Virus record (IMG/VR): IMGVR_UViG_3300028892_001098
Coordinates: 1-39,513 of that record
DNA from: a virus
Length of the DNA stretch: 39,513 nucleotides
Strand: one strand, 5' to 3'
Each line of letters starts with the position of its first letter. Positions within the stretch are counted from its first letter, which is position 1. The translations under genes and the position numbers were made by a program. Positions 1 through 39,513 of this stretch are shown here, in pieces. Below the pieces are notes generated by a model. It ran no database searches. It saw only the letters and a program-made list of their open reading frames with translations, and was not told where the DNA came from.

Positions 1-1
1 C

Positions 2-409
2 CAGAACACGAAGAGGGGTCAGTGGGACAACGTGACGGAGATGGGCCGCACCCTCATACACCAGTGCGTAGTGCTTCGCGGCTGGGAAGAGGGTTGGCTC
101 ACGCTCAATGACTACGACGAAATCGAAACGCTATATGATGTGGGGCGCGCCGCCCAACTCGCGGTGGCCGCGAGGAACCATCTCAATCAAGTGCGGTCTG
201 CTCGCGAAGGGCTGGCGAATTGGTTGTCTGATGAGTGGGTGCTTGAGCAGTATAAGGCCAACCGCGACCGCTCTATCACGTCGTTCAAAAACTCTGCCGA
301 GCAGAGCGAAAAGCACCTTCGACACCACATACAGCAGATGCCCGATGGTGACGCGAAGGACGCGTTCATTGAAGTATGTGCGGATGCGGATATCGAAGTG
401 AGGTGGTGA
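2..409 (+). CDS. Hypothetical protein, 5' end outside window
   Basis: The reading frame is open from the left edge of the window, so the start is probably upstream; a GTG at 32 and an ATG at 41 are the only internal candidates. The visible part (about 135 residues) is soluble, largely helical and charged, with no membrane segment or motif I recognise. It ends one base before the next gene's ATG and is the first visible member of a packed run of small plus-strand genes. No function is assigned. Confidence 0.6.
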   Translation, partial: QNTKRGQWDNVTEMGRTLIHQCVVLRGWEEGWLTLNDYDEIETLYDVGRAAQLAVAARNHLNQVRSAREGLANWLSDEWVLEQYKANRDRSITSFKNSAEQSEKHLRHHIQQMPDGDAKDAFIEVCADADIEVRW

Positions 410-410
410 C

Positions 411-863
411 ATGAGCGATGCTATGAGTGATGAAGAACGCGATGAAGTCGCGAATGCTGTCCTTGAGAGCCTGCGCAAACGCTACGCGAATGGTGCGTTG
501 CGCAGCGAGTATGATTTCATCTGCGGTGCGGGCTGCGTCATGGAGGCTCTCGGATTTGTTGCGCCCGCTGGCTGGGTCTGGACGCTCATGGGCAACGGAA
601 GCGTGCTGCCTGAACGCGACGAATGCCTTGAGTCGGAACGCGAGAAGCAAGAGGCGACCGTGCCCATAGAGGTATGCGCATGGTGCGACGACAAAGTGCC
701 GACCAAAGAGCAGGTGTGCATCGGCAACGGATACTACAAACTCACGCAGGCATGGCCGGACGAAGACATGGCCGAACCCGGCCTGCGAGAGCGCGAGCAT
801 GAGGGCAGAACCGTGATGGTCTGCTCGGAGTGCTACGAATGGGAGGAAGAAGACGATGAGTGA
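411..863 (+). CDS. Hypothetical zinc-ribbon protein
   Basis: A 150-residue acidic protein. The ATG at 411 follows a GAGGTGG Shine-Dalgarno sequence. The C-terminal half has a CAWC knuckle near residue 84 and a CSEC knuckle near residue 139, a four-cysteine zinc-ribbon arrangement. An extra CGAGC stretch lies near residue 38. The protein ends in a run of Glu/Asp, a feature shared with several neighbours because Shine-Dalgarno sequences for the next gene are read in frame. It overlaps the next gene by 8 bases. The role is unknown; nucleic-acid or protein binding is the natural guess for a zinc ribbon. Confidence 0.65.
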   Translation: MSDAMSDEERDEVANAVLESLRKRYANGALRSEYDFICGAGCVMEALGFVAPAGWVWTLMGNGSVLPERDECLESEREKQEATVPIEVCAWCDDKVPTKEQVCIGNGYYKLTQAWPDEDMAEPGLREREHEGRTVMVCSECYEWEEEDDE

Positions 864-1407
864 TGAGAAAAATGGATTGATAGTGGAAGCGGTGCGTAAG
901 TGCCTCGCGGAGCAAGAATGGGATTACAGAGAGGCAAGTGGTGATAACTTCGCGACCTTCGGTGGCGACGATGACTGTGTGCTATTCACATTCGGTATGG
1001 AGAGTGTGGATGAGGTTAGGTGGATGGTCCGTATCGTGGTTCGCGAGGCACAGAACCAAATGGTTGTCTATTCATCGCTGGATGACAACCCATATCCGCA
1101 CGACAGACAGGAGCAGATTATGATACTTGCATCAGAAATGACGGCGCGAAGCATCGTGGGTGGCTGGTATCCAGACCTGCACGACCGCACGGCTACATTC
1201 AAGTTGGGTGTGGGCCTCGGTGGACCGCTTGATTGGGGTGGTGTGCGTCTGCATTTGGACGCGACAGCCGTGAACAGGCTCGTGCATGATGCCATCATTA
1301 CGAACATGACGACCGTGAACCAGTGGGCAAGCACGTTCATCAGGGTCGCGACGGGAGAGTGTGAAGTTGATGAGTTGGAGTTGGATAATTGGGGTGTGGA
1401 AGAATGA
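856..1407 (+). CDS. Hypothetical protein
   Basis: 183 residues starting at the ATG at 856, inside the end of the previous gene, with GAGG-type purines upstream. It is an acidic soluble protein with mixed alpha/beta character and no recognised domain. Its stop overlaps the ATG of the following gene in an ATGA junction, which indicates translational coupling. No function can be assigned. Confidence 0.6.
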   Translation: MSDEKNGLIVEAVRKCLAEQEWDYREASGDNFATFGGDDDCVLFTFGMESVDEVRWMVRIVVREAQNQMVVYSSLDDNPYPHDRQEQIMILASEMTARSIVGGWYPDLHDRTATFKLGVGLGGPLDWGGVRLHLDATAVNRLVHDAIITNMTTVNQWASTFIRVATGECEVDELELDNWGVEE

Positions 1408-1739
1408 CTGACACATATGATGAGGCACGCGACGACGACTTCGTGGTTCGCGACCTCGGCGTGGGTCGCCTTAGCGAAGTGGCCGAAGGGCGCAGCGTGT
1501 CATGGGAGAATATGGCAGAAAGCGCGCTCAAAGTCGCGCTCTCGCTCATAATGCAACAGTGCAGGGATACATGCGAAGGAACAGAAGAGTGGGACGAAGG
1601 CGAGTGGCCGTGGGAAGTGGCTCGCAAAGTGGCATGGAAAGTGCTGCTTGAGATGCTGAAGTTTGACACATCAGATGGCGAAGAGGGGCTGGATTTCTAT
1701 GCCCGCTGGCCCGCTACGGATGGGGGTGAGGAAGAGTGA
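1404..1739 (+). CDS. Hypothetical acidic protein
   Basis: 111 residues from the ATG at 1404, which overlaps the previous stop as ATGA. A TTG at 1389 could extend it but is less likely. It is rich in Glu, Asp and Trp, with a central helix (about residues 40-60) and the C-terminal tail GGEEE. That tail is encoded by the junction repeat at 1725-1739, which is also the Shine-Dalgarno sequence and GTG start of the next gene. Function unknown. Confidence 0.6.
   Translation: MTDTYDEARDDDFVVRDLGVGRLSEVAEGRSVSWENMAESALKVALSLIMQQCRDTCEGTEEWDEGEWPWEVARKVAWKVLLEMLKFDTSDGEEGLDFYARWPATDGGEEE
1725..1739 (+). repeat. Stop/SD/start junction repeat GGTGAGGAAGAGTGA, copy 1
   Basis: A 15-base sequence found identically at 1725, 3233, 3400 and 23244, with a one-mismatch copy at 3123. 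In each case it encodes the C-terminal GEEE and stop (TGA) of one gene, contains the GAGG Shine-Dalgarno of the next, and supplies that gene's GTG start inside GTGA. It is a translational-coupling module. Confidence 0.6.
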
Positions 1740-2002
1740 CACGCTCCTTCGATTTGGTCTTTGAGATTGGCGACGGAAAGGTAGTCGGTGCGGGCGGATA
1801 CTCGCGTGAAGGGATGGAGCAGAGGCTCGCGAGTCAGGGCTACTTCAACTACGATGATGCTGGCTTCTTCGATGGTGCGGCACCCGGTATGTGGATGACC
1901 GCTCGCGATAACTGCGGGAATACGGTGATTGTCCTGTGCGGGTGGGGTGAACCCACACGGCTTGATGGCGAACGCCGACGACGATGGCCGGTGACGCCAT
2001 GA
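1736..2002 (+). CDS. Hypothetical protein
   Basis: 88 residues with a GTG start at 1736 inside the junction repeat (GAGG, four bases, GTG). The composition suggests a small beta-rich domain (FEIGDGKVVGAGGYS near the N-terminus) with a basic C-terminus. It overlaps the ATG of the next tiny gene by four bases. No family recognised. Confidence 0.55.
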   Translation: MTRSFDLVFEIGDGKVVGAGGYSREGMEQRLASQGYFNYDDAGFFDGAAPGMWMTARDNCGNTVIVLCGWGEPTRLDGERRRRWPVTP

Positions 2003-2124
2003 GAAAACAGGCGGGATGCCCGAAGTGCGGTAGTGCGGGTCGCGAGCCGCAATCCGACCTCGGCGGTGGCTGGTTGAATTGCACGAACCCGACATGCGGG
2101 CACACATGGAGGGTAGGCACATGA
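1999..2124 (+). CDS. Tiny zinc-ribbon protein (41 aa)
   Basis: A 41-residue ORF starting at the ATG at 1999 and ending at 2124 in an ATGA overlap with the next gene. The sequence has CPKCGS at residues 7-12 and a second pair of cysteines in CTNPTCGHTW near residues 28-37, a compact zinc ribbon of the TFIIS/RpoM-like shape. Stop-start overlaps on both sides and the paired knuckles support it being real despite its length. Likely a nucleic-acid or protein-binding accessory factor; the exact role is unknown. Confidence 0.6.
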   Translation: MRKQAGCPKCGSAGREPQSDLGGGWLNCTNPTCGHTWRVGT

Positions 2125-2213
2125 TTTACGAAGTGTCAAGCGGTGTGTATCACGATACATGGGTAGGCCACTTTTTCATTCTCGATGAGAACGGCATGGA
2201 GGTGGAGGTATGA
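2121..2213 (+). CDS. Tiny hypothetical protein (30 aa)
   Basis: A 30-residue ORF from the ATG at 2121 to the TGA at 2213, overlapping both neighbours by four bases. It reads as a small beta-strand-rich peptide with an acidic end (MEVEV). A GAGGG motif precedes its start, and the GGAGGTGGAGG near its end serves as Shine-Dalgarno for the next gene. The main support is its place in the overlap chain; function unknown. Confidence 0.4.
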   Translation: MIYEVSSGVYHDTWVGHFFILDENGMEVEV

Positions 2214-2413
2214 ACGACCTGCTACTATTCACACCCTTACTGCTTGCGGTTGGCTTCACGATTGGCTACTCACTACACGATATGACGCTGGGCTGGCACG
2301 CCCGCTGGTTGATGTGGAGTGCCGAGTGGCGACACACTCGCGCCGTGAGAAGGGTGGCCCGCACAGAAGCGAGGCTCGCGAAGTGTAATAGAAAGTTGGG
2401 GTTGTTGAAGTGA
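2210..2413 (+). CDS. Small membrane protein
   Basis: 67 residues from the ATG at 2210 with a strong purine-rich SD upstream. Residues 3-22 form a hydrophobic membrane-spanning segment (LLLFTPLLLAVGFTIGYSL). The rest is strongly basic (Arg/Lys-rich, WRHTRAVRRVARTEARL), which predicts a single-pass protein with a cytoplasmic basic tail by the positive-inside rule. It overlaps the GTG start of the next gene. Function unknown. Confidence 0.55.
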   Translation: MNDLLLFTPLLLAVGFTIGYSLHDMTLGWHARWLMWSAEWRHTRAVRRVARTEARLAKCNRKLGLLK

Positions 2414-2712
2414 GCGAGCCGTATGTGGGTATGCCCGCCACCATTAGCGCAGGGAGCGACTGCTACCCAGCCACAGTGGTTCGCGTGTATCGCAACGGCA
2501 AGGCGATTGATGTGCAGATGGATGCGTGGTCGGTCGCGGGTGGAGAATGGCCCGACCATGATTACGAATACTCGCGAAACCCCGAAGGGAGTATCACGAC
2601 ATACACGCTGCGCAAGAATGGGCGATGGAAAATGAAGGGCTGGCCCCTGCGCTCGCGAGGCGGCAGCATCGGGTTGGGCCACCGACGCCACTACTACGAC
2701 CCACATTTCTGA
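2410..2712 (+). CDS. Conserved phage-type hypothetical protein
   Basis: 100 residues with a GTG start at 2410 overlapping the previous stop. The N-terminus reads as a small beta barrel (GMPATISAGSDCYPATVVRV). The C-terminal half carries YEYSRNPEG, YTLRKNGRW and LGHRRHYYDPHF. I recognise the latter pattern (TLR-x-NG-x-W, then G-x-R-x-x-Y-x-D) as a small protein that recurs in many phage genomes without a known function. Basic, probably nucleic-acid binding (inference). Confidence 0.6.
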   Translation: MSEPYVGMPATISAGSDCYPATVVRVYRNGKAIDVQMDAWSVAGGEWPDHDYEYSRNPEGSITTYTLRKNGRWKMKGWPLRSRGGSIGLGHRRHYYDPHF

Positions 2713-2722
2713 AGGTGATACA

Positions 2723-2890
2723 ATGAACGACACACTACTCATCGTGTTGGGTGTGACTGCCTTCGCGATTCTATTCATGGTCGTGTTCTTCTTCATCGCT
2801 GGGGGGGCGATGCAACTGTCCCCACGCAGCAAGCGTCAGGTTCATAAACCCACGAGGGTTAGCAGGTATTGGTGGCGACGAGATGAGTGA
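2723..2890 (+). CDS. Small membrane protein (55 aa)
   Basis: A 55-residue ORF from the ATG at 2723, preceded by GAAGGTGAT. Residues 4-27 form a hydrophobic transmembrane segment (LLIVLGVTAFAILFMVVFFF). A basic C-terminal half with Trp/Arg follows (RYWWRRDE). It overlaps the next gene by 8 bases. Topology is probably single-pass; function unknown. Confidence 0.5.
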   Translation: MNDTLLIVLGVTAFAILFMVVFFFIAGGAMQLSPRSKRQVHKPTRVSRYWWRRDE

Positions 2891-3137
2891 GAAAAACCCA
2901 GCGGAGATGCTGGCAGACAGCCTCGTTGAGATGCTGACTTTGGCCGTGCATGAGTCATCGAAGGCCGCGATTCTCAAGGTGGCTGCGAACCTGCTCTCAT
3001 CCTCGGCAGAGCGGGTCATCACGGAGGCTACGACAGGCGACCTGACACCCGAAGCAATCGGGCGGTGCCTCGCTCACATAGCAGCCGTGCGTGGCTCCAT
3101 AGCCGCTCTCGATGATTGGGGAGGCGAGGAAGAGTGA
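2883..3137 (+). CDS. Hypothetical helical protein
   Basis: 84 residues from the ATG at 2883. Almost entirely helical (AEMLADSLVEMLTLAVHES, then a second Ala/Leu-rich helix and a third near the C-terminus), ending in GGEEE encoded by the one-mismatch copy of the junction repeat. A small helical bundle, perhaps oligomeric. No family recognised. Confidence 0.6.
   Translation: MSEKNPAEMLADSLVEMLTLAVHESSKAAILKVAANLLSSSAERVITEATTGDLTPEAIGRCLAHIAAVRGSIAALDDWGGEEE
3123..3137 (+). repeat. Junction repeat, copy 2 (one mismatch)
   Basis: GGCGAGGAAGAGTGA, differing from the 15-base consensus only by C for T at position 3. It ends one gene with GEEE and starts the next with GTG at 3134. Confidence 0.55.
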
Positions 3138-3247
3138 GCATAAAGCAGGTGACAGTGTGGATGTGTGATTGGTGCGGTGGGTTATATCATGTCAAGGGAA
3201 TGGCTGAAGAGTGTCACCCCGTAGAAGTGGGCGGTGAGGAAGAGTGA
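3134..3247 (+). CDS. Tiny zinc-binding protein (37 aa)
   Basis: A 37-residue ORF with a GTG start at 3134 in a GTGA overlap. It contains CDWCGG near residue 11, then a His near residue 19 and EECH near residue 27, so a Cys/His zinc site is plausible. The tail GGEEE comes from junction repeat copy 3. It shares start and stop architecture with the genes on both sides, which is the best evidence that it is translated. Confidence 0.5.
   Translation: MSIKQVTVWMCDWCGGLYHVKGMAEECHPVEVGGEEE
3233..3247 (+). repeat. Junction repeat, copy 3
   Basis: Exact copy of GGTGAGGAAGAGTGA, joining two tiny zinc-binding genes; the GTG start of the second is at 3244. Confidence 0.6.
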
Positions 3248-3414
3248 GAACGGTCGAAGGCTCCGGCTCGGCGTGTTCCCTCGCGTCACAGACTCACGAG
3301 TGGATACTGACAGAGGTGTGGGAGAACATGGTGCGCCTCCGGTGTGAGATGTGCGGAGCGGAAGGCTACTGCAACGACTTAGAAATTGGGCTGCCGAGTG
3401 GTGAGGAAGAGTGA
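3244..3414 (+). CDS. Small zinc-ribbon protein (56 aa)
   Basis: 56 residues with a GTG start at 3244. A Cys near residue 11, then CEMCGAEGYC at about residues 34-43, gives at least three closely spaced cysteines of ribbon type. The tail SGEEE is encoded by junction repeat copy 4. It sits in the run of coupled small genes; role unknown, and the first Cys may or may not belong to the metal site. Confidence 0.55.
   Translation: MRTVEGSGSACSLASQTHEWILTEVWENMVRLRCEMCGAEGYCNDLEIGLPSGEEE
3400..3414 (+). repeat. Junction repeat, copy 4
   Basis: Exact copy of GGTGAGGAAGAGTGA at the boundary of two small genes, providing stop, SD and GTG start (3411). Confidence 0.6.
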
Positions 3415-3563
3415 GCGCGATGGAGGCAGCACTGGCCGCAGAGGTTCTGCGCCTTCGCGATGTCATACGCAGGGCGCGTGCTGCTGCCTCTGGCGTAAGC
3501 AGGAACGCGACGCACATCGCCGTGGTGTATCAGATTTTGGATGAAGGGCAACAGGAGGGGTGA
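3411..3563 (+). CDS. Small helical protein (50 aa)
   Basis: 50 residues with a GTG start at 3411 (an ATG at 3420 is an alternative). One long amphipathic helix (EAALAAEVLRLRDVIRRARA) is followed by a second short helix, a possible coiled-coil or helical hairpin. It ends at an AGGAGGGG Shine-Dalgarno for the next gene. Function unknown. Confidence 0.5.
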   Translation: MSAMEAALAAEVLRLRDVIRRARAAASGVSRNATHIAVVYQILDEGQQEG

Positions 3564-3862
3564 TGAAAGAAGAGTTTGAAGAGGCTGATGGATGCGGTGT
3601 ATGGTTGCTACTCAACCTTCGACGTGCGGGCTTGATTACAGGCGCAGACGAAGCCGCCATCACCGAAGACGGCAAAGAAATTGACCTTACCCCAGCCGTG
3701 CTTTTCCTTCGCGACCGACCCGACTTCCCGTGCAGCGAGTATCACCCGCCGCATCCAGAAGGACGCGACGCAACCAATCCCCCACAACGTAAGCGGGGAA
3801 TGTATGAAGGAGAGGTGCGCCTGTTCCGCGCACCCGATGAATGGTGGGATGAAAATGAGTGA
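3563..3862 (+). CDS. Hypothetical protein
   Basis: 99 residues. I chose the ATG at 3563 over the overlapping GTG at 3560 because it sits five bases after GGAGG, whereas the GTG is only two away. Acidic, with a helical N-terminal half and a Pro/His-rich centre (SEYHPPHPEGRD). No motif recognised. The last 8 bases overlap the next gene. Confidence 0.6.
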   Translation: MKEEFEEADGCGVWLLLNLRRAGLITGADEAAITEDGKEIDLTPAVLFLRDRPDFPCSEYHPPHPEGRDATNPPQRKRGMYEGEVRLFRAPDEWWDENE

Positions 3863-4136
3863 TTGGGAATATCCGATAGTGATTGACTACGAGCGATACA
3901 CCCACTTTCGCGAAGAGGAACCCGGCGGTAGTATCCGCCTGTTCAACGTCGTGAAGTGTGTGAAATGTGGACGAGCATGTGAGGCTCGCGATTATGTGGT
4001 GACATACGGCAAAGGACCGTATGACCTGCAAGAAGAACACGACCTCATGTGGTTCAAGGGCGACGACCTACCCCTCGCGAGGGGGGCTGAAGGTATGCCC
4101 ACCTGCGGAACCTGCGGGGGTGAAGAAGAAGAGTGA
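3855..4136 (+). CDS. Hypothetical zinc-ribbon protein
   Basis: 93 residues from the ATG at 3855. The reading frame is open much further upstream, but this start fits the overlap pattern of the operon. CVKCGRAC lies near residue 35 and CGTCGGEEEE forms the C-terminus, so a four-cysteine ribbon is likely. The tail is encoded by a longer variant of the junction repeat. It is the last gene before the candidate RNA at 4142. Confidence 0.6.
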   Translation: MSDWEYPIVIDYERYTHFREEEPGGSIRLFNVVKCVKCGRACEARDYVVTYGKGPYDLQEEHDLMWFKGDDLPLARGAEGMPTCGTCGGEEEE

Positions 4137-4141
4137 CACAC

Positions 4142-4260
4142 GGGCCGTGGGGTTTTTTACTTCATTCTTGCCCGCGGGAGCCGCTTTCATCAGCGCATTT
4201 TCGTTTGCGATGCCTCCTATCATCGCTTAGGTTCCCGCCCGCCTCACCTCGGCACGGCCC
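4142..4260 (+). ncRNA. Candidate structured RNA with nested stems
   Basis: Non-coding gap between two genes with three nested pairings that I can draw by hand. GGGCCGTG (4142-4149) pairs perfectly with CACGGCCC (4253-4260). Bases 4174-4182 pair with 4230-4238 (9 bp, one G-U). GCGATG (4207-4212) pairs with CATCGC (4221-4226) around an 8-base loop CCTCCTAT. The loop exposes CCTCC, complementary to a Shine-Dalgarno. The outer stem is followed by ACCA, giving a tRNA-acceptor-like end, but no D or T arm fits. Strand, exact ends and expression are not proven. Confidence 0.4.
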
Positions 4261-4288
4261 ACCACCCTTCTTCTGACGCGAGCGAGGG

Positions 4289-5134
4289 TTGATTACACCA
4301 CGCGACCTCTTAGCAGACATGGAACCCCTGCGCTTCTGTGGTGAGTGGTTTCAGACGCGACCGCGGGATATCCACGTCAAGGAGTTTGTGGGGTGGCGTC
4401 GCGTTCGCGGCGAGCGCAGGTTCCAGCCTTACGCAATCATCGAAGTTGCTGGTTGTGAGATACTCTTCGATGGCTACGATTCTGTGTGGTCGCTGATTGA
4501 TGCCCTCTTTCGCGAGCCTCTGCCCCGAAGGGCTGTCAATGCGGCCATGAAAGGTGACATGCTGGGAGAGAAGGATTGGGAGTGGCAACCCTTCGTTCTC
4601 GATTTACAGGCTTTCGCGAGGGAGTCAGACGTTCATACGCTCACTATACAGGTGAGTGGTGGGCGACCCGGCCCCCACCCCTTCTCACCATCGGCTACAT
4701 ACGATGGCTTCCTTGCTCACGATATACTGGCCTTCGCGAGCAGCACGAAGGTAGACTCTATGGAATACCTTGCGTGCAGCCCCCTATTCCTGTATGCAAC
4801 GACTTTACCGTTTCGCGATGAGAAGGGGTTGCGCTTCGTGCCCACCCTCGTATTCGGCTCGCGGCCCAACTTCGTGTTCGTGCAGAGCGTGGGCAAGGGG
4901 CACGCGACCTTCGGCGTGCGCTCGCGTGGGAGAGAGGGTGATGTGCGCATGGAGCGGTGGTTCACGAGCAACGACCACGACCTGATAGATGAGAAAATCG
5001 TGAGCCTGCTCGACAAACTGAATCGCGACCAAAGAAACTTCCCCGTCTTTCCCGTTGAAACCAATGCACTATACAGCATTGAACGCGATGAAATAGAGTG
5101 CATCCGCAGCGCGAAGGGGTATCTGTCAGAGTAA
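4289..5134 (+). CDS. Hypothetical protein
   Basis: 281 residues if started at the TTG at 4289; the first ATG is at 4319. Neither has a well-spaced Shine-Dalgarno, since GAGGG directly abuts the TTG, so the start is uncertain. Mixed alpha/beta, no membrane segment, slightly basic, with many aromatic residues. No conserved motif recognised. It follows the candidate RNA and is followed by the longest non-coding stretch of the plus-strand region, so it closes the first gene block. Confidence 0.6.
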   Translation: MITPRDLLADMEPLRFCGEWFQTRPRDIHVKEFVGWRRVRGERRFQPYAIIEVAGCEILFDGYDSVWSLIDALFREPLPRRAVNAAMKGDMLGEKDWEWQPFVLDLQAFARESDVHTLTIQVSGGRPGPHPFSPSATYDGFLAHDILAFASSTKVDSMEYLACSPLFLYATTLPFRDEKGLRFVPTLVFGSRPNFVFVQSVGKGHATFGVRSRGREGDVRMERWFTSNDHDLIDEKIVSLLDKLNRDQRNFPVFPVETNALYSIERDEIECIRSAKGYLSE

Positions 5135-5402
5135 TTCTTTTCGTGAGTGAGAAGAAAAACTGAAAGAAAAACAGGCTCTCAGTCTAACGGTTATCGCGAA
5201 TTGTTTTATTTCTCTTAAGGCATGATAGGGTAGTATGTATCTAGGGGCTGTATTCTGTATGAATACCTATTGGGTTTTGACAGAATAGGAGAAAAGTGTG
5301 CAACTGCTCCACGATAATTCCTTCAGTATTCCTTCCTCGTAGTGAAAAGAATTGCTTGAGCGAGCGGGGGGTTTAAGTGGACACGCCCGCTCTCAATTCT
5401 GT
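5135..5402 (+). promoter_or_regulatory. AT-rich non-coding region with repeats; possible control region or origin
   Basis: 268 bases with no convincing gene, clearly more AT-rich than its surroundings. It holds two copies of AGAAAAAC near 5152-5172, an 8-bp inverted repeat TATTCTGT (5251-5258) / ACAGAATA (5280-5287), a hairpin GTATTC-TGTAT-GAATAC, and the block TGGGTTTTGACAG at 5271-5283. The same block recurs at 5404-5416 at the start of the next gene. A related GGGTTTTAACACAGAATA lies at 14286-14303. Repeats, low melting stability and position between gene blocks suit a promoter/operator or replication origin; which one is not shown. Confidence 0.4.
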
Positions 5403-5792
5403 ATGGGTTTTGACAGCAGGCAATTGCAGGCGGCGGTATGGCACTGGATGGTGGATGATGTGGGGTGCGCTACGACACCCGCTATCATGCGCTTCCTTAG
5501 AGAGAAGAAAAGCACATCGGGCACGCGAGCGCGATGGAGATTGGGTGCGCTCTCGGCGTATCAGATTTCACAGGCTCTCTCGCGCTCGCGACTGTTTCGC
5601 AAAGCCGGTCGAGAATACGCCGTGTGTGCGACCAGCAATTCCCGCACGCGATACACTGTATGGGAACCACGCTGCCTCGATGAAATCATCGAGCCGTATG
5701 TGCAGCCCGGACATACACCCATGCGTAGGCTTGAACGCCAGCCGAAGTTTGTGCGGGATGCTGTGCGCATCGCGAGGGGGGAGATGGGATGA
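5403..5792 (+). CDS. Putative winged-helix DNA-binding protein
   Basis: 129 residues from the ATG at 5403; a TTG at 5352 would lengthen it. Residues about 8-75 read as a winged helix: a first helix, then SAYQISQALSRSRLFRKAG as the recognition segment, and a beta wing (REYAVCATSNSRTRYTVWE). It lies directly after the AT-rich control region and is the first gene of the second block. One of about seven small winged-helix candidates in the window; a regulator is inferred. The GGGTTTTGACAG motif overlaps its first codons. Confidence 0.5.
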   Translation: MGFDSRQLQAAVWHWMVDDVGCATTPAIMRFLREKKSTSGTRARWRLGALSAYQISQALSRSRLFRKAGREYAVCATSNSRTRYTVWEPRCLDEIIEPYVQPGHTPMRRLERQPKFVRDAVRIARGEMG

Positions 5793-6637
5793 CTCTTGAA
5801 GCAATCAGTCCAGAAACGGATATCATGTGGGTCGGTGAACGGCCGAAGGGTATCAAGAAAGTGGTGGTGTTCGGGAAGGGGGATATCTCACCCACACCCT
5901 TCATCGTTGGGCGTGCGCTCATAGGTGCGAAGGTGAAACCCTGCGGCACTGTGCTATCGAAGTTGCATCGCGAAGAACACCTCAACCACACGGATTCGTT
6001 CTTCATGGCGGGCTGGCCTCTATGGGTGCGGGATGACACGATATTCTGCCACCTCGCGACGTGGCACGCAGCACCAATGAACCCTCAAGAGCAGAACAAC
6101 GCGTGGTTGTTCGCATATCCCCCCGTGCGCGACCTTTGCGGGTTGTTTCGCGACATGGGTGTAGAGGTGCTTCACTTCGTCACGACAGCGCACCTGAACA
6201 TGGCATACCCTGATGACTTCGATGAGGTTCCCAGCGAAGGCTTCTTCGTGGAGCATGTCACATCTCTCGACGTTAAACCCCATCCCGACTTCGTATCCGG
6301 GGAACACTCGCTGGTGTTCTCGCTACCCTCGTGGCTGTTCGCGTGGTTGTTCGCGTGCATGGGTGGTGAATCGCGCATCGTGGGTTGTGGTGGCGGCATG
6401 GATACGCTGGTGGATTGGGAAGCAATCATCCGGTTTCGTGACTACTTCGACGGAGAAGGAATCGTCATGCAAGAGCAGCACGCTCGCTCGCTGCACGATG
6501 ACTTCAAAGCAGTTGAGAAAGAAGCCCTCGCTACCGGGACACAAATCGCGGTGGAGATGATGGCTCAAATTGATTCGACCAATGGACGCAGCGGGAACAG
6601 AGATAGTGGTGGGGATAAGACGCCGATGTGGGGATGA
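5789..6637 (+). CDS. Hypothetical protein (possible PAC2-like fold)
   Basis: 282 residues from the ATG at 5789 (ATGA overlap, GGGGGGA upstream). The N-terminal two-thirds alternates strands and helices (GIKKVVVFGKGDISPTPFIV, FFMAGWPLW, VEVLHFVTTAH). The order faintly recalls the PAC2/proteasome-assembly-chaperone family, but I see no diagnostic residue and do not assert it. The C-terminal 40 residues are polar and probably disordered (STNGRSGNRDSGGD). It lies between two winged-helix genes upstream of the helicase. Confidence 0.5.
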   Translation: MTLEAISPETDIMWVGERPKGIKKVVVFGKGDISPTPFIVGRALIGAKVKPCGTVLSKLHREEHLNHTDSFFMAGWPLWVRDDTIFCHLATWHAAPMNPQEQNNAWLFAYPPVRDLCGLFRDMGVEVLHFVTTAHLNMAYPDDFDEVPSEGFFVEHVTSLDVKPHPDFVSGEHSLVFSLPSWLFAWLFACMGGESRIVGCGGGMDTLVDWEAIIRFRDYFDGEGIVMQEQHARSLHDDFKAVEKEALATGTQIAVEMMAQIDSTNGRSGNRDSGGDKTPMWG

Positions 6638-6895
6638 ATGATGGGGAAACATAGGCGACGAGAATATGTCCGCGATTGGGTGGATAGCGGTAATGTTGAT
6701 GTGTGGAAAACATCACATCTGATATACTGGGAAATGTCCGACTGGTGGGATTCTCGGACCTTTCAACAAATGACGGGGTTCACCATCAACTCAATAGGCC
6801 GACTGATGGGGGAGTTGTGCTTGAAGGGTATCGTGGAGCGAAAGTTAGTCAGGAAAGTGGGGGTGTATGAATGGCGACGAGTGACAATAGAGTGA
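6638..6895 (+). CDS. Putative winged-helix protein
   Basis: 85 residues from the ATG at 6638, immediately after the previous stop. Residues about 22-80 form a helix-turn-helix with a wing: FQQMTGFTINSIGRLMGELC as the HTH, then LKGIVERKLVRKVGVYEWRRV as the beta hairpin. It overlaps the helicase gene by 25 bases, so the two are translationally coupled. A DNA-binding accessory to replication or a local repressor is plausible (inference). Confidence 0.55.
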   Translation: MMGKHRRREYVRDWVDSGNVDVWKTSHLIYWEMSDWWDSRTFQQMTGFTINSIGRLMGELCLKGIVERKLVRKVGVYEWRRVTIE

Positions 6896-8277
6896 TTGGT
6901 TTCGGGGGTGATACTCGCAAGAGCCTGCCCCTCTCGCCTCGCGAGAAAGGACTCGACATATTCAATGCCGTGCAATCCTTCTGTGACTCCAACCACTACG
7001 TTGATGTGGACGATAAGGTGCCCATATTCCTGTGCAGTATCGGAGCGCACATATTCAATTGCCTGAACAAATGCTCGCGATGCGACTTCGACCCGGAGCG
7101 TGGCAATCCAGACGACTTCAAAATCCCCAACTGTCCCTTGCGTCACAACAACCTGCCATTCTACACGCCGATGAGCAGGCTCGCGGATACGAGAATCAAT
7201 ATCCTAATCAGGGGGCCGAAGGGTAGTGGCAAGAATGTTCTCCTTGACCTCTTCTGTGCCGAGGGCACGGGGTTGTTGTTCTCGCCGGACGCGGACTTAG
7301 GTGTGGGCTTCCGCACGATGATTGGACCGAACAGCATCACGGAGGCTGGGTTATTCGGCAGCGTCAATGAAGACGGTGAGATAGTCGGTCGCCCACTGGC
7401 TCGCGAGATGTGTGGCGGCTTCCTGTGCTTTGAAGAGTTTAGCGCACTCACGGATGCGGGCCGCAAGGAGCATAGCGTGGACATACGCAATCAGATGCTC
7501 ACCAGCCTCGACAGTGGGCGTGTGAATAAGGGCATGAAGCATGGCTGGGTGCGCTACTTCACGCGCTATACGATGTGGGCAGGCACGCAGCCCGGACGCT
7601 TTGAGATGGAGTCGGGCATGGACCGACGCTTCTTCATCATTGATATCGAGATGACGGCAGAACGTGAGAGGGCATACAAAATGGCCCAGAACAAACAGGC
7701 AGCGATGACTCGCGAGGAACGTATCTCACTCGCGGACGAAGTGCTACGGCTCAGGAAGTGGTTTCAGGAGAGGCAGATGGATGCTGTCTTGAATCCCCCA
7801 ACGAGTATTGAGTTTGACTCGTCATTAGAAGACTGGATTATGCGGGACACGGTGCGCTCATACGAAGCAGACCTGTTCCGCAGACTCGCGATTGGATATA
7901 CGTTGATGCAGCCGGAGTATAAGCACGAGAGCGTGCTACGAGTCACCCTCGATGACAGGCTTAGGAGCATTCTCGATACGAGCCTCGTGATGCGTAGGCG
8001 TGTGATGGATGCTGACCTTGCGCTAGTGAAGACTACGTTTTGGGATAGTGACCTGCCGAAGTCTGCACTCGTGAAGGAGGTTGCACGGATGGTGACGATG
8101 GGTGATTATCAGAGCGCGAAGAGGTGGATTGAAGACAACCTGTTGGGTCAGAATTGGTATCGCGAGTTTGTGCCGAGTGGTGAGAAACGCCGTGGGCGTA
8201 AGGGTGTGGTCTGCCGCTTCGCCGCAGATGCACAGATGAAGGACAGAACAGAGTGGGGTGCTGAAAGTGGGGTCTAA
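6871..8277 (+). CDS. MCM-like AAA+ helicase
   Basis: 468 residues; probably the replicative helicase. An N-terminal cysteine cluster (CSIGAHIF, CLNKCSRCD, NCPL; about residues 55-95) suggests a zinc domain. The AAA+ core has Walker A GPKGSGKN (about 115-122), a Walker B-like GGFLCFEEF (about 181-189), a sensor-1-like WAGTQPGR (about 235-242) and MDRRFFIID (about 249-257), which aligns with the MCM arginine-finger region. The GLFG...SGRVNKG segment between them has the MCM pre-sensor hairpin order. A helical or winged-helix tail follows (about 385-440). Shorter than cellular MCMs (about 600-700 residues), lacking most of the N-terminal region. Family membership is inferred from motif order; another AAA+ clade remains possible. 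Confidence 0.6.
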   Translation: MATSDNRVIGFGGDTRKSLPLSPREKGLDIFNAVQSFCDSNHYVDVDDKVPIFLCSIGAHIFNCLNKCSRCDFDPERGNPDDFKIPNCPLRHNNLPFYTPMSRLADTRINILIRGPKGSGKNVLLDLFCAEGTGLLFSPDADLGVGFRTMIGPNSITEAGLFGSVNEDGEIVGRPLAREMCGGFLCFEEFSALTDAGRKEHSVDIRNQMLTSLDSGRVNKGMKHGWVRYFTRYTMWAGTQPGRFEMESGMDRRFFIIDIEMTAERERAYKMAQNKQAAMTREERISLADEVLRLRKWFQERQMDAVLNPPTSIEFDSSLEDWIMRDTVRSYEADLFRRLAIGYTLMQPEYKHESVLRVTLDDRLRSILDTSLVMRRRVMDADLALVKTTFWDSDLPKSALVKEVARMVTMGDYQSAKRWIEDNLLGQNWYREFVPSGEKRRGRKGVVCRFAADAQMKDRTEWGAESGV

Positions 8278-8581
8278 TGCCGACCCGTTCTCGCGAATGT
8301 CGGGGTTCCGTTTGAAGCACGGCCGCTTCCGTGCAGCGTGTGTGCGTGTGCTGCAACGTGGGGGCAACAAACCCCTGACGGCAGCGAGCCTTCGCGACCG
8401 CGCAACCAATCTGACTGGCACGCCATTCTCGATGAAAATGATTCCTGTTGATGCAGTCATATCCAATGTGCTGAAGCGCGACCTTCGCTTTGAGAAAGTG
8501 GGGATGGTGTCGGTCGGCCACGGGTGTATGCTGCTGGAATGGAAACTCACACAGGAGGGATTGGATGACAGACAATACTAA
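8258..8581 (+). CDS. Putative winged-helix protein, HARE-HTH-like
   Basis: About 107 residues from the GTG at 8258; a GTG at 8267 and an ATG at 8298 are alternatives. Residues 18-95 match the next gene's protein in layout: LKHG, a helix, LTAASLRDR, then a long helix ending VLKRDLRFEKVGMVSV. This resembles HARE-HTH-type winged helices known from RNA polymerase delta subunits and chromatin proteins. It overlaps both the helicase gene and its paralogue. A role in transcription or DNA binding is inferred. Confidence 0.5.
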   Translation: MLKVGSNADPFSRMSGFRLKHGRFRAACVRVLQRGGNKPLTAASLRDRATNLTGTPFSMKMIPVDAVISNVLKRDLRFEKVGMVSVGHGCMLLEWKLTQEGLDDRQY

Positions 8582-8828
8582 CCTGAAGCACGGCAACATT
8601 CGCGATGCAGCGTATCGTATCCTGCTCGATGCGCCATCGGGGATGACTGCTCGCGAGTTATGCGACCGCATACGCAACTGTCGCGGGCGGCCATTTTACG
8701 ACCACCCTAGCCCGACTACGCTATCACAGTTGCTCCGATTCGACAGCCGATTTGAACGAATGGGGAAGGTTAAAGTGAAGTGCATGAGTGGGGCTATTGC
8801 GAACAACGTAGTGTGGGGTCTGAAATGA
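8565..8828 (+). CDS. Putative winged-helix protein, HARE-HTH-like (paralogue)
   Basis: 87 residues from the ATG at 8565, well placed after AGGAGG (8553-8558); a longer in-frame extension exists but lacks support. LKHGNIRDAAYRILL, MTARELCDRI and LSQLLRFDSRFERMGKVKV line up with the corresponding segments of the preceding protein, so the pair is probably a tandem duplication. Fold as for the previous gene. It ends in an ATGA overlap with the next gene. Confidence 0.55.
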   Translation: MTDNTNLKHGNIRDAAYRILLDAPSGMTARELCDRIRNCRGRPFYDHPSPTTLSQLLRFDSRFERMGKVKVKCMSGAIANNVVWGLK

Positions 8829-9457
8829 AATCCAGATGGCTCATTGAACAGCGGCTCGCGGAGGCGACAGACCCGACCGTGATTGAAACGATACGCTGGG
8901 TGCTTGAATCCCCCGAATGCCCGCTCTGCAATTTGGGCGACCGCAAGGACGTTGAGTTGGCTGTGTTCACCGGCAAGACCACACCGGCATACATTGAGGC
9001 GAAACATGGTTGGGTATCAGGCATCGTTGAGGAACACATGACAGGCCACATTGACTACGACCCGACAGAGGCTCGCGAGATGGAAACGCTACGCAGCGAG
9101 AGTATCACTACTCTTGAAATGGCCTCCGACATATTCGGACGCATTCAGAATTGGCTTGATGAGTGGGAGGCTACGAAGGATGAATACGGGATTTCGCGAG
9201 AGTGGATAGCCGAGGCTACGAAACTCGTCGGACAGGCAAACGGCAGCCTCAAACTCATTGGGCAACTCAAGAAGGAAATTGGTGTGGACAGCCAACTCAT
9301 GCTCGCGCAGAGCCATGTGGACAGCGTAATGGGTGTCATCGTGGACGTGCTACGCGACAGACCTGAATTACTGAACGCTATGGAGTTGCGGTTGGCTGCT
9401 ATCAAGGGACCATCGCGAGTCATCGAGGCAGAGTTTGAGGTAGTGGATGATGGATGA
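8825..9457 (+). CDS. Putative terminase small subunit-like Zn/HTH protein
   Basis: 210 residues from the ATG at 8825 (ATGA overlap). Residues about 32-75 have CPLCNLGDRKDVELAVFTG, then HGW and EHMTGH. This Cys2-His2 HTH layout is common in phage proteins annotated as small terminase or terminase-like DNA-binding subunits. The rest is long helices (MASDIFGRIQNWLDEWEAT and later), suitable for oligomerisation. No large terminase is in the window, so a DNA-recognition protein of another kind is possible. Confidence 0.45.
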   Translation: MKSRWLIEQRLAEATDPTVIETIRWVLESPECPLCNLGDRKDVELAVFTGKTTPAYIEAKHGWVSGIVEEHMTGHIDYDPTEAREMETLRSESITTLEMASDIFGRIQNWLDEWEATKDEYGISREWIAEATKLVGQANGSLKLIGQLKKEIGVDSQLMLAQSHVDSVMGVIVDVLRDRPELLNAMELRLAAIKGPSRVIEAEFEVVDDG

Positions 9458-9734
9458 CCTCAAGCGTGGGGAACGCGTGAAGTGGAGGGTTCATTTCAAC
9501 CAACTGATTGCACGACCCATACCTCGCGAAGCATTCCCCTCTCTGGTTGAGAACATGCTGGATGATGGCCTATACTGCCACATACACCTTGAAGGCTACA
9601 CATGGTTTTCAGGCAGATACCCCGTGACACCGAAGGCTGTTCGCGATATGTGGTCGCTATCGAAGAGTCAGTGGAAGCGGTTTATGGCATACATCATGGA
9701 AGAGAACCCATTTGAGGTGGCACAGGATGAGTAA
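9447..9734 (+). CDS. Hypothetical protein
   Basis: 95 residues from the ATG at 9447 (a second ATG at 9450), overlapping the previous gene. Basic and aromatic, with a beta-rich centre (YCHIHLEGYTWFSGRYPV) and a C-terminal helix-turn-helix-like stretch (TPKAVRDMWSLSKSQWKRFM). No family recognised. Confidence 0.5.
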   Translation: MMDDLKRGERVKWRVHFNQLIARPIPREAFPSLVENMLDDGLYCHIHLEGYTWFSGRYPVTPKAVRDMWSLSKSQWKRFMAYIMEENPFEVAQDE

Positions 9735-9984
9735 GGCATACCGCTACTCAACGGTGAGAAAGGCCGTAGCGACGTGGACTCGCAGCGAGTGGTTCACAGC
9801 GAATGAGTTGCACTCATGGGTGGTGGATTGTCTGCCGCAGCGAACCTGCTCCATCACCGTCTATGGTGTGGGTAATCTGCTACGCAGGCTTAAAGTGCGG
9901 GGGCTACTAGAATCGCGAATGGCTCGCGGTAAGAGCATCAAGGAGTATAGGCGGATTGAGAGTGAATGGGAAGAACGCGACTAG
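9727..9984 (+). CDS. Putative winged-helix protein
   Basis: 85 residues from the ATG at 9727, preceded by GAGGTGG; an in-frame ATG at 9712 lacks such a site. Residues 8-75 read as a winged helix: WFTANELHSWVVD, ITVYGVGNLLRRLKVRG as recognition helix, LLESRMARGKSIKEYRRI as wing. Strongly basic with an acidic last few residues. Likely DNA binding. Confidence 0.5.
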   Translation: MSKAYRYSTVRKAVATWTRSEWFTANELHSWVVDCLPQRTCSITVYGVGNLLRRLKVRGLLESRMARGKSIKEYRRIESEWEERD

Positions 9985-9996
9985 AGGGGTGGTGGC

Positions 9997-10662
9997 ATCG
10001 GTATCATTCTGTTTACCTCGGACGACTCTCGATATCGCGTTGGTGATTTCGTCGTCATGCACGGCGAGTTGACATATCCACCAACGGCACCGGATACGAC
10101 ATACATTCTGCACGGTCAATTCACGGAGGCCGATGTGTTGGTGTGGGCACCGCTGGTCGCGTATCGTCTGGTGGTGGTCTGCGAGAACCTCCCCACTCTC
10201 ACCTCGCGAAGTGAAGACGTAGTGGTGATTGACAGCACGCTACAAACGAAACGCAAACGCGACTATCATTGGCCGGAGGCTCTACTACGCTGGCGCGATA
10301 GAGAACGTGCGCTGCCTGTAATCGCGAAAATGCCCACACCACTCGCTCTCGCTTTCCTCCGATGCAACTGCAAGGATGCTACGCTCTGGCGTCTGCTCGC
10401 GAGTGTTTCATACATGCTACCCGACGAATACATGCACGCCCTGTTCGCTTTCGGTGTGAAACCACAGGAGCATCGCGTGGTGTGGCCGAAGAAAAATGCG
10501 AAGGGTATACCCACACCGGACGGCTTTCGCGAGTCAGACATATATGCGGAGGGACTCATCCACCTAAGCAGGGAGGTCGCGAATGAAGTGCGAGTGAAGG
10601 AGCCGGAGGCTTTGCCGGTCGGCGTGAAGAAACGCAAGGAGGGGGGCGTTGAATGGGTATAG
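9997..10662 (+). CDS. Hypothetical protein, unusual start; clamp-loader partner conceivable
   Basis: The frame has an ATG at 10057, but protein-like sequence (IILFTSDDSRYRVGDFVVM) precedes it back to a stop at 9982-9984. The only possible starts there are ATC (9997) or ATT (10006), about ten bases after GAGGGGTGG, so a non-standard start is possible. Alternating strand-helix order and the final basic segment loosely recall delta-type clamp-loader subunits, but no diagnostic motif is visible, and no Walker A. From ATG 10057 the product would be 201 residues. Function not assigned. Confidence 0.45.
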   Translation: MGIILFTSDDSRYRVGDFVVMHGELTYPPTAPDTTYILHGQFTEADVLVWAPLVAYRLVVVCENLPTLTSRSEDVVVIDSTLQTKRKRDYHWPEALLRWRDRERALPVIAKMPTPLALAFLRCNCKDATLWRLLASVSYMLPDEYMHALFAFGVKPQEHRVVWPKKNAKGIPTPDGFRESDIYAEGLIHLSREVANEVRVKEPEALPVGVKKRKEGGVEWV

Positions 10663-10817
10663 AGTTTGAAGGAATGTTCCTCTTCTTTCTGTGGATAATG
10701 GTGTTCAAGCCCGTGATTTATTGGGCCTCATGCTTCTGGATACCGAAGCCGAGTGAGGCTGCACCCTCGGAGGAACCCGACTCTTTCGCGAGTGCATCAA
10801 TGTTCCTTGAGCAGTAG
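10653..10817 (+). CDS. Small membrane protein (54 aa)
   Basis: 54 residues from the ATG at 10653, preceded by GGAGGGGGG and overlapping the previous gene by 10 bases. Residues 7-31 are hydrophobic and aromatic (MFLFFLWIMVFKPVIYWASC), a single membrane helix, followed by an acidic Ser/Glu/Pro-rich tail. Function unknown. Confidence 0.5.
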   Translation: MGIEFEGMFLFFLWIMVFKPVIYWASCFWIPKPSEAAPSEEPDSFASASMFLEQ

Positions 10818-10858
10818 TGGACGAATGCTTATGAGCGGGATATTACCGTTTCGGTTAA

Positions 10859-11266
10859 GTGTCAGCCAACAACCGCCGCATCCGCCGCGTCATAGTGGAC
10901 TTGCTATGGGAACATGGCCCCATTACTCGCAACGAATTGGCTGCTCTACTGCATAAGAATCGAGGCATTCGCGAGGTTCCGAGTGACACCAGTTTGAGTA
11001 GCCTTCTATCGAAGAACGTGCAGGCCGAGAGTGTGGGCTTCGCGAAGGTTGAGAACATAGCGGGTATCAAGACGAAGCACATGATTTTCGATGTTCGCCG
11101 CGACCTCATCAAGTCAAAGATAGACATTGTGTTCACTAGACCTCCCTCCTGTATGTCTGCTCGCGAGCGCGCGCTTGCCGTGCGTTGTGTGGGTTGTGGG
11201 CGCAACAGGATAATGTCGGATGACACCCTGACCTGCCTCAACTGCATACGAGAAGCCGAGAATTAG
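10859..11266 (+). CDS. Putative winged-helix protein with C-terminal zinc ribbon
   Basis: 135 residues from the GTG at 10859, which directly follows an in-frame stop, so no earlier start is possible; there is no obvious SD. Residues about 6-70 form a winged helix (IRRVIVDLLWEHGPITRNEL, then a long helix and FAKVENIAG wing). CVGCGRN (about 110) and CLNC (about 127) make a compact zinc ribbon at the end. The combination is typical of archaeal transcription regulators; the target is unknown. Confidence 0.55.
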   Translation: MSANNRRIRRVIVDLLWEHGPITRNELAALLHKNRGIREVPSDTSLSSLLSKNVQAESVGFAKVENIAGIKTKHMIFDVRRDLIKSKIDIVFTRPPSCMSARERALAVRCVGCGRNRIMSDDTLTCLNCIREAEN

Positions 11267-11304
11267 CGTTGGGTTTATGAACCCCCCGATGGTTCGGTGT
11301 ATTG

Positions 11305-11541
11305 ATGCGTGCTGCCACGATAACCCATGTTGAGTATGAAATCCTGTTGCATGTCCTGTCCGAAGTGGACTTGACAGATGTGCGTTGGGAGATGGTGCCT
11401 GACGGAGATGAGATAGCCGACAAACGCTTCAAGCAGGGCGCAGCGAATGTGCGTGCCTTGCTTCAGAACCTCGCGGACAGGCGCACACACAGGCTGCCGA
11501 AGGCGCACCCTGACGGTCGGTTGAAGGGGGTAGGCACATGA
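11305..11541 (+). CDS. Hypothetical protein
   Basis: 78 residues from the ATG at 11305 (TTG at 11302 in frame). Helical at both ends (VEYEILLHVLSEVDLTDV; RFKQGAANVRALLQNLADRR) with a basic C-terminus. A short hairpin GAACC-CCCCGAT-GGTTC precedes it (around 11280-11296). It ends in the 14-base junction GGGTAGGCACATGA, which also occurs at 2111. No function recognised. Confidence 0.5.
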   Translation: MRAATITHVEYEILLHVLSEVDLTDVRWEMVPDGDEIADKRFKQGAANVRALLQNLADRRTHRLPKAHPDGRLKGVGT

Positions 11542-11675
11542 GTCAGCATCGCAAGTGCCTGCGCCGCTGCATGGGTTGTGGTCTTGAGATGATAACAGGA
11601 CAGAGCGCGCACACAATCCACAGTGGGGGAACGCGACGATACTGCGGAACATTCCGAGTAGCCGACAGAGATTGA
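11538..11675 (+). CDS. Tiny zinc-binding protein (45 aa)
   Basis: 45 residues from the ATG at 11538 (ATGA overlap). Very basic N-terminus, then CLRRCMGCG at residues 7-15, two histidines near 25-28 and YCG near residue 36: enough ligands for one zinc. Similar in size to the other mini-ribbons of the window. Confidence 0.5.
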   Translation: MSQHRKCLRRCMGCGLEMITGQSAHTIHSGGTRRYCGTFRVADRD

Positions 11676-11680
11676 TGTGA

Positions 11681-12058
11681 ATGGAAAAATGGAGAGATGT
11701 TGATATGAGTGAAGTGCCGTGGGATTTGATACCTGATATGATGCACATACTGAAGAGTGGGAGTTGGTCGCAGTATTGCTGCGAAGCAGATGATGGATAT
11801 TGGGGTGAGAAGTGGTGGGGTGCTCGCTCAATGCACGCGCTCGCTGATGACGGCAGCGTAGTGGTCCGTTTCATCAGTCCAGATGGTGATACTCACGACT
11901 TGCACCCATGTCCCGAATGCTACCACAATCGCGAACACCTGCTCCCCACGGCGGAGCAAGTGCGTGCGGTTAAAGAGGGTCATTTCCCTCCCCCACCCAG
12001 CGAAGAGAAAATCAAACCGGACAAACTCGTTCTCAATAACTTCTGGGGTGATGAATGA
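11681..12058 (+). CDS. Hypothetical protein
   Basis: 125 residues from the ATG at 11681. Tryptophan-rich and acidic in the first half (WGEKWWGARS), then HPCPECYHNREHL (about 78-90), which could bind one metal ion. A proline-rich linker (FPPPPSEEK) and a short C-terminal tail follow. The last codons overlap the kinase gene's ATG. No family recognised. Confidence 0.55.
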   Translation: MEKWRDVDMSEVPWDLIPDMMHILKSGSWSQYCCEADDGYWGEKWWGARSMHALADDGSVVVRFISPDGDTHDLHPCPECYHNREHLLPTAEQVRAVKEGHFPPPPSEEKIKPDKLVLNNFWGDE

Positions 12059-12669
12059 TGGTGCTACTCATCGGTATCGCTGGCCGCACACACGCTGGCA
12101 AGACCACCCTCGCGAATTGGCTCTCGCATGTGCATGGTTGGAAGGTGACTTCCTTTGCGGAGCCACTTCGTAGTGAATTAGCCGCTGCATGGTTCCGCCG
12201 TGCGCCGAAGCGCGCTCGCGAGAAGTGGTCGGTGTTGGAGGCAGAGAACGCTGCACTCACACGCCCGCTACTGCAAGCGTGGGGCCACGGGCGCAGGGTC
12301 ATCGAACACGACGACTATTGGGTGGTTGCCCTCTTCAACAGCATTGATTGGGATACGGATGGGGTAATCCTGATTGATGATGTGCGCTATCCGAATGAGA
12401 TAGCCGCGATTCTTGAGCAGGGTGGCCTCATCATACGACTCCACATCACCGAGGAAGAAGCAGTCGCGCGTGGCGCAGACCCACTCACGCTTGAACACGC
12501 GAGCGAGAACGCAATCTCACACACGCTCACGCTATCGGAGTGTGCGATGAGGGACCGCGTGTTTGTGGCTGCAACAAACGATATCATCCACAGGATTCAG
12601 GAACATACGGATGCGTTCTTGAGAAAGGTGGCACCCGACGCGCCTGTGAAAATGGGGGGCGGGGCATGA
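12055..12669 (+). CDS. Deoxynucleoside monophosphate kinase
   Basis: 204 residues; phosphorylates dNMPs to dNDPs to feed viral DNA synthesis. The P-loop GRTHAGKTT lies at residues 9-17 directly after the first strand, and IDDVRYPNEIAAI near residues 106-118 matches the DxRFxNE signature of T4 gp1-type dNMP kinases. Length is as expected for that family (about 190-240). Start at the ATG at 12055 (ATGA overlap). It precedes the clamp-loader region, consistent with a replication operon. Adenylate-kinase-like relatives are a less likely alternative. Confidence 0.75.
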   Translation: MMVLLIGIAGRTHAGKTTLANWLSHVHGWKVTSFAEPLRSELAAAWFRRAPKRAREKWSVLEAENAALTRPLLQAWGHGRRVIEHDDYWVVALFNSIDWDTDGVILIDDVRYPNEIAAILEQGGLIIRLHITEEEAVARGADPLTLEHASENAISHTLTLSECAMRDRVFVAATNDIIHRIQEHTDAFLRKVAPDAPVKMGGGA

Positions 12670-13034
12670 GCGAGAGTATCATACAGGAGCGTCGCGAATA
12701 CCTGCTGGAAGGCATGAAGGCAATCCTTGAGCATGATGTGAATGAGTTTGGGGGTAGCCCGCTGAGTGATTTCGGTATTTCCGCTGACGAAATATGGGCC
12801 AGCATACTCGGACTCGCGACCGCGGATGATGCGGCCTTTGTGGGTGGCGTTCTTGACATATTCATCCAAACGCTGCTCATTGACCCGAAAATGGAAACAC
12901 CCCATACTCGTTGGTTCGCGAGGTATCTCACTGAATGGGTGGATATGCTGGTGAAAGCGAAGGAGATTGAAACGGCGTTTGATTTCCCCGACTACTACGG
13001 GGCTAAGTTTGGTGGGTGGGGGGATTTCGGATGA
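12666..13034 (+). CDS. Hypothetical acidic helical protein
   Basis: 122 residues from the ATG at 12666 after GGGGGGCGGGGC; the frame is open further upstream but inside the kinase gene. Acidic, essentially all-helical (ERREYLLEGMKAILEHDVNE; FVGGVLDIFIQTLLID; WVDMLVKAKEIETAF), with a Gly/Trp/Phe tail. No motif recognised. An inhibitor or adaptor would fit the composition, but this is a guess. Confidence 0.55.
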   Translation: MSESIIQERREYLLEGMKAILEHDVNEFGGSPLSDFGISADEIWASILGLATADDAAFVGGVLDIFIQTLLIDPKMETPHTRWFARYLTEWVDMLVKAKEIETAFDFPDYYGAKFGGWGDFG

Positions 13035-13354
13035 AGAAAACCATACTACCGACCTTGAACGACTACTCCGAGCAATTCCTTCTGCCGGAGGAATTGATGC
13101 TCCTCGCGGATGAGGCATTCGGTTTCGCATCCACCCACCGAAACTTCGCGATGTTCGGCTTCCACAAAGGGGTAATGGCGGCAGCAGCCGTATACTGTGC
13201 GGTGCGCAGACACATTGAGAAGGATTTACCCGTTGGTGATTACTGCGACGAGCAGACTCTCACGATTGAGGCTCTCTCACAACTTTCACTCGTGAGTGTT
13301 GATGACATTATGAGTGCCGTGACAGAGATGAATGGCATACTCGGCTGGTGGTAG
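13031..13354 (+). CDS. Putative single cyclin-box TFB-like protein
   Basis: 107 residues from the ATG at 13031. The order LLPEELMLLADEAFGFA, GVMAAAAVYCAVRRH, LTIEALSQLSLVSVDDIMSAV matches one cyclin repeat of archaeal TFB/eukaryotic TFIIB: an AA(A/C)VYxACR-like helix, then a TxxELAxxxxVSxxTI-like HTH. Cellular TFBs have an N-terminal zinc ribbon and two cyclin repeats in about 300 residues; this has one repeat and no ribbon. It may compete for or modify the host basal transcription machinery (inference). A generic HTH protein is the alternative. Confidence 0.45.
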   Translation: MKKTILPTLNDYSEQFLLPEELMLLADEAFGFASTHRNFAMFGFHKGVMAAAAVYCAVRRHIEKDLPVGDYCDEQTLTIEALSQLSLVSVDDIMSAVTEMNGILGWW

Positions 13355-13355
13355 T

Positions 13356-14261
13356 ATGCGTAGCATATGGTCCGAGAAACATAGGCCGCAGACGCTCGAT
13401 GAGTTGGTCGGCCAACCTGATTCATTCATCGCGGAAATGCGGGCAATTCTTGAGGGTGATGCGCCCATGCAGCACTTCCTGTTCTGCTCACCGGAACCCG
13501 GAACGGGTAAGACCACTATGGCCCGCATCATAGCCGATACTCTCGGCTGGCAGTTGCATCAATTCAACGCGAGCAGTAAACGGCAACGGGGAATCGAGTT
13601 TGTCGAAGACGATGTGGCCCCCCTCGCGAGAAGTGGGGCATGGCAAACCATATTCCTTCTCGATGAGGCTGACCGTATCACGCCGCAGGCTCAAGACGCA
13701 CTGAAGGGGGTCATCGAAGACGCCACCGGGTTCTTCATCCTGACAGCCAACGACCTGACTCGCGTTTCTCGCTGGCTACAATCGCGCTGTCAAGTGAGGC
13801 ACTTCCGCCCCATCCCCGACGACCTCGCGCTTGAGCAACTCGCTGTCATCGCCGCTCGTGAAGGAGCAGAGGTGGATGGAAACGACCTCTTCCGCATAGT
13901 CGCGAGGCACAACGGGGATTTGCGCAACGCGATTGGTGCGCTGCAAACGCTGGCGCATCTGCCCGTGGGTGAACGCGAGGCATTCACTCGCGCTCTGCAA
14001 GTGGATGAGGTAAACTCGGAGCGTGTTCTCTCGCTCGCCATGAAGGAGTGCGCCTTCGATGATGCGCTCGCTGAAATGCAGGGGCGACCTCGTGACGCAA
14101 TCCGTAGTGTGTTCCGCTACGCGGTCGCGAATCCAGCCCGCCCTGAAGCGAAAATGCGAGTCATCGAAGCGGCTGTCATAGCCGAGCGCGACCTCATTCA
14201 AGGGGTTGATGAGGGCATCGCCCTTCACAACTTCGTGAGGCTCCTTTGTCAGTGGAGATGA
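13356..14261 (+). CDS. Clamp loader small subunit (RFC-like AAA+ ATPase)
   Basis: 301 residues from the ATG at 13356 (MRSIWSEKHRP, the typical W-x-EKYRP-like RFC N-terminus). Walker A PEPGTGKTT at about 45-53, Walker B FLLDEAD at about 98-104, and the SRC-type LQSRCQ at about 140-145. A helical collar domain follows. It loads the sliding clamp onto primed DNA with ATP. Only one RFC gene is visible, so either it forms a homo-oligomer, a host large subunit is used, or the partner is an unrecognised gene nearby. Confidence 0.85.
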   Translation: MRSIWSEKHRPQTLDELVGQPDSFIAEMRAILEGDAPMQHFLFCSPEPGTGKTTMARIIADTLGWQLHQFNASSKRQRGIEFVEDDVAPLARSGAWQTIFLLDEADRITPQAQDALKGVIEDATGFFILTANDLTRVSRWLQSRCQVRHFRPIPDDLALEQLAVIAAREGAEVDGNDLFRIVARHNGDLRNAIGALQTLAHLPVGEREAFTRALQVDEVNSERVLSLAMKECAFDDALAEMQGRPRDAIRSVFRYAVANPARPEAKMRVIEAAVIAERDLIQGVDEGIALHNFVRLLCQWR

Positions 14262-14285
14262 GTAGCGGTGGGTTAATATGGATAC

Positions 14286-14303
14286 GGGTTTTAACACAGA
14301 ATA
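14286..14303 (+). promoter_or_regulatory. GGGTTTTAACACAGAATA motif in intergenic gap
   Basis: In the 68-base gap before the OB-fold gene. It resembles GGGTTTTGACAGAATA (5272-5287) in the other non-coding region, differing by one substitution and a two-base insertion. Recurrence in the two largest plus-strand gaps suggests a promoter or operator element; the function is inferred. Confidence 0.35.
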
Positions 14304-14329
14304 ACCGGCGACGGGGGAAAGTGAATAGA

Positions 14330-15562
14330 ATGGAAGCGGAAATTGTAGAGAGAGTAGCAAAGAATGTGGGCTGCGAAGTGGATACGCTGTTGGCGAATCA
14401 CGAGCAGGTGAAGGTGGCGCAAGGCCCAGCCCTGCGAGCGGCTGGCAAGACCGATGAGGAAGTGGATTTGATGACGCTGCGCGTTGCAGCGCAGCAAATC
14501 CGCGTCCGTGAGGGCCGACTGAAGCGTAGTGGGTGCAAGACCTATGAGGGCTTCTTTGTGAGCGTTCCTCGATATCGAGATTGGGGCAAACTGCAATACG
14601 ACAAACTCACGAAGCAACTGAACGGTCTAGGCAGCGAAGCGAGAGAGAACCTCGTGGCGCAAGGCGTCATATGCCTGTATGAGCGCGACGATGTAAATGG
14701 AGGGTGGACAATGCACTACAACCCCAGCCTCGCGTCGAAGCAGCCCTTTGAGGAAGGTGCGGATACACGGAACGTGCCTGACTTACCGAAGGTTCACGCC
14801 ACTCTCAACGATGGCTCGTCCTTCTATGCGGTCGCGAATAAGAGCAGCCCGACCTTCCCCAACGGGGGCGACAACTTCCGCTACGGGGCAGCGCGTCGTT
14901 TGGAGGAATTGGAGCGAACCTCCCTCTTCCTCGGACGAGAGCAGGGAACAAAGAATGAGCCTTCGGTCATCACCGTCAAGACGAGTAATGACCTCGCGAA
15001 GACGGTGTTCCCGACCTTCATTCCGGGCACGATTGCCCTGCGAATGAGTGGGAACGGAACGACTGCATACGGCAAGGCAGATGTGACGGAGTTTGTTCAC
15101 AATCAGGCCGTCGCCACCATTTTCAGTGATGCGCCTGTCGTCATCAACGAAGACGGCTCGGCTGGGGGTGTCATCCCCGACCTGCTCGATACGTCGTGGC
15201 TGGATGGTCTGCATGACCTGTCCGACTATTGGGAGAGCCTGAATGAAAAGGAGCGGTGGGACAACCTCTGCGGAATGACGCTTGAAGTGTGCCACATTGA
15301 CCCTCGCGAACGCGGTGGATACGTTGTGACGCTGGGCGACCTCGACCTTCAGAGCCTTGCGCCTCCGATTGACCTGTATGTGCCTGCGGTTCACGAAGAC
15401 CGTGTGGACTTCGGCGTGGGTTCGCTGCTGGCAGTCTGTGGGAATGTGTGGAGGACTCGCGACGATGAGTTGCGCCTCGACATTAGCGGTTGGTGGTGCG
15501 TGCAAGGCATCGCGCCCATCGAAACCGACGATGACGACGATGAAGGCGGGTGGGATGAATGA
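14330..15562 (+). CDS. Putative single-stranded DNA-binding protein (OB-fold, RPA-like)
   Basis: 410 residues from the ATG at 14330, 11 bases after GGGGGA (GTG 14321 is an alternative). The C-terminal region has an OB-fold-like run (GMTLEVCHI, GYVVTLGDLDLQ, DFGVGSLLAVCGNVWRTRD, ELRLDISG) followed by a strongly acidic tail with a DDDDDEGG core, as in many SSBs where the tail recruits partners. Placed between clamp loader and RecA-like ATPase. I assign RPA/SSB from fold pattern, tail and context; no direct family match is proven. Confidence 0.5.
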   Translation: MEAEIVERVAKNVGCEVDTLLANHEQVKVAQGPALRAAGKTDEEVDLMTLRVAAQQIRVREGRLKRSGCKTYEGFFVSVPRYRDWGKLQYDKLTKQLNGLGSEARENLVAQGVICLYERDDVNGGWTMHYNPSLASKQPFEEGADTRNVPDLPKVHATLNDGSSFYAVANKSSPTFPNGGDNFRYGAARRLEELERTSLFLGREQGTKNEPSVITVKTSNDLAKTVFPTFIPGTIALRMSGNGTTAYGKADVTEFVHNQAVATIFSDAPVVINEDGSAGGVIPDLLDTSWLDGLHDLSDYWESLNEKERWDNLCGMTLEVCHIDPRERGGYVVTLGDLDLQSLAPPIDLYVPAVHEDRVDFGVGSLLAVCGNVWRTRDDELRLDISGWWCVQGIAPIETDDDDDEGGWDE

Positions 15563-16602
15563 CCCAGTGGGCAGCAACAAAGGCGAAAGCCGGAACGAAG
15601 AACACGCCTGCGGCCGAGCAGACAAACTACGACGCGGACTACTATCGCGCCCTCTTCGCGAAGAAGCGCACGAATGATGCGCCTATTCGCATGGCTCTCG
15701 TGGGTAAGGAGAACACCACGAAGACGGGCCTCGCGATTTCGCTGGCACGACAGGCCATTGGGCCGGACCAGAGCATCATCATCATTGATTTGGACAACAG
15801 TGCGGCGCAGACCGTCGCCTGCAACTACGCGGATGACCCGAACATCGTCGTCATCCCCGTTTTCGATGAGTCGGATGGCAGCATTTTCAAGGATGACAAC
15901 ACTACGGATTGGGTCGCGCTCGTGGATAAGACGGCGTGGTTTGTGCGGATAATTGGCGAGCATTGTCGCGAGGGTGGTGTGGGCGCGGTCATCTTCGATG
16001 GCGGCTCCACCTTCCTCAAGTGGTGCGAGTTCGCGATGACGCACGTTCTTCTGCACCGCAGCACGAACCCAATCAACGTGGATGAAGGCGACCGCTTCAA
16101 TCAGGCTGAATGGCGCACGCGAAACAAACTGTTTCGCGATGTTATCAATCGCTTTCACCAATTGCCGGTGACTGCTGTGTTCTTCACCTTCCACCTGAAG
16201 GATATCAAGGAGTTTATGGACATAGGCTCCGGTCAGAAGGGGTTGATGAAGGTTGGTGAGCGACCAGAGTGGGAGAATGGCACGAAGCGTCTGTTCTCGC
16301 AGCAGTTGTGGCTCACACGATACAGCAAGAAAGGCGACGTGGCTGCTGGCGTGAAAGCGGATAAGAGCCTCGGTGACAACGAGTGGGTCGTGCGCTGCCG
16401 CATCGAAGAGATGAAGGGCTGGCATCAGGAGTTGCTCGGCACGAGCCATGATGTGCTACGCGTCAAGGACGGTAAGGTGACATGGAACGGTCTGCCCAAC
16501 CTCACATGGGGTAAGGCTATCACCACGAAGGAGGTCGCCACTGATGAAGGGGAGGCTACCGACGATGGGGAATCCGGGTCGGAAGAGAAACCTCCGGCTT
16601 AA
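15559..16602 (+). CDS. RecA/RadA-like ATPase
   Basis: 347 residues starting at the ATG at 15559 (ATGA overlap). P-loop region ALVGKENTTKTGLA (about 46-59) and Walker B GAVIFDGG (about 143-150) fit a RecA-fold NTPase of the phage AAA_24/RadA type; IIIIDLDNSAA (about 74-84) is the second strand. The P-loop is non-canonical: the Gly before Lys is Thr. The C-terminus is an acidic disordered tail (DEGEATDDGESGSEE). Adjacent to the ssDNA-binding candidate, so strand exchange or annealing is the likely role; a DnaB-like or chaperone ATPase is not excluded. Confidence 0.6.
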   Translation: MTQWAATKAKAGTKNTPAAEQTNYDADYYRALFAKKRTNDAPIRMALVGKENTTKTGLAISLARQAIGPDQSIIIIDLDNSAAQTVACNYADDPNIVVIPVFDESDGSIFKDDNTTDWVALVDKTAWFVRIIGEHCREGGVGAVIFDGGSTFLKWCEFAMTHVLLHRSTNPINVDEGDRFNQAEWRTRNKLFRDVINRFHQLPVTAVFFTFHLKDIKEFMDIGSGQKGLMKVGERPEWENGTKRLFSQQLWLTRYSKKGDVAAGVKADKSLGDNEWVVRCRIEEMKGWHQELLGTSHDVLRVKDGKVTWNGLPNLTWGKAITTKEVATDEGEATDDGESGSEEKPPA

Positions 16603-16798
16603 GGGCCGCATACGCGATGTGTTGCGGCAGTATGGGCCGCTCTCATCCGCCGAGTTGTTCAGTCGTGTCATAGACCAGCCGGGTGGAGGCAGCACGAGCG
16701 TCGTGCAGGTGGCATGTATCTGCAAGGTGTTGTCGGACATTGAACAGGTTAGAGAGAACCCCTCGTGGCGTCTGAAGGTATGGAGGTTGAAGGAATGA
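16544..16798 (+). CDS. Putative winged-helix protein
   Basis: 84 residues if started at the ATG at 16544, about eight bases after AAGGAGGT; an ATG at 16565 after GGGGAGG would give 77. The basic N-terminus leads into LKGRIRDVLRQYGPLSSAEL, then a longer helix and a WRLKVWRL wing. It overlaps the end of the ATPase gene. One of the small winged-helix set. Confidence 0.5.
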   Translation: MKGRLPTMGNPGRKRNLRLKGRIRDVLRQYGPLSSAELFSRVIDQPGGGSTSVVQVACICKVLSDIEQVRENPSWRLKVWRLKE

Positions 16799-17109
16799 CG
16801 GAGATAATCGCGGTGTGGAAAGTGACAGAAGTGGTGCGTAAGGACAAACCACCGAAGAAACATTGGGGTTCGCGAATCGCGTTGGCTGGCGGGAAAATCG
16901 CTCCGCTATGTCAGGGACTCACGGGTATCCTAAGTGAACCACCCTTCATCGCGATTGAAGACGGCACCATCCCTGATTGTGAGTCATGCGCAATCGTCCT
17001 TTCGCGTATGGTTCGCGAGGGCAAAGCAACTGCGCCCGCCGGCTTCAAGGTCCGTTCACCGCGCACCCACAGTGGGGGCAGATATCGGAGGGTTCATAAG
17101 GACGCGTGA
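16795..17109 (+). CDS. Hypothetical basic protein
   Basis: 104 residues from the ATG at 16795 (ATGA overlap); an earlier in-frame start at 16765 is unlikely. IAVWKVTEVVRKD suggests an initial strand. Cysteines at PLCQ (about 43) and CESC (about 66) may bind metal. The C-terminus is rich in Arg, His and Gly (RTHSGGRYRRVHKDA). Probably nucleic-acid binding; family not recognised. Confidence 0.5.
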   Translation: MTEIIAVWKVTEVVRKDKPPKKHWGSRIALAGGKIAPLCQGLTGILSEPPFIAIEDGTIPDCESCAIVLSRMVREGKATAPAGFKVRSPRTHSGGRYRRVHKDA

Positions 17110-17122
17110 GGTTGGTGTGTGT

Positions 17123-17953
17123 ATGGGTAAGAAAAACGATTCGATAGAGATGAAGAACGCAGACCTCACGGGCCTGCTGAAGAGAACACAGCGTCGCTGT
17201 CACATCATGGGCAAGGCACAGAATCAGGTGACTGCCTGCATTCTAAGGGCCGGGTTCGGGGATAGAGTGACAACTACGAGTCTGGTGCGTGACGGCAAGA
17301 CGAGCCTCTCACGTTTCTCCGCTGGCGGGACGGGCACAGGAGCAATCATCGTGCCGGACATTGATAGGCTCGTGGGTGTGCTGAAAGCGCACGGCGAGAG
17401 CGTGAATCTCACGGCTCTCGACGGAAGGATTCGCGTTGTTAGCGGCAGAAAGCAGACGACACTCACCGCCAATTTGGAGGGACTCGCGTTCCCTCATAGT
17501 CGCGAAACGATTGGTGAGTGGGAGGAAAAGTCGCGCTCGCGAGCGAAGCAGATTGGTGACGGCTGGTATCACATCATCAATAAGGATGAGAAACGCAAGC
17601 CGTTCTGCTCGTGGACTCTCGATGCGGATGCTGTGTATGACGCGTTCGCGTGCGACGGAATCAACGGACAGACCCTCAACCGATACCGCTTCAACGCAGA
17701 CAGTAGCGGTATCAGCGTGATTACAGGCACAGACCTCAAGGGACTTACGACCTCCCACCTCTCACTGAAGGGGGAGAAAGACGCGAAGGAATGGTCCGCG
17801 ACCTTTGAGGGTGGTCTTGAGAACGTGCTGCGTGGCATCAAAGGTGACGTGCGGTTAGACTTCTTCGACTTCCGCGACCTTGAGCAAGGAATCCGACTCG
17901 TGCTGCAACTCCCCGGTGGTGGGTTTGTGCTGCAAGCGGGTGTGCTAGAATGA
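17123..17953 (+). CDS. Sliding clamp (PCNA-like)
   Basis: 276 residues from the ATG at 17123. The secondary-structure rhythm is that of PCNA: two similar halves of strands with helices, including AIIVPDIDRLVGVLKAHGES (about 75-95), TLTANLEGLAFP, a linker, then a C-terminal half ending RLVLQLPGGGFVLQAGVLE. Length is just above cellular PCNA (about 245-250). Encoded in the same operon as a clamp loader and polymerase, as expected. Identity is based on pattern and context; sequence motifs of PCNA are weak by nature. Confidence 0.55.
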   Translation: MGKKNDSIEMKNADLTGLLKRTQRRCHIMGKAQNQVTACILRAGFGDRVTTTSLVRDGKTSLSRFSAGGTGTGAIIVPDIDRLVGVLKAHGESVNLTALDGRIRVVSGRKQTTLTANLEGLAFPHSRETIGEWEEKSRSRAKQIGDGWYHIINKDEKRKPFCSWTLDADAVYDAFACDGINGQTLNRYRFNADSSGISVITGTDLKGLTTSHLSLKGEKDAKEWSATFEGGLENVLRGIKGDVRLDFFDFRDLEQGIRLVLQLPGGGFVLQAGVLE

Positions 17954-18099
17954 GCCTCGTGGATAGAAGGTGTGTAGTATGTGGAAAAGGGTTCGCGATA
18001 AGGGGCTACGTCTATGAGCGAACCCCAAAACCCTTCCGTCGAATCTGCCGAACCTGTATCCATGCTATCGCTCGATGGGCTAACGACCGCAGGCCATGA
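17950..18099 (+). CDS. Tiny zinc-ribbon protein (49 aa)
   Basis: 49 residues from the ATG at 17950 (ATGA overlap with the clamp gene). CVVCGKGF at residues 8-15 and CRTC at about 33-36 make a four-cysteine ribbon; the rest is Arg-rich. The overlap of 86 bases with the methyltransferase's first ATG is unusual. Either the methyltransferase starts at the ATG at 18062, or the two genes really overlap. Confidence 0.5.
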   Translation: MSLVDRRCVVCGKGFAIRGYVYERTPKPFRRICRTCIHAIARWANDRRP

Positions 18100-19357
18100 A
18101 ATCATCGTCGGGGATGCTGTCGAGAGCCTGCGCAGGCTGGCTACGGGTAGCGTGCATACTGTCATCACCTCTCCCCCGTATGCTGGGCTTCGCGATTACG
18201 GGGAAGATGGACAACTCGGACTTGAGGAAGTGCAAGACTGCCTCGCGTGGGCGCGGAGTGAACCACCCTGCGATGACTGCTACATCTGCTCGATGAGAAA
18301 GGTGGCGAAGGAGATTCATCGCGTGCTTCGCGATGACGGCACGCTATGGTGGAACATCGCTGACTCATACAATGGCAGCGGTGGAGCAGGTGGTGACTAT
18401 GGTGAGGGTGGGCTTCGCGAGGGGCAGCCAAAATATCCCGGCCGCCACCTGAAAGCACTGAAGCCGAAAGACCTCTGCATGATACCTGCACGCACGGCCC
18501 TCGCGTTTCAGGCAGACGGCTGGTATCTGCGTAGCGATATCGTGTGGGACAAACCGAACCCGATGCCCGAAAGCGTCACCGACCGTCCGACGAAGGCGCA
18601 CGAATACATTTTTCTTTTCGCGAAGTCGAAGCGATACTACTACGATGCTGACGCGATTCGTGAACCCAGCGTGGCGTTAGACCCGATGCACCCCGGATAT
18701 CATGCTGCTGCCGCAGAGAGGCACGCGAAGGGAGAACGGTTTGAGGGTAAGGGGAAATACGGAAAGAAGGCGTTTCAGACTATCGGCATCGGGGGGCGCA
18801 ACAAACGCAGCGTGTGGCGTGTCACCACGAAGGGCTACAAAGGCGCACACTTCGCCGTATACCCAACCGAATTGATTGAGCCGTGTGTGCTGGCTGGAAC
18901 CAGTGAGCATGGCTGCTGCTCTGACTGCGGTGAACCGTGGAAACGCCTCAAAGGACGAGCCTGCCGTGAGTGTGATGCGCTTATCCCCACGCAGGCGAAG
19001 GAATGCGCCGCGTGTGGATATCGCAACACGGGTTGGATGGAGGAACGCGAGGCATCAGAAACGAAACGCTCGGATGACCCCAGCAAACCCGGACGAAGGA
19101 CGCCACGCAAGAAGGACTTGACCGCGAAGAGTATCACCGCAGGTTGGCGGGCTGGGTGCGAATGTGATGCAGATGTGGTTCCCTGCGTCGTTCTTGACCC
19201 CTTCCTCGGCAGCGGAACCACCACCGAGGTCGCGCTCGTGAATGGCCGACACGCAATCGGCATCGAGTTGAACCCTGAATATGCAGAATTGGCTCGCGAG
19301 CGCATCGCGAAAGTGGATGAGAAACTCAAATTGAGTGATGAGCGTGAGTGGGTATGA
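18014..19357 (+). CDS. DNA methyltransferase, beta-class, with zinc-binding insertion
   Basis: 447 residues from the ATG at 18014 (ATG 18062 possible). TSPPYAGLRDYG at about 52-63 is motif IV and DPFLGSGTT at about 395-403 is motif I, in the beta-class order; the TSPPY form is most often found in N4-cytosine enzymes. S-adenosylmethionine-dependent. Compared with its neighbour it carries an extra region of about 100 residues before motif I with cysteine pairs (CCSDCGEPW, CRECDAL, CAACGYRN, CECDADVVPC), probably zinc ribbons, plus CDDCYIC near residue 91. No restriction gene is visible: an orphan modification enzyme. Confidence 0.85.
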   Translation: MSEPQNPSVESAEPVSMLSLDGLTTAGHEIIVGDAVESLRRLATGSVHTVITSPPYAGLRDYGEDGQLGLEEVQDCLAWARSEPPCDDCYICSMRKVAKEIHRVLRDDGTLWWNIADSYNGSGGAGGDYGEGGLREGQPKYPGRHLKALKPKDLCMIPARTALAFQADGWYLRSDIVWDKPNPMPESVTDRPTKAHEYIFLFAKSKRYYYDADAIREPSVALDPMHPGYHAAAAERHAKGERFEGKGKYGKKAFQTIGIGGRNKRSVWRVTTKGYKGAHFAVYPTELIEPCVLAGTSEHGCCSDCGEPWKRLKGRACRECDALIPTQAKECAACGYRNTGWMEEREASETKRSDDPSKPGRRTPRKKDLTAKSITAGWRAGCECDADVVPCVVLDPFLGSGTTTEVALVNGRHAIGIELNPEYAELARERIAKVDEKLKLSDEREWV

Positions 19358-20193
19358 TGAATGAAATAATAGTTGGGGATGCTTTGGAGGAATTGAAGAA
19401 ACTCCCTGAAGGAAGTGTTCATTGTGTGGTGACTAGTCCACCGTATTACAACCTTCGGGATTACGGAATTGAAGGACAACTGGGGTTAGAGGAAACGCTT
19501 GATGACTACATAGCGGGGTTAGTTGGGGTATTTAGAGAGATTATGCGTGTGCTTCGCGATGATGGGACCGTATGGTTGAACATCAGTGATTCATACGCCA
19601 CTTCAGGTGGCGACCGTCAAAGAAATTGGGATGGAAGGAAGAAAAATCTACAAACACAACCAGATAGACGAAGGAGGTTGGGTAATGGATTCAAACAAAA
19701 GGACTTGATGATGATACCCGCAAGACTCGCCATCGCTTTGCACGCTGACGGTTGGTGGCTACGGCAAGACATAATCTGGTCTAAACCAAATCCGATGCCG
19801 GAAGCGGTGAAGGATAGATGCGTCACTTCACACGAACACATCTTTCTCTTGACGAAAAGAGCGAAGTATTACTATGACGCAGACGCTATCAGCAACGATA
19901 ATGGAACCAATAGACACAGCGTTTGGGAGGTAGCACCCAAAGGTTATGGGGGTGCGCATTTCGCCGTTTATCCAGAGGAACTGATAACTCCCTGCATTCT
20001 CGCCGGTTGTCCTAGAGGGGGGGTTGTTCTTGACCCATTTCTGGGTAGTGGAACCACGAGCGTAGTTGCTCTCAAGCACGGAAGGCAAGCCATTGGAATA
20101 GAATTGAATCCAGAATATGCAGAACTGGCTCGCGAGCGTATCGCGAAGGTTGATAAATCCCTCAACCTTAGTGATGAACGCGAGTGGATATGA
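19354..20193 (+). CDS. DNA methyltransferase, beta-class (paralogue)
   Basis: 279 residues from the ATG at 19354 (ATGA overlap; GTG 19348 in frame). TSPPYYNLRDYG at about 27-38 and DPFLGSGTT at about 227-235. Same architecture as the preceding enzyme but without the zinc insertion. The last 30 residues (ELNPEYAELARERIAKVD onward) are almost identical to those of the upstream enzyme. Base composition is visibly more AT-rich and TCGCGA is scarce except in that shared tail, which suggests separate origin or partial gene conversion. Target site unknown. Confidence 0.85.
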   Translation: MMNEIIVGDALEELKKLPEGSVHCVVTSPPYYNLRDYGIEGQLGLEETLDDYIAGLVGVFREIMRVLRDDGTVWLNISDSYATSGGDRQRNWDGRKKNLQTQPDRRRRLGNGFKQKDLMMIPARLAIALHADGWWLRQDIIWSKPNPMPEAVKDRCVTSHEHIFLLTKRAKYYYDADAISNDNGTNRHSVWEVAPKGYGGAHFAVYPEELITPCILAGCPRGGVVLDPFLGSGTTSVVALKHGRQAIGIELNPEYAELARERIAKVDKSLNLSDEREWI

Positions 20194-20507
20194 TGACGGA
20201 AGCAAGGCTCATAGTGAATTGTCCTGAATGCGGAATGAAAAACGACTACGATGTAGTCGCGAATATCGAGAACGTCTGTGAGTGTCGGTCATGTGCCGTC
20301 ATTTACGAGGTCGTCATCGCGACCCGGACAATCCCTGACGCAGCGCACTATCGCGACGAGGTGTGGTTGCATCACGAGTATTGGGAGCGCGACCGCACGA
20401 TGGCAGATATCGCCAGCGATTTCGCCGTTAGCCCGATGACTATTTGCCATTGGTTGAAACGTCACGCCATACCCACGCGCTCGCGTGGAAGGCGATTGAA
20501 TGTCTGA
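20190..20507 (+). CDS. Zinc-ribbon/HTH protein
   Basis: 105 residues from the ATG at 20190, overlapping the methyltransferase stop. CPECG at about 11-15 and CECRSC at about 30-35 form a ribbon. Residues about 72-98 (TMADIASDFAVSPMTICHWL) are a homeodomain-like HTH of the kind found in resolvases and transposase-like regulators. The tail is Arg-rich. A site-specific DNA-binding role is likely; no catalytic residues are seen. Confidence 0.6.
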   Translation: MMTEARLIVNCPECGMKNDYDVVANIENVCECRSCAVIYEVVIATRTIPDAAHYRDEVWLHHEYWERDRTMADIASDFAVSPMTICHWLKRHAIPTRSRGRRLNV

Positions 20508-20730
20508 TATATGTGTGACATACGAGTATACTGACTACACCTATGAATCCTGTCAGACGGCGGGAATGTATGTGGCGAGTGCCGCTCTTGAGTTGGCCGC
20601 ACTATTTCTCGTGTTCGCCCTGTTCAGTCATTGGTGGAGGCGTGTGATTCATAAGGTCAGAAGGGGTAGCAGGGACAATGATAGTGGACAGGGGCCGTGG
20701 ACGCGAAGTGATTATCCGCCTCCGCGATGA
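20500..20730 (+). CDS. Small membrane protein
   Basis: 76 residues from the ATG at 20500 (8-base overlap upstream). Tyr/Thr-rich N-terminus, one hydrophobic helix (MYVASAALELAALFLVFALF, about 23-42), then a basic and Pro-rich tail. Its 3' end overlaps the polymerase start by 53 bases. Single-pass; function unknown. Confidence 0.5.
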   Translation: MSDICVTYEYTDYTYESCQTAGMYVASAALELAALFLVFALFSHWWRRVIHKVRRGSRDNDSGQGPWTRSDYPPPR

Positions 20731-22915
20731 GAATGGGGCACGCATAGAGAAGCGGATTTCAAGCGTGTATCCATACTGCTTCGTGGAAGACGAGAACGCT
20801 GCGCTCATCACAAACGCTCTCCGTCGCGAGGCGGGATATACTGGACTGTATGGTGAGTCACTAACCAAAGTCACCTTTGGCGACCCCAGCGATGTTGGCA
20901 AACTCAAGAAAGACCATCCAGACATCGCGACGTGGGAGGGCAACATACCCTTCGTGAATCGCGTTCTAGTGGATACGGATTTCATACCGCCGAATTACGA
21001 GCATCGCATATGGTTCTTAGATGGGGAGTGGAAGGTGCAGAGTGGTGAAATCACGATACTCACCGTGCTGGATTCCTTCACCGGCAACCGCTACACATGG
21101 TTCACGCATCCCGACTACGCTCCGGGGAAGTATGACACCATCCCCTGCAAGGCGCACCCCGAAGGACTCGATGAGGTAGTCTTCGATGTGCCTGCTATCT
21201 GCTTCCCCAACGAGCGTGCCTTGCTGTCGAGTTTCGCGAGGCACATGGCGAAGCACGACCCGGATATCATCACGGGTTGGAACGTGATGAACGCAGATTT
21301 GCAGCAGATTTTCCGACGCATGACTGTGTGTGGCATCAATCCGGGATGCCTAAGCCCATTCAATCGCGTGCGCTACGAGTATGGAGATTGGTCGCAGCCA
21401 ATCCCCGGCCGCCTCTGCATTGATTTGATGCACGCATTCACTCGGCTCTGGATTCTGAAGAACGGACAGTTGCCCTCGCGAAGCCTCGCTGATGTATCGG
21501 GGGAGTGTTTGGAGGAAAGCAAGTTGCCCCTCGCGAATGGACACGACACATACTACACGGACATAGGCACATACCTCGACTACAACATTCGCGATGTGTT
21601 GTTGCTACCGAAACTGAACGGCTTGAACAACGCCATTGAACACCACCTCGCGATTCAGAGCGTGGTGGGTTGCGATTTGCGTAGCACTCCCTTCGTCACC
21701 AAACTGTTCACCGTGCTTGCGCTTCGCGATAAGGATTTCGACAGACGGATACCCAGCAGACCCCAGTTTGAGAAGGTGGAGTATGAGGGGGCTGACGTTC
21801 AGGAGCCGGAGGCGGGAGTCTATGATATGGTGGGCGTCTATGACGTGAAGGCTATGTATCACGCCAACGTAGTGAGGCACCACATCTCATGGGAGAACAT
21901 CTCCGAAGACGGTGTGGATTGCGGCAACGGCACCTGCTTCACAACGGATGAGGTGGGTCTGTTAGGGAGGCAGATGAATCTGCTCACGGTCCTTCGCGAC
22001 CGCTACAAACACCTGCTTCGTGAAGCAGAAAGTCCAGAGGAACGCAGTCGCTATGATGCCCTGCAATACGCCACGAAGTCACTCGTAGCCAGCCTGTATG
22101 GTGTGACGGGCGACGCGAAATACCCCATGTATCACCCGGAGATTGCAGCAGCCGTCACCTTCACGAGCCGACAGACGCTCAGATGGCTTCGCGAAGAGTG
22201 TCTGAAGCGTGGATATCCAGTGATTTACGGCCACACGGACAGTGTGTTCGTGCAGGTGCCTAGTGTGGAGGAAGGTGAGGTTCTGAATGACTGGCTCAAC
22301 AGCGAGATGGCACCCATCGAGATTGAGTTTGAGAGATGGTGTGACCGCCTTCTCATCACCGCGAAGAATCGGTATGCTGGCAGCGTGGTTTGGACGGAGG
22401 GTGTGCATCACGAACCGAGTGTGTATTTCAAGGGCATTGAGTTGAAGCAGACACGCCTGCCCAACGCGATGAAGACCACGATGCGTGATGTAATCGGAGG
22501 GATTCTCGCAGGTGAAGAAGAAAATGCCGTCACTGAACGACTCGCGAGTTTGGTCGCGAGTGTCGTCGCAGGCGAAGTGCCCATCGAAGACCTGCTCATC
22601 AAAGGAGAGTTGAAGCGTGACCTCGCTGACTACAAGAGTATCGGTGAGGTTCGCGCTGCGGCTGCGTGGGCTAACGACACGCTCGGCAAGGGCTACCGCA
22701 AGGGTTCGTTCTTCAAGGCCACCCTCGATGAAAATGGCAACTACATAGGGTTCGATGAGCCGAGCGATATTGAGGGCTTCGCGAAGGTGGGCTACTCTCA
22801 TCTCGCGCAGCGTTTCATTGTGAGCAAGGTGGAGCCATACTACGGTATCGTTGGCTGGGATTTTCAACCCATCCTGAATGCGTTGCACGGCAAGGTCGGT
22901 GTGGAGTGGATTTAA
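20678..22915 (+). CDS. polB: DNA polymerase, family B
   Basis: 745 residues from the ATG at 20678. Exonuclease motifs: LDGEW (about 113-117), GWNVMNADL (about 200-208), YNIRD (about 302-306). Polymerase motifs: A DVKAMYHAN (about 389-397), B KSLVASLYG (about 467-475), C YGHTDS (about 517-522). All three proofreading and all three polymerase motifs are present, so both activities are likely. In motif C the first Asp of the usual YGDTDS is His, while the key second Asp remains; in motif A the usual Pro after Tyr is His. Shares the operon with clamp, loader and primase. Slightly short of archaeal PolB (about 780). Confidence 0.93.
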   Translation: MIVDRGRGREVIIRLRDENGARIEKRISSVYPYCFVEDENAALITNALRREAGYTGLYGESLTKVTFGDPSDVGKLKKDHPDIATWEGNIPFVNRVLVDTDFIPPNYEHRIWFLDGEWKVQSGEITILTVLDSFTGNRYTWFTHPDYAPGKYDTIPCKAHPEGLDEVVFDVPAICFPNERALLSSFARHMAKHDPDIITGWNVMNADLQQIFRRMTVCGINPGCLSPFNRVRYEYGDWSQPIPGRLCIDLMHAFTRLWILKNGQLPSRSLADVSGECLEESKLPLANGHDTYYTDIGTYLDYNIRDVLLLPKLNGLNNAIEHHLAIQSVVGCDLRSTPFVTKLFTVLALRDKDFDRRIPSRPQFEKVEYEGADVQEPEAGVYDMVGVYDVKAMYHANVVRHHISWENISEDGVDCGNGTCFTTDEVGLLGRQMNLLTVLRDRYKHLLREAESPEERSRYDALQYATKSLVASLYGVTGDAKYPMYHPEIAAAVTFTSRQTLRWLREECLKRGYPVIYGHTDSVFVQVPSVEEGEVLNDWLNSEMAPIEIEFERWCDRLLITAKNRYAGSVVWTEGVHHEPSVYFKGIELKQTRLPNAMKTTMRDVIGGILAGEEENAVTERLASLVASVVAGEVPIEDLLIKGELKRDLADYKSIGEVRAAAAWANDTLGKGYRKGSFFKATLDENGNYIGFDEPSDIEGFAKVGYSHLAQRFIVSKVEPYYGIVGWDFQPILNALHGKVGVEWI

Positions 22916-22940
22916 GTAGGGACGGAGGCGTTGATTGGTT

Positions 22941-23258
22941 ATGGCACGAGTTGGTGGGGCACGAATGAACAGGAAGAAAACCACTAAGGAGATTGGGCGA
23001 GAGGTCGCGCTCCTTGAGGAACAGTTGCGGTTGGTTGAGCAGCGTATAGACGCCTTCACCCCGCTCGTGCAGGCCATCGTGAGTGAGATGGACCGGCTGA
23101 ACACCATTCTGCTAACGTATCTGGATGAGCAGGGACGCCTTCAGAAAATCGAGTGTGATTGTGGGCAGACGACTTACTACCCAGCACTCAAGGGGATGAC
23201 CGAGCCAACTACTTGCGCGTTTTGCAGCAAACTCTTCGCGGACGGTGAGGAAGAGTGA
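22941..23258 (+). CDS. Coiled-coil protein with C-terminal zinc ribbon
   Basis: 105 residues from the ATG at 22941. TTG 22935 is better spaced from GGAGG (six bases), and ATG 22968 is a third option. A long heptad-like helix (REVALLEEQLRLVEQRIDAF and onward, about 18-70) leads to CDCGQTTYY (about 75) and CAFC (about 95). It ends in GEEE from junction repeat copy 5. The first eight residues, MARVGGAR, are identical to those of the tape measure protein. Role unknown. Confidence 0.55.
   Translation: MARVGGARMNRKKTTKEIGREVALLEEQLRLVEQRIDAFTPLVQAIVSEMDRLNTILLTYLDEQGRLQKIECDCGQTTYYPALKGMTEPTTCAFCSKLFADGEEE
23244..23258 (+). repeat. Junction repeat, copy 5
   Basis: Exact copy of GGTGAGGAAGAGTGA, about 20 kb from the others, again joining a gene ending in GEEE to a tiny zinc-ribbon gene that starts with GTG (23255). 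Confidence 0.6.
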
Positions 23259-23380
23259 ACGCCAGATTATTCGGCTCGTCATACAACTACCCGCTACGCA
23301 GGTGCCGCAAGTGCCGCAAGGATTACCGGGCGAAATACTGCCCAAACTGTTGCTGCTCTGAATGTGGGGTCGTTAAGTGA
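23255..23380 (+). CDS. Tiny zinc-ribbon protein (41 aa)
   Basis: 41 residues with a GTG start at 23255 in the junction repeat. CRKC at about 17-20, then CPNCCCSEC at about 29-37: seven cysteines in all, enough for a ribbon and perhaps a second site. Basic. Stop overlaps the GTG start of the next gene. Confidence 0.5.
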   Translation: MNARLFGSSYNYPLRRCRKCRKDYRAKYCPNCCCSECGVVK

Positions 23381-23565
23381 TTACTCGGTTCTGTTGGCGG
23401 TGCCGCATCCACATTCCGGTATGCTTCTGGTCTACCCAGAATGGACCGAAGAGTAATGGCAAGGAGCCTTGCGATATATGCCGTGACGGACTCAATCACG
23501 AAGAGTTATTGTCAATCCGTGTGGTGGATGGCACAAAGCGTGGATGGCCGAAGAAGGTGGTCTGA
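23377..23565 (+). CDS. Small zinc-ribbon protein (62 aa)
   Basis: 62 residues with a GTG start at 23377 (GTGA overlap). CWRC at residues 6-9 and CDIC at about 32-35 form a ribbon; a basic tail follows. Overlaps the nuclease gene's ATG by one base. Role unknown; its place beside nuclease and primase genes makes a DNA-related role plausible. Confidence 0.55.
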   Translation: MITRFCWRCRIHIPVCFWSTQNGPKSNGKEPCDICRDGLNHEELLSIRVVDGTKRGWPKKVV

Positions 23566-24407
23566 TGGATAGCAGTTATGACCCTCGCGAGGAAGGTAAG
23601 ACGCTGCGCATGTCGAAGTCCTCCTTCATGTGCTACAATCTATGCCCTCGGCAATATCATTGGCGATACATGCTGCTCAAAGACGTTCGCGAGCCACCCA
23701 CACCTGAAATGATGCGCGGCTCGGCGGTCCATGAGCAATACGACGATATGTGGATTAGATACAGGTGTATGGATGAGGCGACTCGCGAGAGTGAGAGCAT
23801 CGCGAGTCTGCTGCCTGACGACGACGACGTATACACAGCGATTTCTGACATTGAGGAACAACGTCGCGATGATTGGGGTGAGTTTTTCCTCCCCCTCTCG
23901 ACCGAGCAACGGCTTGAAGTGTGGGATGAAGAGAACGGTGTCTATCTGGTGGGCGTCATGGATGGCCTGCTTCTGCATCCTGATGGTGGCCTGTGCCTGC
24001 TTGAGTTGAAAACGGGCAGCATGAACGAGGGCAAACTCTCGCGAACGCGACTTGAGTTGTGTTTCTATGAGCATATGTTGAAACTGCTGGGTGAGGAACG
24101 CGACATTACTCACTTCGCGTATCTCTCACCCGATTGTGAGAACCCAGAGTTTATCACGAGCATTATGAACCGCCGAGGTAAGGAGGTTTTCATGGGCGAC
24201 TTGAAGGGCGTTCTCATCATTGAGAAGGTGAATCAGCGTAGCCGAAATGTCTTCGCGAAAAAGTTAAGTGTCGCGATAGAGAACATCAAAGCACATCACT
24301 GGCCGATGAAGTGGAACGACTATTTCTGCCCCCAATGGTGCGACTATCACCTGTCATGCGAAGAAGAGTTGCAGGGGCTTTCAGATATCACGGGTGATTG
24401 GGTATGA
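23565..24407 (+). CDS. Cas4/RecB-like PD-(D/E)XK nuclease with Fe-S-type cysteines
   Basis: 280 residues from the ATG at 23565 (ATG 23544 in frame but deeper in the neighbour). Order of the RecB/Cas4 nuclease family: SKSSFMCYNLCPRQYHWRY (about 18-36), GSAVHE with the motif His (about 48-53), GVMDG (about 130-134), LELKTG with the catalytic Glu-x-Lys (about 145-150), then CFYEHMLK as the QhxxY-like helix. Cysteines near the N-terminus and CPQWCDYHLSC near the C-terminus (about 255-265) match a Cas4/AddB-type 4Fe-4S site. No CRISPR array is present, so a recombination or DNA end-processing role in replication is more likely. Confidence 0.75.
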   Translation: MDSSYDPREEGKTLRMSKSSFMCYNLCPRQYHWRYMLLKDVREPPTPEMMRGSAVHEQYDDMWIRYRCMDEATRESESIASLLPDDDDVYTAISDIEEQRRDDWGEFFLPLSTEQRLEVWDEENGVYLVGVMDGLLLHPDGGLCLLELKTGSMNEGKLSRTRLELCFYEHMLKLLGEERDITHFAYLSPDCENPEFITSIMNRRGKEVFMGDLKGVLIIEKVNQRSRNVFAKKLSVAIENIKAHHWPMKWNDYFCPQWCDYHLSCEEELQGLSDITGDWV

Positions 24408-24505
24408 TGATGTGTGCTGAATGCAAGGAATGGATGATGATAGGATACATCGGAGATAAGGAATACTTCGTGTGTCCGATATGTGAGCGAAGGGAGGAAG
24501 TATGA
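24404..24505 (+). CDS. Tiny zinc-ribbon protein (33 aa)
   Basis: 33 residues from the ATG at 24404 (three consecutive ATGs). CAEC at residues 4-7 and CPIC at about 24-27, a minimal ribbon. ATGA overlaps on both sides. Among the smallest genes I call; the paired knuckles and coupling are the support. Confidence 0.45.
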   Translation: MMMCAECKEWMMIGYIGDKEYFVCPICERREEV

Positions 24506-24660
24506 TGACAGAAGTTGTGTTGGTCTGCAAGGACTGTGGTTGCGAAGACTTCGTGAATCGCGAAACTTATTTCCTAGTGACGGGTCAAGTGGATGGCTTT
24601 CAAGAAGAAGCCGTCCTTGCTGAATGTGCCGTGTGTGGTAAAAAGCAGCGGGTTGCTTAG
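24502..24660 (+). CDS. Small zinc-ribbon protein (52 aa)
   Basis: 52 residues from the ATG at 24502, after GGGAGGAAG. CKDCGC at about 9-14 and CAVCGK at about 42-47, with about 28 residues of beta-type sequence between, the classic zinc-ribbon spacing. It lies just upstream of the primase. Confidence 0.55.
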   Translation: MMTEVVLVCKDCGCEDFVNRETYFLVTGQVDGFQEEAVLAECAVCGKKQRVA

Positions 24661-24668
24661 GCAACAGG

Positions 24669-25706
24669 GTGAAAATTATGCAGATACAGGCTGGACTATC
24701 GCTGTTGAAGTTTCCGCGACAGATAGGGCTGAAGCGTGCGCTCTGCCCGGATAGACGGACATGGGATTCATACATCGAGAGCCTCAACGGTCGTAGCCCC
24801 CTCTATACGAGCCTGTATTCCTTTGAGAGAAAATCGCGAGGCAGACCCGACTACGATAGTGCAGTCATGGATTGTGCGTGGTGGGATTTCGATGCCAATG
24901 ATGAGCATGACATGGGGCAAGTGAAGGCAGACGTGGCACGGCTCATCGCGAGGCTCGACGGTGAAGTGCGGCTCGTGTTCACCGGCCGTGGGTATCACGT
25001 CTATCAACTGTTTCGCGAGCCTGTTCGTGGTCGGGAGTGGGCGCACCGCCTTGACCGCTACGAGCGTGAAGTAGCCGATGGCCTCGTGAGTTTGGATGGA
25101 GTCGGATACCCTGAACGACTCACTCGGATTCCGGGCACATACAACATCAAGCGTCGCAAGTGGTCGGTCGTGATTGCGATTGACGACTTCATGGCTGACC
25201 CCGTAGCCTTCGTGCCACCCAATGAACCTTCACACAACAGGTCGCACCTAGACCCCCTCACGGGCGCATACAGGGCATCCGAGGCGTTCTCGCTCATTGG
25301 GTGGTGGCGGGACAACCCAGAGCCGCAGAAGGCCGCTCCTGTGCCCTCTGGTGGCTCATGGGGGGGTGAGGTCGTGGGTGCTGGTGACATTCTACTCCCC
25401 ACCTGCCTAGACAGGGCCATCCATGTATCGAATCCCCCCCACCATGTCCGAGTCGCGCTCGCGCAGACGATGGCTGCTGGCCTGCGAGATTTCGCACCAC
25501 CGGAGGTGGTGGGTGCCGAGGGTCGGCGGGAGATAGAAGACCGTATCTGCGATTACATCGCGACGCTGGGGTGGATGGATTACAACCCAACCGTGACCCG
25601 CCGCCACGTCCGTAGTCTGTCCGGCTACACTGAATATCCTAGCCCCATCTGGTATCGAAAGCACGGCCTATGTGATGGCACGGACTGTTGGTTCTGTGGT
25701 GATTGA
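24669..25706 (+). CDS. Archaeo-eukaryotic primase, PriS-like with PriL-like Fe-S tail
   Basis: 345 residues from the GTG at 24669 (ATG 24678 possible). Catalytic module: WWDFDAND with the metal-binding DxD (about 71-78), TGRGYHVYQ with the sxH His (about 104-112), RIPGTYNIK (about 152-160) followed by a basic strand. From about residue 240 the pattern changes to that of the PriL C-terminal domain: LLPTC, an H-x-x-R-x-ALA helix (about 263-270), a Thr/His segment, then YPSPIWYRKHGLCDGTDC and a final WFC, giving four candidate Fe-S cysteines. Cells use two subunits; here both are in one short chain. It makes primers for PolB. Confidence 0.75.
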   Translation: MKIMQIQAGLSLLKFPRQIGLKRALCPDRRTWDSYIESLNGRSPLYTSLYSFERKSRGRPDYDSAVMDCAWWDFDANDEHDMGQVKADVARLIARLDGEVRLVFTGRGYHVYQLFREPVRGREWAHRLDRYEREVADGLVSLDGVGYPERLTRIPGTYNIKRRKWSVVIAIDDFMADPVAFVPPNEPSHNRSHLDPLTGAYRASEAFSLIGWWRDNPEPQKAAPVPSGGSWGGEVVGAGDILLPTCLDRAIHVSNPPHHVRVALAQTMAAGLRDFAPPEVVGAEGRREIEDRICDYIATLGWMDYNPTVTRRHVRSLSGYTEYPSPIWYRKHGLCDGTDCWFCGD

Positions 25707-25708
25707 GT

Positions 25709-25831
25709 ATGTCTAAGTGTCCATTCTGTTCTAGTGTCAAGGGTTTCATTGAGGTTCACGGAAGCAGAATGTGTTTGGCATGTGGAGCGAAGGTGATTTC
25801 ATGTTGCGGCGACGGAGGGTGTATCATATGA
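25709..25831 (+). CDS. Tiny zinc-ribbon protein (40 aa)
   Basis: 40 residues from the ATG at 25709. CPFC at residues 4-7, CLAC at about 22-25, then CC and C in CCGDGGC near the end. At least four, up to seven, metal-ligand cysteines. Ends in an ATGA overlap with the next gene. Confidence 0.5.
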   Translation: MSKCPFCSSVKGFIEVHGSRMCLACGAKVISCCGDGGCII

Positions 25832-26028
25832 GGGAAGACTTGGAAATCGCTCGGATGATTGCCCAAGCGGTCGAACTTCGCGAGGTATGGCGTGAGGCTT
25901 CGATGGTGAAGGGAATCACGAGGGATGAGTTCGCGACCGCGATACGCAACTACAACGCCCTGCGTGGCGTAATCAAGGCTCTGAAATGGTCTATTGGTGT
26001 GAATGGTGTTAGCGACCCCCTCTCGTAA
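25828..26028 (+). CDS. Small helical protein (66 aa)
   Basis: 66 residues from the ATG at 25828 (ATGA overlap); an earlier in-frame start at 25771 would lie inside the zinc-ribbon gene. Almost all helical (DLEIARMIAQAVELREVWRE; FATAIRNYNALRGVIKAL). No recognised motif. It closes the primase cluster; a 46-base gap follows. Confidence 0.5.
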   Translation: MREDLEIARMIAQAVELREVWREASMVKGITRDEFATAIRNYNALRGVIKALKWSIGVNGVSDPLS

Positions 26029-26074
26029 GCGCGAGGCTTGATAAAGCACATCATATATTCTCAACACGATACAG

Positions 26075-26800
26075 ATGGTTCTGTATGTGGACGACCGTGA
26101 GAACGATAAACTCAAGCATGAACTCATCGCGAGGCTGGGCGATAAGGCCCATGAAGCGTCGGGTCAAGTCCATGTCAAGCGTTTGCCACACGGCGACTAC
26201 ATTCTCGGTGATTGGGCAATCGAGGCGAAGGAAATCAACGACCTTTACCGCAGCATCATGGGCATCGGGCGCAACGGTCGCACCGTGAACCATCAACTTC
26301 GCGAACTCGTTGAAACGGGCAAGACGGCATACGTTGTGGTCTATGGGAACAAACTCAACCCATACTTCAGGGGTCGCGTATCGAATAAGCGCATCCAACA
26401 GGAAATCGCGAAGATGAGTCGCGTCATCAAGTCGTGGAAAATGACGTTCTATCTGCGGCATCCGCAAGTCCGGTTCATGCAGTTCGCGACCATGAACGAC
26501 TTTGTGGAGTGGCTCATCGTGAACCATACCCGACTTCAGCAAGAGTCGCGCCTCGCGGTCACGGACGATGTGAGAAAGGCACGCAAGGCCAGCGACGACC
26601 CCAGAATTGTGGCCCTATCTGCTCTGCCGGGGGTGACGGAAAGGATAGCGATTGACCTGCTCAACACCTTCGGCTCCATCCCCAACATGCTGAAGAAGAA
26701 AACTAGACAGAGGGAGTTGATGGAAGTTCGCGGTATAGGGCGTGTAATGTCGAAGCGGATACTAAGCATGAGGGATTCGTATGAAGAAGAAGAAGTGTAG
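26075..26800 (+). CDS. ERCC4 (XPF/Hef-type) structure-specific nuclease
   Basis: 241 residues from the ATG at 26075. The nuclease core has VDDREND (about 5-11), LPHGDYILGDWAIEAKEI (about 36-53) and later YRSIMG. This is the GDYxxxxxxxxERKxxxD signature, with Glu-Ala-Lys in place of Glu-Arg-Lys. A tandem helix-hairpin-helix domain follows (ALSALPGVTERIAIDLL; VRGIGRVMSKRIL; about 185-232), which binds branched DNA. There is no helicase domain, unlike archaeal Hef. Likely acts on stalled forks, flaps or junctions in viral replication. An acidic C-terminus overlaps the next tiny gene. Confidence 0.85.
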   Translation: MVLYVDDRENDKLKHELIARLGDKAHEASGQVHVKRLPHGDYILGDWAIEAKEINDLYRSIMGIGRNGRTVNHQLRELVETGKTAYVVVYGNKLNPYFRGRVSNKRIQQEIAKMSRVIKSWKMTFYLRHPQVRFMQFATMNDFVEWLIVNHTRLQQESRLAVTDDVRKARKASDDPRIVALSALPGVTERIAIDLLNTFGSIPNMLKKKTRQRELMEVRGIGRVMSKRILSMRDSYEEEEV

Positions 26801-26870
26801 ATGGTGTGCCGGAACAGGGTATGCGATTGATATGCCCTGCCCGTATTGCATCAAAGAGAAAAGCCGCTAG
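26781..26870 (+). CDS. Tiny zinc-binding protein (29 aa)
   Basis: 29 residues from the ATG at 26781. KKKKCRWCAGTGY then CPYC: the CxxCxGxG form known from DnaJ-type zinc centres, with basic ends. It overlaps the nuclease gene by 20 bases and is the last plus-strand gene. Very short, so moderate confidence. Confidence 0.4.
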   Translation: MKKKKCRWCAGTGYAIDMPCPYCIKEKSR

Positions 26871-26889
26871 GGGCTGAAATAACCCCTTA
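26866..26889. terminator. Hairpin between convergent genes
   Basis: CTAGGGG, nine bases, then CCCCTTAG: a stem of about seven pairs with one bulged A. It lies exactly where the plus-strand and minus-strand blocks converge and includes the stop codons of both final genes. A shared bidirectional terminator is the natural reading. The flanking A/T runs are short, so efficiency is uncertain. Confidence 0.4.
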
Positions 26890-29800
26890 GTAGGGCTTGA
26901 ACACATCGGTAGCACCCACGCTTGGTTGTGTGTAGCGTCGTGGCTTGACGGCTAGGCTATGGATGCGAACAGCCTGAAATAACCCAGCGTCATTCCCTTG
27001 ACCCGGCTTCCTCGTAATCGTGACACGCAGCGTATTCCCTGCCGTATCACCACCTTCGATTCCTTCTGGTTGGAAGAGTGTGACCTGTGCCCGCGAACTA
27101 CCCGCTCCTATCAGAATGGTCTGTGAAGCAGACTTGGACGTTTCAAGGCATTCAACCTTCGTGGTGAGTTCTGCATTACCACCACCACTCACGTTGTCAT
27201 AGGATAGGATGGCTGTAATCGTGGTGAAGGAATCGGCAATATCGTTGGGCAAACTCACATCATACCTGACGACATGCTTTTCACCAGCGGCACCCAACTC
27301 TGGGTCATTCACTCCGGGTAGTGTGAAACCATCAATCGTCATAATCGCCTGCCCATCAGTGGGGCTAGGGACGGAATCTATGCCATCCACGCTGCGGCTG
27401 TGGCTGGCTGCCACACCCGTTTTGCGCTGTCCGGGCATACCCCACTGACCGCCGCTCCCTACGTTGTCGTTCTTCACGTCCATACGCCCCTTGATGGAGC
27501 GGTGTATCGGTCCAGAAAGAGCATTGACACCCAGATTCATAACACCCCCACTCGTGTCACCACCTCCGACACCGGGGCGTAATGGTCTGATAGTATACGG
27601 TCCCTGTGAGTCTTCTCTGGGTGTGCTTCCTCCGGGCTTGGTGCTGTGGGAACCCGCTGGATTACCGGGACTCTCACCACCTTGCCCACCCCCCTGACCT
27701 CGCCCGCGTGGGTCGTTGGGGCCGCCTTGCTCGTTCCCCGGCCCGCGAATGATACTCGATAAGTCATAGCGATACTGGCTCGCGACCCTTTCAAGGCTCA
27801 GTTTCACTACTTCGTGGTCGCGCTCCTTCTGACTCCAAGTGATGCCTCGGATAACCATTGGCTCATTCGCGAGGTCGAGGTATTCATCGGTGTAGGTAAT
27901 GGTGGTCGAACAACGGAAGTTGAGGTCATCCACGACATGAACGCGAGGAGCATACCACGGCCCCCGTATAGTGGACACGCCACCAAACTCGGAGCGCGAC
28001 CGTTGCCCTAGAGGAAAAATGGAGTCCGCGTGGGTGGTAGAATAGTGACCTACTCCACCGCTTATTCCTGAAAGGTTGTTCGCGTTCGCGAGGGTTGCCC
28101 CCATTCTGCTGCGTAGCAAGGCTCGGCAGTAGTCAGCGTTGAATGATATGGTGAACTTTCGCGAGGTGCCAGAATATGTAGAGGGGGCCGTTATCTCATA
28201 GAAGCCGCTCCCCTTCGCGACTACGCTACTATGGCTTGCCTTAGTAGCGATATACTGTGGGGAGTGGCGGCCGGTCCCGTGGGCGAATTGGGAAGGGAAT
28301 GAGCCGGTGTTCTGTGAATAGGTGTAGTCAAGCAGCCATATACGGAATACGGCGAGGTCGGGGGTGGAGGGGGCACCCCCCCCATGATATGTTGCGTTGT
28401 CCGTTTCTATGGTGATTGCTACACGCAACAACTCGTCAGTGGTTTCGCTGACCTTCGGCATATCCTTCTCAACGTCCACCATCTGAATTGCGTGTGATAC
28501 CGAGTTTTCTCCATACCAGTAGAGCCATTCGGTATTGTCTAGGGAGGCGTGGTGCCACAAATCCATTCGGTATGTTGCATTGACGGTCGGCAACTCGCTG
28601 ACATTCACATACACGCTGAGTTTGTATGTGTTCCCACTATCCGTCACGGAGAAAACGAACCACCCGCCAGCAGCCACATTGTATCCAGCAGTAGTAGCAA
28701 AGGAACCCGGCCACGGATGCCATGTGAGAGCCTGCGAACTACCACCACCAGTCGTCACTAACGAAAGGTAGCCATCTGAAGTGCCCAGAGTGAAGCCCTC
28801 TGAACTGCTGATGTAGATTCCGTCTATCGCATCCATAGCACCAACGGTTCCCCTATCCCTATCAACCACCGGCTTAAACAGGGTGGTGGATGCCGAACTA
28901 CTACCGCCGCGACCATCGAGAGCGTTCACCATACCGGGGTGCCAACACCCACCGAATCGAGCAGTCCACCACGAAGCACCGACTTTCCCGAAACCTGCTG
29001 GCGCGAGTGCAAGCCCATCATCTTGCTCAATTGGCAGAGTGCGCACGCATGTATCTGAAATGTATCCGTGGCGTGCGCCTTCTGTCATAATGTTGCCAAG
29101 TGACGATGACCGGATGATTTCAGCATTTACACTGGTCTTTCCCTTCAGAACCTTTGAGTATTCCTCCCTCGCGAAAGAGAGGGCTTCGGTTTTGGTCTTC
29201 ACACCGTTCAAGTGTATGACCTTGAAACGGTTGGAGCCTTCTGCTGGCGTTGGGTGGTCTATGAATGAAAGCCCCTCATTGTAGTAAACCCTCACACTCG
29301 TCACCTGCCCCGCTAGGTTCGATGACATATCAGAAAACTTGAGAGTGGTTCTGTTGAATGTGTAGCCATTAAGGGCGTAAGTGGGGCGATAATCAATGCG
29401 ATTATCCGGCCCCATGAGATACGTCCACGTCTTGCTCTGGGCATTATCTCGTCCGTATCCGCTTGCGCCTTGCGCTATCTGAATGGCGGAGAGAATGGTG
29501 GCTGACTGCATATTGTTCACGCTTCCGAAGGAATCCGTATCACCCAACCCAACACCCAGATAGTCGGGGTTGTGGTCTATTCCAGTGAGTGTCATGTTCT
29601 CCGAGATAGGCACGTTGTTGATATCGGCCATACACGATAGCGTTCCGTTCCTCATCCATGAGTCTTGAAGGCACACATTGAGCAAGAAACGTATCTTATC
29701 ATGCTCAAAGTAGGAGCCGATATTGGGCGTTTCAACTTCGCCCTTAACAGTCATCAGAAGGCGTAGCGCATAGAGAGCAGCCGGTGTGTTGTAAACCGTC

Positions 29801-32800
29801 ATTCTGTCCCAACCTTCTACCGGTAGTTGCGTCGCTGAGTCACGAACCTTGAGGTTCACTTGACTTCCGGTAAGCCAGACAGCACTATCACTGTCGAGTA
29901 AGGTCCGTATGCTGGCTGGCCCAGCAGTTTCTTGCCAGTAATTCTTGATGTATGAAACGTCATTACCTGAAGAGGCTCCGAGAAAATCACCCGCTGTGGG
30001 AGATGAGCCGGTGGTTCCCCAGTGATGATAGAAAATCTCCCTCTCCAAGTTGCGTCCTTCACCTCGCTCCAACAGGATAACCCCATAACCTCCGTTGCTA
30101 TCGAATTGTGAGTTGTCCCTGATGTAGAGTCTGGGGTCGCCCGCGCTAACCTCTCTCGTGATTGCAGTTCCATCGTTTATCCAATTGAGGGAGTTCTCGT
30201 GATGTGCAATAGCGGCATTCGTGTTCTTATACGATGATGTTCCTTCACGCCAGTATGAATCCACTAGGAAGGGGAAGCCGTGGTGTTCCGTGTCATAGTC
30301 ACCCAAGTCCACGCGACCGCCAGAGAAGTAGCCGGGTCTTCCTCCGTTCGCGAGGGTGTTCAGATTCCAGAATGGACTGCAATCAATAACGCAGAACGCA
30401 CCACCCTTGCTGGCCCATGAACCGTATCTAGTATCAAGGTCTTCTGCATCGCTGGCATCGCGAGCCGCACTCCACGCAGCCTGCGTCAATGGTTCCTTCT
30501 CTGCATCAAACTGCCATATATCACAATCATCACCCACCTTGAGGCTTGCATACTCATCGAGGTCGCCATTCTCATCTAACTGATTTGAGAACACTAAACC
30601 GATTTCGTAGTTGTCGGTGGTGGGGAACACTAGGCCAAAGTTATTCTTGCGATACCCACCATCGGCGTCACCTTCTCCACTGTTGCGCATGTCAGACCAG
30701 AGAACCCACAGGTGTTTGTATCCATTCGACTCATCCACTTGGCGGTGTCGAATGATGGAGCCTGCTTCCCAATCGCGAGTCTGACCGCTGACGCCACTGA
30801 TAGTCACGCTGCCGTAGTATGCCTTGCCACCATCAGCGTTGGTCGGAGTTCGATAGTCGGGTTCAGGTGCCGTGCGGTATGTATCTGCCAGAGGTAGGCT
30901 GTCCATGACGTAGCCTAGATTTGTATACCAGTTCGCCGTGATGGGGTCTGGGTCCAGTTCCCTCCCAAAACGGGCGAGATGGGGGGTGGGGGGCGACCTG
31001 TCGTATGCTCCGAAGGGGATATCTGCCAGCCTGACTGCATCATAGCGACTTGATGTAGCGACTTCACAGACCTGAAAAATACCGTTCAGACGCACGTTGT
31101 TGAAGCCCTCATGCACCACGATATCATAGATGGCTAGACCGTGATTGGACATTGTGAAATCGTTGGTCGCGAGGTTGTAAGTCGAGGTCTTGGAACTGGG
31201 GGTGCTTATGCTGGTCGCGAACACAACGTCATGCTGTCTAGTATCAGGATTGATTACGTCGAGAATGGCGGTGCTGCCATCGCGAGGGAAGGAATGAAAA
31301 ATACCCGGCTCGTCAATGACGATACTGGTAGCCGCCTGTGTGAAGGCGGCAGGTCCGACCCATGTGGCATTAGCGGCCCAACTTCGTGCGGTAGCGGTGG
31401 GTGCTGATACTGGTTTCCATAGACCTGTATATTTCCCTGTCGAGTATGTCGGATTAGAATGTATGATTCCGAATTGCGCCTTGAACCACGCTGACTTCGC
31501 GAGGTCGCGTATCCAACGGCTGTGATTACTGCGATTCTCCACGAGAGCGTAGTTTGCAGCCGTCGCTATGGTGTCATAGGTTGTCCTGTAAACGACAGCC
31601 GGAACCTCTGTTGTGATGTGGTTCGATGCTGCCCCCCAATGTGTAGCCCTACCGGAAGCGGGTGCTGCTGTGAGATGACCTGAAGATTGGGAGGCAACGG
31701 CAGCATTGTAGGGCCAATTATCCGCCTCAAAGTGTATCTTCGTATTCGACGGAACGGCCGTGACAGTGATGGCTTCTCCCAACAACCATACATCTGTTCC
31801 CCCAACCGCAGTAATTCTCCCGATGTTGGTTAATACGTCACCGACAGCGATAGTATGAGTGCCAGATAAAAGAGTTGCCTCAACAATGGCGGGACCGGCA
31901 TTCTGTCCTACGGCATCAACGTCTTCAAAACTCGTCCACGAATACTCTTCGGCAGCATACCCAGCAGAGAATGGTGTGCCTCCATCTATGATGGTGGTTA
32001 GTTTCAAGTTGGGTATAGCGTTTGTCAGTGAAGAGTTGATGGTATCAACTGTGTGGTTGGCAGCATCTACCGTGGTTCCTTTTACCGTTAGCACATCACT
32101 GACAGAGAATGCTTCGCTGGTGTGATACAATTCTAGGTAATCACTCCCACCCACGTTAGTCACGCGTAAAAATAGAATGTCCTGAAGTTTGTATGTGGAG
32201 GCGTAAGTGGAACTCCCCCCACCATCCCACTCATGCTCGATACTGTTGGGGCCAGCATCGTCTTCGTTCACATACATTTGAATCGGGTGCCCAGAGTATA
32301 GGCTGGTTCTCTGGTTGCTCACTTCGTTGTATGCTGAGAACCTGACGATATCGTATCCGATAGTCGCATTCGTCATGTTCAGTTTAGCCGTGCCGAACCT
32401 CATGGCGTTCTTCATGCCTGTCACCTCATTGACACGCTTCTCGATACTGTCACCCACGGTGGAGAGGCGTGTCATGGTCTTACCAGTGCCCTGCCCAACC
32501 TCCCATACCGGTATCTGCCGCCCTAGCAGACTGAGTGCATCTGTCGCAGAGATTGTGATATCTAGTGTTTGCTCGGCACTGTCTTGCTTATGAGATACTC
32601 GTTCAATGGGGCCACGCCAGAATGGTCGGTTGATGTTGTCACGGAAAGCCAGCAGCCACCATTCACTCAAGGCGTTGCCTGTCACTAGGGGTGTAATCGT
32701 GAGGTCATCTCCATCATCGGATAGTGTCAAGGTGACAGATGAAATCCCGTTGCTGCGTGTAGTATACTTGAAATCGGGTATTGGGGTGCGGGTTCCTACT

Positions 32801-34110
32801 GCGTCTGGAACATCAGAGAGGGGAACGACGAGTCCGACCCTATCAATCAAAGTGGACAAATCAAGGTAGCCATCAGAGCCGAGCGTGTAAGCGACACCCA
32901 AACGCCAGCCATGTAAATCGGTTGGCACCCAACTACCCCCCGTTGGCTTGGTTCCGAAGGCGGTAGCACCAGTGAGAGGAAGACCATTGTAGTAAGCGGT
33001 GTATCGCTGGGTGGTGTAATCCATAACAACGTCAATGTCATACCAGATATCATCGTTGTCTATCACATTCTCCATCCCTTCCTCCCACTGATACCACCGC
33101 ATCGGCGCAGCCCCCAAATCTGCCATGTTGAAATCGAGAGTGATTGCTGGCACCGTGCGAGAAAACGCCAGCGTAGATTTGTTGATTGTGAGTGCATCAT
33201 CGCTGTCATCGAAGCCTATCTCTAGTTTGTAGTCGGTGATTGTTGCGTCACCGTTCTTATGCCATGCGATACGCATGGTGAAGGTGTCCTCAATTCCCTT
33301 GCAGTTGAGTCTACCATCATAGGTCAGCAGAGTATCCGTCGAAGCCGTGCTGGAATATAACTGCATGATTAGGAAGGGTTTGCCTGCTGGACTCGTGATG
33401 GGAAACATATTGTCTATCGCATAATCCTTATCGTTCACATATCGTGTTTGGCGTTCACCAATGAAAGTCCCGGCTAAGGAGGTGAGCATCCGTTTCGTAT
33501 CGCTGGTGTCGGCCTGTTGGTTCACACCACATGCGGCACGGAACTTGTTGCTACCTGAACCGAAGACTCCATCCATGTTGAACGTCCATGCGCGACCGTC
33601 GCTGGAATCGGTATCACCCGTCCATGCGTAGTATGTCCCGCTGCTATCGTTGCCGTTGCAGAAAGCCGTGTATGAATCCAATGAGGCATCGCGATTGAAC
33701 TGCTGCCTGTTCGCGACTATGCTGCACGGATACTGCAACTGAGCGCGACCCTCCCACTTGCTTTCGTTATCTCGCGTCCTATCCAGTGTAAGCCACTCGT
33801 GGATTCCCTCGTTGTGTTTGAGTTTCTGAGTGGCGTCTATTAGAATGCTGGGGAGGTGAGAGGCACCGAGAGTATCAGTGGAGAGATAGGGTGCTGTCTG
33901 GTCGCGGTCGGGGAATGAAAAACGGAAGCGGGGATTGAGGAAGGACTCTCCACGCCAGACCCCACCGTGATGTGTTTTCGCGTGGTCGTATGCGTCACCC
34001 TCCACATCTGCTACGTTGAGGTCGTCAGCGACGGCACGAGCATTCGTGAAATCGTCGTAGTATCCAGCAAGCCAGAAGGTGTAATCCCTATCTACCGCTC
34101 TCATCATCAC
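26887..34110 (-). CDS. Giant tail/baseplate protein
   Basis: 2407 residues, starting at 34110 (GTG, then two ATG) in a GTGA overlap with the tape measure gene, the usual place for distal tail, hub and fibre proteins. Beta-rich throughout. Near residues 340-390 a jellyroll-like stretch (WYDIDVVMDYTTQRYTAYYNG) recalls concanavalin/LamG-type domains. Near 450-545 the run FWRGPIERVSHKQ, then ITISATDALSLLGR, matches the hub-type domain of siphophage tail proteins. About residues 2110-2190 form a Gly/Pro/Ser-rich linker, followed by a C-terminal beta domain of about 200 residues that may bind the host surface. It appears to fuse roles usually spread over several proteins. Confidence 0.7.
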   Translation of the reverse strand: MMMRAVDRDYTFWLAGYYDDFTNARAVADDLNVADVEGDAYDHAKTHHGGVWRGESFLNPRFRFSFPDRDQTAPYLSTDTLGASHLPSILIDATQKLKHNEGIHEWLTLDRTRDNESKWEGRAQLQYPCSIVANRQQFNRDASLDSYTAFCNGNDSSGTYYAWTGDTDSSDGRAWTFNMDGVFGSGSNKFRAACGVNQQADTSDTKRMLTSLAGTFIGERQTRYVNDKDYAIDNMFPITSPAGKPFLIMQLYSSTASTDTLLTYDGRLNCKGIEDTFTMRIAWHKNGDATITDYKLEIGFDDSDDALTINKSTLAFSRTVPAITLDFNMADLGAAPMRWYQWEEGMENVIDNDDIWYDIDVVMDYTTQRYTAYYNGLPLTGATAFGTKPTGGSWVPTDLHGWRLGVAYTLGSDGYLDLSTLIDRVGLVVPLSDVPDAVGTRTPIPDFKYTTRSNGISSVTLTLSDDGDDLTITPLVTGNALSEWWLLAFRDNINRPFWRGPIERVSHKQDSAEQTLDITISATDALSLLGRQIPVWEVGQGTGKTMTRLSTVGDSIEKRVNEVTGMKNAMRFGTAKLNMTNATIGYDIVRFSAYNEVSNQRTSLYSGHPIQMYVNEDDAGPNSIEHEWDGGGSSTYASTYKLQDILFLRVTNVGGSDYLELYHTSEAFSVSDVLTVKGTTVDAANHTVDTINSSLTNAIPNLKLTTIIDGGTPFSAGYAAEEYSWTSFEDVDAVGQNAGPAIVEATLLSGTHTIAVGDVLTNIGRITAVGGTDVWLLGEAITVTAVPSNTKIHFEADNWPYNAAVASQSSGHLTAAPASGRATHWGAASNHITTEVPAVVYRTTYDTIATAANYALVENRSNHSRWIRDLAKSAWFKAQFGIIHSNPTYSTGKYTGLWKPVSAPTATARSWAANATWVGPAAFTQAATSIVIDEPGIFHSFPRDGSTAILDVINPDTRQHDVVFATSISTPSSKTSTYNLATNDFTMSNHGLAIYDIVVHEGFNNVRLNGIFQVCEVATSSRYDAVRLADIPFGAYDRSPPTPHLARFGRELDPDPITANWYTNLGYVMDSLPLADTYRTAPEPDYRTPTNADGGKAYYGSVTISGVSGQTRDWEAGSIIRHRQVDESNGYKHLWVLWSDMRNSGEGDADGGYRKNNFGLVFPTTDNYEIGLVFSNQLDENGDLDEYASLKVGDDCDIWQFDAEKEPLTQAAWSAARDASDAEDLDTRYGSWASKGGAFCVIDCSPFWNLNTLANGGRPGYFSGGRVDLGDYDTEHHGFPFLVDSYWREGTSSYKNTNAAIAHHENSLNWINDGTAITREVSAGDPRLYIRDNSQFDSNGGYGVILLERGEGRNLEREIFYHHWGTTGSSPTAGDFLGASSGNDVSYIKNYWQETAGPASIRTLLDSDSAVWLTGSQVNLKVRDSATQLPVEGWDRMTVYNTPAALYALRLLMTVKGEVETPNIGSYFEHDKIRFLLNVCLQDSWMRNGTLSCMADINNVPISENMTLTGIDHNPDYLGVGLGDTDSFGSVNNMQSATILSAIQIAQGASGYGRDNAQSKTWTYLMGPDNRIDYRPTYALNGYTFNRTTLKFSDMSSNLAGQVTSVRVYYNEGLSFIDHPTPAEGSNRFKVIHLNGVKTKTEALSFAREEYSKVLKGKTSVNAEIIRSSSLGNIMTEGARHGYISDTCVRTLPIEQDDGLALAPAGFGKVGASWWTARFGGCWHPGMVNALDGRGGSSSASTTLFKPVVDRDRGTVGAMDAIDGIYISSSEGFTLGTSDGYLSLVTTGGGSSQALTWHPWPGSFATTAGYNVAAGGWFVFSVTDSGNTYKLSVYVNVSELPTVNATYRMDLWHHASLDNTEWLYWYGENSVSHAIQMVDVEKDMPKVSETTDELLRVAITIETDNATYHGGGAPSTPDLAVFRIWLLDYTYSQNTGSFPSQFAHGTGRHSPQYIATKASHSSVVAKGSGFYEITAPSTYSGTSRKFTISFNADYCRALLRSRMGATLANANNLSGISGGVGHYSTTHADSIFPLGQRSRSEFGGVSTIRGPWYAPRVHVVDDLNFRCSTTITYTDEYLDLANEPMVIRGITWSQKERDHEVVKLSLERVASQYRYDLSSIIRGPGNEQGGPNDPRGRGQGGGQGGESPGNPAGSHSTKPGGSTPREDSQGPYTIRPLRPGVGGGDTSGGVMNLGVNALSGPIHRSIKGRMDVKNDNVGSGGQWGMPGQRKTGVAASHSRSVDGIDSVPSPTDGQAIMTIDGFTLPGVNDPELGAAGEKHVVRYDVSLPNDIADSFTTITAILSYDNVSGGGNAELTTKVECLETSKSASQTILIGAGSSRAQVTLFQPEGIEGGDTAGNTLRVTITRKPGQGNDAGLFQAVRIHSLAVKPRRYTQPSVGATDVFKPY

Positions 34111-37100
34111 AACCCCGGAATACCTGACTTTCTCAGTGAATCCATTATACCTTCCATGACTCTTTCAACTGCTTCATCCACCGTGATACCATAGAAGTTG
34201 TTGATGTTCATAATCTCCGTTTTGTATAGCAGGTTCTCAATCTGCCCCTGTTGAATCGTCTTGTATAGTGCGCCCGTGATGTTCTCGCGAGTTCCCCAGA
34301 ACAGTTCCTCGCGATTGTTCGCGAAGGATTCCATGTCGTTAAGTATCATCTCATTGGCTGTCTGCACTATCTCAACTCGTTCTTGCTCCATATATCTCAC
34401 ACTTGCTAGTGTGGAGTCGTAGTAGAATATCTGGTCGTCTTGAAGTTTCTTGAAGTTTTTGATTACGTCTTTGTTGGAGTCAATGCTGGCATCGGTATAT
34501 TGTGACAAGAAATCCCGCACCGCGTGTATGTCCTTGTAGAACACCCCACCCATCCAGTATCCTTCTGGCACTTCCGGTGTTGATGTTGTTTGTCGCATAC
34601 CCTTCTGATATGTGACCTGTTGTGACATTTCATCAAAGAAGTGTTCCTCAAGTATCCTACGGTCACTCCATTCCTTCCTCGCCAACGCTGACTGCCTATC
34701 GCGATGCGCCTGCGCGATGGAATCCACATCGTTGTAGTAGTCATCCCACATTGTCAGTTGGCTTTCAAGTGAGGCCGCCAGTGAGTCATTTTCTGACGCC
34801 GTGGCAGCGTCGAATGCGGCTTTTACATCATCCCTCTTGGCCTTGAGAACATCGGCTGCATCCAACGCCAAATCTGCGTTCTCTCGCAGGTCATCGAAGG
34901 TCTTGCCTGAGATGATATCTGCTGCTGGGTCGAAGCCCCAGAACTCTTCGGGGATAAGGTATTGGTCGCCCTTCGCGAGAACATCGTTGAGTAGGCCATT
35001 TATGGAGAGCAGACGACTCTCCATCTCGTATAGTTGGACGTTATCTTCTTCGATGGTATCGGGCAGCATCCTGTAAACACCATAGGCTACCAACGCTGCG
35101 ATAGCAGCAACAACGAGGTTGATTCCAGCAGTAGCAGCAGTTGTGCTGAGTGCCCATTTCTTCGTAGCGAGGTCTGCCATTTTGATAGAGGGAATCAAAG
35201 TGGATACCATCATAAATGCCATACTACCTATCATCAGTTTCATCGCTTTCTGTTGGTCGCCTGCGAACATCATAACCATCGAAAATATCATCAGGGTTTT
35301 ATTGACGGCACTGAAGGCGTTTCTGAGAGTGTAGTTGGCGGCTGCCAATTTGAGCGTTGTCATAGTAGCCACCCTCGTAGGGGCTATTGATGCCATCCGC
35401 GCTGCCCCCGCTTGCCTGCTGGCTAGAACGACCTGTTCAAGACTCAGCCATTCCTCACCCAATGTTGTTATCAACGCCTGCAACGATGTAATCTCGGCAT
35501 CAATGATGGGGATATTTTCACCACGCTCGATTCTCTCAGCGCGCATGGCAACTATGGCCGCTATTCTCCCCTTCGCTTCTAACATTGTGGTCTGTATCCC
35601 AATCATTTTCGCTTCAAGACCAATAATAGTGGACTTCGCCAATTCCCTACCTAGAACAATCTCGTTGCTCATCGCAGTCGTTTCTGCCATGATTTGAGCC
35701 GTGAGTTTCTCGCGCGCACGGGCCTGTGAATGCACCAACGCGATGTCACGCTCTCGCCAGATTTTCATGCCATCCGCTTGTATTGCCATCTCTGCCGCTA
35801 CCGCCTTCTCCGCAAACCACCTCTCCTGTAAGATGACCCTCAAATCCGCATTTACGAGTATGGTTTTCTTCAATTCCCAATTCAGGCTTGCCTGTGCTGC
35901 AAGGTGGTTAAGAGTTGAAGCGCGACCCCAACTCTCTGCCTCACCCTTCGCGATGATAACTTCAATTGCCATCTCCCTTGCTTTGTATTCGGCCATGAGG
36001 CCCATTTGCACCCGCGTCGAGCCTTCGTAGGCTCTCTGCGCGAAGAGTCCGATAGCATCTGTTTCAGCCTTGATAGCCATGATATTCGCTCCCCTGATTT
36101 TGACGCTCTGCATCTTAATCGCGCTGGCCGCAGACTCTTGCAGGGCAGTCCTAGCATAAGACTGTGAGAGGTAATCCACTTCACCACGAGTAGCCCTGAT
36201 GATAACATGCAGGGTGGACATGGCAATTATCATCGAGAGCAGACCCAATGTGAAATCAACCACCGGCTTCGCCTGCTCAAACACCGCGCTCATTTGGATT
36301 ACGTTCTCGGCCAACCTCTTTCCAGATTCCTTCTCGATGACCTTCTCCACATATCCCCAGAACTTCAGTTGTGCTTCCTGTGCATCAACGTATGCTGGTG
36401 CGAGTTCCTCACCGATGGCCCGTTTCACGTCGTATATCTCAGCCTCAAGTATCTGAAGTTGGAAGAACGAAGACTGTTGCCTGATGTTGAACTCATCAAT
36501 CGCGCTGTAAACCCCTCGGTAAGCAGCACCCTGAAGTTGGACTAGGCGGGTGTGGTTCTCTATCAACTTGAGAAACTTAACGTAGTGACGACCACCACCC
36601 ACGGAGATTGCTAGGTTCTGCTGTTGCTCTTGCGAGAGTTCATTCCAGACACCGGATAGGTGGCCTAGAACTTCAGTCAGGCTCATCGTGCGAACCTCTT
36701 GGGCTTCGATACCGTCGAGGTATTCAGCGATGGCATCTGAGGCGTGGGTGCCTTCGTTGGCTAGTCGCTGATACATCATACGCATACCGGTTCCCGCTCT
36801 GGTGGCCTCTTCACCCGACTCGATGAGAAGGGCTGACATGGCAGCCATCTCACCGATGCTTTCACCAGCAAGGTTAGCCTGCGACGCATACTGATTCAGT
36901 GTGAATGTGATTTGCTCCATAGTGGCAACGCTGCTGTTCTCAACGGAGTTCAGTTGGTCGAGAATGCGTATCGTGTTCTGACGTAGGACGTTGGCCTTCA
37001 TTTCCGCATCCATGAGGTCATAGACTTCTTTACCCAGTTCTCCGTATATGAAGCCCGTCTGCTGCGCCAAATTGATGAGGCGATTCATGGCCTGCTCGGT

Positions 37101-37535
37101 TTCCATCTCACCAATTGCTGCGAACAACAGACCCATCTCGGTTCCGGCGATAACAGCCTGTGATTCACCCAGCACGGCCTTGAGTTGGGCCATTTTCGCG
37201 GATGACTTGAGGGCTTGGTCGCCTGAGAAACCGAATGCCTTACCCAACTCAACGCTTGCTACTACGAAGGCATCGGTTTCCTCGGTCAATCCACCATAGA
37301 ACTTGCGCACCCGCACGAGTTGTTCCTCAAACTCCATGAAGGTCGTGACGACCTCTTCAACTCCCGCCCCTATCGAGTCGAATAGTCCAGTGAATCCCTG
37401 AAATATGGCATCAGCAGCATCCATGAAGATACCGGCTAGAACCGTCATGTTTGCTTGAGCATCATTGATGAGGCGTTGCGCTTGGAATTGTCCGACTACA
37501 TCGAAGAAAATCCGTGCGCCACCTACTCTTGCCAT
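34107..37535 (-). CDS. Tail tape measure protein
   Basis: 1142 residues; sets tail length and is ejected with the DNA. The N-terminal 350 residues show the phage tape-measure core (helical, FMEFEEQLVRVRKFYGG, LGKAFGFSGDQALKSSAKMA, NLAGESIGEMAAMSALLIES, GTGMRMMYQRLANEG). Hydrophobic stretches near 430-450 and about 735-830 (IFSMVMMFAG, LVVAAIAALVAYGVY) are typical membrane-active parts. Helical C-terminal region. Position directly after the chaperone pair and before the giant tail gene is the canonical siphovirus order. Confidence 0.88.
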   Translation of the reverse strand: MARVGGARIFFDVVGQFQAQRLINDAQANMTVLAGIFMDAADAIFQGFTGLFDSIGAGVEEVVTTFMEFEEQLVRVRKFYGGLTEETDAFVVASVELGKAFGFSGDQALKSSAKMAQLKAVLGESQAVIAGTEMGLLFAAIGEMETEQAMNRLINLAQQTGFIYGELGKEVYDLMDAEMKANVLRQNTIRILDQLNSVENSSVATMEQITFTLNQYASQANLAGESIGEMAAMSALLIESGEEATRAGTGMRMMYQRLANEGTHASDAIAEYLDGIEAQEVRTMSLTEVLGHLSGVWNELSQEQQQNLAISVGGGRHYVKFLKLIENHTRLVQLQGAAYRGVYSAIDEFNIRQQSSFFQLQILEAEIYDVKRAIGEELAPAYVDAQEAQLKFWGYVEKVIEKESGKRLAENVIQMSAVFEQAKPVVDFTLGLLSMIIAMSTLHVIIRATRGEVDYLSQSYARTALQESAASAIKMQSVKIRGANIMAIKAETDAIGLFAQRAYEGSTRVQMGLMAEYKAREMAIEVIIAKGEAESWGRASTLNHLAAQASLNWELKKTILVNADLRVILQERWFAEKAVAAEMAIQADGMKIWRERDIALVHSQARAREKLTAQIMAETTAMSNEIVLGRELAKSTIIGLEAKMIGIQTTMLEAKGRIAAIVAMRAERIERGENIPIIDAEITSLQALITTLGEEWLSLEQVVLASRQAGAARMASIAPTRVATMTTLKLAAANYTLRNAFSAVNKTLMIFSMVMMFAGDQQKAMKLMIGSMAFMMVSTLIPSIKMADLATKKWALSTTAATAGINLVVAAIAALVAYGVYRMLPDTIEEDNVQLYEMESRLLSINGLLNDVLAKGDQYLIPEEFWGFDPAADIISGKTFDDLRENADLALDAADVLKAKRDDVKAAFDAATASENDSLAASLESQLTMWDDYYNDVDSIAQAHRDRQSALARKEWSDRRILEEHFFDEMSQQVTYQKGMRQTTSTPEVPEGYWMGGVFYKDIHAVRDFLSQYTDASIDSNKDVIKNFKKLQDDQIFYYDSTLASVRYMEQERVEIVQTANEMILNDMESFANNREELFWGTRENITGALYKTIQQGQIENLLYKTEIMNINNFYGITVDEAVERVMEGIMDSLRKSGIPGL

Positions 37536-37543
37536 GCTATCAC

Positions 37544-37837
37544 CTACTCGCTTTTATCAAGGTCGAAGGTGTCACTTAGAAGTTCCCCCAACTCCCCTCC
37601 GGTCATGCCATGCTTTGCTCTCTCTTCGCGACGCTGATTACGCTTCGCGACCGCGCTCTTTGCGCCTCGCGAGCCGCTTCGCGACTCCGTAGTTTGCTCT
37701 AATATTCTCGTGCTGATTTCAGCAGCAATTTCCATGTCGAATGCCAGCATAATTTGTCCACCTTCACAATCATAACGTCGGAACAAATCGCTTGGCATTA
37801 CCCCCTTAAATGCACTACATAGCGTTGGAGCCACCAT
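37544..37837 (-). CDS. Tail assembly chaperone, downstream (T-like) part
   Basis: 97 residues if started at its own ATG (37837). It is in the -1 frame relative to the upstream chaperone and stays open back through the slippery site, so it may be made mainly as the C-terminal part of a fusion of about 215 residues. Helical (DMEIAAEISTRILEQT), then a basic stretch (KSAVAKRNQRREERAKHG) and an acidic end. In lambda the equivalent G-T protein bridges tape measure and tail tube protein. It ends 8 bases before the tape measure start. Confidence 0.6.
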   Translation of the reverse strand: MVAPTLCSAFKGVMPSDLFRRYDCEGGQIMLAFDMEIAAEISTRILEQTTESRSGSRGAKSAVAKRNQRREERAKHGMTGGELGELLSDTFDLDKSE

Positions 37838-37839
37838 GC

Positions 37840-38190
37840 TCAGTTGTCCAAAGGGACAGAGCCTTCGGAATCGTCACCCCGCACGAACAGCAGAATGCGA
37901 CGCAGTTCTTCGCTGGTGAGGTCATCCGCAGTCACATTCTCATCCAGAATGCAGTTCGGTATCCATTCAGAGATTTGGTCGCTCATTCCCCCACCCGCAG
38001 TATCGAGGGCGGAAGAAAACTCTTCCTGTTGTTCGTCGGTCCATTCAGTCGGGTCAAGACCGAAGTGACGAAACTTTCGGAAGGCTGTTGCTTGCAGGGT
38101 TTCAATTTTCAATTTGAGCATCCCGCTGGCTTGCTTAACCCATATTTTCGTTCCATCATCCAATTCAATTTCTTTCTTCAATACTGGCAT
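37840..38190 (-). CDS. Tail assembly chaperone, upstream (G-like) part
   Basis: 116 residues from the ATG at 38190. Begins LKKEIELDDGTKIWVKQASG (a small beta sheet) and continues with helices and an acidic C-terminus (DDLTSEELRRILLFVRGDD). Placed between tail tube protein and tape measure, and ending just after a C-CCU-UUG heptamer, as expected of the short product of a frameshifted chaperone gene. Size matches lambda-type gpG (about 100-140). Confidence 0.65.
   Translation of the reverse strand: MPVLKKEIELDDGTKIWVKQASGMLKLKIETLQATAFRKFRHFGLDPTEWTDEQQEEFSSALDTAGGGMSDQISEWIPNCILDENVTADDLTSEELRRILLFVRGDDSEGSVPLDN
37849..37855 (-). other. Predicted -1 ribosomal frameshift site (C CCU UUG)
   Basis: On the minus strand the zero frame reads GTC CCT TTG GAC AAC TGA. 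The heptamer CCCTTTG has the X-XXY-YYZ form in the correct phase. A -1 slip gives CCC TTT GGA CAA CTG AGC ATG GTG, which runs without a stop straight into the downstream chaperone frame. The zero-frame stop lies two sense codons further on. No computed downstream structure is claimed. Confidence 0.6.
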
Positions 38191-38308
38191 TCTGCATCAC
38201 TCTCTCTATCTCTTTCTTCAACTTCTCTAGGTCGTCGCCTCCGGCTCGCTGCTTGGCCTTCTGCTTACGCAGTTGGCGCAAGTCACGCGCCTTCTGACTG
38301 TTCGACAT
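38165..38308 (-). CDS. Small charged helical protein (47 aa)
   Basis: 47 residues from the ATG at 38308, preceded by a GGGTAAGA motif. Lys/Arg/Gln-rich helix (KARDLRQLRKQKAKQR), a short Gly-Asp break, then an acidic/basic helix (LEKLKKEIERVMQ); probably a helical hairpin or coiled coil. Overlaps the chaperone start by 26 bases. Tail-module position; role unknown. Confidence 0.5.
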   Translation of the reverse strand: MSNSQKARDLRQLRKQKAKQRAGGDDLEKLKKEIERVMQNASIEERN

Positions 38309-38354
38309 TCTCTTACCCGTTTTTCAAATCTCCCCACTACACTACTACTCTCTA

Positions 38355-38558
38355 TCACATGGCTTCCCATGTGATTACTGCCACATAGTTATTACCTGCT
38401 GATTTCTTGAATATGTTAATCTCAACTATTTTATCACCGGCTGAGAAAGTAGCCCCTTTCAATAGGGTTTGTATCGCTGCTCCAATAGTAGCGTGCGTCC
38501 CTGTGACGGTGCTAACCGTCAGTTTATCCTTGTCAAAAATTACATGTGTTCCAGCCAT
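38355..38558 (-). CDS. Small tail-module protein (67 aa)
   Basis: 67 residues from the ATG at 38558, after a good Shine-Dalgarno (TAGGAGG). Beta-rich with one helix (HATIGAAIQTLLKGATF, then VEINIFKKSAGNNYVAVITW). No family recognised. Between tail tube and chaperone genes; could be a second tube or connector component, or a decoration protein. Confidence 0.55.
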   Translation of the reverse strand: MAGTHVIFDKDKLTVSTVTGTHATIGAAIQTLLKGATFSAGDKIVEINIFKKSAGNNYVAVITWEAM

Positions 38559-38562
38559 CTAA

Positions 38563-38580
38563 ACGCCTCCTATCAGGCGT
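38563..38580 (-). promoter_or_regulatory. Hairpin enclosing a Shine-Dalgarno
   Basis: Minus strand ACGCCT-GATAGG-AGGCGT: a 6-bp stem that includes part of the SD of the 67-residue gene and the stop codon of the tube gene. It could tie translation of the small gene to ribosomes finishing the tube gene. Inference from sequence only. Confidence 0.3.
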
Positions 38581-39513
38581 CCATGTCGGTTGCTCCGCCG
38601 CCCTTGAGTTTGATTGATTCCGAGGAAAAGGTGACTACTGACATAGCCGTCAAGGTTGAATCATAAAGAGCCGTGAAAGGAACAGTCATTGTCTGCGAAT
38701 CGCGACCACTGATACTGGTTTCCGGCACGCCGTAGTGGACTTTGGCGAAGTCGAATCGAAGGTAGTTGAGAGCGTCCACCTCAAACAGAATGGAGATTGC
38801 GGGATTAGAGGCATCTCCATCGTGAAGTAGCCCCGCAAGCAATTCCGTATAGTGCGGCTCATCAACTGCTACATCACCGGAGAGAACGGCTTTATGGAAA
38901 GTGATTGAGCCGGTGATTTCACGAAGGGTTATCGGTGGTGCGCGAGCGCAGGTATTGGAGCCTAGAGTATATGAGTTATCGAGGTCGCGGCCGGTAGTGA
39001 TTTCAAAGTCAATGCTCTGAACCAGAGATGAATAGGCTGCGTTGGTCGCGAGGTCTTCAAAATTGACATACGCACCTGCGAAGTGTGCTGCATCTCCCGC
39101 ATAGTCGTAAGAGGGAGTGACGAGAGAGGCGAGGGTGGTGTTCGCTCCCTTACCTGTCAGGTTCGCTGTCATCATGGCGTATTCACCGATGGATGCACTG
39201 ATGGCGACGCTTTCAACGACTTGTCCCGCAAACTCATGGGCGTTATCATCTCGGCCAATCCTGACCGTGTATGAATCAAGGTCTACTGAAACCACTTCAG
39301 TAAGAGTATCTTCTACTCCGGGTGTGGCACCTTGAGTATGTGTGCCGTAAAGACCATGTAATAGCCTCATTACGAAGAAGTCAGGCTGAAGGGGCAGGGT
39401 GAAACTACCTGTGGCGTAGTGCTTCGTGTCTATTGCCTTCTCCGCTCCGTAGCGTGTGATATCCGCACGCGTGAGAACATCGAAGTTTTCCGAGTATGAT
39501 TCATCATTGACTT
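38573..39513 (-). CDS. Tail tube (major tail) protein, 5' end outside window
   Basis: The frame runs open to the right edge, so the start lies beyond the window; 312 residues are visible. KAIDTKHYATGSFTLPLQPD and LLHGLYGTHTQGATPGVEDT near the visible start, then VESVAISASIGEYAMMTANL, NLTGKGA and RAPPITLREITGSITF, form the repeating beta layout of siphovirus tail tube proteins, in particular the ligand-like G-x-(F/L)-x-L-x-(P/L) and GLxG pattern. Followed by the small gene, chaperones and tape measure, the normal tail order. Likely polymerises around the tape measure to form the tube. Confidence 0.7.
   Translation of the reverse strand, partial: VNDESYSENFDVLTRADITRYGAEKAIDTKHYATGSFTLPLQPDFFVMRLLHGLYGTHTQGATPGVEDTLTEVVSVDLDSYTVRIGRDDNAHEFAGQVVESVAISASIGEYAMMTANLTGKGANTTLASLVTPSYDYAGDAAHFAGAYVNFEDLATNAAYSSLVQSIDFEITTGRDLDNSYTLGSNTCARAPPITLREITGSITFHKAVLSGDVAVDEPHYTELLAGLLHDGDASNPAISILFEVDALNYLRFDFAKVHYGVPETSISGRDSQTMTVPFTALYDSTLTAMSVVTFSSESIKLKGGGATDMDA

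Follow-up and report, generated by a model that had tools for sequence, protein, structure and literature searches.

The DNA analysed here, referred to as the window throughout, is a viral fragment of 39.5 kb from IMG/VR. Among its gene products are PolB, an RFC-like clamp loader, an ERCC4-domain nuclease and tail proteins; as far as can be judged from this gene content, the window fits an archaeal tailed virus. The closest relatives of its polymerase were found in haloarchaeal tailed viruses (23–27% identity). Known phages showed no DNA similarity to the window and no protein match for either p4319, the gene discussed below, or the AAA gene; the AAA family was also without a match in GTDB genomes, and therefore no host is assigned. 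The stretch under study lies between a gene for a small CxxC protein and p4319 (Table 1), and its noncoding nature, assumed in the original prediction, was supported. The next gene had been placed at 4289; homology with the related locus L002 moves the start of p4319 from TTG 4289 to ATG 4319, so that the intergenic gap comprises positions 4137–4318. The p4319 gene was present in 35 related loci and its product had no match in Pfam or PHROG.

Table 1. Features of the intergenic element and its surroundings (window positions unless another locus is named).
Feature	Position	Strand	Remarks
Upstream gene, small CxxC protein	3855–4136	+	Homologue in L002 at 4532–4828
Whole RNA element, basal stem P1 and multibranch loop	4142–4260	+	MFE z −4.2; syntenic structural counterpart in L003
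P1 5' arm GGGCCGTG	4142–4149	+	8 bp with P1 3' arm
Hairpin GGGU/GCCC with U-rich loop (TTTTTACTTCATTCTT)	4150–4173	+	MFE and centroid structure
P3 5' arm GCGGGAGCC	4174–4182	+	9 bp including one G-U
Apical hairpin GCGATG-CCTCCTAT-CATCGC	4207–4226	+	From folding; 6-bp stem 4207–4212/4221–4226, loop CCTCCTAT at 4213–4220
Exposed anti-Shine-Dalgarno CCUCC	4213–4217	+	Unpaired probability 1.0; first-ranked loop 5-mer of the GC-rich stem-loops in related gaps
P3 3' arm GGTTCCCGC	4230–4238	+	Pairs with P3 5' arm
P1 3' arm CACGGCCC	4253–4260	+	Equivalent stem in L003: GGTCGCG/CGCGACC
ACCACC directly 3' of P1	4261–4266	+	ACCA at 4261–4264; in many relatives P1 is also followed by ACC(U)
Downstream gene p4319	4319–5134	+	Start from L002 homology; N-terminal domain weakly OB-fold-like
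AT-rich inverted-repeat gap	5135–5351		L003 6311–6487; L012 6852–7040; L045 6795–6880; L070 6452–6544

The gap does hold a structured RNA, a stem-loop whose anti-Shine-Dalgarno (anti-SD) loop is exposed. The three predicted stems of 8, 9 and 6 bp are all present, and folding against shuffled controls bore out the proposed structure: the region 4130–4290 reached a minimum free energy of −59.3 kcal/mol against −48.9 ± 3.7 for the shuffles (z −2.82; one shuffle in 200 did as well), the element alone a z of −4.2, and CCUCC was unpaired with a probability of 1.0. The window element thus displays both the basal stem around an unpaired anti-SD that characterizes SD-sequestering leaders and the unpaired C-rich seed of anti-SD small RNAs of the RNAIII/CyaR type. 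With tRNAs and tRNA-like RNAs it shares the ACC(A) after the stem; in contrast to these, it has neither a D arm nor a T arm, and since ARAGORN recognized no tRNA or tmRNA gene in the window (0 genes), a tRNA or tmRNA was ruled out, in agreement with the original prediction. The likening of ACCA to an acceptor end was not supported; ACC recurs after the stem in many relatives, and in some of these it is the 3' strand of the pseudoknot helix. Likewise, no Rfam 15 family matched the window at or above the gathering threshold or any of eight relatives, and the best match at permissive thresholds (sR28 on the other strand, 11.8 of 39 bits) was below threshold; membership of an Rfam family was thus ruled out even under permissive conditions.

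Related loci (more than 150, several of them overlapping on the same contig) were gathered by scans with the downstream AAA-type gene. About 30 copies of the element were found, and each of the 31 folded had a z of approximately −2 to −5.4. The gap between the CxxC gene and p4319 of L003, L004, L007, L020 and L021 contains a stem-loop with a long basal stem; the sequences are unrelated, the basal stem covaries, and CCUCC is kept and unpaired in all six syntenic copies (window included). In L003, the stem CGGTCGCG/CGCGACC has wholly replaced that of the window with pairing kept, and paired changes that preserve the helices separate L004 from L007 and L207 from L208; the covariation proposed at the outset as a check was accordingly found. 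Distant relatives kept the stem and the exposed CCUCC loop, with nearly everything else changed. As the primary sequence has diverged too far, common descent of all copies is unproven, and some of their common features could be convergent.

The association of CCTCC with stem-loops was examined by an unbiased scan of 651 non-redundant gaps of related viral loci. A strong GC-rich stem-loop occurred in 23 of the 651 gaps and CCTCC anywhere in only 29; CCTCC ranked first among the loop 5-mers of the GC-rich stem-loops (8 seen versus 1.5 expected), and its presence in four independent lineages had a chance probability of 1.6e-6 (background 23/645 gaps). Among the 3767 ACCTA sites of the loci, 10 followed a strong GC-rich stem, seven of which carried CCTCC in the loop, compared with 0–1 for control flanks. 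Whole-sequence enclosure revealed no excess of CCTCC over permuted motifs such as CCCCT (86 versus 58–100); in consequence, the association holds only within intergenic gaps and for the ACC-flanked class. Because stems were scored with G-U pairs allowed and A-C pairs penalized, the observed G-U excess (29:2) was partly built in; the argument for the strand drawn from it carries little weight and was dropped.

CCUCC is the sequence of the 16S rRNA 3' tail. In 1120 ATG genes of the related loci, GGAGG was found at positions −18 to −4 in 17% (0.8% at the control position) and GAGG in 39% (7%). SD use is thus clear across the related loci, although GGAGG-type sites, which the original prediction took to be in use in this genome, are rare among the window's own selected genes (3/42). 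In a subclade comprising L207, L208, L222, L216, L213, L211, L210 and others, the distance from the element to the AAA gene is about 2.2 kb, and the gene immediately after the element is a small one whose product has about 96 aa; the stem follows a promoter-like block (TTAARTAGTGGCG or TATATAGTGGCG) and TACAACA. There, a helix of up to 17 bp that shows covariation joins the anti-SD loop and adjacent nucleotides to the downstream SD, which lies outside the stem, e.g. loop CCUCCUUUUGUGUUUGGG with flank CCUAAACACAGGAGGA in L207 and loop CUCCGUU-UA-GUUGCUUGGU with flank ACUGAGCAACAACGGAG in L213; pairing with the downstream SD was found in L207, L208, L222, L213, L211 and L210. Changes in this loop-flank helix (P2) left the pairing intact (GUGUUUGGG/CCUAAACAC, UUGCUUGGU/ACUGAGCAA, GGUUGCUUG/CAAGCAACC). 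Compared with shuffled flanks, the pairing of loop and 3' flank was significant in L003 (11 bp; p<0.002), L207/L208/L222 (p<=0.002), L213/L211/L210 (p 0.002–0.024), L021 (8 bp; p 0.016) and L221 (p 0.046). The layout of the subclade is an H-type pseudoknot masking the ribosome-binding site, and such masking may also take place inside cells. Because the partner of the loop in several relatives is the next gene's ribosome-binding site, the element is probably a translation switch.

SD-sequestering pseudoknot leaders are known, e.g. the preQ1-type riboswitches, and the L207–L222 subclade resembles them in that the loop of the 5' stem and the downstream SD form an H-type pseudoknot. The element differs from such leaders by its longer, GC-rich basal stem, by the lack of a recognizable ligand core and of an Rfam match, by its occurrence in a putative archaeal virus, and by a window copy that has no SD to hide. 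Indeed, neither the window nor its closest relatives yielded a cis partner for CCUCC: no SD precedes ATG 4319 or the p4319 start of these relatives, the pairing of the window loop with its 3' flank was no better than chance (p 0.25), and neither pairing with a downstream SD nor a leader pseudoknot was seen in the window. The two ideas originally put forward, a regulatory small RNA and a riboswitch-like leader, are partly right: the leader idea holds for the subclade, and it may or may not apply to p4319 of the window. The reading preferred here, to which a probability of roughly 0.55 is given, takes the element for a fast-evolving, structured RNA with which a group of uncultivated archaeal tailed viruses regulates translation initiation through SD pairing. 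In its favour are the fold, the covarying stem, the exposed and kept CCUCC, the pseudoknot of the subclade and the TATA-like boxes upstream of P1 in half of the copies; against it stand the chance-level pairing in the window and the lack there of an SD and of a TATA-like box, the AT-rich box that suggests a leaderless p4319 transcript starting past the element, and the absence of the element in front of most p4319 homologues. The GC-rich basal stem would hold the loop open and present CCUCC, whose base-pairing with SD sequences would affect initiation; the pairing may block ribosome loading until a ligand, a protein or an alternative pairing frees the SD. The window copy, which has no cis SD partner, would influence translation in a broadly similar manner, either as an operator on p4319 or in trans on other SDs. 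It is accordingly taken to be an RNA regulator at the level of translation, either a cis operator or a trans-acting anti-SD RNA.

A trans-acting RNA is possible, if somewhat unlikely: the element would be a viral small RNA with a short transcript of its own, whose CCUCC loop binds SDs of viral or host mRNAs and blocks or remodels translation, sparing leaderless viral mRNAs like that of p4319. TATA-like boxes roughly 28 nt ahead of P1 in L004, L007, L034, L044 (TTTATATG) and L020/L021 would let the RNA start at the stem. Of 22 representative copies, 11 had such a box 25–38 nt upstream of P1, whereas the figure was 3.2 for random places (p<0.0005) and 4.4 for the starts of gaps (p 0.001), the range for its start (−38 to −25) having been set after inspection of the data and agreeing with archaeal promoter geometry, in which TATA boxes usually occupy this position; none was present upstream of P1 in the window. 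An AT-rich box approximately 24–30 nt before the p4319 ATG in relatives with this gene downstream suggests a leaderless p4319 transcript that starts after the element, and p4319 would thus possess its own promoter. The loops of L157 (CACCTCCTTAG) and L193 (TTCACCTCCTT) are close to the 16S tail. The window loop GCCTCCTATCA is an 11-nt perfect complement of the ribosome-binding site in front of the minus-strand gene at 38558, which codes for 67 aa (p 0.04); this match is absent from the relatives, whose gene after the tail tube gene is preceded by GAGGTGA, and a conserved trans target at this place was therefore rejected. Against a trans-acting RNA also stand the lack of a visible terminator after the element and the cis pairing of the L207–L222 loop with its own gene. 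Anti-SD or C-rich loops acting in trans have been described for S. aureus RNAIII, the UCCC RNAs and E. coli CyaR (PMC2837412); these share with the element an unpaired C-rich/anti-SD loop on a stem, but have known bacterial targets, in contrast to the cis pairing in relatives and the single candidate trans target found here. The 67-aa gene follows the tail tube gene, and its ribosome-binding site (38548–38590, minus strand) could itself form a small hairpin, ACGCC..GGCGT.

RNAs that mask an SD or carry an anti-SD are of a known kind; none was found described in this virus group, nor did the literature on it yield any description of structured regulatory RNAs. It is a rather doubtful, more far-reaching proposal that the copies form an undescribed, fast-evolving RNA family whose sole kept sequence mimics the 16S 3' tail, acting in trans in some genomes (tilting host or viral translation in favour of leaderless viral mRNAs) and as a cis SD-masking pseudoknot in others. 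Families this diverged escape alignment-based discovery; anti-SD loops can be found by structure and motif search instead of by sequence. The preferred reading, SD pairing at translation initiation, would, if right, make SD-based control of gene expression in archaeal viruses concretely testable by mutation.

An autogenous operator appears unlikely; in this model the product of p4319 would be an ssDNA-binding protein that attaches to the structured leader and thereby shuts down translation of its own mRNA, and CCUCC would play a secondary part. The precedent is T4 gene 32, whose leader pseudoknot of diverging sequence serves autogenous translational repression (PMC535899); the T4/RB69 operator and the element have in common a pseudoknot in a viral mRNA leader (for the element a possible one, with the 11-bp and 8-bp loop-flank helices of L003 and L021 as candidates), sequence divergence between related viruses and a possible ssDNA-binding protein gene downstream, whereas the anti-SD loop sets the element apart. 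The p4319 gene lies among replication genes and directly downstream of the element in six genomes. In a structural alignment, its predicted N-terminal domain matched best with OB-fold ssDNA-binding proteins (RPA, CST, SSB), with a Z of 6.6 over 118 residues for RPA, although a Z below 8 may reflect a common arrangement only; Foldseek returned no match with E<0.001 for the model, and p4319 is perhaps an OB-fold protein. Most relatives with a p4319 homologue, however, have no element in front of it, and other copies precede genes unrelated to p4319.

Still less probable is that the element serves the upstream small-gene operon as a structured 3' UTR or as a transcription terminator and that CCUCC plays no part. 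The stem does begin 6 nt (window) or 7 nt (L003) after the stop codon of the CxxC gene and U-runs occur in several loops, but these lie inside the loop instead of past the stem, and the enrichment and unpaired state of CCTCC, the downstream pseudoknot pairing and the upstream TATA-like boxes would not be expected. That the element functions as DNA, in the form of a replication origin or a binding-site hairpin, and resembles an RNA by chance is highly improbable: the element adjoins replication genes and palindromic stems also occur in DNA elements, but pairing aimed at SDs is meaningful in RNA only, and the AT-rich gap right after p4319 is the better candidate for a replication origin. In many relatives this gap contains long inverted repeats of AAAGAAT/ATTCTTT, the window copy being weaker.

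Further stretches of note were observed in some of the related loci. A second conserved noncoding stretch of structured appearance, GGCGTGGCTAACGAAAGC...GGTGTTAGCCCAAAACCTA.ACCATGTTCGGTGTAAATC, is located at 5665–5820 of L006 (also in L005) and had no Rfam match; L056 and L069 show partial similarity to it about 40–100 nt past their elements. In L038, a GC hairpin of 14 perfectly paired bp with seven T behind it (about 6017–6056) upstream of the p4319 homologue resembles an intrinsic terminator, here in a presumed archaeal virus. At 13807–13861 of L173, a stem-loop with an ACCTAT flank and the promoter-like TTTATAAG contains CCCCCC in place of CCTCC, and is either a family member that lost its anti-SD or a chance look-alike.
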